From Rhodocollybia butyracea (taxonomy: Eukaryota > Basidiomycota > Agaricomycetes > Agaricales > Omphalotaceae), in the NCBI GenBank assembly GCA_015501585.1, contig JADNRY010000002.1:62001-126000 (forward strand): DNA of 64,000 nucleotides, read 5' to 3'. The notes beneath the pieces were generated by a model. That model ran no database searches, was not told the origin of the DNA, and saw only the letters and a program-made list of their open reading frames with translations. The translations under genes and the position numbers were made by a program. Position 1 is the stretch's first letter; every line of letters begins with the position of its first letter. Shown here one piece after another: positions 1-64,000 of this stretch.

Positions 1-1322
1 AGATAGGAATGAACTTGATGAAACAGGAACCTGGGAGTCGTCTAAGGTAATTTTGGCGAGATTTCCGAAGTCCGTCTGAAATGAGAAGTCCACTACATTC
101 AGTTGTTCCAAAAAAATTCTATACTTGAACAATTAACCAAGTACAAAGAAGCGGTCAGAGCTAGAAGAGTGAAAAGAGCTTACCACAAGGTTGATACCAT
201 TCTTCCAAGCCCATTCTTCCTCCTCATCACTCCCAAAGCTACCTCCTCCGTACACAATTTCATCCACCGATGAGAGGGCATGTAAAGTCTCTGGGTCCAT
301 ATATGAAGCACGAATATGTTTCTTAAGAAAGTGCGGGAACAGGAAAAGCTTATTTGTCTTGCATCTGTTAATGATATCAACTAATTCGGAAGTAGAAGGT
401 TCGCCAGATTTATATTGGACCATGCAAGATGTGTGGTAGATTGCTGAAATGAGAGCTGCGAAAAAGAGTCAACTCAAGCAAGGAAATAGAAACATCTGGG
501 AACATACCACTGAATTGAGCCATAAAACCCATGCTTCCACTGTCGACAGTGTAAATTTGTTAGTAGAGAATAGTTGTGAGGCTATTGAAAGCCTCACTGC
601 CAAACTAGGATATCCAAATTCGCAGAATCCAAGTGAGCTCTTGTCGCTTTATGAACAATACCGTCCAACCAGGTGTAGTTGCAGGGAACAATCTTGGATT
701 TTGCAGAGGCGGATCCACTGGTCTGGTAAATGACTGCAACGTCAGAGCCTGTGACATGAGGTAGACCGGGGAGGGGATAGTCATTCGGATGGACAATAGT
801 GACCAAAGTAAAGCAGGGAATGGGTATATTCTGGACAATATCACTATATCCCGACTCATGGATGAAAGCACGAGTATTTGCCTGTTCAAGCGGGCCTTGG
901 ATGACACTGAAGTCGGCATTTTCGAATATATTGATGAGTTGGGGAATGTACCCAGCTCGGGAAATTGCGTATACATGCACGACGTCGAGATACTTGAAGC
1001 CTCCGAAACTGGGGCGGGGATGAGAGAGTCAGCTCATCCATTTATCGGCGGTACTCGCGGATGACATAGCAGCCCAACCCTATACAACTTACCATAAAGC
1101 AATCACAGACCTCTGAGGAATATCACTAGTTTCTTTCAAAACATGAAACCAGTACCGAGCAAGGTGTTCAATATCGAGAAGGAATTGATGGAAAGTGATG
1201 TCCGTCCATTGTTCAATCTCGTCGGTTTGGGAATTGACTTGGGGTATCTTGAATGCAACTCTGGCAGGAAAGCGAGAGGCCGCATCTTCAATGTTGGTTA
1301 AGTGTGTGAGGAGAAGTGGCAT
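1..1322 (-). CDS. NRPS-like adenylate-forming enzyme, N-terminal part (cut by window edge)
   Basis: This gene runs off the left edge, so only the 5' part of its adenylation (AMP-binding) domain is seen. The start is the ATG at 1322, beginning MPLLLTHLTNIEDAASRFPA. Splicing the short introns gives GFKYLDVVHVYAISRAGYIP, then the phosphate-loop-like motif YQTSGSASAKSK near 670-700, and further on VDEIVYGGGSFGSDEEEEWA. The last readable exon has FGTTECSGLL, the A5-type motif of adenylating enzymes. The family activates a carboxylic acid with ATP; in fungal NRPS-like enzymes a carrier domain and a reductase domain usually follow, but here they lie outside the window. The loop reads SGSASAKSK rather than the usual SGSTGxPK, so catalytic competence is uncertain. 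The substrate cannot be told. Confidence 0.75.
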
Positions 1323-3055
1323 GATCAATTCCCCCCTCTGGCTGGCTGAAGTGTTTATAAACGAGACCTCCTATAGCGAATAGTGTCACTTTGGGGTCAT
1401 GACTGTTTCTTTGCTCCAATAAGCAGTGGCCAACTCTTAATAAATCATTTGACGACCACAACCCTCTCGTTATTCGGACAGGTAAACATAATACCATTAG
1501 AGCAGACCTTGGGATTGAGAGCCAGAAGGAGATAGCAAAATTCATTAACCAAGATCTAGACCCTGCTCTACGCCAACGACAACGAATCCAGCTTGAGATA
1601 ATGAATCCGTTCATTGCGATTTGAAGTCATAATTACGTCCACGCTTGGATTATTTTGCTCTACACTGACGATAACGACTCTTGCTTGAGGCCCAAAAGTC
1701 TATTCATTTTGAAGTCATGATTACCTCCACACTTGATTCAAAGCTTGTATACATACCTTCTCCATTTCATGGACGGATGAGAGTCTGCAAAAGGGCTGTT
1801 TCGTACTGTCCGACCAAGGTGTCCAATAAGCCGTGTACGCTTCTTTCGTAGCTTTCCCGAAATAATCTAAACAATCGAAGATCAAACCTTCGAGAACGGC
1901 GGATAAAACGTCAGACACTTCTGAACATTACTCGGAAATATGTTCACCTCATGTCAAATCTTACACCCATTTGTCTATTCCTCTCAAACTGCGAACCCAC
2001 TGAACCTTACTTTTGGAACATTCAGCCCTACAGACACCAAATAAGTACTCGCACATTAATTCCAAGTCCTATCGTCATGGGGCTCCACCCAATACAGAGA
2101 AAAGGATGACGGAAAGCTGATTCGGAAGCAGTGACGTTAAATTTTCAGGCATGGGGGTCAGCCGCCTTGCAAGACGACTAGAGATTTCAGAGATCACGTC
2201 CAACGACTTCTATATCACTTCTTTCCTAGTTGGCGGTATATCGCCGCGTATTGCAGGGTAATCTGTTTCGTGCAACAGTAGAGAAACTTTCTTCGACCGG
2301 CCTGCAACATCGAGAAATAACTGGGGGATCCTGGAAAACCTTAGGTGCCACAGGTTAGCGCAGTACGTCCGTTTCAGGAGGATAAGCTTGACCATTACCA
2401 GATCAATAGGTTCGTTTTCCTCTCGTCCAGATGTTATCTCATCGAACAAGTCTAATTCTCAGATTTCGAAAACCAGAACTTAAGGTTTTCAAGATATTGA
2501 GGGCAGGATTAGGAAAAGGGGGAGGTACCTCCGGCGAATCCAGGCGAGAGCAGCTCCTTGGGTCGACCATTTGGGAGCTTTGAGGACATCACATCATGAG
2601 AGTGAAGAATAAAGAATATAGAATGGCGTTTGCTTAGATCGGCCCGCTCGTGGTCCGCCACAAGATGTCACTGTTTTCTACATACCTGGACTATTGCCTC
2701 TACTGATCTGTCTGCAGCCTCAGTTTGGGGAGACATTTACCTGTTGGACGCCACGGGACGACTGCGGGGATTCAACAACTAGAGAACTCGCCCTAGCTTT
2801 GAATGTCCACTCAATTCTTTCTGGGTTTATTTTCAATCGCTGGATTCCAATATTCGAAGATCGAGCTAAGCTCTAGCCTCCCGCAAAAATGCCACGACAC
2901 CATGCATTCATCCCTTGCCAACGATTGTTGTAGAATTCCTGTCATCCAAGGCACCTTGCAGACTGCAAATCTGCGGAAAAGAAAGAAAACGAACAAAACG
3001 TTAGTACGTCTGTTTCTTTATCAGGAGACAAAGGTACCTATGTATTTCGTTTTAA
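1323..3055. other. Intergenic stretch without a supportable gene
   Basis: About 1.7 kb with no convincing model. The minus strand between 1.7 and 2.5 kb holds short open stretches that read like parts of an F-box or LRR-type protein (for example LVMVKLILLKRTYCANLWHL), but stops interrupt them and no start or domain could be assigned. It could be a decayed gene. No RNA gene was seen. Confidence 0.3.
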
Positions 3056-3809
3056 CATAGAGCACGTTATTCTAACCTATTCATACAGCTGAATTGTTCC
3101 TAAATACCTCCTAGATTCAAAATGACCTCATTTCCGATTCTAAATCTCTACTCACTCTTTCCCTTGTATCGCTGCCCCAAACCCAAATCTTACAACTAGC
3201 CCGAACATCCCCGTTATTCGCCCCGAGCATTGCGGCGTAGTTGCCTTTCTATCAGGAACAGCGCGGCTGAAGATACAAAAGAGGAAGATCAAATGAGTTG
3301 CCGGGAGAATGGAAGAAGCGGTATGGGAGAAAAAAGTCGAAGAGGCGGCAGACTGGTCAATCGAATATGGTTTAGAGGGAAGGGGAATACAAACGATTAT
3401 GGCCCTTGTTCTGACTCGAAGACGGCCAGGGGAATGTTTCGATTGTATGTGCACTCGAAACCTCGGGATTGAAGAGACGAAAAGGTCGGAAAATGACTTC
3501 ATTTGGTCTTGCAAAGTTCACGCCGCCTGTGGGAACCCATGTCAGGTTCTTGTCTTTCTGCGGTCCTTGGCACCTCGAAATCGCTCAAGGGAGCGATTGG
3601 GATCTAAACGGCACAGGAATTTCTGGCGCTCATAGACGACTAGCGCCGAAAATGAATACATTCCTTTGCGCAAAGTATACCAATACCGGACTGAAACTGA
3701 ACCCACTCCCGCCCGGGAAGGTTCATAGTCTGTAGAGGCGTAGCAGTGACATTCCCGTTGTCCTAGTCGGCGTCCGCTGGGCGAGATTTGCGATGGGGGT
3801 GGATGGGCG

Positions 3810-3815
3810 TATAAA
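3810..3815 (+). promoter_or_regulatory. TATA box of gene A1
   Basis: TATAAA lies 46 bp before the chosen ATG at 3856, in a GC-rich context (GGGCGTATAAAGG). The same arrangement is found before gene A2. Confidence 0.65.
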
Positions 3816-3855
3816 GGCCACCAAAATGCGAGAGCTTTCACCTATCTTCGAAGCC

Positions 3856-4324
3856 ATGTCCCGTCTTTCCAACTTCAGCACTGTTTTCTTTATCGCCTTC
3901 CTCTTCCAGGTCTTGACCGTTCACGGTCTTCCTGAGCCCCGTAGTACTGTAACTCACTGTAAGTTCGAGTTTTGATATGTTTATCATTGATTACATGCTT
4001 ACATTTCTTTGTGTAGGTGGAGCTGAGGGAGCTGTAAGAGTTTTTTTTTTCGGCCATTGACCTGTGCAGCTAACAATACTCAACGCTTCTATAGGCCCCC
4101 TACTGTATGTCTTCGACCTAAACCGCCGGTTATAACTATCTTAACTTATGAGACGTGTAGGTGCATCCGGATTCAAATGTTGTGGACCGTTCTTCAGACC
4201 TATTGACGGTAGCGAGCCTGCCTTTGGAACGTCAGTATATCATTTGCGTAGTTTCAAAACTGTTGCTGACGCTGTCCGTGGATATTACAGCTGTGTTCCT
4301 GAGAGCGGACCCTGCCCTCTCTAA
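3856..4324 (+). CDS. Small secreted six-cysteine protein A1 (knottin-like)
   Basis: Five exons: 3856-3958, 4017-4033, 4095-4104, 4161-4230 and 4291-4324, giving 77 residues. The N-terminus (MSRLSNFSTVFFIAFLFQVL) is a signal peptide, probably cut after TVHG at about residue 24. The mature part has six cysteines spaced C-x7-C-x5-CC-x16-C-x6-C and ends two residues later, the order seen in inhibitor-cystine-knot folds. Exon 3 is only 10 nt. Introns 1 and 3 split the codons of Cys I and Cys II in phase 1, and intron 4 lies just before Cys V. An in-frame ATG at 3826 would add ten residues ahead of the signal; A2 lacks it, so 3856 is preferred. The fold is inferred from spacing only. The function is unknown; an effector, inhibitor or antimicrobial role is possible. 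Confidence 0.75.
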
Positions 4325-4941
4325 ATTTTGGGATTCAATCTGGAGGTTATGATATATTCTCTGGCGGTACCGCTGAAACATCTCGCAGGATGGCTACTTA
4401 GGCTACGATGAGCGCTGAATTTATGTAATCCGGAATAGAAAACTACTACATAGTTACTACTAGTCTTTTGGTGTTATGGGTTTTTAGTACTACTTTGAGT
4501 CTCAGTGTATCACCCTGTCCTCACTGTTGCCACGCGCATACCGCAAGGATCTACAATTGGTTATCGGAAGCTCCCGCCGTCCTTTACAAACTACCGGTCT
4601 TTACAAGCATGCCGGAACGGGAATCCAAATGCGCAGAATAGAGTTTCTGGTGCTTATATACGACTACTAGCATTGAGAATGAATGAATAACGACAAGAAA
4701 CAATAATAAACAAGTACCAAACGTTTCCGTTCGAAGGCAAAGTATTTGTAGTAATTTGCTCTATGAATATCGAATTCTTCAAACATCCGAATTCCCGGCC
4801 CAAACAAAATACTCGTCATAGTTAGGTAGCCGAATGCAATTTGGTCGTAGTTATACAATGTTAGAAAATCAACGACTCGGGAAAAGGATTGAGGCGGGGC
4901 TGGGGAAATCGGAGAGCTTGAGAACTAGTCTCATGTCCAGG

Positions 4942-4948
4942 TATAAAA
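4942..4948 (+). promoter_or_regulatory. TATA box of gene B1
   Basis: TATAAAA lies 83 bp before the B1 ATG. The spacing is the same in B2, and the flanking sequence (AGAACTAGTCTCATGT) is conserved between the copies. Confidence 0.65.
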
Positions 4949-5024
4949 ACTGAAGGACTCAAGCATCTATTCTCCAACTCCCCGATTTGAATTGTCAGAA
5001 CCCACCAGCATTTACTTACTTGCA

Positions 5025-5505
5025 ATGTTGTTCAAACTCACTGTCCCTGCCGTCTTCGTGGCGTTGTTGTTAAACACTCTGGCAGCCACTGGCGTTGGAG
5101 CTGTCCCGCAAGGTCCCATTATCCTCCCATGTAAGTCTGTTCCTTACAGTATGTGCCTCAGGCTTTTATGGACTCCACTGATGCTCCCAATGTGATTAGG
5201 CAGCGGAGCCGATGATACTACCAGCGTAAGTCAGAGCTCAACTTTTTTAAATGCTCGTAATTGTCCTCACAACTGACTACTTGCTCTATCTTACCGCTCT
5301 GTGCTTGCATATACGTAGTGTGAGTAGCGTGAGTGTAACCTCGTCGAAAAGTAAATTAATCTTTGTCTCAGGCCCTTCAGGCGATCTTTGCTGCTTTAAC
5401 ACCGGGGCTTGGAGGTGAGCCATGCGATGTAGGGTACAGGTTACCGAGTTGTTTACCTTGTTCGATCTTAGATGTCAAGCTGCTGGTCTCGAGTGCACTG
5501 TATAA
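5025..5505 (+). CDS. Small secreted six-cysteine protein B1 with a single-nucleotide exon
   Basis: Exons 5025-5130, 5200-5225, 5319 (one base, T), 5372-5414 and 5472-5505, giving 69 residues. The protein starts with a signal peptide (MLFKLTVPAVFVALLLNTLA). The mature part has the spacing C-x8-C-x5-CC-x7-C-x6-C and stops two residues later. Cys II exists only if the lone T at 5319, flanked by TAG on its left and GTGAGT on its right, is kept as an exon between a 93-nt and a 52-nt intron and joins GC of exon 4. All four intron positions match those of the A genes: Cys I codon, phase 0, Cys II codon, and just before Cys V. Treating 5226-5371 as one intron instead gives a cysteine-poor tail. Transcript data are needed to settle it. 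Function unknown. Confidence 0.7.
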
Positions 5506-6485
5506 GTACATTGAGCTACCGAGGATCTGTACGAAGTAGTGCTGCGAAGCTGAGGAGGGATGTTTCTACTATATGTAGTTCCATTCACCAATTTATACTG
5601 TTATTTTCTCAAGTCTCGCAAGTCTCGATGCGGCTCGATATATACAGCTTTGGCTTGTGTGAATTAAACCTGATAAACTTGCGCTTATCATAATCTCTTT
5701 ATCAACGTTGATCCATCAACCTTATTTCCGCGTATTTCGTGAACATAGAGCACATAGAGGATGTTCTTTTAACTTATCCATACAGCTGGACTCTCATAGA
5801 ATACACACCTGGATTCCCGTCGTCCCGATCCTAGATCTCAACTCACATTATTTTAAACCAATTTCACAACTAGCCCGAACATCCCCATTATCCAGTACGA
5901 GTATCACCGTGTAACTGCCTTTCTATCAGGAACAGCGCGGCTGGAGATACAAAAGAGAAAAGTAAAATTGAGTTATTGGGAGAGTGGAAGAAGCGGAATT
6001 GGGAAAGAGTGGTCGAAGAAGCGAGTTTGGTCAATCGAGTATGGCTTAGGGGAAGGAGAATACAAGTGATTATCGCCCTTGTTTTGACTCAACGACGGCC
6101 AGGGAGTGCTCCAGTTGTGTGTGTACTAAAAATTTCGGGATTGAAGAGACACAAACGTGGAAATGACTGCATTTGGTCTGGTGAAGTTCATGCCGCTTGC
6201 GGGAACTCATGTGGTGTTCTGATCTTTCTCCGATCCTTGGCACCTCAAAATCGCTTAATGGGGTGATCAAAATGGCGGGGCTTACAGACGATTAGCGTCG
6301 AAAATGAATACAAGAAGAGTGAATCCCCTACACTCAAAGTGTTACTAATACCGGACTAATACTAAAACCCCGCTCCTCCCCTCTCCGGCTTGGGAACGTC
6401 CAAAGTCTATGGCGACATAGCAGTGATATTTCAATTTGTCCTAGTCACCGTCCGCTGGACGAGATCTGCGATGGGGGTGGTTGGG

Positions 6486-6491
6486 TATAAA
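6486..6491 (+). promoter_or_regulatory. TATA box of gene A2
   Basis: TATAAA lies 63 bp before the A2 ATG, in the context GGTATAAAGGTGACC, which matches the A1 promoter. Confidence 0.6.
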
Positions 6492-6548
6492 GGTGACCGC
6501 CAAAAAGCGAGAGCTTTCACCTGGCATCTTGAACGAACATTGACAGCC

Positions 6549-7015
6549 ATGCCCCGTCTTTCTAACTTCAACACAGTTTTCTTTATCGCCTTCCTCATCC
6601 AGGCCTTGACTGTTCACGGTCTTCCTGAGCCCCGTAGTACTACCGATGTGGTTCACTGTAAGTTCGAGTTGTGACATGTTTGTGATTATATGCTTATATT
6701 CCTTTGTTCAGGTGGTTTTGTAGGAGCTGTAAGAGTGTTCTTTGGCCACTGATCTGTGCAGCTAACAGTATTCAACGCTCCTCTAGGCCCCCTACTGTGT
6801 GTATTTGGTTAGAAATGTCGGTTATGTTAACTTATGAGGCGTGCAGGTCCTTCTGGATTCACCTGTTGTGGACCGCTCTTCGATTTTCCTGACGGAACTC
6901 TCCTTGGAGCGTTTGTATATTATCTATATATTTCCAGAAATCTCACTGACGTGCTCACTACTTTGCCCGTGGATATTACAGCTGTGCTCCCGGGGACGGA
7001 CCTTGCCGTTTCTAG
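6549..7015 (+). CDS. Small secreted six-cysteine protein A2 (knottin-like)
   Basis: Duplicate of A1 in the second unit. Exons 6549-6657, 6712-6728, 6787-6796, 6847-6910 and 6982-7015 give 77 residues. The signal peptide (MPRLSNFNTVFFIAFLIQAL) and LPEPRST after it are nearly identical to A1, while the mature part has diverged except for its cysteines, glycines and prolines: C-x7-C-x5-CC-x14-C-x6-C. The loop between Cys IV and Cys V is two residues shorter than in A1 and has different residues. Exon 3 is the same 10 nt as in A1. The intron 4 donor is the weak GTTTGT. Conserved scaffold with variable loops fits functional divergence after duplication. Function unknown. Confidence 0.75.
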
Positions 7016-7770
7016 TGGTACCGGTACCGCTGAAACATCTCGCCGTATGTTACGACGAGCGGTGAATTTATGTAATCCAGAATAGATAACTACCTACGTA
7101 GTTACCCTTAGTCTGTTGGTTATGAGTTTTTACTGCTGCTTTTAGAGTTACTTTCAGCCCAGTTGCCCACCCTTCCGTGAGCTGTGTCAGTCCTCACTGT
7201 CCCTATTGTAGACGCGCACGATGATCCGGCGGCATATCCGCTACCCTAAAAGGTAGATTTAAGAATTGTTACCAGTTCTTAAGCCGGATCATGTATAAGG
7301 AGAACTACAGGGGCAGCCGTAGTCTCATAAACAAGCATGTTTATACCTATAGCGCGAGGGTCTACGGTACAATCTATTAGCAGCCGTCCGTTACAACTGC
7401 CGGCCTTTACAAGCATGCGAATGGCAATCTGAACATACGAGATAGAATTTCTGATACTCACAGATGATTAGCATCGAGGATGTATACAAAAAACAACTTT
7501 GAACAACCACCAGCGATTTTGATTCGAGACAAATTATCTGTACTTTGCCAGTTGGATGCTGAATTTTTGTGAAACTTGTTGCCAAAACTGACAAGTCTTC
7601 ATTGAGAAGTCCAGGAACCCGAAATCCTGATCATTCGAAGGTCCGGCTCAAACAGAATACTCGTCATGCATAAGGCTAGTCGGATGCAATTGGTCGCAGG
7701 TATACCACTGTTAAAGGATTGAGGCCGAGCGGGTCAATCGGAGAGCTTGAGAACTAGTCTCATGTTCAGG

Positions 7771-7777
7771 TATAAAA
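7771..7777 (+). promoter_or_regulatory. TATA box of gene B2
   Basis: TATAAAA lies 83 bp before the B2 ATG, the same distance as in B1. Confidence 0.65.
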
Positions 7778-7853
7778 GCTGAAGGATCCAAGCATCTGTT
7801 CTCCAACTCCCCGATTTGAATCGTCAGAACCCACTAGCATCTACTTACTTGCA

Positions 7854-8331
7854 ATGTTGTTCAAGCTCACTGTCCCTGCCGTCTTCATGGCGTTGTTGCT
7901 AAACACTCTGGCAGCCAATGGCGCAGACGCTGCCTCGCCATCTGCGGGTCCCATTATCCTCTGTAAGTTTGTTCCTCATAACATATGCCTCAGTCTTGCA
8001 TGGACGTGACTGACACGCTCAATTAGGTAACGGAGCCGATGATACTACCAGCGTAAGTCGGAGCTCGATCTTTTTAAGTGCTCTCAATTGACCTCACAAC
8101 TGACTGCTTGCTTTATCTTACCGCTCTGTGCTTGCATATACATAGTGTGAGTAGCGTGAGTGCAACATCATTGAAAAGTAAACTAACCTTTGTCTCAGGC
8201 CCTTCAGGCGATCTTTGCTGCTTTAACACCGGGATTTGGAGGTGAGCCATGCAATATAGGGTATAGTTACCGAGTTATTTACCTTATCTGATCTTAGATG
8301 TCAAGCTGCTGGTCTCGAGTGCACTGTATAA
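7854..8331 (+). CDS. Small secreted six-cysteine protein B2 with a single-nucleotide exon
   Basis: Duplicate of B1. Exons 7854-7962, 8027-8052, 8146 (one base, T), 8199-8241 and 8298-8331 give 70 residues. The signal peptide is followed by a slightly longer pro-region (ASPSAGPIIL) and then C-x8-C-x5-CC-x7-C-x6-C. The single T again sits between TAG and GTGAGT and completes the Cys II codon. Intron 3 has a CTAAC branch-like site and a CTCAG acceptor. Introns 2 and 3 are 93 and 52 nt, exactly as in B1. The last exon is identical to that of B1, and the two genes differ freely just after the stop codon, which supports the stop used here. Confidence 0.7.
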
Positions 8332-9776
8332 GTATGCTGAGCTGCAGAGGATCTATACAATGAAGCATCGCGAAGATGAGGAGGGATGTTTCTATCATAT
8401 GTAGTCCCATTTACCAATATATGCTGTTATTTTTCTCAAGTCTCCTTGCAACTGGCTGAATACGACTCGATATATACAGCTTTGGTTTGTGGGAAGTGCC
8501 TGGCAAAAGCAGGCGCTTATCATTTTTACCACGTTGATCTCATGAAATGCTCATCAACTTTCTTTCCCTCTTATGTTCGCTAGTCTTTGGCTCTTAAACT
8601 TTTCGTTCCTGCAGTGCAAACAAGATGCTAGCTTACCCAAAAATAAAAGGTGCGCGACTGTATCATCATAGTACATGACAGCGAGGGAGAGTCGATCGCC
8701 TTTCCAAACATAACCTTAGTTAATCGGCTCTCTGTGTTCTATTTGCGCTTCCTCCGACCTCTGGAATCTATATGTACCACATAGGTGAGAAGAGAAAACT
8801 GCTTGGAAACATTTGTAACAGATCATGGACTGCCTAGTATGGTTATAACTCGTTACAAATCGGGCTACTCAACACTGCATTCCCATCGTAGATGCGGCCA
8901 CGCTGGCTGCGCAGATAAGGAAGAGATAAGTGTCAAATGAACTCCGTTTGGGAAAAATGGATTGATGAAACTTTCAGGACGTTCGGTAATCTCTACTTAC
9001 ATCCAGCGACTCGTCTGAGACCGGTCCCGCATATTTGAGTGTTTTATTTATTTGTGCTCCCCTCACGTTTCCTTTGAACCATAGACAGTTTGCCTGTGAT
9101 CGATCTAATTATTCCAGACGCCAAATGGCGCATGGAAATTTATCACGCAAAAATCGTAGAGTTTCATGGGCACTGCAGACTCTAGATTAGTCTGCAAATT
9201 CATACACCTCTTCTCTTTTTCTTCCTCGTCGAATATTTCTGACAAATACAATGGCCATCGTTCTGTTAATGACAGGGGTGGGCCACCCCAAGACTCGTCT
9301 ATAATCGTATGAGGCTGGAAGCACTCAATCTCTTGAATCTCTGGTGAGGGTTGGAGGGCTTGGGGGTACTCTCCGAACCGAAGCAACATTGTTTTGATCG
9401 CCCTCCTAGATCATTTTATTTTCCAGATGAAACTTTACAAATTTGAGGGTCACGTAGTTCGCTGTAAGGACTCTCGTAGTTAGTATTAGAATAAGTACCC
9501 TGTCCCAGGATGTTAATGGTTGGATTTATATCTTAAGCGCTTCTATGCATGACCTAGTTGGGGATATTTTGGTCTTAACCCTCTCACTTGAAGCCCAGCT
9601 TGTCCTTACCGTTCCTTACCGTTAATAAAGCCGCCTTGGTTGTTGGCGCTTAAATGTCACCTGATCGGGGTCTCGTGACGTTGTGCCCTCGGATTCCGGT
9701 CCTCCGGAATGACGCCACGGTGAAGCTTTGAAGATAAAGACGATTATCTGTCTCGTCAAAGCTTCGTATCTGCGCC
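8332..9776. other. Intergenic stretch; one weak ORF only
   Basis: No homologous gene was recognised. The minus strand at 9105-9389 holds an intact 94-codon frame starting MLLRFGEYPQALQPSPEIQE. It has no signal peptide or known motif and could be chance or a small unknown gene. The end nearest the NAD synthase start serves as its promoter and holds a perfect inverted repeat (listed separately). Confidence 0.3.
9693..9710. promoter_or_regulatory. Inverted repeat upstream of the NAD synthase gene
   Basis: ATTCCGG and CCGGAAT flank TCCT, a perfect 7-bp inverted repeat 67 bp before the ATG. The core is CGG-N4-CCG, an arrangement of half-sites used by Zn2Cys6 factors in fungi. Binding is inference. 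Confidence 0.35.
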
Positions 9777-12700
9777 ATGGGTCATTTGATCACTCTGTCT
9801 ACGTATGCATCCTCTCTACTATACCGATTCATAGAAGCTAATCAAGAGAATCTGAAAGATGGTTCGTTCTTATCAAGATGCTGAATTCGAGATATTGATT
9901 GTCGCTTCAGCTCGTTAAACCAATGGGCTCTGGACTTTCAAGTAAAGTACAGCTTTGCGCTCAAAGATTTACACTCAACTATGGCTGAAGGGCAACATGG
10001 AGAGAATCCTTCAGAGCATTGTCGTGGCCAAAAGCCGCGGAGCCACATTGAGAGTGGGACCTGAGCTCGAGATACCGTATGTCCTGCTAAAGATTCTACG
10101 ATTCGAAAACTTGAGTGTGCCACAGTGGATATGGCTGTCTTGATCACTTCCTTGAAGGTGCTCATATCCTTTTATGCGTCATTTCGCTATATGAATTCTG
10201 AACCAGGCGATACCGTTCTTCATTCATGGGAGGTTCTCGCAAAGCTGTTGGCGTCTGATGAAACTCAAGGGATTGTTTGTGATTTGGGAATGTACGCAAA
10301 TCATTTTACAGTCCCGTTCTGTACTAACAATGTTCGTTCATCAGGCCGGTGGTGCACAAGAATACGATATACAACTGCCGGGTTATCATATACAATTGCC
10401 AAATCCTTCTTATCCGACCCAAGATGTGGATGGCTAATGACGGGAACTACCGTGAACTACGATACTTTACCCCGTGGACGAAGCACCAGCAGGTTGAAGA
10501 TCACTTCCTACCCAGGATCATTCAAGTCGTGACCGGCCAGGTGCGCTATATACACACTCACCCTATTCTCTCTGGGAATCAAACCCTTTTTAGCACAAAG
10601 TTCCTTTCGGCGATGCTGTTGTTAGTACGGCTGATACTTGTTTTGGAGTAGAGTTATGCGAAGAGTTGTTCACACCTGCAAGGTTCGGCACCCATTCCGC
10701 ATGCAAAATTATCTCACTGAATCACTCTAGTCCTCACATTCTTATGGGATTAGACGGCGTAGAAATCTTTACAAACTCTAGTGGCAGTCATCATGAATTG
10801 CGCAAGCTTTACACTCGTGTCGAGCTAATCAAGGAAGCTACATTGAAGGTAAAGGCTTCACACGTCCGAGTAATCTATCCTCACCTCCGTTTCTAGCTCG
10901 GGGGTGTCTATCTTTATGCAAACCAGCAAGGATGCGATGGTGACCGACTCTACTATGATGGCTGCGCCATGATCGCTGTCAATGGACGAATCGTCGCTCA
11001 GGGCTCTCAATTTTCGCTCAACGACGTTGAGGTAGTCACTGCTACGATAGATATCGAGGATGTACGTTCCCATCGAGCGAAAAGTAGTAGAAGCATGCAA
11101 GCAGCCCAAGCCAAGAATTACCCTCGGATCGAAGTCCCATTTGCTCTTTCGGTTGGAAAGTTTGAGGAGGTTCGGGAAGACGATATGATTGGCTTCTTAT
11201 CTACCAAGACAATGGAAGTGAGGTACCATCGACCCGAAGAGGAAATTGCGTATGTACCGAGTTCTTGCTCCTTTTTTGTCGATTAACTCCTAATCGGTAG
11301 TCTCGGTCCGGCATGCTGGCTCTGGGACTATCTTCGACGATCACGGACCCAAGGCTATTTCATTCCCCTCAGCGGGGGAATCGACAGCTGTGCAACGGCC
11401 GTTATCGTGTACTCTATGTGCCGCTTGGTCGCCGAGGCAGCGCGCAAGGCTGATAAGCAAGTTATCATAGACGCACGTCGAATTGCTGGTGAACCCGAGG
11501 ACTCTGGGTATATCCCTTCAGATCCGAGGGAGTTTGCTGGAAGAGTATTCCATACGTGTTACATGGGCACGGAGAATTCCAGTGCTGAAACTAGAAATAG
11601 AGCAAAGGCTTTGGCTAGTGCTATCGGAAGGTATGTATGGTATCATGAGCAGAGGTGGACTCATCGGTGGTGTCGCTGATTTGGATTGTAGTTATCACAT
11701 CGACCTAAACATGGACTCTATAGTCACAGCCGTCCGGAGCCTCTTTGGATTCGTGACTGGCGTAAAGCCAGAGTTCCGTGCGCATGGAGGATCCAATGCG
11801 GAAAACCTGGCGCTGCAGAATATACAGGTGCATCTACATTCGGCCAAGTTATTCTTGGGATGCAATTCTAATTTTGTATTGCTTTGCTTCGAAGGCCAGA
11901 CTCCGGATGGTGCTGGCGTACCTATTTGCCCAGCTTCTTCCATGGGTACGCGGGCGAGTCGGGGGTCTACTTGTCTTAGGTAGTGCCAATGTTGACGAAA
12001 GGTCCGGATGTTCCCCTGCCCCTTTTTGGTCATTCTGCTGATCCTTTCCTAATCTGTCCATTCAATCACATCCTAATCCGTCCATCCAATCAGTCTTCGT
12101 GGGTACTTGACCAAATACGATTGTTCTTCTGGTGGCTAATCCTCGTCTGATTCTTATCTGATATTGTTTACTGACAAGTGTGGTAGCCGATATAAACCCA
12201 ATTGGGGGCATTAGTAAGACGGACCTCAAGAGGTTCATTGCTTGGGCAGAAGGTTCCTTTGACTTGCCCGTTTTGAAAAGGTGTGTTTCTTGGAAGGTCT
12301 CGTGCTAGCCTCAAGGCTTGTGTGGTCCCTTGTGGTAGCTGAGCGTTTACTGACTGACGGCTTGCGCGCGCATGTTTGTTCTCGTGACAGTTTCCTCGAT
12401 GCCACGCCGACCGCGGAGCTCGAACCGATAACCGAGAATTATGTTCAAGCCGACGAGGTAGATCAAGAAGCTTGCTGGTTCTTGTGTTCTGGTTACTCAA
12501 ACGTCCTGTGTAGGCGGACATGGGCATGACCTATGATGAACTATCTGTCTTTGGTCGTCTACGCAAGGTGGAAAAATGCGGACCGTACAGCACGTTCACG
12601 AAGCTTGTGCATGAATGGGGCGGGTTTCTGTCTCCTCTGCAGGTTAGTGTGATACACGTTGTTCACCCACATGCCCACATGCCCACATGCACACCTCTAC

Positions 12701-13116
12701 CGCACACGCACACATGAACCGCTCACTGACTGCTGTTGACTCACAGATTGCAGAAAAAGTCAAGTTGTTCTTTTTCGAACATGCACGGAACCGGCACAAG
12801 ATGACTACGTTGACTCCCTCCTACCACGCTGTGAGTCCTATTTGGAGAATTTCCGGTAACTAAAATTATTTCGATGATCATGATAGGAATCGTACTCCCC
12901 GGATGATAATCGTTCGTATACCAAAGCTTTGACCAATCAAATCCGATACTGACGATGATGATTTTCACGATCGGTATTCTAGGATTTGACCTTCGACCGT
13001 TCCTCTATCCGTCCCGATTCCCATGGCAGTTCAAGAAGATTGACGAAGTGGCCGCGGTTCTGCCGGATAGGACATATCTAACGACTAGTGGTGGTGAGCA
13101 TCAAAAGACGGATTAA
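9777..13116 (+). CDS. QNS1: Glutamine-dependent NAD+ synthase
   Basis: Cytosolic last step of NAD+ synthesis: nicotinate adenine dinucleotide, ATP and glutamine give NAD+. The gene has many exons; the first are 9777-9802 and 9911-9941, spelling MGHLITLST then [10 protein letters not shown], and the next begins at 9991 (GNMERIL). The nitrilase-like amidase half shows the glutamate in GPELE, the strand [17 protein letters not shown], and the nucleophile cysteine in VELCEELF. The synthetase half has the PP-loop [11 protein letters not shown] near 11368, then [24 protein letters not shown] and [12 protein letters not shown]. The C-terminus [12 protein letters not shown] is family-typical, and the stop ends at 13116. 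The usual start reads [11 protein letters not shown]; a cysteine seems missing at the first junction, so that junction could be off by a codon. Confidence 0.93.
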
Positions 13117-13580
13117 GAGGTGTATCGTGTCTAGCATACGTGTACTGTGTGTGCATGAACAGCAGAACAGCAGGCGCGCTGTAGGAGTACAGTAATCACT
13201 TAGTTACCAGTTGATAGATTGGTTCTTACACACAAAGGTGGTCTTTGAAAGCAGTCTTTGAAAGCTTTGAAAGCATGTAGCATAAGAACGCGTGTATCCG
13301 CCATTTTCGGTTCTCACGATCTTGGCACATCAAAAAATAATCCAAAAAGTCGCTCCTTGGAGCCGTCGGTGGTTGAATGCAACCGTTGGCTAAGGCTCCA
13401 GAAAAATATGAATTTGGAGTCCTCTCGAAGCCTTCTCAAGATTAATCGACATTCTCGGGTGAAATCGTTACCTGCAGCGGAAACTGAAGCTGACAAGAGC
13501 GGATTACGCAATCGTTCCGCCAAGGCGACATACGTTGATATCGCAAATCCTGCCGAGTGCCGAATGCCGATTGAGACGAT
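13117..13580. other. 3' flank of NAD synthase and upstream of the next gene
   Basis: Nothing beyond untranslated flank was seen. The open frame on the plus strand here has no recognisable motif. Confidence 0.3.
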
Positions 13581-13712
13581 TTGACTCATGACAAATGTCT
13601 TCCGGAAAAAAGGAATGAAATCGGATGTGAATCATGTCCGATTCGCATTCGTATAAAGAGGGGAACGGGTAATCATGACCCCTCAGATAACCCGCAGTAC
13701 TTCGATACTCCG

Positions 13713-14396
13713 ATGCCTTCCAGCTCATACCACTTCCACATGAAGTCTTCCAGACATTCCACCGAGCTGGCCAACGCCGATATTTCTCGACTCATGGATC
13801 CCTCATACCATTCACACACATATGGCACTGAAGCCTATGTTGATACACGAGGAGAAATGCATGATCCAGATTTCCAATTTTTCCCAGTATATTCAGGGAA
13901 GAGCAGACGGGGAAGAAGAAGTTCAGATCCCGCACGAGCACTCTGGGTAGAGGACGAAGAAGAGGAGGAAGAGGAGGAGCAAACCCGGTCACGGGCACAA
14001 TATCATACTCGTCGGCCACGCACTCCTATATCATCTTCATCATCAGCTCCTTCCTCCCTATCATCCTCCCCCTTAACACAATCCACCTCGCTGCCTTCCC
14101 CATACACATCTGTATACGAAGAAAAGCCACACCATTCGATACTACCCAAACGATTCCGTCGCCACTCGTCATCGTCATTTGATGATGACTTTTACTCAGA
14201 GCCCTTCGAATACGACGACGAAGACGAGCAGACTTCGATATCTGAAGTCCACAGTATACACGCACCCGCACCTCATCTGGACCTGAGCTATTCTCAGGCC
14301 ATGAGGAAGCAGTGGCTCGCGCTCTCGCTAACATTACGCGTTGGTCTCTTCAGGGCAAAGAGACGAGCGAGTAACTGCAGGTCAAAGACGACCTGA
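13713..14396 (+). CDS. Unknown acidic, Ser-rich protein
   Basis: One uninterrupted frame of 227 codons from the ATG at 13713 (MPSSSYHFHMKSSRHS). The frame extends upstream to an ATG at 13581, giving 271 codons; the shorter start is preferred on composition. The chain is disordered: a run of glutamates follows ALWVEDE, then a long Ser-Pro tract, then a second acidic patch (FEYDDEDEQTS). The last 35 residues (RKQWLALSLTLRVGLFRAKR) look like a basic amphipathic helix and are the part most likely to be structured. No known domain was recognised. A short last intron is possible near the stop. Confidence 0.5.
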   Translation: MPSSSYHFHMKSSRHSTELANADISRLMDPSYHSHTYGTEAYVDTRGEMHDPDFQFFPVYSGKSRRGRRSSDPARALWVEDEEEEEEEEQTRSRAQYHTRRPRTPISSSSSAPSSLSSSPLTQSTSLPSPYTSVYEEKPHHSILPKRFRRHSSSSFDDDFYSEPFEYDDEDEQTSISEVHSIHAPAPHLDLSYSQAMRKQWLALSLTLRVGLFRAKRRASNCRSKTT

Positions 14397-15649
14397 TCAT
14401 GATATCTCATCTTCGCATCTCTTCTTGCTTTCGATTTTCGCAGATCAATTCGGAACTTTTTTTCATCATCATTCACATCCATGACCATGCATCATTTCAT
14501 CGGTCCATTGTCACTGTCTACCGTTTACATTTCTACATACTTCGGCTTCAAAACGCTTCATTTCGAACGCTCACAAGTTAGACTTGCTTCTATACCATCA
14601 TCTGTATTCTTTTGTACTCTCAGTGTGCCTTTTTTCGTCCATTGTAGCAGTAACAGCTTCGTGCTATCATTTCGTAGTTTAGATACTCAGGAAATCCAAA
14701 AAGATTTGATAATTTTGTGCGTCATACACATTGGAGAGCGAGTGAACTTGGAACATTGGAGATTGAATATTGAACATTGGAGTTGAAAGCCACATTCGTC
14801 ACTGGACCGTGGATGTACATATATGATTGACGTCAGAAAATGCGTAGTGTAACACGCTGCGCGTGTACACGCGTGTACACAGGCGCTACATATTTCATTC
14901 TCAGAGCAGCCGTCAGTCGAATACCGAACAGCGTCATGAATGATAACCAATTACCCTTAATTATCCTTAATGTCCGTCCGACTTCGGTTGAACTCGCTAT
15001 CCATGCATTGTGCAACGAAAGCTATGTTTAGAATACGGGAACAGACTCATACCTCCTCGCGGTCAGGCCCTCGGGTCAGAAGATGAAGCTTTTAGACCGT
15101 CACCATCGTTGTCTTGTGTATTTTTAGTTCCAAGTTCTCTTGCACCGAGTTTTACTCCAGTCCTGAAGGTTCTGAGAGTCTGGTATGAGTAATTGTGGGA
15201 AGGGTCTTACAGGGTCTTACTGTGGTTCCGTTGACTCGTCCGGATCCTGGAAGGCCTTGTAGTGGGAGTTATTATTATCGAACTACGTATGTCGAAGGAA
15301 GAAATTGGGGAGGCGCGTGGTAGCTGCCGCCCCAAGCCGCTGCCCCATCTCTTGCGGGAAGGGTGAACATAACCAATATGTCGTTCATTAACCGAGTCGT
15401 ACGTGTACAGGCTTCAGGAGGCTTCAGGAGACGAACAATCTCGCAGTCGCAGTCCATGCGATCGTATATTAGCCGGCACGCAGGCCGCGCGCGCGCGTTA
15501 CGCTTGAGTACGGATCATTGCGGTAATCACTGGAACCGACCCGGAATTCCCCGGGATGTTACACGTTGCACGCAAGGGCAAAATATTATCGCCAGTACTA
15601 GGAGGTACTAGGCTGCGGATCTCTCCCGAAATGGCTGGATCCATTATCT
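14397..15649. other. Intergenic stretch with a palindrome
   Basis: No gene could be supported. It holds a pair of short direct repeats (GAACATTGGAG at about 14750 and 14773), an 18-bp perfect palindrome at 14863-14880 and a short CG-alternating run (about 15484-15496). Confidence 0.3.
14863..14880. repeat. Perfect 18-bp palindrome
   Basis: GTGTACAC, then GC, then GTGTACAC again; since GTGTACAC is itself a palindrome, the whole 18 bases read the same on both strands. It lies about 480 bp after the unknown acidic protein gene and could be a protein-binding site. Confidence 0.6.
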
Positions 15650-15655
15650 TGAGCC

Positions 15656-16886
15656 GAAAACTGTGCCTTGGCGGCATGGCCATATTATCCCCTCTGTCGG
15701 CATCGGATCGCCAAGATTCAACTATAGTAGCGATGGACTAGTATAGGATGGACTGGGAGGGAACAGCATTTTTGGTTGGGACGCATGGTAGGACGGGAAG
15801 ATTTGGTATAACGCTAATATTCAAGTGGCCAGCGAGACTGCGAGGGAACAGCATTTTTTGGGTGGGACGCATCATCATGGTAGGAAGGGTGAGTTGATAC
15901 CGAAGATTTGGAATACTAGGGACGACGTAGGTGCGGTCGGAGGGTCGCGATTCGCGAAGGGAGAATCTACCTGAATACCAAGCGAGTTCAGCCCTCTGCA
16001 ATCTTGCAGGGAGGTTCGATATTTTCTCTCCATTTCTGTATCAGCCACCCGTTGTTTGAAACAATTACCGTGTTTGAAGATGGAAAACATGGAAACGCCC
16101 GAAGTTTTTTGAAGAAGTGGCAGGTAGTGGTGCAGTTTATGATGTAGAAACGCGTCCATTAGGTGATACTTCTGAGGACTTACGCTTAGCTATATTTGAT
16201 ACAGCACAGTAAAGCACTCGCTTCTGACTCGCTTGTAGACTGTAGTACGGTTGGAATTGACTTCGGGACAAGGATCCGAAAACTCTGGCTTTCCCTTTTC
16301 AGAGGCATACGACCATCGCGAGTTCTTGATAGGCCAAGAATCCATATGGGCCTAGGAGTAAAAAACTGTGCCTTGTGGGCATGGTCATATTATCCCTTCT
16401 GTCGGCGTCTGGGGATAAACACTTTGTTAGCCCGTTGGGAAGCATGGTAGGAAGGGTGAGTTGAAACTAGAGATTTGCAGAATAGGGACAAAGGTTAGGA
16501 TAAAATGAGTCGGAGGGCCACGAAGGGAAAATCCACCTAGATAAACGAGTTTAGTACGCCATGACAATAGTAGTCTTCCTGTAGAGCAAATTGGTTCATT
16601 AATTGTTGATTATTTCTGTATCAGCCACCCGCCATGAAACGGTTTGAAGATGGAAATGGAAACGCCTGACATCTTTTGGAGAGGTTGATGCTTGTAGTGG
16701 CCCAGTTGATGTGGAAACGCGCCCATTGATTGTAGCATAATTTGTCGACGTGATGATATTTCTGAGGACTTGAATGGTCAGCTAAAGATTTTGAGAAAGC
16801 ACGCACTTGCTTGTAGTACGGTTTAGAATTAACTTTGGGACAATACTCTGGCTCTCCCAGGAGTTCCAGGCATACGACGGATGAAA
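15656..16886. repeat. Large imperfect tandem repeat, noncoding
   Basis: Two diverged copies lie head to tail, about 15656-16350 and 16360-16886. Blocks matching in order include AACTGTGCCTTG followed by GGCATGG (15660 and 16366), GTAGGAAGGGTGAGTTGA (15880 and 16447), TTTCTGTATCAGCCACCCG (16031 and 16614), a TTTGAAGATGGAAA block (16070 and 16642) and TTGTAGTACGGTT-like ends (16240 and 16812). Copy 1 also holds an internal duplication around AACAGCATTTTTGG (15762 and 15850). Neither copy has a long open frame. It may be the remains of a mobile element or a duplicated regulatory segment; no terminal inverted repeats were seen. Confidence 0.6.
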
Positions 16887-17032
16887 TTTAAAAGGTATAC
16901 ACATTCATACAATGTTACAAGTAAACAATCCTACCTTAAGAATTAGTAAAGCGTAAGTCATAAGAACTGGTTATATACTCACCTAGATAGTACACGAAAG
17001 CATGAAAGCCTGATACCCAAAACGAAACCACT

Positions 17033-17816
17033 CTAATGTTCCCGATCCAGCGGTTGAAAACGTGAATAATGCTATCGAAAGTCAGCAATGCGAAGTACAA
17101 GGGATTACAGCTCACAAACCTGCTTCGTATGCACCTCTACCATATCTTGAGTTGATTCCGGGAGATCTTCGACGAAACGCCCTGATACAATAAGCAAGAG
17201 GAACCAATTGCATGCATCTTGGACGCTCACCTGGCGAGCCAGCAAATAACGACAGCGCAGGAATCACGGTATTTGGAGGAATGATAGTATTGTCTGCCAC
17301 TTTCACGCAGTCTTTGATGATGGTGAATTTGCCCTAAACATTGCGTTCAGCGAAGAAACAAACACTGAGAGAGAAACCCAACATTACAATAACACAATTC
17401 TTCCCAATCTCAACATGGTTGCCTATCGTCGCAGCTTCAACGACAGACCCTGCACCAATGTGTACATGGTCGCCGACTTTCATGGGATAGTAATTGAAGG
17501 CACCGCGATAAGTCTTGTACGGAGGTCGCATTACACAACCTTCCCCAACTAGACAGTATCTGCCCAATGAAATGACCACGGCGTGTCCTGGGCCTGACCT
17601 GCGAAGGTCACCGCGGATAATTGCACCACTCGAGATAATCGTCTTTCCGCCTAAGATGATATTCTGTGGTCCAGCAATGGTTGCGCGACGAGAGACTTTG
17701 TTCCCAGTGTCCTGGGAGGAAAAAGCTTGAAAACAGTTTCTTTTGGGGGCAGAGAAAGCAGTTTATCGCACAGTTTCGATGAATTCAGACCTTGAATAGT
17801 ATATTGGTGGCTCCAT
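17033..17816 (-). CDS. DCTN5: Dynactin subunit 5 (p25)
   Basis: p25 caps the pointed end of the dynactin complex, which links dynein to cargo; in filamentous fungi it is needed for early-endosome transport. The start at 17816 reads MEPPIYYSRSEFIET, as in the family (SEYIET). Splicing gives DTGNKVSRRATIAGPQNIIL, GGKTIISSGAIIRGDL, CVMRPPYKTYRG, DHVHIGAGSVVEAATIG and VADNTIIPPNTVIPALSLFA. These are left-handed beta-helix hexapeptide repeats. A last intron before HYSRFQPLDREH gives a C-terminus aligned with animal p25 (KSYYQKFLPL). Stopping earlier at 17105 by not splicing is possible but fits less well. The LC8 gene at 33 kb belongs to the same motor system. Confidence 0.88.
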
Positions 17817-18144
17817 TGTGGTTGTTCGAGTTGTTGAACAGCGTGGGCATGGGAAGAAGAAGACGATGATGAATGATGATCGCATCAAGGATTTTCATAA
17901 ACTTCGGTCAAACTTCGGTCAAACAGTGAAGCTGAGAGCTCGTTGAAGCCAGTACTGTAAAGTGTACTTAATGATAATTTAGGATCAGTGTACGGATCGA
18001 CCGTACTGGAGAATAAATAATGGATACAAAAGTCCAGGGAAGTTTATCGTTACATATATACATGGAAAGTTCGTCGTTAAATAATGGCTGAGTGGCTCTT
18101 TCGAAAGGGAACCAGCGTTTGATTTCGCTGAGTCGATCCGCAAA
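17817..18144. other. Short intergenic region between p25 and bZIP genes
   Basis: It holds the p25 promoter and the bZIP 3' flank, with a tandem pair of AAACTTCGGTC near 17899-17920. Nothing else was seen. Confidence 0.3.
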
Positions 18145-19154
18145 TCACGACTGCGTATGCCGACCATCTGGAGCTGTGTAGATTGTTCGCAGAGAAGGTA
18201 GGTTGAATTGCGGCTGCGGGTGGTTGTTGGAAAAGTTCTCCTGCAGTCGTGGAGGTACAGGCAAACGTATTCCTTGAGATCCTTGTTGGTGGGAGATATA
18301 GTGAGCCGGGGGGAGATGGGAGAAACTCGGTTCTGACATATGATGTTCACGACGAAAGGGGAGAGGTGGATTGCGATGGGAATGGGACTGCAAGTCGAGT
18401 GGAGCCGGGTTGTGTTCTAAACGCATCGAATTATCGTACGACCCGACATGGTGATGCGCAGGTGGATTCGAAAAATATGCACGCTGCTTGTCGTGGGGAA
18501 TAGTGAAATTGGGGTTCGGGTAGCTGTCGATTGGTCTGTCCGGTGGACGATAATCTACCTGGTATCCTGACCCTGCAGACAAGTTCCTAGATGAACTCGG
18601 ATAGGAGTTGTACGGGACTGGTTTCGACAGTGGCGGTATATGATAAGTAGGAGGAGAGGGGTGGTTATCGGATTGGCCATCGTCCATGGCCAGTCGTTGG
18701 TCCCAAGCATGGTCATCGAGCCTAGTTTCTGAAGATCGGGAACTCATGTGTGTATGAGTCGAACCGGGAGAGGCTGAGGAATCTTCTGAATTCAAGGGCA
18801 TTTCTGCGACGGTTGGTGATGAGTCCTCAGTCTTGGGTTTATCTTTGCCTGTTGGGCCTTTTCCCAGAGGTGGACGACTAGCTGGCTCCATATGGAGAGC
18901 CTCCCGAAGACAGTCGTTTTCATGCTCGAGCTCAGCAACTCTTTGCTCCAAATCCTAAAAGATCAATGAAATTCACGAGTGAAGGATATTGGATTTCTGT
19001 CAGTGTGTATTTCACATGGATCAAGCGAATTACAAACTTGAAGATGAGCAGCGCGTCGGGCACGAAAAGCCCTCTGGACGTCTCTTGCGCGACTAGGAGG
19101 AAGATTATCGTTTCTTTTACGACCTCGTTTAGACGACACGGAGGTGGAAGACAT
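18145..19154 (-). CDS. bZIP transcription factor
   Basis: Two exons, 19038-19154 and 18145-18954, joined in phase 0 give 308 residues. The bZIP domain is at the N-terminus: basic region SRARDVQRAFRARRAAHLQ, then a leucine zipper beginning DLEQRVAELEHENDCLREAL. The intron falls between the basic region and the zipper. The QxxFRxR core resembles the Yap/AP-1-like fungal group, although the usual asparagine of the basic region is replaced. The rest is Pro-, Ser- and His-rich and disordered, a probable activation region. An in-frame ATG at 19172 would add MLPLVS. It is likely nuclear; targets cannot be told. Confidence 0.85.
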
Positions 19155-20477
19155 TGAAACAAGAGGAAGCAAAAATGGATCATTTGTTGCTCTGTATATA
19201 ATTAATTCTGGAAAACACTGTGCAACAGGGTTAAACTGAGTAACCCGAAAGTTGCAATCGGATTAATACTTTCACTCTGGCCCCAAGTTAGTTTCACCCT
19301 GATGACGATTCAGATAACTTGTTTACCGTTCCGAGTGGTCCACTCGAGAATCACCGTGGATCCGATTTGACTCATGGGACTACTCGGTTCACTCAAAGGA
19401 CGATTCACCTTGAAAATAGGTTAGAATATTGCTGGGAAATACGCTATAAATAAGCTACGCAGTTTACATATTTTGGAACCATATTCTGTGTTGAGCTAGT
19501 GAAAGGAATGGTATACATACACCATAATCACAAAATAAGTCGAAAAAATGGCTCACCAACCATCGTGTTCCTCCTGTTCTTCGCTGTCATCACGGTTGTG
19601 GACCAGCCACAGCATTACCATCACCGCCAAGTCTCTCCAAGTTCTTCTCGCCAGGGTCTTCAAACATGGGATTTCCTAGATGATTCTTCCCCCTCAGAGA
19701 CATATCCCCGTTACCAGCCGTTACCACGCATATGAGGTGTTTTAATCTAGACTCGTTTCAAAGATCGTTTGCATATCTCCCCTAGGCACACTCTATCCGT
19801 TTGATCACAAGCAGGCAGGGCAAATCTATCAGTGCCCTGCATCTGGAGAAGAATCCTCTGCTTGGACGATACAGACTTTGCGTCTTCATACTCACTGGTC
19901 GGAGGGTCGGCCTTTTTCTTCCTCTCTTGCTTATGGTCCCAAGTAGTTTTTCGGCAATACGCTGGGTTACAAATGTGAAACCGGAACAAGATAGATCGAA
20001 GGAAATGAATGCGGCCCCCAGCGCTCAGCAGTGAGAATCAAAACGTGTACACTTAAACACCTCAATCACGTACTATTAGCAGATAATGGGAGTGGAACCC
20101 TAGATCCATTTTCGCTCGGGCCAAAATTTTGGTCAAAAAAATGGCAGATTTAGAGTTTTTGGGTAGACTGCAAATCCGGTCGTCAAAAACTCCATTTTCG
20201 GTCAAATTGCTCCGCTCAGACCAGGCTGGACACTGTAAGTTAAAGTAGGACACTTCCTTGAAGACATTGAAACCACGCTGGTTAACCTCTTATCCGCCGG
20301 CGGGGATATCCTCCTCAGAGTTTCAATTGAGCAGTGGGCCCCGCGCAAGGCCGTACTCCTCAAGCAGCCATCAAAAAATTTGCATGTAGTAGACATGAAG
20401 CGAGTCGGCACTCTACTAACTTTCTCGTGGCAGTCTACTAGGGTAGTCTATCATGTATAAAGGACACATGGTGGCGT
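19155..20477. other. Intergenic stretch without a supportable gene
   Basis: Short frames occur on both strands (for instance minus 19747-19989), but none has a recognisable motif or good splice partners. No repeat or RNA gene was seen. Confidence 0.3.
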
Positions 20478-22318
20478 TCACAACTTTCCCTGTACTTGGA
20501 GAATCTGAAGTGCCTGCTCTAAATCGGCCCTGGGGCAATCTTCCCACCATGACCAATTCTCTCTGAGGGCAGCCCCAAGGACCAATAGCTGCTGTGAGTC
20601 CAACTCATGTCCTTCTTCATGAACGTCACTGAACTCTGGCATGTTCAACTCGTTGTAATACCCTTGTTTCCTTGATTTTTGCTGTAAAAGGTTCGCAAAA
20701 GGTCTACGAATATTATCGTAGACTTGGATCAAGCGAAGCAAACCTTCGGAGTCGCGCGGCACCAACCTATCGAACAGCTGTCGCAGAATGTAACCGTCCT
20801 AAACATAAGTGAGCCTTAGTCGAAATGAGTTAGTATGACTATCCTTACTTCTATTGCCTGTCCTGCGCCTGCACCTAAGAACATCACTAGTTTGTTAGTA
20901 CGTCAAGTTCAACTATAATTGTGGACTTGCCTAAATGCGGGACCATGCAGTGCTAGAAAGCATGAGAACATCCATTGAAGATATATCAACTTTACTTACA
21001 GCCTAAAAACATGAGAACACTCACTTTGAAGATATAGTTCAACTTTACTCACAGCATCCCCAAGTAAAAGTATGCGACGAGAAGCATACGTCTGTAATGG
21101 GCGCAAATCTCGGATTGGCCAGCAAGAAGGGTTTTCAATTGTCTATCTTTCACAGTTCAGTATGAAGAGTATGAACATACATAAGAACTTACGCTTAATA
21201 ACTTAACAGCTTCAGGTTCCCATCCAGAAAATGCGTCAAGCATCTCCTCTGTGGTGGCTTGACGAACGTCTAGACCAGGAATTTCTTTACCCTCGTCCTC
21301 TGGATTAGAAACGAAGGCTACAACATTTACAAGACTGCCGCCGTTGATGGGATACACGACTATATGCTATCCAAGAGCTTTCAGCCAAGGACGTTTAGAC
21401 ACAGCAAGTCGCTCCATGCTCACCTTGGATTTTCCGTTATACTGGGGTATCAGAGTCTAATATAAGTCTTCTCGAAGCAAGTATGTGCATGTAAATCACT
21501 TGCCATGATCGGATTTACCAAAGCTCTATGACCAGGACAAAGTCGCTCCAGTCTCTCTCTTGGGATGAGTCCTCGAAACGCCCTCGATCCGGTGAACACC
21601 AATTCTCCTGACTTGGATACGTATTGTCGAACCACAGATTTGATACCATCAGCTCCGATGACCATGTCGACAGAAGTACTGTAACCATTGTCGAAAATGA
21701 GCTTTACCCAATCGTGTTCTTCCTCACAGCGCTCGAGACGGTGGGACAGATGAATACGGCAAGAATCAGGAATATTCCGAAGGAGCGAATTCTGGAGATC
21801 CGAACGATGGAAGCAGAACCCTCCATCTTTATATCAACGTCAGCGGCAACACCTGGAAATCAACGATACGTGACTAACCTCTGGTGAAGATTTTACGGAA
21901 CGTGAACCCCTCTGGCCTATCACTCAGTCGCATCTCGAACGCCACCTCTGTAACAGAGCCCCATTAACTCGAATGATAGACTAGAACTTTGAAGCGCTCA
22001 CTCTGTGTGTTCGACGGAGGTTCTTTCAGTAGCACAGAGAGGTCGCTTTCTAAGCCCAAAGTCTTCAGTATATCCCAAGTCCGGGGCCAGACTGCAACTC
22101 CGGCACCAATCTCTGTGATCTGTGTTGTTTGTTCATACAGGTCCAATTCGATACGGGGACAGTTCTTGAGTGCAAGGGCGCATGCCAATCCTCCTAGACC
22201 GCCACCGCTATAGCTTCAAGTTAGTACTGGGTGTAGTCAACCGAGAAATAAGCTCCTACACAATTGCAATACGGAATTTTCTGGGGAGAGTGGATGCCAT
22301 CTCGTGGTCGATAGTCAT
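20478..22318 (-). CDS. FAD-dependent monooxygenase (salicylate hydroxylase-like)
   Basis: A flavin hydroxylase of the class that adds oxygen to aromatic rings using NAD(P)H and O2. The start at 22318 (MTIDHEMASTLPRKFRIAIV) runs through a 3' splice into the Rossmann motif VGGGLGGLACALAL. Further on come GAGVAVWPRTWDILKTLGLE, the DG motif VIGADGIKSVVRQYV, and the GD motif GDAAHCMVPHLGAGAGQAIE. The C-terminal part reads LRLIQVYDNIRRPFANLLQQ. The second Ala of GDAAH is a 3-nt exon (GCT, 21000-21002) between introns 21003-21052 and 20953-20999, which are near copies of each other. No signal peptide was seen. The substrate is unknown; salicylate-type, kynurenine-type and secondary-metabolite enzymes share these motifs. 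Confidence 0.85.
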
Positions 22319-23340
22319 GATCTTGCTTAGGACCGGCCGAAAGTAAATAACAAAGGGCGTGACTTGTTCCTTCGAAGGATAAAAGAAGCTGTTTATATAG
22401 AATTCAGAATCCTCAGATAAACTTGCTAGTAGTAGTAGTATCTTACTCGGCTCTGCCATCCAGGGGGTCCTACAAGAGAACAGCCTGAGCTGGTCACAGA
22501 TGAGGCCTTGAGGGCCCAAGTTCCCACGCAGGGGGCAAACACTCTCGAAGGGTAGTTTATAGCTCCAACATCAATGGAATAAAATGATTAAGATTCGACG
22601 CCTTCATCCTCAGACAATTCCCAATCTGGGCCGTGCGAACCCCCCGTAATGAAAACCTTCCAATGACACACTACCTCATGGGTAAACTTGGCCGTGGGGA
22701 TAACATCCCAGTAGAAGATAAAAATAATACAAAGCTGATGAGTCGCCTGAAAAAATGACATTGATAGGGAGTGGGGGTACATTGGGAAGTGGCTGCTGAT
22801 CATATCAGCAAGAAAGCTGTAGGTATAGACCGCAGTAAACTTGAACGCCGCGCATCGTCCGACCAAACGACCCCCTGAGTAGTGCAAATTTGGAAGAGGT
22901 AGAGACCTACTTATGCATGCACGTACAACAGGTACATAGACAGATGTGCATTTTGCAAGGCATATAGATCGCAATACGAAGGCCAATGCTCGGTCAATGT
23001 CTTGAAAACATTCGGATCCTTGGAATTTGTGTACTTGAACTTTGATTCGATAATGCATCCTGAGCAAGGACGGCCGCGTCCGAGCTAATGTCAATCAGTA
23101 TTCAGAAGGCCTACTTTAATTTAAAGGACGTGCTTCTTCCTGATCCAAATCGCATATATCCTATATCGTCGACCCCTGCAAAGCCAACAGAGTATTATCG
23201 TGAGATAGCAGAAAGAGAGCACAGATCTAACTTTGTATTTAATGCTTCAAGAAACTATATAACGTACTGCGAAAATGCGAGAATGAACAGGCTAATAAAG
23301 TATTACAGTGGTCTAATCTAGAATTTATTCCAAGAAGGGA
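22319..23340. other. Intergenic stretch between monooxygenase and ACC genes
   Basis: A 168-codon minus-strand frame (22588-23094) exists, but its composition is unlike a gene and no motif was recognised. Otherwise nothing was seen. Confidence 0.3.
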
Positions 23341-26300
23341 TCAAGAGGTGGCATAAGATGGCGGACCTGAAGGTAATAGTTAATAAAGAACAGTCATATT
23401 GAATAATACAAACACACCTGGCGAGCGCGTTGCATTTTGCAAAACAGAGATCAGGGAGTTTCTCTCTTCATCGGAGAGGTTATCTGCGAGACGAGTGAGT
23501 CCACTCAAAGCTGCTTTTCTATCTTCCTTCGTCAGTTCAATCATACGGCGTATTAGATAGTCCCCTTTGAGTTGCGATATTGTTTGAGACAAGTCAAGTT
23601 TCTCCAGCATCTCGACCACTTGGCGGTCCTCCATGGTAGCATCGATCGAAGCGAGCGAGTCAAGTAGACGCGAACGATATTCGCCGGTTGAACCAGGGCT
23701 AGCTTCAGTAAGGTCTGCAAGAGCTGCAGAGCGAGCGACTCGAGCCCGAACAGCCCAATAGAACTTCCTACGAGCGTCCTTCCAGATAGCGGGCTTCGCA
23801 CATCCCTTAGCCTCCATGCGACCAGTTCGACTATAAACATCATCAGAACAGTACAATTTCATCAGAAGCGACACTCACTCGTGAAGGTCCGCATAAAGAA
23901 GAGCAATTTGTTTGTATGTGGGTTGCAAGACCGACTCACGTCTCTCTAAAGCAGCACTAGCGGCAGCACGTTCTTCTGCGGTCTTCGTATTGTCCTTGCT
24001 CGTACGCTTCAGTGAAGCATATTCGGTGTCCAGCCGCTCCATCAAAGCCACAACTTTGTTCTGACGGAATTTGATTTCGACTATACCCTCAGGCTCCAGA
24101 ACGCCAGCACGAGCATCAACATCAGCATACATTTCCATCTGCTCAGAGTTGATGGAGGGATCGAGCACGACCCAAGCACCACCACGAAGCTCACCGTTAG
24201 GAACGATGTAAACGAAGATGGGCTGTTTGTAACTTGAAAGACCATCGACGATCTTCGAGCCTTGTTTCAGGACTTCGTCGTACATATCTTGTTGACCTCC
24301 GGAGAAACCACGCCAATTAGCGAAGATGATCAGAGGCAGACCTTCCCGGTTGAAATCAAAGATCGCCTGAGCAGTCTTGTAAGCAGAGTTGGGGTACCAT
24401 ACCTGACCGGCTTCCATGATGCGCTGTTCGAATGAGGCAGGGTTGGCGGGATCAGCAGGAACAACTCGCTCGATAGTCCTCGTTTCAACAGCAATGACAC
24501 CCATTGGAATACCGCCAAGACGAGCACGCCCAACAACAACTGTCTGCGCCCACCCACTAAGCGTCTCTTGGAATGAGCCCTTGTCGAAGAACCCACTCAT
24601 CCACTCAGAAGTTGTCTCGTCAACCTTCCCTTCAATGAACCATCTAGGATCATATGCGCCTTTAGGAGGGGTATATCCGATATCCCGGTCCCAAGAGTCT
24701 GACGACTCTCGAACCGGTAAAGCACCATCCTTCACTTCGGGAACATAAGATAGCCATTCCAGGATCTGCGTAGCGCCCTGAAGATCACTGCTTGCTGTCA
24801 GGTGCGAAACACCATTCTTGAACATAATTTGAGTTCCTCCAAGCTGAAGATTGGAGGTATAGACTTCACGCCCAAGTACTTTGTTTAGAGCACCGGCGCC
24901 TGTCAGAATGATAGGTTGACCTTCTACCTGGACTGCACGCTCTCCGAGTCGAACAAGATAAGCACCAATACCAACGGACCTGGCGGTAACAAGAGTGATG
25001 GTGAAGATATCGTCATAAGCTCTCGATGTCTCGCCAGCAATTAGACCTGATCCCTTCAGAGACTCAACTCCAAGGCCATCCTGCAAACCAATGATATCGG
25101 TGATTTTATGACGCACTTCGCCTCCAACCTCAATGTCCACAGTTTTGACAGAACCTGGGCCTTTCTCCTCCAACTTTAGATAGTTCTCGTGGGTCAGGTA
25201 CAGATAGTTGACACCCTTCTCAGGATGTTCTTCGTCGTTCCATGCAGCAGAGAACAAGGGAAGGAGTTCTTCTGCTAAACCGATCCGAGCACCAGAATTA
25301 GCTGAGAGATAGATGCGAGGAAGGCCATGTTCCCTTGCATACTGAGTGACGAGATAAAAGAATTGGTCTTCCACAGGTCCGAAAGACCCAATCTTGTATG
25401 TGATATCGTTTGCAACGACAACAACTTTGCGGCCGTTAGGGAATTCGGGGGTTCGCATTGTGAATACCCAGCCGACCATTCCGAAAGTATTGTTTCCTGG
25501 GGCTCTGTCAACTTCGGTAAGCTGGTCATGCTCGTCGAGCACCAACTCCTTCGACTCCAGGAGGACCTTGGGTTTGACTAGGGAAGAACTCGTAGTACGG
25601 GCGGTATCCCATACGTTTTGCAAAGCTTTGGAAAACAAGTCCGGGAAGTCATACACGTAGGTAGTACCGATGAGGTGAGCTTGGTAACGCTTGGGCTGTA
25701 GAGATTCCTTCGTGGAATAAGGTTGGTGGACGGGTTGTAGATGAAGAGGGCCCTTTTCCCCGATAGATTTCAGGATGGTAGTTCCCTTGTCAGTGGTGAT
25801 TTCCTGGTATCCGTGGTAGTTGACAATGAAGCCAGATACGTTCTCGATTACGCAACGAATGGGCGTAACATTACCTTCTGCATCCTCCAACGCAATTCGG
25901 AGCTCAGACCCAGTAACATGAAGACGCCACAGACGTTTACCGTGTCTTTCAATGAAACCAGAGATGGCGGCAAGGACATCCTCATATGTGACGGCGAGGT
26001 TGTAGACGAAGTTCAAGAAGATGTGGTTGCAGTCGGCATTCCTCTGTTCCGCACAGACCAATTCTAGCGCGTCCAAGACGTTTGTAACTAGACGATCGGT
26101 CTCAGAAATAAGGTACTCTGCAGTGCTCATTGTACCCCGGAGTCGTCCAGGACGAACAAGAGCGCGAACGAAGAACCGATTGTCTAGCTGGTTCTCGCGA
26201 GCAACGGCGTGGTAGATGTGAATCTGCTTGTTTTCGACAAAGACGGGCCTGAGCTTGTAATTAGATAGGCGACTGAGCTCCAGCTGGAAAGCAAGGGCAG

Positions 26301-29300
26301 GTTCAATGTTACGGATGGATTGTTCTTCCGCCCAGGAACCACTGGTTTCACGCAAGGTGATATACACCGGGTACTGACTAGGACGGCAAAGCATGATGGA
26401 TACACGGCCCACACCACGCGCACGGAGAGTGCTCGACTGCTCGTTAATGAAGCCAGTAACCTTTTCAAACCATGCTTCTTCAGGCATGTCATCCTCGGCT
26501 TTGAAGAGACGCAGTGCGACGTTTAAGACGTTAGGCGGTGACTGAGGATTTCCGTATCGCTGATCATATTCCACTTTGTCAAACACAGGCAGAGCAGAGG
26601 CAACTTTGTGGAATCCTTTCGCCAGCGCAGAGAAGTTGGGGAATGATGATATAGCTCCAACTCGAATGGGCTGGGATGTATGGCGGCTGATCAGATAGGT
26701 TAGGTCACTGACAGATGCTTTCCTCTTGTTTTCGGTAAAGTTGAACTTGGAATCGCTAGAGACGACAAAACTTTGTAAGACAAAGTTTATGAACCATATG
26801 ATGAACTCACCCATATGGGGTTTGCGGAATACGGGGTGTGGAAGGAGGTGAATGTGACTGGCCCAGGTTGAAGCGCCACGTAACAACGTCCGGAGAGTCC
26901 TCGTCGATTAACTCTCCTTCTTCATAATCAATGGAAAGCAACGTGTAAGCCTTGTATGCACGACGGATATAAACCTCAAAGGCAGCTATCAGTGGCATTG
27001 AAGTAAGAATGGGTCTGTTGTGATTCGAACAAAACTGAACTGACCGAGGCGCACCATAGGGTCTGAATGCTCGAAAAAGGCCGAAAGCACGTCATAGACG
27101 GTGTAGCGAGTGTCGCTAAGTTCTCGCAAAACTTCAGCGGACGGAGCGTGTGCACTGTTGCCTTGTTCGCCGTAATACTGTTGGGTGACTGAGTTCTTCA
27201 ATACCGTCTCCATTTGGCCAAGTCGCTCTTCGTAAGAAGGCATCTGGCTCGTGATGAGCACTTCTCGTGCTTTCAGAGACACGGAAGTCGATGACCTATG
27301 AAGAAAGTTGGAGTAAAAACAAAAACATTCATGAAAATTAGGCAACTCACTTGGCCTCCAGAGCAGCAAGATTCTGCAGCACTTGGTTCAATTTGTTCTC
27401 CGGGCTGGAATAATTCAATCCGCTTATCTTGATATAGTTAAGCAGAGCGAGAACAAGTTTAGCCTTGCTTGAGGCCTTGATGTGGCTCAGAACGAGATTG
27501 ATGACCTTATCGAGGTCTTCCTTGTTCTGTTCACGAAGCGTGAGAATGCGGGCTTCTATGCTTCCACCAAACAATCTCTCAGTCGCCTCGTATTTTCCAA
27601 GCAAGTTTGACCAAACTTCAACTTCATGACCCTTCGAACCACCTGCATATCTGTCCATAACATCATATATGGCACCGATCTGTACGCGGAACATAGGTCG
27701 GTCTTGAGGAAGAACGCTGGCCTCGATGAAGTTTTCGAGGACTTTCTTGATTCGGACCGCTGGGAAGTCTTTGCCATCCGTTTTGGCTCTGGCAGCATCA
27801 AGGACAGCATGGATGCTATCATCGAGCTTGGCGGGGATACGACCAGATAAAGAAGAAAGGATGGCGCTCAATTCGGAGTAAGGAAGCTCGGGATCGTGAA
27901 GGATTTCGATCAGGTCTTTGACCGTGGATGCCATGATAGCCTGGTTGTCGAAACCGTCCAAAATGTCATTCAAGACGCCGAGGCAGCGAAGGAAACGTTG
28001 GTTGGGCTTGCTACCAATGACAGCCGGGGTACCCATGGTGGGAAGGAGGCCTTCAAAAGGCTTTGCGTGCTTGACGCGGGTAGGATCATCCAAAGTCAGG
28101 ATACCAAGAATGTCGCCGGGGTCAAGACTAACTCCGGGCTGCTTGATGAGCTGTACGATACCATCCTCGGATGCCACCAAGGGCATGTACATTTTCATGA
28201 CCTGAAATCAACGTGAATTTCGCGAGATACTCGAAAAGAAGTAAAAATCAACGATACCTCTATCTCAGCATATTGCTCCCCGGCATTAATGTGTTCACCG
28301 CTATCCACAAAGAATCGAACAAGTTTTCCTGGACTCGGACTCCTTAACTGCGTGGGGTCGTTCTCCTGTTCGATCAAGCAGGTCTTGGCGTCAACCATGA
28401 GTCGAAGGGCACCGACTTCTTCGCGCCAGTAGATCGAGTGACTCCTTCCGTCCAACGAAACAAGGAGACCACCATCAGCCAAAGGACGAGCGCCAACCAT
28501 AGTAGCACCACCATTCAAATAGAGAGTCCACGCAGTAGCCGATGATCGGGCGGCGGTGAACGAGTAGCGAACGTTCTCGTAGATAAAGTCGATAACGAAA
28601 ACAGTTTTCAAAACATCACGGGCAGGTACCTGACCTTTGTCCAAGATACGCTTGTATTCTGTCCAGCAGGCTTCTGAAGCGAGGTAAGCCTTGGTTACAG
28701 CACCACAGATGACTGCAAGAGTAGCATCGGGACGTTCGGCGGTCAGCTTGTTGCTGATAAGAGAATCAAGCCAGCCAGTGGTGATGCTGTTATCCTTGAA
28801 GGCATCGAGCTCGAGGAGCTTGATCAGATACTCGACAGTGGTTCTGAAATCTCCACGAATACTGAGCTCCTTGAGGGCGATGATCATGTTTTTACGACTC
28901 TCGCTTCGGTCTTCGCCGTACGCGAAGATGTGCCCGAATTGCGAATCGGCAAATTCGTGCAGACCACCGGCGGAACTGACGGAGAAGTAACCCCAGACGT
29001 TTGTGCTAGAGCGGAAGTTGAGCTCCTGGAGGGAACCTGAAGATGGCTTGAACCCAGCATCGGGGTTCTCTGCAGTGATACGGACAGCGACGACATGTCC
29101 TTTGGGACGCGGTTTACGCTGGAGCTGGTTAGCATCGGGCTTGGTCATATCAAAGTCGATCTCCGACGCGGCGTTGTGATCTACTCCATACAGTTGACGA
29201 ATGTGTCGGATACGGTGGAGAGGGATACCCATCGCGACCTGAAGCTGGGCTGCGGGAAGGTTGACTCCGGATACCATCTCTGTCGTAGGATGCTCGACTT

Positions 29301-30641
29301 GGAGACGAGGATTAAGCTCGAGGAAATGGAAGCTATCATCGGCATGGCTGTAAAGATCTTTGAAAAGCTTAGTTGATGTTGGTCGATAAATACAGACATG
29401 TACACACATTCTACAGTTCCTGCGCTGACATAGCCAACAAGCTTAGCTAGACGAACAGCTGCACGCTCCATCTTCTCGAATGTTTCTTCTTTGGCAATGG
29501 TAACAGGAGCTTCTTCGATGATTTTTTGATGACGTCTTTGAACAGAGCAGTCTCGTCCAAACAAGGATATAGCGTTTCCATACTGATCTGCGAGAAGCTG
29601 AACTTCAAGATGACGAGCAGCACCGGCCAACTTCATAATGAAGATCGGAGAGCCTACAAGATTATTAGATAGCGAGCAAGAAAAAAAAAACGCGAAAGAC
29701 GTACCAGGAATTTCACCAGCCACTGCATGATATGCGTTCTTGAAACCTTCAGGTTTATCGACCTTACGAATACCTTTTCCTCCACCTCCTTCACTGGCCT
29801 TGATCATTATAGGCCATCCAATCTGCTCGGCTTTCACAAGACCTTGTTCGACAGAAGTCACGCAAGCATCTTGGTATGCTTTGTCCGGCACGGTAACGAA
29901 TCCTGCCTCAGAGAGAACAGTATCGGAGATCCCAGTTCCCGACCATGGCATAGTCGGAACCTTGGCATGTTGTGCGACGATAGTGCTAGAAATTTTGTCG
30001 CCCAAACTTCTCATGGCGCTACCTGGAGGGCCGATGAAGACGATTTTGTTTTTACTGGCAGCAAGACTCTCTGGAAGACGAGGGTTTTCAGAAGCATGTC
30101 CCCAACCAGCCCAGACAGCATGAACGCCTGTACGTTCAGCGACATCGACAATAAGGTCAACGTTGGCGTAGTTGTTGTTATTAGTTCCACCTGGAACTTC
30201 GATGTAACGATCAGCCATACGGATGTATTCCGCATTGACCTTGAGATCTTCTGGTGTGGCCATGACTGTAAATTCTACTTGACGTTCGCTGCCAAATGTT
30301 TCGTAGCTCCATTGTCGGATCGACCTGATTTCCTTTACGGCGGCAATACCTGCAGAACGATGAGAAAAGATATAACTGAAGACAACGCGACGCACCGTTA
30401 TTCGCAATAAGGACCTAAGAAAACAATGTTGAGAAAAAACAGCTGGAAAAAATGAATTAAAATAGACCTTTGTGATCACTGTGTGACCTCCATTTGATTT
30501 CACAAAATCATAGACACTACTTGGTGATGCTTTGTCTAATGAGTTGCCGCCTACAACGCGTTAGTAAAAAAAAAAGCGCGATGAAAAAGGAAAAAGTATA
30601 CCAATAAATTGCTGCACTCGAGAGTGGTCGTACGCCGACAT
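23341..30641 (-). CDS. ACC1: Acetyl-CoA carboxylase, multidomain
   Basis: It makes malonyl-CoA for fatty acid synthesis in the cytosol. The start at 30641 ([14 protein letters not shown]) and the short last exon 23341-23366 (ending PPSYATS) bound about 2,200 residues, as in yeast Acc1. Biotin carboxylase: [20 protein letters not shown]-grasp loop [14 protein letters not shown], then [20 protein letters not shown]. Biotinyl domain: EVMKMYMPL, with the biotin lysine codon at 28193-28195; a 56-nt intron (28202-28257) falls between E and V. The central region keeps [12 protein letters not shown], matching the Snf1-regulated serine of yeast Acc1 (codon 26713-26715). Carboxyltransferase: [16 protein letters not shown], then [13 protein letters not shown] and [20 protein letters not shown]. 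All key motifs are intact. Confidence 0.97.
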
Positions 30642-31425
30642 GGAAGAAGGGAAGAAAGAAAGACGCGAACTTGTTGGGGAAACCGGGTCCGTTGCCTGCT
30701 TATTTTAAGTCGCCCCCAAAAGTAAGTACTTCAATTAGTCAGCCGGCGGCTAAACTCAAAAAAAAGAACCTCTTTAGTGATTCTGAACGCGAAAGTACGC
30801 AAAAATAACCTTTAACTTGAGAATACTCTCAGGAGTACGGGAGCGAACGCGATTTGCGCGCGACGCATTGTAATCCCGACGCTCTAGATATTAACACAGT
30901 CCAGGCGGGTCTAGGCTCTCAGTTTTGTATATATATATTGCTCAGTTCAAACCGCACTTGGTACAAGCCAGCTATCGCATTTCATGCATGTCATGAGCCA
31001 TCCAAGATATCCAAACTTGAAGGCCCCTGCTGCGACCCAGAGTACTTCTCTCAAAACTTGGTTGCATCATCATGCGAACGAACAATCCTTCAAAGACCAG
31101 GGTAGTAACCGTTTCACACAAAGCGCTCTTCGCAAAGACTCCTTACTCTCCCGCACGTTGACAGTATGATTTCCCGCATGTCGCCTGAGTCCGGAATTAG
31201 TTTCCATACGTTGGTAATGGCATATCATCTCAAGTATATTCGACAGCGACCGGAGGAATGAGTTCTCTAGCTGAAGCATAGGTAGCGGATGGGGATGGCG
31301 AAAATACGCAGGTAAGGCATTGTTGAGGCGCGCTTGCCACGGTAATGTTTCTCTGGTGTACACGGATCCACTGCCTGTGTGAGTGGAATTCTCGATATCA
31401 CCGCGGGTACAAACTACCTATCTAC
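30642..31425. other. ACC1 promoter and DcpS 3' flank
   Basis: About 780 bp upstream of ACC1 with no gene. It is purine-rich next to the ATG. Small open frames on the plus strand lack motifs. No confident transcription-factor site could be named. Confidence 0.35.
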
Positions 31426-32709
31426 CTATTCGTCAACTTCTACTGATGTCTGAGCTATTCTCATCGAATCATACAAACCATGTTGCTCTCCAAGGTTGTA
31501 TGTAAGTGTCACGTTCTTGAATATATCTGGGCTGACTTCCAACTGTGTACCACTTGTTCAAAACATCCGCGCACTGGAGTAATAACCCACTTACAAGCGA
31601 AATAACATCATCCAGCAAATGAGCTTGGCCGACAGCCATACCTACTCCTGAAAGCTCGTAATTCGCATTCACAACATGTACATGAAAGTGATCTAGATAA
31701 GAGATCAGTTAACGTGACTGGGAAGAAAGGGGTGGTCGCGTACAATAACTGGGCTGGTAATGAATAAACATTCGAAGTCCTCCACGTTCAATACCCCATC
31801 TCTCTCCTACAACCCGATATGCTTCTTTTCGAATCGATTTGAGTAACCTAAGGTGAACATCTCCACGCAGATCGCGTAACGATCGCAGACCAGGATCACG
31901 CGCGATAACGAGGAGGTATAAACTCGAGATGGTATGCAAGTCCCATTTCATATCAGGAAGGATGAGGCATTCAGACGACGTGTAGAGTATTCCGCCCTGC
32001 TCTGAGCGTCCAGCGAGGATTTCTGTCACCCTAAAATACACTTAAGCCACATGTCAATTAACTAGAGCATAAGTACACAGACCATCGTGTCCTCTCGGGA
32101 GGTATACTGTTGATGTAGGGTTCTATGATTCGATGATAGAGCTCTGGGGTTTCTTGAACGAGAATTGAGTGTTGCTTCGTGTACTACGTGCACATAAGTT
32201 GCCTGGATGTACTATCCATGGATTATTGAAAACACACCTTTCGCACATGGACATCCGTAGCAGGACAAATCACATTAATCTTGACGTCGCCTTGAGGCTG
32301 TTTGGCTTCAGATCCTTGGGGAGACGACCATCCTGCAATCCATGTGTACTGCAAGGCTAATTTTCGTCAAGGCTTGCAAGGATTAATACGGGGACAGAGA
32401 GAACGCACGATGTCAGTGGAATCCATTACTTCTGTCTTGAGAATGACTTCTTTGAGTAACAAAGCAGCGTGTTCCGAGGCAAAAGCATTCTTTTCGATGC
32501 GGATGATAGCTTGGAGTGGCTGGCCTTCTTTAGAAGCGGTCTCGTTCCAGGTTGAAGGCAAAGTTCCAAGCAAAGTTAATCGACATCGGTCTGGATCTAT
32601 AAGAACAAGTTAAACACTAAAATGAAAGGACCGATCTCCGTATACCTTCACTCAATGTTTGTTGGAGCTCAAAAGACGTCAAAAGAGAAATGTCTGGTGT
32701 CAACGGCAT
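31426..32709 (-). CDS. DCS1: Scavenger mRNA decapping enzyme (DcpS/Dcs1)
   Basis: It hydrolyses the m7GpppN cap left after 3'-5' mRNA decay. The start at 32709 (MPLTPDISLLTSFELQQTLS) splices to DPDRCRLTLLGTLPSTWNET and LQAIIRIEKNAFASEHAALL, the N-terminal swapped domain. The C-terminal HIT-like domain shows LILPDMKWD, LYLLVIARD, GLRSLRDLRGDVHLRLL, a FIHYQPSY stretch and the catalytic histidine motif HFHVHVVNANYE. The last exon reads LEVSPDIFKNVTLTYNLGEQ and ends at 31426. At least five introns; exon borders in the middle third are approximate. Catalytic histidines are present. Confidence 0.9.
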
Positions 32710-33009
32710 GACTGATGGTGGTTTGGAACAACCCTGACCAATGACGGGAATAAAGAAAAAGTCCATTTGTACTTGAGCACGAGGCTGCACTTTTCGTGTA
32801 TGGAGAGACTCGTACTGTGAACGAAATGGCGTAGATACTTAAGTATGCCAGATGCAAAGCAAAGAGGAAAGCGAAATGCTACGTGAAATAGAAATGAAAT
32901 TGACAGCAGAGTTAAGTAAATGAAATCGAGTCCCCAACCAACTCTTCCTCATCAGTGCAAAGCCAGCTTCAGCAGAGCAGAGATACGCAGAGATACGGCG
33001 ACAATAAAC

Positions 33010-33490
33010 CTATGATTTCCAGATAAGGATCGCAAGGGATCCGACATAAAAGTAGATGAAGTGTTTGGTTTCTAGAAGAAAGATACTCTCAGCAACCAGG
33101 AGTATAATGGACAGAAGAACATGGAAAGAAAATTTGGACCTTGTCCATCGTGCGGCACGACGACGACAAAGTGAAGACAGAGAGAAATCATAAAGCGATC
33201 TAAAGCTCACCATGGGTAACGTAGCTTCCAAAATTCTTCCCAACGACGACATGCCATGTAGGACCATGTCTTCGGTCAAATTCCTTCTTGATCTGAGCAG
33301 CTATATCCTTCTCAATGTTGTACTTTTCCAACGCCGCCGACGCGATGTCGACGCTCTCCTGCTGCATTTCTTCGCTCATATCCACATTCTTGATAATGGC
33401 TTTGGGTAAAGCGGCACCATCAGAGTGGCCCTTTGGGCCAGAGCCAGTATCGGTGGATGACGAAGTGGGCGCGTCGAGTTTTTCTGCCAT
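33010..33490 (-). CDS. Dynein light chain LC8
   Basis: A dimeric hub protein of cytoplasmic dynein that also binds many short linear motifs. Two exons, 33211-33490 and 33010-33071, separated by a 139-nt intron, give 113 residues. The core reads [20 protein letters not shown], then [20 protein letters not shown] and [17 protein letters not shown]; the second exon gives [19 protein letters not shown]. The canonical protein is about 89 residues; here an extra, Ser/Gly-rich N-terminal tail of about 24 residues (starting [15 protein letters not shown]) precedes it. Nothing in the core looks broken. Confidence 0.95.
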
Positions 33491-33940
33491 CTGGGCAAAG
33501 TGACAGAAAGATTCACTGGAGAGAGGATGAGCGAGTTAGTTCAATGGGCTATTTAGCGGATCGAAAGAAGATTACCTTGCGGATAAGGCAAGGACAGGAC
33601 GAGGTAGATCAGAAGCAGCGAGGCAAGAAGAAACAAAGCACGTGGCGTAATATGGGCGTCAAATGTGGACAAGTAAAAGCGCCCGGGGATAGCCGTCCAG
33701 TCTGATACTTTGTCTGATACATATCGCATATCATGGATAATGCATCAAAACCCGTCGATGTAACTTTCGACCTACATAACAGCTTACATTTTAGGCAGGT
33801 CAGTTGTGCGAGATTGATCGGCTACTTATCAGTGACCTAGTGTTGGATTGCTAGTCCTCTAAGTGCAGAAGGTAAATGTTGACCTCGGCCAATCTTGTCA
33901 TACAGGTTGTAGCGAATCTATCAGCTGGTGCCGTGTAGTC

Positions 33941-34123
33941 TGCAAACATTCAACAATATCAGCATCCCTTCAGCCCACCATCCGATCCCATCTGCAAACA
34001 CTCAACATCAGCAATATCAGCATCCCTTCAGCCCACCATCCGATCCCATCTGCAAACACTCAGTACTCGACATCAACATCATCAATAATAATATCACTCT
34101 TCAACCCGCCAACCGATCCCATC
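33941..34123. repeat. Tandem repeat, period about 52-74 bp, three copies
   Basis: Copies start at 33941, 33993 and 34051, each with TGCAAACAYTCA. The first two share a long block beginning CAATATCAGCATCCCTTCAG and ending CGATCCCATC. The third is longer and degenerate, ending CCAACCGATCCCATCT. It is AT/CA-rich and noncoding. Confidence 0.75.
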
Positions 34124-34569
34124 TCCAACTTGACCAAGTTTTCCAGGCCCTCTCCACTGAATGCAATAGATACATATGGAGAGTCCCATATTCTCTTGAG
34201 GGCTCTGCAAGGGAAGACTACCAATCAAAATCCACGTACCCACGATTTGCAAGTCCGAATCCGACTGTACCTACCTACTCCTGACGAATCCTCACTAACC
34301 TAACCGAGTGGCTTACATGGGCTGGCTTTGACGCTACATGTATGGTCTAGTCCTTGACTCGGACGGAAAACGGTACAATCCGGATACGTCGACTCTTGCC
34401 GACGCACTTTACACCGGTACGATTGAAATGGGTTACCCGAGGCTGACGAACTGAAGAGGTCATATGAGGTGTGTAAGTAGGAGGCTACCGTTGGTGGTCC
34501 ATACCCATAAGCAAAGTTATCACGAGCAGTGTCCGATTAGACGTATCGCGCGAATTTGAACAGAGAAAG

Positions 34570-34577
34570 TATAAAAA
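34570..34577 (+). promoter_or_regulatory. TATA box of the reductase gene
   Basis: TATAAAAA lies 60 bp before the ATG at 34630. Confidence 0.6.
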
Positions 34578-34629
34578 GGTACAACAAACTTCTCGAAGCC
34601 ATAAATCTTATCAAGTACACAAGACTATC

Positions 34630-36005
34630 ATGCCTTCTATCCGATCCGGAAAAGTCCTCGTCACAGGTGCCAATGGATATGTTGCACTATGGGTCGTTAA
34701 ATCTTTACTCGAGCAGGGTTTTGCAGTGAAGGGGACAGTGAGATCAGCAAAGAAAGGCGCACATATGCTGGAGGTGTTCAAAAAGTATGTTGATGAGGGC
34801 AAACTGGAGGTCGTTGTCGTTGAAGATATTACCAAAGTGTGTACATGTCTGTTTGATATTTGAAGCGACAGCTAATCTCGGATTATAGGAAAGCGCGTTT
34901 GATAAAGCAGTTCAAGGTGTAGATGCGATTATGCATACTGCTTCGCCATTTATAGTTGCGACAAAAGTCGATGGTGAGTGTGGTAGTCAAACTTGATACA
35001 TGTGTAAAAGTGGTTGACCTGGGAAATCATTTCAGATGTTGTACCACCTGCAGTGGAAGGCACGCTTAGTATTTTGAAGAGCGCTGCAAAATATAAGTAA
35101 GTATTAAGCAACGGAAGGTGAAAAGTTTAAACCTGTATAAACATCGACCCATAGTTCCTCCATCAAACGGGTGATAGTCACATCCTCCATCGCTTCAGTC
35201 ATGGACCTGCACCCAACAATGAGAACGTACACCGAAGAAGACTGGAATACCCACTCTACACAAGAAATTGAGGAGAAGGGGGATGCAACAGACCCTACCC
35301 ATATATATCTAGGATCAAAAGCCTTGGCCGAGAAAGCAGCTTGGGAATGGTATGAGAGTGCCAAGGAGAAGGTAGGGTGGGATTTGGTTGCCATTTTACC
35401 TGGATTTGTAGGTTATCATGTGTTCTCAAAAGATCTCGGTGACTGATCAGTTTATCTTCACTAGGTGTTCGGGGTAAGCTACAATGATTGCCAGACGCAT
35501 GTACTAGAAACTTACCTCAATTTGCTTCTCAGCCCCTCCTCCAAGAAATTGACAGCCCTTCGCAGTTAAACTATTCAATGGGGCTGTTCTTCCAAGGTGC
35601 AATGTCTGGAACAAGCTCCGAAGTGACACAAGAAAAGGCTTTGACTTTAATCGGAGGCTGGGTCGATGTCCGGGATGTTGCAGATGCGCATGTGGCGGCT
35701 TTGACGGTTGAAGCGGCGAAAAATCAGAGGTTCATTACGAGTAACTGGTCATGTTGTGTACAGGATATTTGTGAGCACTCTGCATACTATGATCAATGCA
35801 AATATTTAACGATATTTCAGCCAACGCCGTACACAAAATCAACCCCAATATCCCGAATCGGTTCCCTTACTTGCAAATTCCTCTCCCGGCCAAGAATTTC
35901 GATTCCGGAAAGAGCAAGGCGGTACTGGGTATCAAGTATAAGAGCTTGGAGGAGACGACCAAAGATTCGTTGGCGGATTTCAAGAAGAGGGGATGGATTC
36001 AGTGA
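34630..36005 (+). CDS. NAD(P)-dependent reductase, dihydroflavonol reductase/cinnamyl-alcohol type (extended SDR)
   Basis: A Rossmann-fold carbonyl reductase. Exon 1 (34630-34836) has the dinucleotide motif VLVTGANGYVALWVVKSLLE. Later exons give AVQGVDAIMHTASPF, SSIKRVIVTSSIASVM and the catalytic YxxxK as YLGSKALAEKAAWEW. Between AILPGF and PLLQEI lies a 9-nt exon (35465-35473, VFG), which restores the family string PGFVFGPLL. Then come GGWVDVRDVADAHVAAL and a last exon ending KKRGWIQ. The Ser-Tyr-Lys triad seems complete. Fungal members reduce methylglyoxal-like, ketone or aldehyde substrates; the substrate here is unknown. No signal or membrane segment. Confidence 0.88.
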
Positions 36006-36178
36006 TTTTATTTCAGTCACCACTGTCCTAAATGATTATCAATGTACAAGTTAATTCGTCGGATAGTACCTCGTCTAACTCTTCGAGAAAAATCTCGGTC
36101 GTAAGATTCGGTTGAAGGGCGGGCCGCAGTTAAGCGCTCTATTGTTGAAGCTTTCTGAGTTTCTCCTTGTTCTCAATC

Positions 36179-37487
36179 ATGTCGCTTTATGGGTCGACAT
36201 TCTCTGTAGCAGGGATGTCTTCCTCTACTAGCTCTCACCACAACTCGAATCTCAACAACTGGGGAAATTCAAACACGGGAAGCGGCCTGGCTACTTCCAC
36301 CTTAGGCACATCTACGTTTGGTGACTCGCTTTCGCAGTCCAGAAGTCATTACCAGCCTGGTTATCTAATGGTACATGGATACATACTTAGAAATCTCATA
36401 AGCTAACGTGCTCATCGCAGTCTGCCTCCCAATCTAATGTATTTTGCCACAACTCATGTATGAAGATGTCATTTTACCTTCCATTTCGTCTAGGCTTCAC
36501 CGCAAGGAAACCAACGCGTAGATGAACTACCCGTAGTTCAAACTAAGGCGAAAATTAACCAGGCACTCTTACGAGGCTCAGCAGATGATTTTGGAATGGA
36601 TTCAATGTTCCAAAGCACGAGGCAAGTGGTTGACTTGTGTGATATAATAATTTCCGCTTCAATTTTTCATCTAGTCGGCAAAGACAACCTTTGGCAGATG
36701 AGGATGCACCTCCCACACAGTCCGTTAACGACATCCCCAACGAAGCTTACTCGAATCATTTTCAATCTAAAGTACGATTTGCTGGTCTATTTACGTGCTA
36801 CCTAATGCCTTTTCATTACTAGCCCTCCACGACACAACATTCATTGTTTTCCTCCATTCGAACACGTACACCCCCTGCGCCTCCTCGATCTTCTTCCTCT
36901 GCGCCGCTATATGTCATCGTCTATGGTTATCCGGCGGACAAGTACAGCATCACCGTAGAATACTTCAAGTCTTTAGGTGACACTACGGATGCCGATCCAA
37001 ATACCGAGATAGTCAACTGTTTTAGGATAGGCTATCACGATCCGGGTGAAGCTTTGAGGGCAGTGCGTAAAAGTGGTGAAGTACTGGGAGGAAGTTGGAT
37101 GATTGGCGCAAAATGGGCTGTAAGTTTGTTTTATGTCATATGTTCATATCTGACATGATTTCCTGTTAGGATCCTGCTCAGGCGGAAGCGCTCTTAGGGC
37201 AGCCCGTGCATCGACCTAGTTCTTCAGGTTTACTTCCACGCGACGATGTAACCCATTCTAACGCGATGGTCGTCGATGAGCCCTCACCCTCTACAGTGCC
37301 TACCGTCGGCACACCGATAAGGCTTGCTCCTTCTACGTCTGCTTTCAGAAAAAGTGGCTCAACACCCAAACCATCCACACCTCAAGCTCAAGCTAAAGCA
37401 GCCCCTTTGGCCTTACCACCTTCCGCCGGAGCATCTCCTAATAAAGGATTAGTTGGCCAAGTGTCTGATTTAATATTTGGCTGGTAG
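36179..37487 (+). CDS. Nucleoporin Nup53/Nup35 type (MPPN RRM domain)
   Basis: A nuclear-pore scaffold protein that binds Nup155/Nup93-type partners and membrane. The ATG at 36179 begins MSLYGSTFSVAGMSSSTSSH; the N-terminus is Ser/Asn/Gly-rich. Splicing gives ALLRGSADDFGMDSMFQSTS, the RRM-like domain PLYVIVYGYPADKYSITVEY through GSWMIGAKWA, and a Pro-rich linker. The C-terminus GLVGQVSDLIFGW is the membrane-binding amphipathic helix typical of Nup53. Intron 36622-36674 starts with GC rather than GT. Very short exons occur (SASQSN between two introns). Confidence 0.85.
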
Positions 37488-37784
37488 CTTTGCTAGACAC
37501 GATGTAGGGGCATTTCTTAATACAACAGAGAACTTTGGTTCGCTTCATCCAACTCGAATTACAGTATACAGATTCCATGATATTACAGCGTCCATATGAT
37601 ACAGCGTTTTTGTTTATAAGTTTGTCAGGAAAGGACGTCGAATGGTATGTCGGGATGCTTCACAAGTAAAGTTACCCATGGATAAAGAGGTAAGGATCAC
37701 TTGATGTGCAACTCTCGAAATTAACGGCTAAATGGCATCCAAATTAGAAATGCACTGAGAAATGAAAGAGAAATGTCAGAGAAC

Positions 37785-38228
37785 TCACAGTAGCGAGAGC
37801 GTCAAGTCACCGTGGACTCTGGCTTTAAGCTCAACTGCTACATCCAGGTTCAAGTCCAGCCTAAGCTTCAGAGGCTTGTCGCCACCGCTTCCTTCCTCGT
37901 CATCTTCCTTCCCTCCACCTGCGACTTGGCCGGCCTGTTTACCGACTTGACCGACCTGATTCCCGACGTTACCGGCGGTATTTGTGAGTTGACCTCCGGT
38001 GTCTTCTACTTCCTCAACTCCAGGAAGACCACCACCTCTCTTCCCGGTCCCCCGCTGTCGTCGTCGCCGTGCCATGCTACTGGCGCTGCTAGCATCAGAG
38101 TCGTCTCCCGAGAGATAATGGGGAGTCTGACTGCGGCCCCTACTACGGCGCGAGCGAGAGCGCTGCTGCTGCTGCTGTTGTTGTGCGGGAGGTGGCCCGG
38201 GAGAAGGAGATCGAGATTGATCTGACAT
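37785..38228 (-). CDS. Disordered SR-like protein with a conserved amphipathic C-terminus
   Basis: A 147-residue frame starting MSDQSRSPSPGPPPAQQQQQ, followed by RSRSRRSRGRS, a short acidic Ser patch, and an Arg-rich run (ARRRRQRGTGKRGGG). A heptad-like GNVGNQVGQVGKQAGQVAGG segment resembles LEA or amphipathic repeats. The end DLNLDVAVELKARVHGDLTL is the most protein-like part, an alternating hydrophobic strand that I think recurs in fungal proteins of unknown function. A GTGAGT donor overlaps the last codons, so a further short exon (adding one to twelve residues) is possible. Function unknown. Confidence 0.6.
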   Translation of the reverse strand: MSDQSRSPSPGPPPAQQQQQQQRSRSRRSRGRSQTPHYLSGDDSDASSASSMARRRRQRGTGKRGGGLPGVEEVEDTGGQLTNTAGNVGNQVGQVGKQAGQVAGGGKEDDEEGSGGDKPLKLRLDLNLDVAVELKARVHGDLTLSLL

Positions 38229-38731
38229 CGTTTCGTTTCAGTCGTTAAAGATTAAAAGTTGTGGTAGAGTGAGTGTTGGTTCGTTTAGTGAGATTTCAAG
38301 TTGTGTGGTAAAAGAAACAGATGGGGTGCGGTAGTGGGTTTATATTTATTCTCGAAGGTGGAGAGCTCCAATTTTTTTTTGTCCATTCCGCAAGGTATGA
38401 GTTCATCGACGCCCATATGTTGTCATATTCCACACAACTGCATTAGGAAATTCTGCTCCGTGTTCGGTGATGGCCTTGATTGACACTTGCTCACCAAACT
38501 CAAAGGTCAACACAACCCTTCGGAACATGCATCACTTCGAAAGCTGCTTCAGAAAGTACTCGATACTCGCAAGGTCTCTGTAGGGTACACAAATAGTGAT
38601 TATGAGGGGTGGATGAGTTGGGATGAGTTATACCCCGCTATATCATATATGATATCACTGGTGGGGCCCTCCTCCAAGTCATATAACAGCTGCAAAGTCA
38701 CAAATATATCTCCACAAGCTTATTCCTCAAT
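38229..38731. other. Divergent intergenic region
   Basis: It separates the SR-like gene (minus) from the DUF6987-like gene (plus) and probably carries both promoters. A poly-T run lies at 38371-38379. No gene was seen. Confidence 0.35.
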
Positions 38732-39710
38732 ATGTCCCAAAGTGATATTAACGAGTTTCAAAACCCAGCCGACATCGATCTTCCAAGGACTCGTCCTGGC
38801 CCAGGTAGTGTTGCTCCTGGTGGAGATCGAGACGAAAGCTCTACCACTCGCGGAGACCGCTCCAAAGAACAGATAGAGGCTGACAAGAAATTAGCTGAAC
38901 GGTTGTCTGCTCTCATAGAAGATGCCAATTCTCGCGTTGTCCCACTCTGCAAGATGATTCGAACAGTAAGTCCGATACCCTCACGTCCAAGCGGTGCATG
39001 CACTCAATCAGGTTCACCGTTTAGCACATCGAGAACATGGATGCGAGAAAAGAAGAGGAGCGAAGTGAGGATGAACTCGTTCAGCAAGTTAAACCTCTTC
39101 TTCAACAAGCTGAGAAGATTCTCAGTGAGACGGAGGGCATGGTGAAGGGTGAGTAGTGCAGCTCAAACCCCAGGGATTGACTCTTGAACTAAGAGTCGTT
39201 CTGTGTTGTTCTGCAGGTGCTGATCCTGATAACCGCCTCTCAAACAAGGCCAAGCGTCACGCACAAGCTCACAGTGCGACTCCTGAAGAACAGCGACTTG
39301 CTGCCGCGCTGAAAGTGGTGCGTTCTATTTCTCACTGGTGTATCATCTAGCCAACTGATCTGATTGTTATTGCTAAGATGCTTGAAGAAGTCGGTGGCAC
39401 TATTGAGTGGGCTAGGAACAAACTTGACAGTTTCCCGAAAGCAAAGAGGGACCTCGGACCCCTCTTGGACGCCCTAGGCCGTAAGCCTTCTTGTGCTCTT
39501 TTACCCTCTAACAATTCTCACATGCTCACAGAACCCCTCACACAAATTGTCGGCGGTGTGATGCTCCTACTTACTGGCGTTCTAAACCTGCTCGGAAAAC
39601 TACTGAGTGGGCTGGGGTTAGATTCGCTCCTGAAGGGTATCGTAGCTGCTACAGGACTCGACAAAATCTACACCTCGATGGGATTAGGCAAGTGGGTTGG
39701 CGGAAAGTAG
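38732..39710 (+). CDS. DUF6987-like protein
   Basis: The first exons are 38732-38965 and 39025-39148, and the third starts at 39217. The acidic, disordered N-terminus (MSQSDINEFQNPADIDLPRT) leads into helices (EQIEADKKLAERLSALIEDA), then LVQQVKPLLQQAEKILSETE, then GADPDNRLSNKAKRHAQAHS. The C-terminus QIVGGVMLLLTGVLNLLGKL and GLDSLLKGIVAATGLDK is strongly hydrophobic with glycines and may bind membrane. The pattern matches what I know of the fungal family of unknown function DUF6987, assigned from memory of its motifs. It faces the SR-like gene across a 500-bp gap. No catalytic residues can be named. Confidence 0.65.
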
Positions 39711-39953
39711 AACGCTCTGAAGAATCGTAACGTTTATTCATGATTCGGGAAAAGTACGATAATGGAATGTAATACCATGGCTACAATATGATATTTTATG
39801 CTTGTAATAAAAAAACATCGACCTCCGGAGTCAATTTAGGTGCTACCAGAAATGCTACTATTAGTACAAGATGTGTGTGACGAATTTACATGCTAAATGG
39901 GTATAAAATGCTCGTATGGTAAAGAAACAGTGTTGTCCAAAGCAAGAAATCGC

Positions 39954-42381
39954 CTATGTACGCAAGAATCTAGAAAACGCATTCTGAATTGCGACTTTCT
40001 TCATGATAGTAGGCTCTGGTGCTATACAGGGACGAATTTTGGGTCAGAACTCAATGATATACAAAAGAGCATGCACAACACTTACGATCAGCCAGATTCT
40101 CATCCTTGACCTTTCGCTTGATAGTATCCATCACCTCACTCACTTGTGAGCGATCCAGATCGCCTCGAGCTTTCAGCAAACCTTCAATGAAAGCGAGATT
40201 AGGCCCATGCTTTTTGGCAAAGGACCAATACGAAAGAAAAACGAGGTCCTTCGACGCCTCGAGTATGCCCAAGATCAAATCCAGTACATCAAAGTATTCT
40301 TCCATCTCTTTCTGCGATTTGTATTCGGTAAAGAATTTGAATGCCTCGTCCGCGTCGTTCTTTATCCGGTCCGGAGCTGCGGGCATTTTGAGTTTGGGAG
40401 AGTTCGCGAGTGCGTTCAGGTAAAGGAGGAGGAAAGCGTCGACAAGATCCTCGACGAGAAGTTCGAAGAGGGAAGCATTCAGGTATTCTTTGTAGTCACC
40501 CATGTAGTCGCCCATAGTGGCAATAATCTGAGCTAATATGGGTTCGGTGTACCAGTTGGCTTGGAATAAACTTTTTGTTGCAGTTTTTACGTCGTTGAAA
40601 ATCAGATCGATAAGAGTCTGGGTACATTTCTTCGCAACGTCGAGATACCCATCGATAGCTTCGTTGAGTTTCTCGTTCATCTGAACCTGATACTTTTCGT
40701 GCACAAGCGGTTCGAGTCGGGCCAATAAGGCTTCGGCGTAGTCGGCAGACTTGAGCATATCATTGGCAAGGGCCATGACATACTCAACCAGTCCGGCAGC
40801 GACTTCCTCGTTTTTGTTGGGTTCGACCTGTTTCTTGTACTCCTGTTCCACCGCTTTGGCCCACTGGTCCTGCATCCCACGCATGACGCGATTGCTCTCC
40901 GCGACGACACGAGTGAGGATAGCTCCTTGACCACTCTCCGCGGCAAGGTCAATCTGCTGGTTGACCATCTGGAATAAAATCCCTGCGCCACCTTGAGTAG
41001 CGTACTGGCCGTCAGCGTCGACCTCGAGAGGGTCCCGACGAGAGACGAATTCTTCGAGCTCTGTTTTCATCATGTTCGAAGACCATTCGTCCAGCTTCTT
41101 GATAATGACCTGGAGGTAGTCCTCAATGAGGATCTGTTCCTTGCCATCAAGAAGAGGAGGCTGAAGAAGATCTGGAGGTACATCCAACTCTTTCATAGAA
41201 CTCTTGTACTCCTTCAGCCAGTCGAACAGGGCAAGCAAGACGCTGGCACCAGGCTCCGATGTAACAATCTTGTTGATCTGCGCATTCAGCGCCTTGTGAT
41301 ACTCCCGAATGTAGAGGGAATAAATATCGTATTCTGGCGGAAAACATTGAACAACATCTGACTGGATACGAATGATATCCTGGTACATCCACTGGAGGCC
41401 CTTTATGAATGCCATCGGATCGTTCTCGGCATTCTTGTACTCCCAGTTAAACTTGGCTTTGATGGAGTCGGCGATGGCTTTGGTGATTTTAGAACGATAG
41501 TGTTTAATGACACGAGCGTTGGCTTGCATTGACTTGAATTTTGAAGCAGCATCGAGCTTGGCTGCCTTTTTAACTAGTCGGATAGCTATAGCCTGACGAA
41601 ATCTTTGAGTATTTAGGTACAAGAGTTCAAAGGAAATGATATACCTTCTCATCCTCTCTTCCTTCCATCTCTGCTATTTTGATCAGTCTGACAATGACAT
41701 GACTATTTCCTTCACGAACGATATCTAGAACATTGCTGGCGAGGTCAACGATATACTGGTCAAACTGCTCAAGGACAGTATGTAGACGTTCGAAGCGTCG
41801 TGTGAGGTTTATCCGTGCGTCTCCAGAAGCCTTTTTAGCTTGGTGCATCGTCTGGTTGCGGAAAGCCTCGAGCTGATTGAGATAATAGTGGATGACAAGG
41901 AGATTCGACGCAGGGCCAGTGATGTATGCACTGTCATCGTCGAGCATGTAGCTGATCTCGGAAAGCTTCGATTCCATTTCTATGAGGTTGTTGACCATTT
42001 CCTCTGTCTGAACGAAGTTTCGATGTACCATCGACACCTATTGTTCACTTGTGAATTTCGAGCATTCTGAGGAGAATAAGGACAACGTACTCGGCTTATT
42101 TGGTCAAATGTAGCAATTTGTGTCTGTGGGTCGCTGCATTCCCTGTCTATGACGATCATTTCATCCTTTATAGCCTGTACATTGGCTCTGGTTGCCATCA
42201 GCTTCCTAAGACCCTCGCGAGTTGCCTGCAACTGCTCCTTCACGCCATTCTTCAACCGGGCATCGATAGAAGCCTTTTCCTTTTCTAATTTCTTCCTGTA
42301 TGCCGATACTTTAACAAGATCATCCGGAGACTGGAGATATTCGCCGATAGCCTGAGCAGCAGAAACGGGAGCTGCAGCCAT
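39954..42381 (-). CDS. SEC6: Exocyst complex component Sec6
   Basis: Part of the octameric exocyst, which tethers secretory vesicles at growth sites such as hyphal tips. The start at 42381 reads MAAAPVSAAQAIGEYLQSPD. An N-terminal coiled coil (KKLEKEKASIDARLKNGVKE, then MESKLSEISYMLDDDSAYI) is followed by long helical bundles: FNWEYKNAENDPMAFIKGLQ, FPPEYDIYSLYIREYHKAL, TEPILAQIIATMGDYMGDYK. The last intron leads to EPTIMKKVAIQNAFSRFLRT, the expected C-terminus, ending at 39954. About 750 residues, near the usual length. The ATG is only 100 bp from the COQ6 ATG on the other strand. Confidence 0.93.
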
Positions 42382-42481
42382 GATGATATGTAAGTCAGGA
42401 GGAATTCATGTAAAAGTAGCTGTAGAGTTACAAGGCCAATAATGCACGTGCCAAAAACAGTTGTCTTTCTTTGAACCTTTC
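42382..42481. promoter_or_regulatory. 100-bp shared region between SEC6 and COQ6
   Basis: The two start codons face away from each other with 100 bp between, so both 5' UTRs and core promoters must lie here or overlap the opposite gene. It contains the palindrome-like GCACGTGCC near 42443 (CACGTG E-box). Regulation is inference. Confidence 0.5.
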
Positions 42482-44458
42482 ATGTTCACGTCGCGTTTAT
42501 TGTCAAAACGTTCAATAAACAGCGCTCGGAGATTTATATCCACCAGCCATGAAGATTTCGATGTAGTTATAGTTGGCGGAGGTCCAGCCGGTCTTGCTCT
42601 TGCTAGTGCTCTCGGTACGTCGATTTGCTGAAAGCTAACGCAATATTTACCGTGAATATCCAGGAGCAAAGCAGCAGCTGGAGAGCTCAGTAAAAATCGC
42701 GCTAGTAGAGGCTGGAGACTTGTCTCAAGTACAAAATTGGTCTTTTTCGTCTGGCACGTTCTCCAATCGCGTCGTATCGTTAACAAATGCTTCTCAGGCT
42801 TTTCTCAAGGGCAAGTATGATTATAATACCTACCCTACGCATACCTTTTGACGTCTGTAAAAGATACGGGTGCTTGGGATCATGTTGAACAAGAAAGAAC
42901 AACACCGATAGACGAAATGCAGGTACCTATATGTGCTCGCGGCGAACTGGCGGTCCTGATATAATGGCAGGTCTGGGACGGTATATCGGATGCAAGAATT
43001 ACCTTCTCTGCTTCAGAACTTGGAGTACAACAAGGCATGGCGCGTTTGACAGAAACCCTCAACCTTCAACGCGGTCTACTTCGTCATTTACAATCAATAC
43101 CCGCCGTTCAGATTGTCGACAAGAGCAAAGTCCAGTCGATAACTGTCGATGAAACTCCAGGTAGCTGGCCGCTAGTCCATCTTGACACTGGCCGCGCTCT
43201 AAAGGCTAGATTGTTGGTCGGTATCCGCCAAACCAAGAAATGTAATTTTCTGATAATGTTTTTGTCAGGTCGGAGCAGATGGTCTAAACTCTCCAGTACG
43301 ATCGTTCGCCAAGATTCCAACCTATGGCTGGTCATACGACACTCAAGCTATCGTCTGCACGATGGAACATCCTCCCAAAGGACCTTTCCTTGGACCCAAC
43401 ACCACGGCATACCAGAGATTCCTCCCAACAGGGCCTATCGCCTTCCTACCAATATCCCCTACCGCGTCGTCCCTGGTATGGTCTACCAGACCCACTCTTG
43501 CCACAGCTCTTAAAGCCTGCGAACCGTCCGTCTTGGGTTGTATGATCAACGCTGCCTTCCGTCTTCCAGACGTTTCCATACGATACTTGCACGATCGTAT
43601 CCTCGAAGCCCACAAGGCCGGAAAACCTATCACAGATGAGGAAATCAAAGCGGAAATTCACTGGCGAGAACAATCTCATTCAATTGATTGGACTTCTGCC
43701 TATTCCTCTGTTTCAGCCAACACAACTTCCAGCTTGGGAGTACCTCCTTCCGATGCTGAAATGATGCCCCCCATTGTCACTTCGATTCAACCGGGCACGA
43801 TAGCATCCTTCCCATTGCGTTATAACCATACAGAAACATACATCGGGGAAGGACAGGGCAGCCGTACAGTCCTTGTTGGCGATGCTGCGCATACTATTCA
43901 TCCTCTTGCTGGGCAAGGGCTGAATCTGGGACTGGGTGATGTGGAGTGCCTATCCAGTTGCATACAGGATGCTGTGCTACGAGGCGGAGATATTGGTTCG
44001 TTTTCAACATCTGGTCTCTTCCACACACACATTGAAAATTTTTCGTAGGTTCCTATACCGCTCTCCTTCCCTACACACAAGAACGCTATCTTGAAAACCA
44101 CAAAATCATGTCTGCCTGCGATAAGCTGCACAAACTCTACAGTACATCCTTCGGACCGCTAGTACAACTACGATCTGTCGGCCTGGAGGTTCTCAATGAG
44201 CTCGATTCTATCAAAGCTGCAATCATGATGTCCGCTGGATCTGTTTCCCGGGAAGATCGACCGTTATCATATAGTAGCGACGCTCGAGCTGCGTTCTTTG
44301 ATATGGCAGCCAAAGGCGTAGAAAATATCGGTTCAGCAGCACATGTGGCAGGTATAGTTCGTGGTGGATTGGCCAACCTCGCCGTTACTGCGTTGCAGAA
44401 TTTAGCCACGGCTGCAGCTTCATCTCAGCAGGAACAACAACGGAAGGATACACGATAG
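42482..44458 (+). CDS. COQ6: Coq6, flavin monooxygenase of ubiquinone synthesis (mitochondrial)
   Basis: Coq6 hydroxylates the benzoquinone ring in coenzyme Q synthesis on the matrix side of the inner membrane. The ATG at 42482 gives the presequence MFTSRLLSKRSINSARRFIS, rich in Arg and Ser with no acids, a typical mitochondrial transit peptide. Then DFDVVIVGGGPAGLALASAL (FAD site; exon 1 ends at 42614 and exon 2 starts at 42664), LSQVQNWSFSSGTFSNRVVS, the DG motif ADGLNSPVRSFA, and the GD motif VGDAAHTIHPLAGQGLNLGL near 43876. A C-terminal helix (AHVAGIVRGGLANLAVTALQ) ends at 44458. A second in-frame-looking ATG at 42549 is in another frame and does not fit. Confidence 0.92.
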
Positions 44459-44621
44459 CTCGGTACGAAGACCGAACCAAATACTAATACCGTAGAATTA
44501 CAAATGGACAATGGCACAACCAGTATGCAGTAATGAAAATTCCGACCCAGTGCAACCATATTAACTCTGTAGTCACAATATAATTGTACGTTTCAAGCGC
44601 GGTCAACCTCCTCGAATAGAA

Positions 44622-45623
44622 TCACGATTCGTCGAGGGAATCGGACGAGAATTCCTTTTTTCCACTCGAGATTTCATTGGTAAAAAACGCATTCAACAGT
44701 GAGGCCGCGTCTTTATGAGAGTCCATGAACTGTAGCAGTTTTGAGATCATTTGTTCCTGTTCAGACATCGGTTCAGGAGCTGGTAGTGACAGTGGCCCTC
44801 CTCGGGTTCTTGACCCCGTGGGGCCTTGTTTCTGCCAAGGCTGACTGGAAAAATATCTTTCTCTGTCACGAGCAGTCTGTCCATAAGCTGGTCCGTGGTT
44901 AGCAGGGAATCGATCGTAGTACGATCCATCGACTAAAGAGAAATAGGTGCGGTTAGATATCTCGAAGAGCAAAATATAGTTACTCACGGTCTTCGTCGTC
45001 CATTTCGTCTTGGTCATCATATCCTTCCCAGCAGCCATCTGCAGAAATCTTTTTAGATCGTTCAAAAATAATCAAAGCGGGTGCATAGACGTACCGCCAT
45101 AAAAGGCTGGACTTCGCTGCGCAGGACGTTCTTGAGGGTAGTGTTGTCGACGCCGCCCACGAACAGGCACTATCACATCAAGTCAGCTATCAATCAGTCT
45201 GAAAGTAACTGAGGCGCGTACTCCCTCTCCGTTCGTTATAGTGACTGTTGGTGGAGTTTTTGAAGTCATCTTAAAAAAGGTCAGGCCGATGTGCAGTTAA
45301 TCTACCAGTTACATCGGCGACTTACTGTGGAGAGCACGGCCATTATAATTAGTAGAGCCTTTGTAATCATTGTTGAAGTTACTTTTCATCGAATGGTCGT
45401 TATTGACGGTTTCATTCTTATCCCCAGCGATATTACTGAATTCACCGTCGTTGATGTTGAAATTGCTGGCACTGTCGAAGAACGACGATTGCGATTGCGC
45501 TGGAGCCCTGTTCGCAGCCGGTCGGGGGGCGCCATAGCCTCGACCATAGTATGGAGGACTCTGATATTTTTCAGGAGATGGGGAGTGAGTACCAACTCGT
45601 TCTCGTTTCGGGTCGTACGACAT
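44622..45623 (-). CDS. Disordered protein, tandem paralogue 1
   Basis: Multi-exon gene starting MSYDPKRERVGTHSPSPEKY at 45623. The N-terminal exon holds a Pro/Tyr/Arg-rich tract and the motif SSFFDSASNFNINDGEFSNI followed by AGDKNET, of the FxxAxNFxIxGGxFxxIAGD kind common in agaricomycete proteins. Short exons give VPVRGRRRQHYPQ and acidic GYDDQDEMDDED. The last exon ends with MISKLLQFMDSHKDAASLLN, AFFTNEISS and an acidic Ser tail, ending at 44622. No enzyme motif. It aligns with the next gene upstream over its whole length. Function unknown. Confidence 0.65.
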
Positions 45624-46119
45624 AGCTGCTAGGTCTGTCCTTAGAACTTAGAGGAAGGTGGGACGAGAGTGATTGTATATGCTTCAAGTGTTTTAAACGT
45701 GAAAACCACGCCTTCCCCTCATTGCAATATCTTGGATTGGCGCTTACACTTCCCAAGAGCAGCAGTTTCCAGACAGTTTCCAGACACTGAGACCAGATTC
45801 GTATATCGATATCAAGATCGAGATACTTCACTTTCTCGATCGAGCATCAGCCTGAAAGCTTCCGAAGACGTCGCGTCTGGTGCATAGCAAAGAGGACCCA
45901 GGAAAATGGGCATTCATATACACCATCCGGATATGTATAAAGGTTACAAAGAGAGATCGCACAAGCACTCAATGCAATCATGATGGAAACTCCTACTAAT
46001 ACAACGGTACCATGACCATAGTACATAATTCGAACACTTTGTATCTACCTCTCAAGCAAGGTCAACGTGCTTCAGCCGATAACAAACTCTTCAAAGCTTA
46101 TTATTACGGTGAGATAGAC
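45624..46119. other. Spacer between the two paralogues
   Basis: About 500 bp with the promoter of paralogue 1 and the 3' flank of paralogue 2. No gene was seen. Confidence 0.35.
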
Positions 46120-47162
46120 TTAATCCGAGTCATCGGAAGCGACGTTCTTCTTCTCACTCGACACCCTCTCAGTAAAAAACGCATTTAACAGCAAAGCTGC
46201 GTCTTTACGAGAGTCCAAAAACTGTAAAAGCTTTGAAATCATTTGTTGCTTTTCAGGAGTCAGTTCAGGAGCTGAAGGCGGCGGCTGCAATCCCCCTGCT
46301 CGGGTTCTCGATTCGGTGGGGTCTTGTCTCTGCCAGGGCTGGTTGAAAGCGTATCTTCCTCCGTCACGAGGGGTCTGTCCATAGCCTGGACCATGCCTGG
46401 CAGGGAATTCGTCGTAGTACGACCCATACCCGTCGACTAGGAAAAATAGGTATGAATACCTATTTTGAAGAAGTATTTAAACTGTAATCACTCACAGTCT
46501 CGCTCGTCCATTTCATCTTGGTCATCGTATCCATCCCAATTGTCATCTACAGAATATGATCTCGTCAGATCGCTCAAAAAGAAAATGATCTGAAAAGTAT
46601 AGAGACGTACCGTCGCGAAAGCCTGGCCTTCGTGGCGCATAGCCGCGATCCTGGGGGTAGTGTTGTCGGCCCCGTCCGCGAACAGGCACTATTTTAACCA
46701 TGGAGTCAGTCATCGATCAGTAGATAGGAAAAATAATAATCAGGGCACGTACTCCCTCTCTGTCCACTATAGTGGCTGTTGGTGGAACTTTCGTAGTCAT
46801 CTTCAAGAAAAAGTTGGACAGATGAGTAACTATCCAACTAGGTATATCAGTGACTTACTATGAACAGCACGATCATTAAAATTGTTAGAGCCTTGATAGT
46901 CATTATCAAAGTTGCTTTTCGCCGAATAGTCGTTATTGGTTGTTTCGTTCAGATCCCCAGCGATATTGCTGAATTTACCACCGGATATGTCAAAGTCTCT
47001 GGCATTGCTGAAGAAGGACGATTGTGGTGGGGCTGAGGCTGGGGCTCTCGTCGCAGTCGGTCGTGGGGCATAACCTCTTTGGCGGCCATAAGGAGGACCC
47101 TGTTGTTTTTCGGGAGGCGGGGAGTGTGTTCCAAATCGTTCTCGTTCTGGGTTGTACGACAT
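46120..47162 (-). CDS. Disordered protein, tandem paralogue 2
   Basis: Starts MSYNPERERFGTHSPPPEKQ at 47162 and ends at 46120 (VASDDSD). It has the same order of parts as its neighbour: SSFFSNARDFDISGGKFSNI then AGDLNETTNNDY; an exon starting at the ATG-like join NDYESSTNSHY; VPVRGRGRQHYPQDRGYAPR; acidic GYDDQDEMDERD; and a helical end MISKLLQFLDSRKDAALLLN then AFFTERVSS. The helical end and the FSNIAGD motif are the best conserved; the Pro-rich linkers differ most. A head-to-tail duplication of about 1.5 kb made the pair. Function unknown. Confidence 0.65.
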
Positions 47163-47747
47163 GGTTTGTCTTCAGAAGAAAGAGGGATGAAAGTGGTTGT
47201 TTATGCTTCAAGTGTTATAAGTGTGAAAGACACGCGTTTTCCTCGTTCCAGTATCATGTTGGTTTAACTTTGTGGAACGTTGAATTCAGATAGATTTACA
47301 GCATGGAGTATGGCCGCAGCAAGACAGACGCAGAGACAGGCCAGAGTCGGAAGGGTCTTCTATCAAGATGATCGAGACTATACATGTTAACTCCCTCAAA
47401 TCGCCCTACCATCAGGGTGAGAAGAAAGTTCTGAACGATTGGACAGTGGATTTTCCGAAGATGTCGTATCTGGTCAAAAAGTTGGGCATGATGGTTCCAG
47501 GGAGATGGCAAGCGGCGAACTCCGCTATTCTCAACTATTTCCGATTCCCATCGTCCATCGTTATTGAGATGTTGAGACGCGAGGCCGCAATCAAACGCAG
47601 CTTTTCCGAGTGTAAGCTGTCCTTGAGAGTTGCCTCACCTGAAGTTAGGCCGAAAACGGTTCCAAGGCGCGCGCCAACGCGAAGAATCAAGATCTCACAA
47701 CACATGACCTCAAATTGAATATTTGCTCCCGAGCAGACAGAGCAGAG
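47163..47747. other. Intergenic stretch
   Basis: The plus strand carries a 116-codon open frame (47368-47718) with no recognisable motif. Otherwise nothing was seen. Confidence 0.3.
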
Positions 47748-48257
47748 ATGTCTTCACCACCCATCCTCGGCATTCATCACCTCAAACTTCCTACCAGCTC
47801 CATCGCTGATAAACTCGCCTTCTACACTACATTTCTCCCATTTACCCATCTCGTGCATCTTGACCACCGGCGACCTGTTTCGGGTGAAATCTATGGCGTG
47901 ATTATCCAACACACACAGACCGACTTGGTCATCGAATTGCGGCACAATCCTACACAAGCCGTGGCTCAGCGAGGCTGGGATGCAATTACTTGGAGTGTAG
48001 AGACCCGCAATGATCTTGAGAAATGGCGAGAATGGCTTTGTTCGAAAGGAATAGAGTGTAGCAAGGTGTTGAAGGGAGTGACGGGGTGGGTTCTTGTGGC
48101 AGAAGATCCAGATGGAGCAATGGTAAGATGGTACTGTAAAGAATCGCACGATTGGGATGTGAATGTAGATACTGGTAAGTTGTTAGTTAACCTTGTTCAA
48201 AGTCTCATTAACGGTCGACAAATCGGCACAGATGAAAGATGGCTTCCTTCAACTTGA
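47748..48257 (+). CDS. Glyoxalase/bleomycin-resistance fold (VOC) protein
   Basis: Starts MSSPPILGIHHLKLPTSSIA at 47748. One VOC module: the first strand IHHLKLPTSSI, the helix DKLAFYTTFLPFTHLVHLD, then GVIIQHTQTDLVIELRHNP, WDAITWSVETRNDLEKW, and the end WVLVAEDPDGAMVRWYC. Histidine (IHHLK), glutamate (VIELR) and others could bind a metal as in this superfamily, but the reaction is unknown. A 57-nt segment (48175-48231) has GTAAGT and CACAG ends and is a probable intron, yet it keeps the frame open: 150 residues if spliced, 169 if retained. Both forms end WLPST. Confidence 0.75.
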   Translation: MSSPPILGIHHLKLPTSSIADKLAFYTTFLPFTHLVHLDHRRPVSGEIYGVIIQHTQTDLVIELRHNPTQAVAQRGWDAITWSVETRNDLEKWREWLCSKGIECSKVLKGVTGWVLVAEDPDGAMVRWYCKESHDWDVNVDTGKLLVNLVQSLINGRQIGTDERWLPST

Positions 48258-48452
48258 CCCATGCTGCGACTCGTCTTCCTTATTTCTCTGTAAAAATCCT
48301 TCTTGTATAAAATTCAATGAAATATTTTCGCTCATTGCTGGTGATTCCGGGCCGACAGCAGCTTGCGTTAAGCGCCCAGACCTCGCTTCCTTCTTCAATC
48401 CACACCAACAACACACCGCAGCTTGAAGAAGAATACCCTAGAGCCGAATCCC

Positions 48453-49279
48453 ATGGCTCCATCAAAAACAAGTAAAAATGCCTCATCGAAACCCAAACCC
48501 TCCTCCTCATCGAAAAAAGAAAAAATCTTCCATCCTCAATCCCGAAAAGCTGATCAACTTTCTCGAAAATCTCTGCGGAAGGAAAAAATCGGCTCTAAAG
48601 TATCTAGTAGGCATAAGAAACATGATGTATTAGGTGAATATTTCTTTAGATTTCTGGGTTTGTAGACTTGTCGTACTTGACATTGCGACCAATCGCTAAA
48701 ATGATTCTGATCAACCAACTCTCATTCTTCTAGCCGACTTTTACGGATTCTTTTATCATGCACTCCCATCGGAAGGAGAAGCTCTAACACTCGAAGAACT
48801 ACATACTATCGTCTCGGACGTATGGCTTAAACGACACGACGAGGAAATGGAAAGTGAACGGGCTTCACGGAGGAAGGGAAGACCCAAGAGCGTGAAGGAG
48901 AGTAAATTGGAAGAAATGAAGCTGAGAGAGTCTGAAGAGTATCGGACTGGATTTGGTATGTGTTTTTTTCTTTGTTTAGTTGTAAATGAGGCTTCTCTTT
49001 TTATTCACTGTCTCATTCTTTCACAATTACTAACACCTTCCTTCTTTTCATCCACCAGAAACCATCGACCTAACTCATCCCCAAACCGTCGCCCTCTTCC
49101 GTCAATGGGATCAAAAAGAAGTAGCATTCATCGATCTACTTCGCTTTATACGTATATCCAGTACCAGTCCAACGACCTTTGTCGTTTCTCGGCCCGGAAA
49201 ACACGTTTCGATAACGGGAGACGTAAAGGCAGGTTCAGAGTTGGAATCGGGATCGGTGGAGATGGAATTGGATGGATAG
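48453..49279 (+). CDS. TMA16: Translation machinery-associated protein 16 (TMA16)
   Basis: A small ribosome-biogenesis factor that binds pre-60S particles in the nucleus. Starts MAPSKTSKNASSKPKPSSSS at 48453. The family signature FHPQSRKADQLSRKSLRKEK (here preceded by I) is in exon 1, together with VSSRHKKHDVL. Exon 2 gives ADFYGFFYHALPSEGEALTL and the charged helix SVKESKLEEMKLRESEEYR; exon 3 gives ETIDLTHPQTVALFRQWDQK then EVAFIDLLRFIRI, and the stop ends at 49279. Two introns. The basic Ser/Lys N-terminus fits nuclear location. Confidence 0.87.
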
Positions 49280-49544
49280 ATGGTAGCAAACTCTTAGCCT
49301 ATTTTATATGTCACCGGCGAGTTGAAACACGTTAAAAACCTCTGCAGGGAAGGAAAGTGAAGGACAGAACTTAGAAGTTTGAACTGAGTTCCGCTCAATA
49401 TGGGAAGTCAAAGCGTTTTATCCTACTCGTCGAAATACACAAAGTTGTTACAAACCGATAATAAGAACAATACAAGAGTCAGAAAATACACATACAGTAT
49501 ACACTGAGATATATGGCAATATAAATAGCTAAACGCACCTGCGC

Positions 49545-52302
49545 TCATGACCTAGGAACCACTTGCAACCCAACCTCGCCAACAATATTCCCATTTTTCT
49601 TATCCAAAATCCGAACATCCCAGTCCCCAACATCCGCAAGAGATGCAAGTCCGTATAGCTCTACCTTCCCATTCTTCGGCCTCAAGTCGAAGATCATCCA
49701 ATCCGGTGTGTCATCTCCAGATATCAACTTCGCCTCGACTTTCTTTGCTTCACCAACCGGAATAAAAACCTCAAACCTCTCATCCGTTCGAACAATAGTC
49801 CTGCTACCATCACCGCCACCGTCATAGTCGGGAGTTTCCAACGAATACGTGGATTGTAGATGTGTAGAGATTGTGTAAGACGATCCTGGACGAGCATTAG
49901 CGTCAACCGAAGACACAGAATCCACCATCAGGCGAGAGTCTCCGCCTAACGCAGTGACATATCGTATACCCATAGAAAGTTCGTCCCCACTCGCGCTCGG
50001 AATAGCGTCGTCCTCAAAACCCTTCCAGATCTTCGCCTTTTGACTAGTAACTCTTGCGTTGAGGATAGAACCACTCGTAGACCCATCAGTCTCTGGAGAC
50101 GAAGTGACTAGCTTGGGAATCGGTACGCGCATGGCACTCGTGACGGTTTTCAAACGTGGGCGAGATTCGGGTATGGAAGAATGCCTTGTAGCAGTCTGAA
50201 CGATTGCCTCGTTCGCGTGTGTTCGAATCGAACCATCGGAATCGTTCGATAACTGGCGTGTCAAATCTGCGAAATGAACGCTTGCGGGTGTCTAGGGGGA
50301 TGTCAGTGCACGAACGAGGGCGTACTAGGACGGGGAATCTTACCGAAGCATTTCCTTCACTGGGTGTTGCAAAGGGATCGAACTTTGGAGATACAGATCC
50401 TTCGTGTGCGTTCAATAGGATTGGCTTGCCGATGATACCTCTCTTGATAGGCGCGCTTTTCCTGTTCGACTGAGAATCGAATTTGTCGCTGACATTCCGA
50501 ACCGTTTCACGGATGCGAGTCATGAAATCCCCCTTCTTCATCACTCTAGCCGGACTTTGAACATTGCTAGTTACGCTCGAGGACGGTATGAAATCCTTCG
50601 TGTGGCTTCGGGTCAAGGGATCTAAACCCAAACCAATGTTGCCATAGTTTCGAGGCGAACGTAAGAGATCCATACCCGGCCGCCTTTTTTCGGTAGGAGA
50701 AGTGGACCAACCATATCCAGCCTTTTCGTCGACTAAACCGTACCACCTCTTATCGCTCTCTGACAGATTCCGTTGGCATTTCTCCGTATCCAATGCAGGA
50801 TCCTCCACTCGTAAACATCGGCGAACTGAGGCTAGGAAGGTGGCCAGTACACACATGCCACCAATGATGGCAAATGCGATGATCAACCCAAGCACAAGCT
50901 TCTTGTGATCTGCGATTGACAAGGAACCGGGACGATGAGGTCTTCCTGAACCTGAATCCACATAAAGGTCAGTCATAGGAAGTATGGCATGAGACGTCGA
51001 GTGGGTGACATTGGAGTAAGCCGCTATGGTGACGTTGATATTCGACGCCTGACAGTCCTTGGCTATAGTACCGTACAAAGTCATCGAAGCGGAACTGAAA
51101 TTCAAGCAGGGAGTTGCAGAAGAAGGCTGAACGGCAATGGACATGTTCGTAGGTTGTTCTCCGGTCGAGAGGTACGGACGAATGTCTACGGATACAGACC
51201 TATTTTCTGGGATCGAATAGACGGGAAGGATTTCCTCAGTGAAAAAAGAGGGCTCAAGCGCCAAAGAAAGAGTGGTTTGAATCGATTGATCGAAGGTCGT
51301 TGTGAGCGTGATTGAGAGCTGTGGACCTGTACTTGAATTAAAATTTTGACCTTCAGTACTTCCAGACAGGAGCTGGTGTACGCTGTCCCATTTCAACCAG
51401 CTATAGGAGGACGTATCGATTGCTATGTTCGATATATAGCTCGAGTCTATCGGTTCGTTGTCAACCAGAATGCCAATAAGATCGGCACTAGACAATTTGA
51501 AGCTGAAACTGGCGTTTTTAGAGACGTTGAACATAGGGAGTGGGTTTAAACAAGCAAGAGATAGCTCGTGGTCAGCGACGGCCAAATTGAACGGTTGGAC
51601 GCCATCGGTATAAGTGTCGGAAACCAACCCAAGCAATTCGAAATTAAATATCGCGCTGGGGCCTGATTCTTCTAGATTAGGAGCATTGCCTCCTAGCGTA
51701 TTGGGTCCCTGGGAAAATTTCATTGCGTACGGAACAGATGATTTATCACTTTGAAGAACTGCGTAGTGGACATCGTCCTGATCGTTCAAGAACGTTTCGG
51801 TCGAAAGGCCAATACTGAAGGACCAGCTATGAGGGACACGAAGGGTAGGTATTTCGGTGCTAAGCGCGGAATTTGGCGCGAGAAGAAACACTGAAGAGAG
51901 CGAAGGATTGTCTTTGTAAAATTGTGATAAAATAGAATCATGGAGGGTTATCGCCGACTCGGAAGTGACTAGGATGTTACATTTAGTGGATACGGAGCGC
52001 TCGCCGATATAGGCTGTGACTGTGATTTCGGGTTCTCCTTGATCTGTGTTGGAGGGAGTTCCAGATAAAGTTCTAGTGTTAGCATTGAAAGAAGCCCAGT
52101 CTGGTAAAGAGGAGACTGTGTAGCCTGGAAGAGTAGTTTCTGAAGAAGAATCAAAGGTCTTGCTGGAAAAAGTCCAGCTGTAAGGTTGGCCAACATGGGC
52201 AACAGGAGGGAACTGGCTTGCAAGCGGAATTTGAACGTAAAGGCTAGCAGCGTGAGGAATTAAGGCCAAAGCCAGAATGAGCGAAAGAAAGTGCGATAGC
52301 AT
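49545..52302 (-). CDS. Axl2-like membrane protein with cadherin-like (dystroglycan-type) domains
   Basis: Two exons joined across intron 50292-50343 give about 901 residues. Signal peptide MLSHFLSLILALALIPHAAS; the outer part has Ig/cadherin-like repeats (VGQPYSWTFSSKTFD, LPDWASFNANTRTLSGTPSN) and many N-x-S/T sites. One membrane helix at about residues 469-491 (VLGLIIAFAIIGGMCVLATF) leads to a long cytoplasmic tail of about 410 residues. In yeast Axl2 marks axial bud sites and binds septin-linked Bud4; here a role in polarity or septation at the cell surface is inference. The spliced tail reads VHFADLTRQLSNDSDGSIRT and ends VGEVGLQVVPRS. Confidence 0.85.
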
Positions 52303-52625
52303 AGTAGCCCAAGCACGGCGAGCACGAGTTCGACTGTGCTGCGTGTCGCCCAGCGAGCTTAACTTTTAATAATGAAGATGGTGGTAAATGTTCGAACAGG
52401 AATGAGCGCTTAACGTGATCGCGTCTAGATATTAGTAATGTTGCGCTTAGTTTCTTGTTCAAGTTGTTGTAGGCCATAAGCAAGAAAGGAAAAAGCTGTA
52501 TACGGTATGTAAATGTAGAAAGCATTCAACTATCATAAAACAACGACAACAAAGTGCGCGATGATGTAAATCCGTCAGAAAAAAAATATTGGAAATCTAT
52601 CGTAAAAATAATCGTCAAAAAATCA

Positions 52626-55600
52626 TTATGCTCCGGGTACGAATACACCGAGGCCAGCCGCCTGGATCTTTGCTGGGTCCTCCGCATTCAACGAACCGAT
52701 GAGTTGGATCAATTCTGCACGAATCTCATCACCGACTTGGTCAGGACCATTGGGATCAAGGACAACAGCAAAGACATGGAGCAAGCGATCCATGTACGGG
52801 CCAAGGGCTGAACCGTTTGTGCGTATGAGGTGGAAGATGGCACGGAATACGGGTCGGTTTTCTAGGTAGTCGTTCTTCAATGGGAGGGCGTCGACAAATA
52901 CCGGAAGCACCTGCGGGAGAGGAACGGCAGCAGTATTGCGGATGATGAGACGAGCTACAGCCCCTGCAGCGTTGTCTTTAGCATTGAGTCTTGCGGCAGG
53001 CGTGTCCGCGTTAACAACAAAGAGAGGTTGCAAAGCGGCCAGTAAGTGAAAGTACTGCTGGGAAAGGTCGACCTCGGAATATTCAGTTAGCAGACCAACA
53101 GCAAAGGCTGCATTACTGAGCACCTCAGCGTCGGGGTCACTGAGGGCCTGGTGGAAAAGCTCGAGAAGAGGTTGCGTTGAAGGGGTGATAGCCGCTTTCA
53201 TGCCAGCTATCAGCTCTGCGAGACAGCCAATGGCGGAAGATCGGTCACTAAGCGAGCGACTTTTTTTCTACAGAGCGAAATTAGCGAGGGCAACTACAGA
53301 TCAACTGTGACTCACATAGTACTTGGCAATAAGAGGGAAGAACCGGCCAAATGCTGGTGCAAAGTCCGCGCCTAAAGCATTGGCCAGAGCGGCGACAAGG
53401 TCGCCTGCAGAAGAGATAAGGACAGAGTCATATTCTGCCTGAGCGTCAGGTGCCTCTTCTTCTTCGTCCTGATCAGGGTCCTGTTGGCAAAACGCCTTTT
53501 GCTCGAGGATCTGAATAGCGATACTACAGATGGCCTCAAGTTCTGGTAATGATATCAGCACGGCGTAGAAGAAATAAATGATTGGACCACTCACGTCCTT
53601 CAACAAAGCCTGGGCCTATTTTGTTGATGGTCTCCGCCATGCTGACACAGAGATTAGAGACGACAGATCTGAAAAAAGATCAGCAAAGGTTACAGGTAGT
53701 GGATACAGCGTGTCAGAATATAGAAAACATGGTCTCATACGCCTTTGGCGTCGAAGTGAGCTGAGTTATTTTTTCATCACAAATAGAAGTCGTTAAAGAT
53801 GCTAACTCACTTGTTATCCTCGGTTTCATACATTTCCAGTAGAGCAGGGAGGACATGGTCAACGAGTTCTTTGACGGTCGGTGAAAGAGGGACAGTCTGA
53901 AAGAAATGATAAGCTTTAGCTCTCCAGACCTGCTAGGAACTTACCACAGTGGCGCCGGGCTGCCAATCCGGATGATCGCTCAAGTCATAGAAAGTCCTAG
54001 TAATTTCAAGAAGAGAATCGACAGCACTCTTCCTAATCCCCTCGTAGTAGTGTGCCAAAAGCTTGACGAGCTCGAGAGTACATTGCTCAACATATGGAAG
54101 GAAGTGAGCCTGGGTAGCATTGAACAATGTTCCGATAGTATCAGCAGCGATCTCCTTCTCTACGGCGATGGCGCTGTTGACATCCAACAATTTGTCGAGG
54201 TCAACTTCGTCCAACTCCGCGGTGGGCATACCATTGACATCCACCTCATCTGTCACGGTGATTGCATTAGACGCAGATAAGCCCGAGTTGAAAGCCGAGG
54301 TGGGGTCCGACGTAGAGACTAATCTCATCTGTTAGTATCCGTAAAAGTTAGGAGACACGAAAATACATACCATCCTCAACGCCCTCATCTTGGCTACAGC
54401 TGGTAAGAAGAGGAGGTACGACCTGAGGGAGATAACCAGCGAACTCGTCACCGAACACGCGTGCCATGACACCGAAAAACAAGAAACTGCACTCTCGCAA
54501 ACGAGCACTTCCCATCTCAATCCCCTGGAAGGCTTGAGTCATCATAGTGGGGAAGTACGGTCTAAAGTGGTCCTTCCCAACAGCCTCTGCAAAAGTACCA
54601 ACAGCATCCATCGTGATACCACGAAGTTCAGTTTCCTCTCCCTCGCCAGTGAGGACAAGGAAATGCTGAAGGCGCTGCATAGTTGGCTCGAAGTATGGAA
54701 TGAATTTCTCCTTGGAGGCATGGGCAGCACTTCCAATGGCACCGGTGACGACAGACTTGACGGTGATAGGAGCAGTCTCCAAAAGACCAGAAAGGCGTTC
54801 CATGATGAGCTGCAAATACTGGTCAATGACATCGTGAAGGATCTCGAGGAGAGCGTCGAGAGCGGTACAGGCCGATCGTTGGGTAGCAGGATCGTTAATG
54901 AGGTTCATGATAGCCTAAACAAGCGGATGAGCTTGATCTAATCCTGATTCAAAAGAAAGGTAAAACGCACTGGGACGAGGACAGCGTGTTTGGCAATACA
55001 GTCCTCTTCTAACCACTCACAGAAACAGCTGACAGCAACACAAGTTGCCTTCCTTACAGAAGCATCGCCGTCCTGGATACCCGTCTCGACGATCGGCCAA
55101 ACTTCACCCATTAGCGGGGTCATGAATTCACTGCAGCCTTCAACAGCGATACCGAGGGCGAGCATGGCCCCACGACGCTGAGCAGGATCTTGAGAAGAGA
55201 AGTATTGAACGATGAGGGTACGGAGAGCAGGGAAAACCTGCATCGGGGGCAGGTTGGTCGACAGAGCGTCAATAATGCGAAGAGCAGACTACAAGGATCA
55301 AGGTTAGCAACGACGATAAAGTACAACCAAGCATTTTACCCTGGAAGGAGCATCTTCATCAACGTCTTCAGGCTCTTCCTCGGTAGTCAATGGCATTAAG
55401 TGCTCAAGAATTGAAGGCGCAAGACCGAAGCTTTGCAATTTTGATTTTTTGCTGTTGGCAAGACAGTTTAGAACTGTGAAAAAAAGCAAGAAAAAAATTT
55501 GTGCGTACTATTGAACTGTCCAGTTGAGGGCATTTAAGGCGAGGATTCGGAGTTCGTTGTCATAAGCACGGTTTCCACCACAGCGAAGCAGGAATTCGAC

Positions 55601-56763
55601 CAGATCAGGTATGACCTTGCTAAGCAAAGGCACCTCCTACATTCATTTCCGATATAAGAACCATTTCCATATATATATCCAGTATAGGCGTACCAGAATA
55701 AGAAGGGTTTCGAGAACCTCAAACAGATTACGAGCACCAGCCTCGTTGTTAGTTTCCACACATTGGCCGATCACTTGAATTACAGCAGGAAGGAGGCTTT
55801 GGAACTGGGCCTGCATCCAAGGTAAACATCGAGCGTAAGATACATGTTGTTAGAGGATCTTACCAGGTAGGCTTTATCATCAGCATCGATGAACTGTGCA
55901 ATGACACCCATCGCACTAGAACGTTATTTATTAATGACAGAGAACGACGATGATAAAATGGTCAGTAAAACCCACCGAACAGTTGTAATGCGAACTTCGA
56001 TGCTGTCCGGGTCCGCCAAAGTCTGCGAGAATAGCTGGAACAAGGAGTTAAGATGATCTTGGAATCCCTCGACGATATTTTCCAAAGCGGTGTACAGCAT
56101 AAACATGCCAACTTCCCGGTGCGCGGCATTAGGCGAAGTGCAAGTTTGCTGGAGGAAAGGAAGGAGTTGGGGCCAAGTTCCCATGGGGATCTCGATGGCT
56201 GCGATAGATGCTATTACACGCGCGGCAGAGTGACGAACAGGATTGCTGAACAGTAACATATTAATCCAGAAAGTATGGAAGAGCATCAGAGCAAGCACCT
56301 TGCTTCCGCCAAAATTAATTCGGGAAATTTGGTCTTGATCTGTTCGCGTTCATCTTGAGACAGCATCGTCCACATATGACCACTATTGAAAGCGACACGC
56401 TTTCTCATCTCAACAGCGGCAAGTTGGCGGATCTGGGATTTACAGGTCGATTAAAGGCATCGATTTGAAAATGAGAATCGCGTACAGCTTGTTCTGGAGA
56501 GCTAGTAACGATACTGGCTAGGGCAGATATACATGCTGGATTTTTGTAGTATTCTTGGTTCAGTTGTGCGGTAGCCTTGGGTATAAGTAAATGAAGTAAA
56601 TAATAAGATATGGTTGGAAGAGCGTACAGCTTTGAGGAGGGCGGTGTCGTTAGAAGTAGTCTGAACAAGTAGACTGTGAAGTCCCTGTACGAAATTGGGC
56701 TGAAATATTGGATGGATGAGCCATTGACTAGGAGATCGTAGTATATCTACTACTTACATCCAT
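52626..56763 (-). CDS. Karyopherin beta, Kap123/importin-4 type
   Basis: A nuclear import receptor for ribosomal proteins and histones, made of HEAT repeats. Exon 1 is only MD (56758-56763), then PNFVQGLHSLLVQTTSNDTA, YYKNPACISALASIVTSSPE and, after an intron, the region SNPVRHSAARVIASIAAIEI. Typical HEAT helices follow (AHREVGMFMLYTALENIVEG; SAVKSLL-like SAVDSLLEITRTFYDL). An acidic loop (DPDQDEEEEAPDAQAEYD) lies near 53430-53490, as expected for Ran-regulated receptors. It ends VFVPGA at 52626. About 1,080 residues. Kap121/importin-5 is the alternative, but the N-terminus fits Kap123 better. Confidence 0.87.
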
Positions 56764-59700
56764 TTTGCGGTTGTAAAGAAGAAAAGAGGTTGGAGAGAAG
56801 AGGAAAGGATGAAAGGATAAAAAAAAACAAGATCGAACTGGAAAAAATTTCCGCCACACGTGCACGTGGACGTGAGAATTTAGGAGGCGGAGCCGCAACC
56901 GAACAGGACTCCTAGCTGTTGCCTCTTCTCTACATGACTTCAGTATTTTTACGTGCGTTACTTACCTGGTCTTTTATCTCGCGTCTCTCTGTTTTCCGAA
57001 TGTCGGTCAAGGCTGGCCACCGACCATAAATCGTGGTCTCATTGGATGCTACCACGCGTCTATCATTGTCCAGATCCATCACACTGTATCAGTCTTTTTT
57101 AGTTGACTTTTCAAGTGTAGCGGGAACATCTCGGAGAGGATCCACGGCTACTTTAGAAACCCAGGCTAATAACTCTTTGATGTCCCGTGGTTTCAAGCTA
57201 CAAATTTATCTGACAACTTGTCCTCAAATTACAAGATCTCATCGCCACCTCCCGCCTGTTCTTGGTCGAGATCACTGGTATACGTCCATCAACGTCTCAG
57301 AACAGGCGCAAACCCATTATTCGATCTGCGAGAGCATATTGTCTCTCTGATCTCGTTCTCAGTACGCAGTCCTAGTTGACACCAAGTCATCTCCTTGCAT
57401 TGATTTTACCATTCACCTTGTCAAACATACATACATCGATGCAGCCAATGAAGTCGAGCGCTCATCCAGAACTACGGTATAATTTTCAAAGTGGTTTAGC
57501 GAAGTTGCAAACTTGCATCTGTCATCCTCAGCAATTTTCATGCCGTTGGCGGCCGTCTCACTTCGGTACCAGTTCTAACGAGATACAGGATTGTAGAAAA
57601 AGGACTTTCTCGGTGCTAATAGACGCAAATGCTCGTCCAACTACAGTTTGACCTATGACTTCCTTCTCTATTTCTGCCTCAGCTTCACTCTCCGGCTAGT
57701 ACTCTGGTCTCCTCACTGGACATCAAATATTCTACTCAGGATGGACAGAGTCGTTACTCACTTTATCATGACACCACTTGCAAATTTTCTTTCTGCGTTG
57801 AGGAATCCGGATATCTACTTAGGCTAAACCAGCCGTGGCTATTTCCGAATCACCTTCCACAAAGTTGACACGACTCGAACGTCGCTTTGACACCGGAACA
57901 CACATGAAACCTACTCCGACCCCAAATGGTGGCCTTCCAGCAAAGTGATCTCAGTTGTGTCGTGACCACTTTAGGGCCCTTTGTTCACGATGAACAATCG
58001 CAGTGGTCAATCGACAAACCACGACGCGTCTATTGTTCTCCACAGTGGATCCACCGCTGCAAATACCTATAAGAGGGACGATCCCAACTGGCGTCTGCCC
58101 ATTCTCGGATCTTCAGCATCGTTCGGTTGGAGTGTTCCACCATGTTTTGTATTCGAATTTGCGCGCATAAAGAACGGCCACAAGAGCCATCGACTTTTTC
58201 GTTCGTTTCACAACGGTCGGTGGTTATCTTTGCGATTGGTTTTACGTTATTAATCCCCTTGAACGTCGAAGATCCGTTGGTACTTATGACTATCGCAGCT
58301 CAGAAACCCCCACGTTCGGCACTGCGGAAACGTTGGGCAATACAGCTATTATGCGGAGACGTAAAACGTTCAAGCGGCGCTTTGTATCATTCTGGAAGCG
58401 TATCAGCACACCATCTCGATCAGAGTCCCGGAGATTCTCCTCCCTCCCGCCTGGATTTGTTTTTGTTTTACCCAAAAGTGATTGAACTCGTTGGGGGAGT
58501 TTTCTACGGGAATGTTCTCCATATGATTCCACTTAGCGTGAGCTCACTGTCGTTGTCTTTGTCCTATTTCTGATCATAAGAAATGTATACACAGATTATC
58601 ATGAATTATTACGATACTGTACCCCTGTAATTTTAATTTCTTCAGCCCCAGTAATCTTTCTTTCAATCGAATTCTTTCGTGTGCTTCAAATACGTAGCCG
58701 GCCACACAGCACCCAAGAGATTATTCTAACAATAATCACCTCAACTAATAGAGTTTGCCTTTGAGAGACAAATCGTCGCGAATGGCATGAAAATTCTGCA
58801 GACACTCCCGTTACTCCCAGGAGGTGTACACTGTACGCCACAATACTGATCAGCTCATCCGGAGTAGATGGCTAGTCCCGAGAACGGAAATACATCCGGC
58901 GGTTTCCTTAATCCTGGCGTATCAGAGTGGTGACTCCTAACCCGTAACCTAACCGAGCCTTCAATCACCGCAGGCGTGATTGGTTTTTGTTGTTTGCGCC
59001 GAGCAACGCGAAGTTATGGTCAGCGCGCACCTGATATCGAAAACGTCGGAATTTGAAAGGAAAGAGCAAACCTACACGTCATCTCAGCACATCTGGCCGA
59101 CCTTTCTTCCCGTAAACTGTCTATCTTGGAAGGCACTTCAAGAATCCAAAGCTCAAAGAGGATTGATTTGCCAGCTTGATACCGTCTAGTTTCAGTTCCG
59201 TTCCTCGAGGTACTTGATTTCAGAAGTACAACGTATACTTTATAAAACTACTTCGAGGAGCGAGTGCCTGGGTATTCATATTTAAGGGTTCATGATGTCT
59301 GCCTGACACCTGAATATCAGAGATCAGCAGATATCCCATTCTTGGCCTTTCTTAGCTTTAATTATGGATATTTGCGCACTTATTCTCACTGATCCCAGCT
59401 GATCCCTGAAGAGGCCTGAAAAGGCCTCACTTAGCGTTCCGCGGCCGCCGCCATTCGGGGAACGTTGGGGAATGTTTGATCTTTTCCATAAATTGCTATT
59501 CGGGGAACCTTCGATCTTTTCTGTGACTCTGAGCTGTTACAAGTGGCTAGCCAGGCTATGGGGAACGTTAATACTCGCCGTTGTTCTGACATATTGTCTA
59601 CGACTTGAGTGTTATCGTCAATCATTGACCGACGCTGACAGCGGAAGATCCATGCTAGATACTAATTCGGACTCAATTTTACGAAGCAATCCTGAAGCAA

Positions 59701-59882
59701 TCTATATAAAAATGCGCTGATTCTATCCGCACTCCTTCCACTCAGCATCAGGCACGAGGTTCAGCCAATAGAAACTGGCAATCTTGGCAGCGCTCAACTA
59801 TATAACCTCAAGGATGTAGACCAATTGAGCCTTTTTCATCCTATCTATCTTCCTAACGGTCACTGTCGGCAGTGGGTCTTCT
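56764..59882. other. Gene-poor 3.1-kb stretch, possibly holding a decayed gene
   Basis: Many medium open frames occur on the plus strand (57033-57350, 57376-57651, 57981-58253, 58127-58573) but none shows a known motif, and no set of splice sites joined them convincingly. Pieces such as HTYIDAANEVERSSRTTV and SFVSQRSVVIFAIGFTLLIP look protein-like in different frames, as in a frame-shifted relic. No terminal repeats were found. Confidence 0.3.
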
Positions 59883-61613
59883 ATGAACTCCCCAGTCGCT
59901 CGAGCTCACGTCGACTCGGCTGCCCGACAACAGTAAGCCTTTCAACTTCAAAAAAAACTCGATTCTCTAAATCTCCGAGCTAGACAGTTAGAAGATTATT
60001 TCCATTTGTTTGCGATAAGTAGGTGCATTCAATTGTCTGACGAACTTCAATACTCAGGGTCACCGTATTCCAGCATTTCTATACTGGGACCACCTAATCA
60101 CCCTTCGTCAGTACCTTTGAATCGCATCTTCGAGGACACTCATCTCACTAAAGTACACACAGCTGATGAAGTTCAGTATCTGTGGAAACGTCCAGTGAGC
60201 GCAAGTACCGCTCTATTTTTCGTCAATCGAGTAAATCGACCGCGCTCCTGCCACTGAAAGTTACATCGCTGACCGGTTGCACTTCCAGTATTTTGCATGC
60301 TTTGGAAATGCAGTAGTGACAATATCATTGTTCTCGAGTGGCCTGAATGATTCAGTGAGTAGCTTCCACCGTTTGATGAGATACTATATCTGACCTGGCT
60401 CCAGAGTTGTGCGCCCTTTCACCTTTTCCGTGAGCTGTTGCTTGTCCTAACGCAAGTGTTTGTCTGTGGTAAGGTCCCAGTCATTTTGGTAGATATTGAA
60501 GACACGATAGACTCACCCGCGGATCTAGTACTTCTGACTATCCGCATATACGCGCTCTACCATTGCAGTAAGCGCATACTTATCTACATGCTCGTCACCG
60601 GATTTACTCTTGCTGGGCTTGCCATCGTAAGTTTTTTTATTCCTCCGGATTTTTCCTGAAGTTCGGTGCAGTTCTCTATATTTTTTGGGCAATCTAGTCA
60701 GTCAAAGCAGACCGGCACAGGATGCCACACTCAACTACCCTTGATTACGTGCGTCCAGAGTGACTACCCGTCGTTAAACGTTTCATGAAACTTTGACGTC
60801 GTACGCAGGTCTATTCGTACGCTCAAACTACTGTTCTTCTCTCCATTTCAACTTAGCAGTGCAATAGAAGTCGCTGCTGCTTGGGAAGCATTATTCTTGT
60901 ATGATTCAATGCTGTTTATTATGACGCTCCGAAAAGCTCAAAAAACCCGCCACGAACTGCACCTGGAACGAAGAGGAATATCTCTAATTACTATCATTCT
61001 CCGTGACGGTTAGTTTGGTCCTTTTTGATCGTTCTTCTCCAGTTTGGTAAGATTACTTGTTCTGACCCTTGTAGGATCCATGTATTTTGGGTGAGTGTCT
61101 TGCTATTGCAGATCGTGATGATTGACGGCTGATAATGCTCTGCCCGCAGTGTGATGGCATTTGCCAACTTGATCAACATATCAACGTTCTATGTAGGAGC
61201 GAAACTCCAACCTTTCGTTCTTTAACAACTGACATCTCATTCTTACTATAGTACCCCGATGTACGTGCTCCCGAGCCCCACACCAATCTCCATGGTACTA
61301 GGACTAATCCGGCTCAACAGCAATTTTTACGAGGTGCTATGTCGACATTTGCTAGCGCGTGCGCACTTTTTACCTGTGTCACCAAAAGGTGTCAAACTTC
61401 TTTAACAGGACTTCTGTTACGATGATGTCTCGACTCATGTTGAATCTGCATCAAATCGCGAGTTCGGGACTATACACCTCACATATCACCACATGTCAGA
61501 TCGGAGCTTACAGCACTTTCGTTGCTCCAGCACATACAGAAAATTCTGACTCAACGACTATGAACAATAATGAGACTTTGTACAATGAAAGCCAGGACTT
61601 CAATTCACCATAG
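59883..61613 (+). CDS. DUF6533-type seven-helix membrane protein
   Basis: An integral membrane protein of a large agaricomycete family of unknown function. The ATG at 59883 gives MNSPVARAHVDSAARQQ; splicing continues LEDYFHLFAITFLYWDHLIT, then PDEVQYLWKRPVSASTALFF and VNR, which is the family signature (D-x-L-x-T...E...W). Later segments are VFVCGKVPV-like then LTIRIYALYHCSKRILIYML with VTGFTLAGLAI (helices), WEALFLYDSMLFIMTLRKAQ, and the C-terminal SRLMLNLHQIASSGLYTSHI followed by a polar tail ending NESQDFNSP. At least seven introns; some middle borders are approximate. Confidence 0.72.
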
Positions 61614-62179
61614 GATACCATAGCACTTTCCCCTTATGAACATTGTAGAACATAGTACCCGATCGATTCAACGAAGGCTCTTCCATCCATGTATCTTATA
61701 ATAATTATCAAGACTCGATGTCGTTACTACTGTAGTACTATATATTTCAAAAAAATTTGTTCCCTCCATTTTTACTTACTGGCAGTGGAACCACAGGGCT
61801 AAGCAGCGGCTAAGGTGTTTACTTTCTCGAGACTAGTATTTATTCTACCTACTGAGTATATATAAGTAAATTATGTACATAAGTGGCGAAACGCCCGGAG
61901 CAACGACTACGTAGTAACAATCAACAGACAGAGAGAAGGTGGGAGTCAAGAGAAGAAGAAACGATAGATAATCAACTACTGTAAAGTTACCGTAAACAAA
62001 AACCAAATAGCATATATGCGTGACAAGGGCGTGATGTGACTCATGATGGTAAGCACAGAGCACGCTGAAGCAATGAAAACCAAAAAGAACAGGAACGAGA
62101 GAAACCAAGCAAGAGAAGCAGATAACGGTGTTACAACGCCAATGAGAAAGAGCAAACATATCCAAAGTTTTTCATGAAG
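61614..62179. other. Intergenic stretch between convergent genes
   Basis: Holds the 3' flanks of the DUF6533-type and Mei2-like genes. An open minus-strand frame (61845-62165) is hydrophobic and low in complexity, and no motif was recognised. Confidence 0.3.
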
Positions 62180-63184
62180 CTATTTAGATACCGGTCGATC
62201 AGGCCCAGGTACGATTTTCAATCTACACAATCATCAAAATGTGATCATCCTGGTACGACATGCAAACTTACACTGCTTCATCAATTGTCTCCGGTTTTCC
62301 AGCCAGAGGCCCTTCAGAATGAAAGATACAGGGCCGGTATTCTTCAGGTAGATGACGGATAGAGTGTTTAGGATTGACAAAAAATTTGTGTACTAATCCA
62401 GTTTTTCCTCTATGATAATGATTGTCAAAAACAGTGACTTGCGCAATCGAATAAAATTTTACTCACTGACAATGCGCGTATACTATTTCAACTACTTTAT
62501 CAGCTACGGCTGTTCCAGACCTAATACGAAGCATTAAAATGTAACAGATCATGGCGGAACAGCACCAACCAGGCGTGGCCGTTTTTGATTGCATAGAACT
62601 GCGCGAGATCATTGGTGGTGATAAAATTCACAATTGCGTATCCAGCATTTCGTCCTGATATAAGCCAAATGAGTTTCTAATGAGGTAGATAGATACGATA
62701 GTAACAGACCTAGATGTTGATTATGCAGTGGGAGATAGATGAAGTCTATCCGTTCAGGACAGGCCTCCCAGATTAACGCTTTGATGTTTTCCATTTTCAA
62801 GTGGAATGGTATGTTTCGAAGCATAACTGTGGTGCGTGGGTCCAGTTTGCGGGTAACGAAAGAGAGGCTGACTTTAGTATCAATGTTGGAACCCCTCCTG
62901 GGTTGGTTTTCATTAGATTTTGAACCCAATGCATTTTCTGAAGCATGTGTCGGTACAACAGCTGAAACTCGTCAGAAATAAAAGTGGTTTGTATGGTTCA
63001 AGTCTGTACCTATAGAACTTTCACTCTGCGTGGCGTTGAAATCATGATCTATTTTCTCTGCCCCATTTATGCTTCCCACCGTCTCTTCTATCTCTGGCAA
63101 GAGTCTTTGCTTTTTTGTGGAGTCATCCAAGGGGTTATTTTCAAAAAGTTTACGTTTTTTCTCGAGAGTTGTGTCAGTATCCAT
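62180..63184 (-). CDS. Mei2-like C-terminal RRM protein, minimal form
   Basis: Starts MDTDTTLEKKRKLFENNPLD at 63184. After a short polar N-terminus comes the Mei2-type RRM: LDPRTTVMLRNIPFHLKMEN, IDFIYLPLHNQHL, then (after an intron) GRNAGYAIVNFITTNDLAQF, WSGTAVADKVVEIVYAHCQG, and KTGLVHKFFVNPKHSIRHLP with EEYRPCIFHSEGPLAGKPE. This is the pattern of Mei2 RRM3, which binds meiotic RNA. Mei2 itself is about 750 residues with three RRMs; this gene encodes about 260 with only the last one. Final exon reads LKIVPGPDRPVSK. In S. pombe Mei2 drives entry into meiosis; the role here is unknown. Confidence 0.8.
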
Positions 63185-64000
63185 CGATACCAGGCAGTTC
63201 AGAAGAAGAGCGGTTAAATTAAGCACGTGAGCTGGTGTGCATCCAAATGGGCAAATATTTTTTTTCAAGCCCAGATAAATTGAGGGACTCATCTGGACAA
63301 CCGTTTGTCATGCTTTGTGCTCGGAGTTTGTGATGGTGCGACTCATATTGTCCAGTATGAGCAGTTGACATACTGAAGTTCGCCGTTTCGGGGCACATCC
63401 AATCTCAGATGAGAAAACCGGACGACTGCCTTAGCATCACGGTATGCATTGTCCACTTGCAGCCATCCTTAGGCAGCTGAGACATATGGGTGTGCACCGA
63501 AGAGGCAGGGCGATGAACTAGAGAAGACGAACGAGATTGAGAACAAGAGCCGGGACAGCGAGTTTGACCACACTGCACATATCTCGCTCTTATCGCACTC
63601 AGCTTCAAGTCCGCTTCGAAACGCTCGGGGTTCGCCTTCGGCTCACCTCTCGCTCTTTCTCGCTCCTCGTTTGACCACACTGCACCGGCGAGGGCGAGGA
63701 AAAGAAGAGGAAGTCTTGTTCATACTTGAGAGCACAATGTACCAGCTTGAGCCGCTTTGGTAACTGATTTTCTTCTGTTGTCTCGAATTAAAAATATTGC
63801 GACATTTCTTTGAAGGAGACCGGAAGCATCCTTTCAGTATTACTCTTTCATACTTACACAGAATGCACAAACACATGTAGCTTCACCGTCGATATCTGGG
63901 ACATCCGTGGCTAATTTCACATCCCTCTACTTCTGAAGCTCTGCAAGTGCAAGCTCGTCATTTTCTGAGACTATTAAAAGTCCAGCGCGATCGACGGTGG
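63185..64000. other. Terminal intergenic stretch
   Basis: No gene could be supported. A direct repeat of GTTTGACCACACTGCAC lies at about 63560 and 63671. Open frames on the minus strand are Ser/Arg-rich and lack motifs. Confidence 0.3.

Follow-up and report, generated by a model that had tools for sequence, protein, structure and literature searches.

Single-nucleotide exons are known and very rare, and the locus described here raises the question of whether one T, standing between two introns, is such an exon. The window, that is, the whole stretch of DNA that was analysed (64,000 nt; positions 62001-126000 of contig C494 in a 95.6-Mb assembly), comes from Rhodocollybia butyracea (Omphalotaceae, Agaricales) and contains a tandem array, A1-B1-A2-B2, in which B1 and B2 encode secreted cysteine-rich peptides, each with a candidate single-T exon (5319 in B1, 8146 in B2). 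The species is described as a decomposer of forest litter (PMC8480192). An Rfam scan of the window returned nothing at the gathering score.

Gene structure of B1 and B2

The gene models of B1 and B2 comprise the following features, numbered from the first letter of the window.

B1
5025..5130, + strand: exon 1, hydrophobic N-terminus and first base of the Cys I codon (gene model; the start agrees with public model P0001)
69 nt, + strand: intron 1 (gene model)
5200..5225, + strand: exon 2, 26 nt, loop between Cys I and Cys II (gene model)
5226..5318, + strand: intron 2, 93 nt, GTAAGT...CGTAG (gene model)
5319..5319, + strand: putative single-nucleotide exon T, first base of the Cys II codon (gene model, site comparison)
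5320..5371, + strand: intron 3, 52 nt, GTGAGT...CTCAG (gene model)
5372..5414, + strand: exon 4, remainder of the Cys II codon, PSGDLCCFNTGAW (gene model, exon 4 comparison)
57 nt, + strand: intron 4 (gene model)
5472..5505, + strand: exon 5, Cys V, Cys VI and stop (gene model)

B2
7854..7962, + strand: exon 1 (gene model)
64 nt, + strand: intron 1 (gene model)
8027..8052, + strand: exon 2, 26 nt (gene model)
8053..8145, + strand: intron 2, 93 nt, GTAAGT...CATAG (gene model)
8146..8146, + strand: putative single-nucleotide exon T (gene model, site comparison)
8147..8198, + strand: intron 3, 52 nt, GTGAGT...CTCAG (gene model)
8199..8241, + strand: exon 4 (gene model)
56 nt, + strand: intron 4 (gene model)
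8298..8331, + strand: exon 5 (gene model)

An earlier, sequence-only reading had placed the T of both genes between a 93-nt intron ending in TAG and a 52-nt intron starting with GTGAGT, and this arrangement was found as described. The same reading held the two copies to have introns of equal length, which is correct for the 93- and 52-nt introns beside the T but not for intron 1 (69 versus 64 nt) or intron 4 (57 versus 56 nt). Its claim that inclusion of the T opens the Cys II frame, while skipping loses the cysteines, was borne out by translation: with the T, B1 and B2 encode 69 and 70 aa, respectively, with the spacing C-x8-C-x5-CC-x7-C-x6-C and six cysteines after residue 25, whereas without it the products (80 and 94 aa) retain two.

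The pattern [CT]AG-T-GT[AG]AGT occurs on the + strand of the window solely at the 5319 and 8146 sites, and once on the - strand. It arose by chance in 0.2% (B1) and 0.08% (B2) of 20,000 dinucleotide shuffles per interval, performed without the first six and last three bases. The agreement between B1 and B2 is by itself weak evidence because their intervals are 88% identical.

A second candidate T is present in B1 at 5334 (AG|T|GTAACC). It would yield an mRNA identical to that of T5319, so that the two are indistinguishable from reads. In B2 the corresponding donor is GC, and it is the position of T5319 that is conserved at all six sites considered below.

The alternative that survives best takes the interval (5226-5371; 8053-8198) as one GT-AG intron of 146 nt, which would make the T intronic and the product a low-cysteine protein. 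Such an intron has canonical ends, leaves the frame open (80-94 aa) and is the one used in the public model of B2, P0002, in which the T is skipped and the end of the protein lies in the other frame. The evidence that bears on this alternative comes from homologous sites, other species and the remaining public models.

Two-domain relatives and conservation of the site

A strict pattern search of the genome identified four places (B1, B2 and one each on contigs C610 and C235), with none in the backward control. On C610 and C235 the place belongs in each case to one gene of nine exons encoding 96 aa, with two six-cysteine peptide domains and two one-nucleotide T exons.

C610 two-domain gene: L014 815-1639, T exons at L014 1067 and 1447
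C235 two-domain gene: L015 808-1638 (C235:79040-79870), T exons at L015 1060 and 1447

The total of six sites is a lower bound, made up of the four found by the strict pattern, of which each DNA search found two, and the two domain 1 sites that were read. A pattern search of prokaryote contigs gave 449 matches and no relatives.

The regions C610:17650-30556 and C235:75090-88953 are colinear over approximately 13 kb. Since their five largest blocks are 94-99% identical, the two genes are probably alleles of one two-domain gene, and the six sites then count as about four independent ones. Shorter pieces of the two regions are 75-96% identical. Of the five largest blocks, the gene-bearing one is the most diverged, at 94% against 96-99% for the rest, and C235 carries approximately 1.4 kb extra between two blocks relative to C610. 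Within the two-domain gene, the one-nucleotide exon appears to have been copied when the domain was duplicated, and one pre-mRNA is predicted to contain two such exons.

TAG|T|GTRAGT is present at all six sites, with upstream introns of 88-101 nt and downstream introns of 52-57 nt. The sites fall into three types (B, domain 1 and domain 2), with interval identities of 49-60% from one type to another and 88-89% within a type, and alignment of the whole intervals places the T of all six in a single column. In the TAG-T-GTRAGT block nine of ten columns are invariant versus 27 of 149 elsewhere, making it the best 10-column window; the last column and the hexamer at the donor of intron 2 are excluded from this count, which draws on sites from one genome. 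The corresponding Fisher p value of 5.6e-6 takes columns as independent, an assumption that related sequences do not satisfy. A single 146-nt intron gives no reason for TAG-T-GTRAGT to be the best conserved stretch.

Substitutions in exon 4

Synonymous and nonsynonymous changes in exon 4 were compared between the frame that includes the T (Cys frame) and the frame that skips it in 15 non-independent pairs of sites. The Cys frame was favoured in nine: all eight pairs of a B gene with a domain of the two-domain genes, and domain 2 of C610 versus domain 2 of C235. For B1 versus domain 2 of C610, changes over sites were 5.0/8.5 synonymous and 2.0/30.5 nonsynonymous in the Cys frame, and 1.0/11.7 and 7.0/30.3, respectively, in the skip frame; domain 2 of C610 and that of C235 differ by three synonymous and no nonsynonymous changes in the Cys frame, and by none and three in the skip frame. 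In both comparisons the skip-frame changes are thus mostly nonsynonymous, contrary to what a single 146-nt intron would predict.

Five pairs did not favour the Cys frame, namely B1 versus B2 (no synonymous and two nonsynonymous changes in the Cys frame, one of each in the skip frame) and the four comparisons of a domain 1 with a domain 2, which showed no preference or a slight lean to the skip frame (for example 2.0/8.5 synonymous and 8.0/30.5 nonsynonymous in the Cys frame, 4.0/11.8 and 8.0/30.2 in the skip frame). The remaining pair had zero differences in the compared codons. The skip frame gave no clear sign of selection.

Relatives in other species

Protein searches identified five relatives outside R. 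butyracea, four of which have a cysteine exactly at the Cys II residue.

P0009, Gymnopus androsaceus: Cys at the Cys II place
P0010, Collybiopsis luxurians: Cys at the Cys II place
P0011, Mycena epipterygia: Cys at the Cys II place
P0012, Mycena leptocephala: Cys at the Cys II place
P0006, Gymnopus: Gly at the Cys II place, spacing unchanged

These four relatives keep Cys II together with the following CC, both of which a single 146-nt intron would remove from the R. butyracea proteins. The peptide has a C-C-CC-C-C framework and may resemble granulin or knottin. Among nine proteins compared with Pfam, no family scored above the cut-off and a sub-threshold WAP match was obtained with the C610 product only; a search of solved structures with the same product gave no relative, its two matches having E values of 0.5 or worse. 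The predicted structure of the Collybiopsis protein P0010 (seven rows) reached a pLDDT of 60 and a pTM of 0.38.

Public gene models

A glycine takes the place of Cys II in two public models, P0001 for B1 and P0003 for the C235 gene, the latter in both domains. Every model with one intron or two, each 20 nt or longer and with GT-AG, GC-AG or AT-AC ends, was enumerated at the six sites: the Cys form can be reached at all six, in every case only via the one-base exon, and the Gly form at none. For B1 and the two C235 domains, the Gly models must therefore hold one misplaced extra base. When boundaries were left unrestricted, eight single-intron placements, all with non-canonical ends, yielded Gly at the three sites; each site has two that amount to the canonical intron of 146-156 nt displaced by a single base, with a G kept, and B1 has two more, also non-canonical.

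These models would be the trace of transcripts with one extra base that the aligner could not place, in which case the RNA would contain the T. The model numbers offer a hint in the same direction: those of A1, A2 and B2 are consecutive (1412815-1412817), while that of B1 is 1310366. A second hint is that annotations in the R. butyracea genome paper (strain AH 40177) are reported to have been improved with RNA-seq (PMC8480192), the assembly of that paper being assumed to be the present one, and STAR run without annotation is reported to have mis-mapped reads across exons of this kind (PMC8831610). The errors are telling in themselves, as Cys has become Gly in two R. butyracea models and another model has a frameshifted protein. 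The 3' parts of P0004 (A2, 6549-7015) and P0002 (B2, 7854-8331) leave the cysteine frame, which is probably due to missed splice sites.

The base added in the public models of B1 and C235 is a further point against a single 146-nt intron, and, taken with the substitutions, the relatives and the conserved block, leaves that alternative very unlikely. Two other in-frame solutions were weighed, and each is given only the faintest credence. The first is a single GC-AG intron whose donor lies two bases further upstream (A|GCGTRAGT...CAG|GC; 148 nt in B1), which keeps the frame and its CC..C..C and is possible at five of the six sites, domain 1 of C610 having GT for GC; it would, however, lose Cys II, which is present in four of the five relatives, leave an odd number of cysteines (five per domain), pass over the better donor GTRAGT two bases downstream and give a protein one residue per site shorter than P0001 and P0003. 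The second is another in-frame choice, either the GT that lies four bases into the donor (AGCGTAA|GTC..., S-V-S-P in B1), which makes a formal GT-AG intron and keeps the frame at each of the six sites but has poor donors (e.g. GTCAGA, GTCTCA), loses Cys II and is used by no public model found, or a stwintron, whose donor-split form needs an exon 2 ending in G or GT when five of six end in C.

In a stwintron, a nested spliceosomal twin intron, one intron lies inside another and interrupts its donor, branch point or acceptor. The B and two-domain sites probably do not fall into this class, judging by the exon ends at five of the six sites for the donor-split form and by a hand inspection of B1 for the acceptor-split form.

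The sister A family

Where the B genes have the one-nucleotide exon, the A genes carry a 10-nt micro-exon at the homologous position.

4095..4104, + strand: A1 10-nt micro-exon, GCCCCCTACT (residues in public model P0008)
6787..6796, + strand: A2 10-nt micro-exon, GCCCCCTACT (residues in public model P0004)

The evidence for A1 is drawn from its second and third exons only. The 10-nt exon is also present in two copies on contig C716 (L008, at 1751-1760, and L006), and its residues appear in all four A-type public models found (P0004, P0005, P0007 and P0008). As in B, the intron after the micro-exon divides the Cys II codon of the A type as T|GY. Exon 2 and micro-exon measure 17+10 or 14+10 nt in the A type and 26+1 or 23+1 nt in the B and two-domain genes, summing to 27 or 24 nt in either group, from which it follows that the upstream intron of the B group lies exactly three codons (9 nt) further downstream. 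The donor is GTRAGT after the six one-nucleotide exons and GTRTGT after the four 10-nt exons. The shared place, codon split and totals speak in favour of the one-nucleotide exon. Together, the 1-nt exons and their 10-nt homologues form a natural series in which to study how a single base is kept by the spliceosome between two introns.

The A-type copies L006 and L007 (on C716 and C614) differ by small indels, and seemingly neither L006, as modelled, nor L007, judged by eye, gives a six-cysteine product.

Discussion

Based on these comparisons, we conclude with high confidence that the T is very probably a genuine exon of one nucleotide, on which the six-cysteine product depends and which has been inherited with gene and domain duplication. 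At all six sites one base stands between AG and GT with introns of normal size on both sides, it is needed for the conserved frame and residue (six of six sites, four of five relatives), and it is conserved across homologues within the one genome. The sequence-only reading, which had taken the T for an exon, has thereby gained support from four further sites in other parts of the genome, from the cysteine of the other-species relatives, from the exon 4 pairs that favour the Cys frame and from the additional nucleotide that public gene models hold at the junction.

The arrangement would consist of two short U2-type introns separated by one base at the Cys II codon. Splicing in sequence would use the acceptor TAG|T to remove the upstream intron and the donor T|GTRAGT to remove its downstream neighbour, and the retained T would be joined to GC or GT to complete the codon. 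On the second donor, the footprint of U1 reaches over the AG of the first acceptor; AG and GT are one base apart and would not both be bound at once, which makes sequential removal probable. Both flanking introns are of ordinary size for fungi. A median intron of 56 nt is cited for F. graminearum (in PMC12940212), and an argument for sequential removal similar to ours has been made for APC11 (PMC4674806). It is plausible that intron definition underlies the T exon, each of the two introns presumably being recognised as a unit and then removed in sequence. In B and domain 2, CTAAC or TTAAT lies 12-13 nt before the acceptor of intron 3, and no clear branch point was seen in intron 3 of domain 1 among the sites inspected.

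The rarity of such exons had been illustrated earlier by a plant APC11 gene; that case is indeed documented, in Arabidopsis and other land plants (PMC4674806, PMC8831610), but the list was incomplete, since VPS55 of plants (PMC8831610) and CYP621A of Fusarium (PMC12940212) have also been published. APC11 likewise has one coding base between two introns that is essential to the frame and was missed in annotation; it differs in gene, kingdom and base (A), and was verified by reporter constructs and RNA, whereas the exons described here are identified by comparison alone (PMC4674806, PMC8831610). The 1-nt microexon of VPS55, missed by annotation in all species of that study, is similarly followed by a GTRAGT donor, although VPS55 has copies with and without the exon as well as intron-retention isoforms, while all six of our sites keep it (PMC8831610).

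Another close parallel is CYP621A, reported from 20 Fusarium orthologues as, in its authors' words, the first fungal case, in which short introns flank a base that completes a conserved codon and gene models are wrong (PMC12940212). That exon is of an ascomycete, has the form AG|G|GT, supplies the central base of a Gly codon in a PKG motif, is described once per gene and is supported by 18 SRA reads (PMC12940212). The exons described here are of a basidiomycete, have the form AG|T|GT, supply a first codon base and occur in tandem copies and twice per gene, and the homologous 10-nt exon of a sister family sets them further apart from CYP621A. One-nucleotide exons are also reported from organelles, with group II introns (PMC12308204), and a further organellar example has been described (PMC5436844). 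A literature search covering titles, abstract openings and few subscription papers found no basidiomycete nuclear case and no gene with two such exons.

The sequence comparisons support well the view that the R. butyracea exons add to a known phenomenon and are notable for their multiplication by gene and domain duplication. We lean towards a more general view, in which one-nucleotide exons are a stable heritable trait of gene families, spreading by gene or domain duplication, and exon length shifts in whole codons. By including or skipping the T, the genes could even toggle their secreted product between a form with six cysteines and one with few. In Gymnopus one model shows the same misplaced Gly, and the trait probably reaches that genus too.
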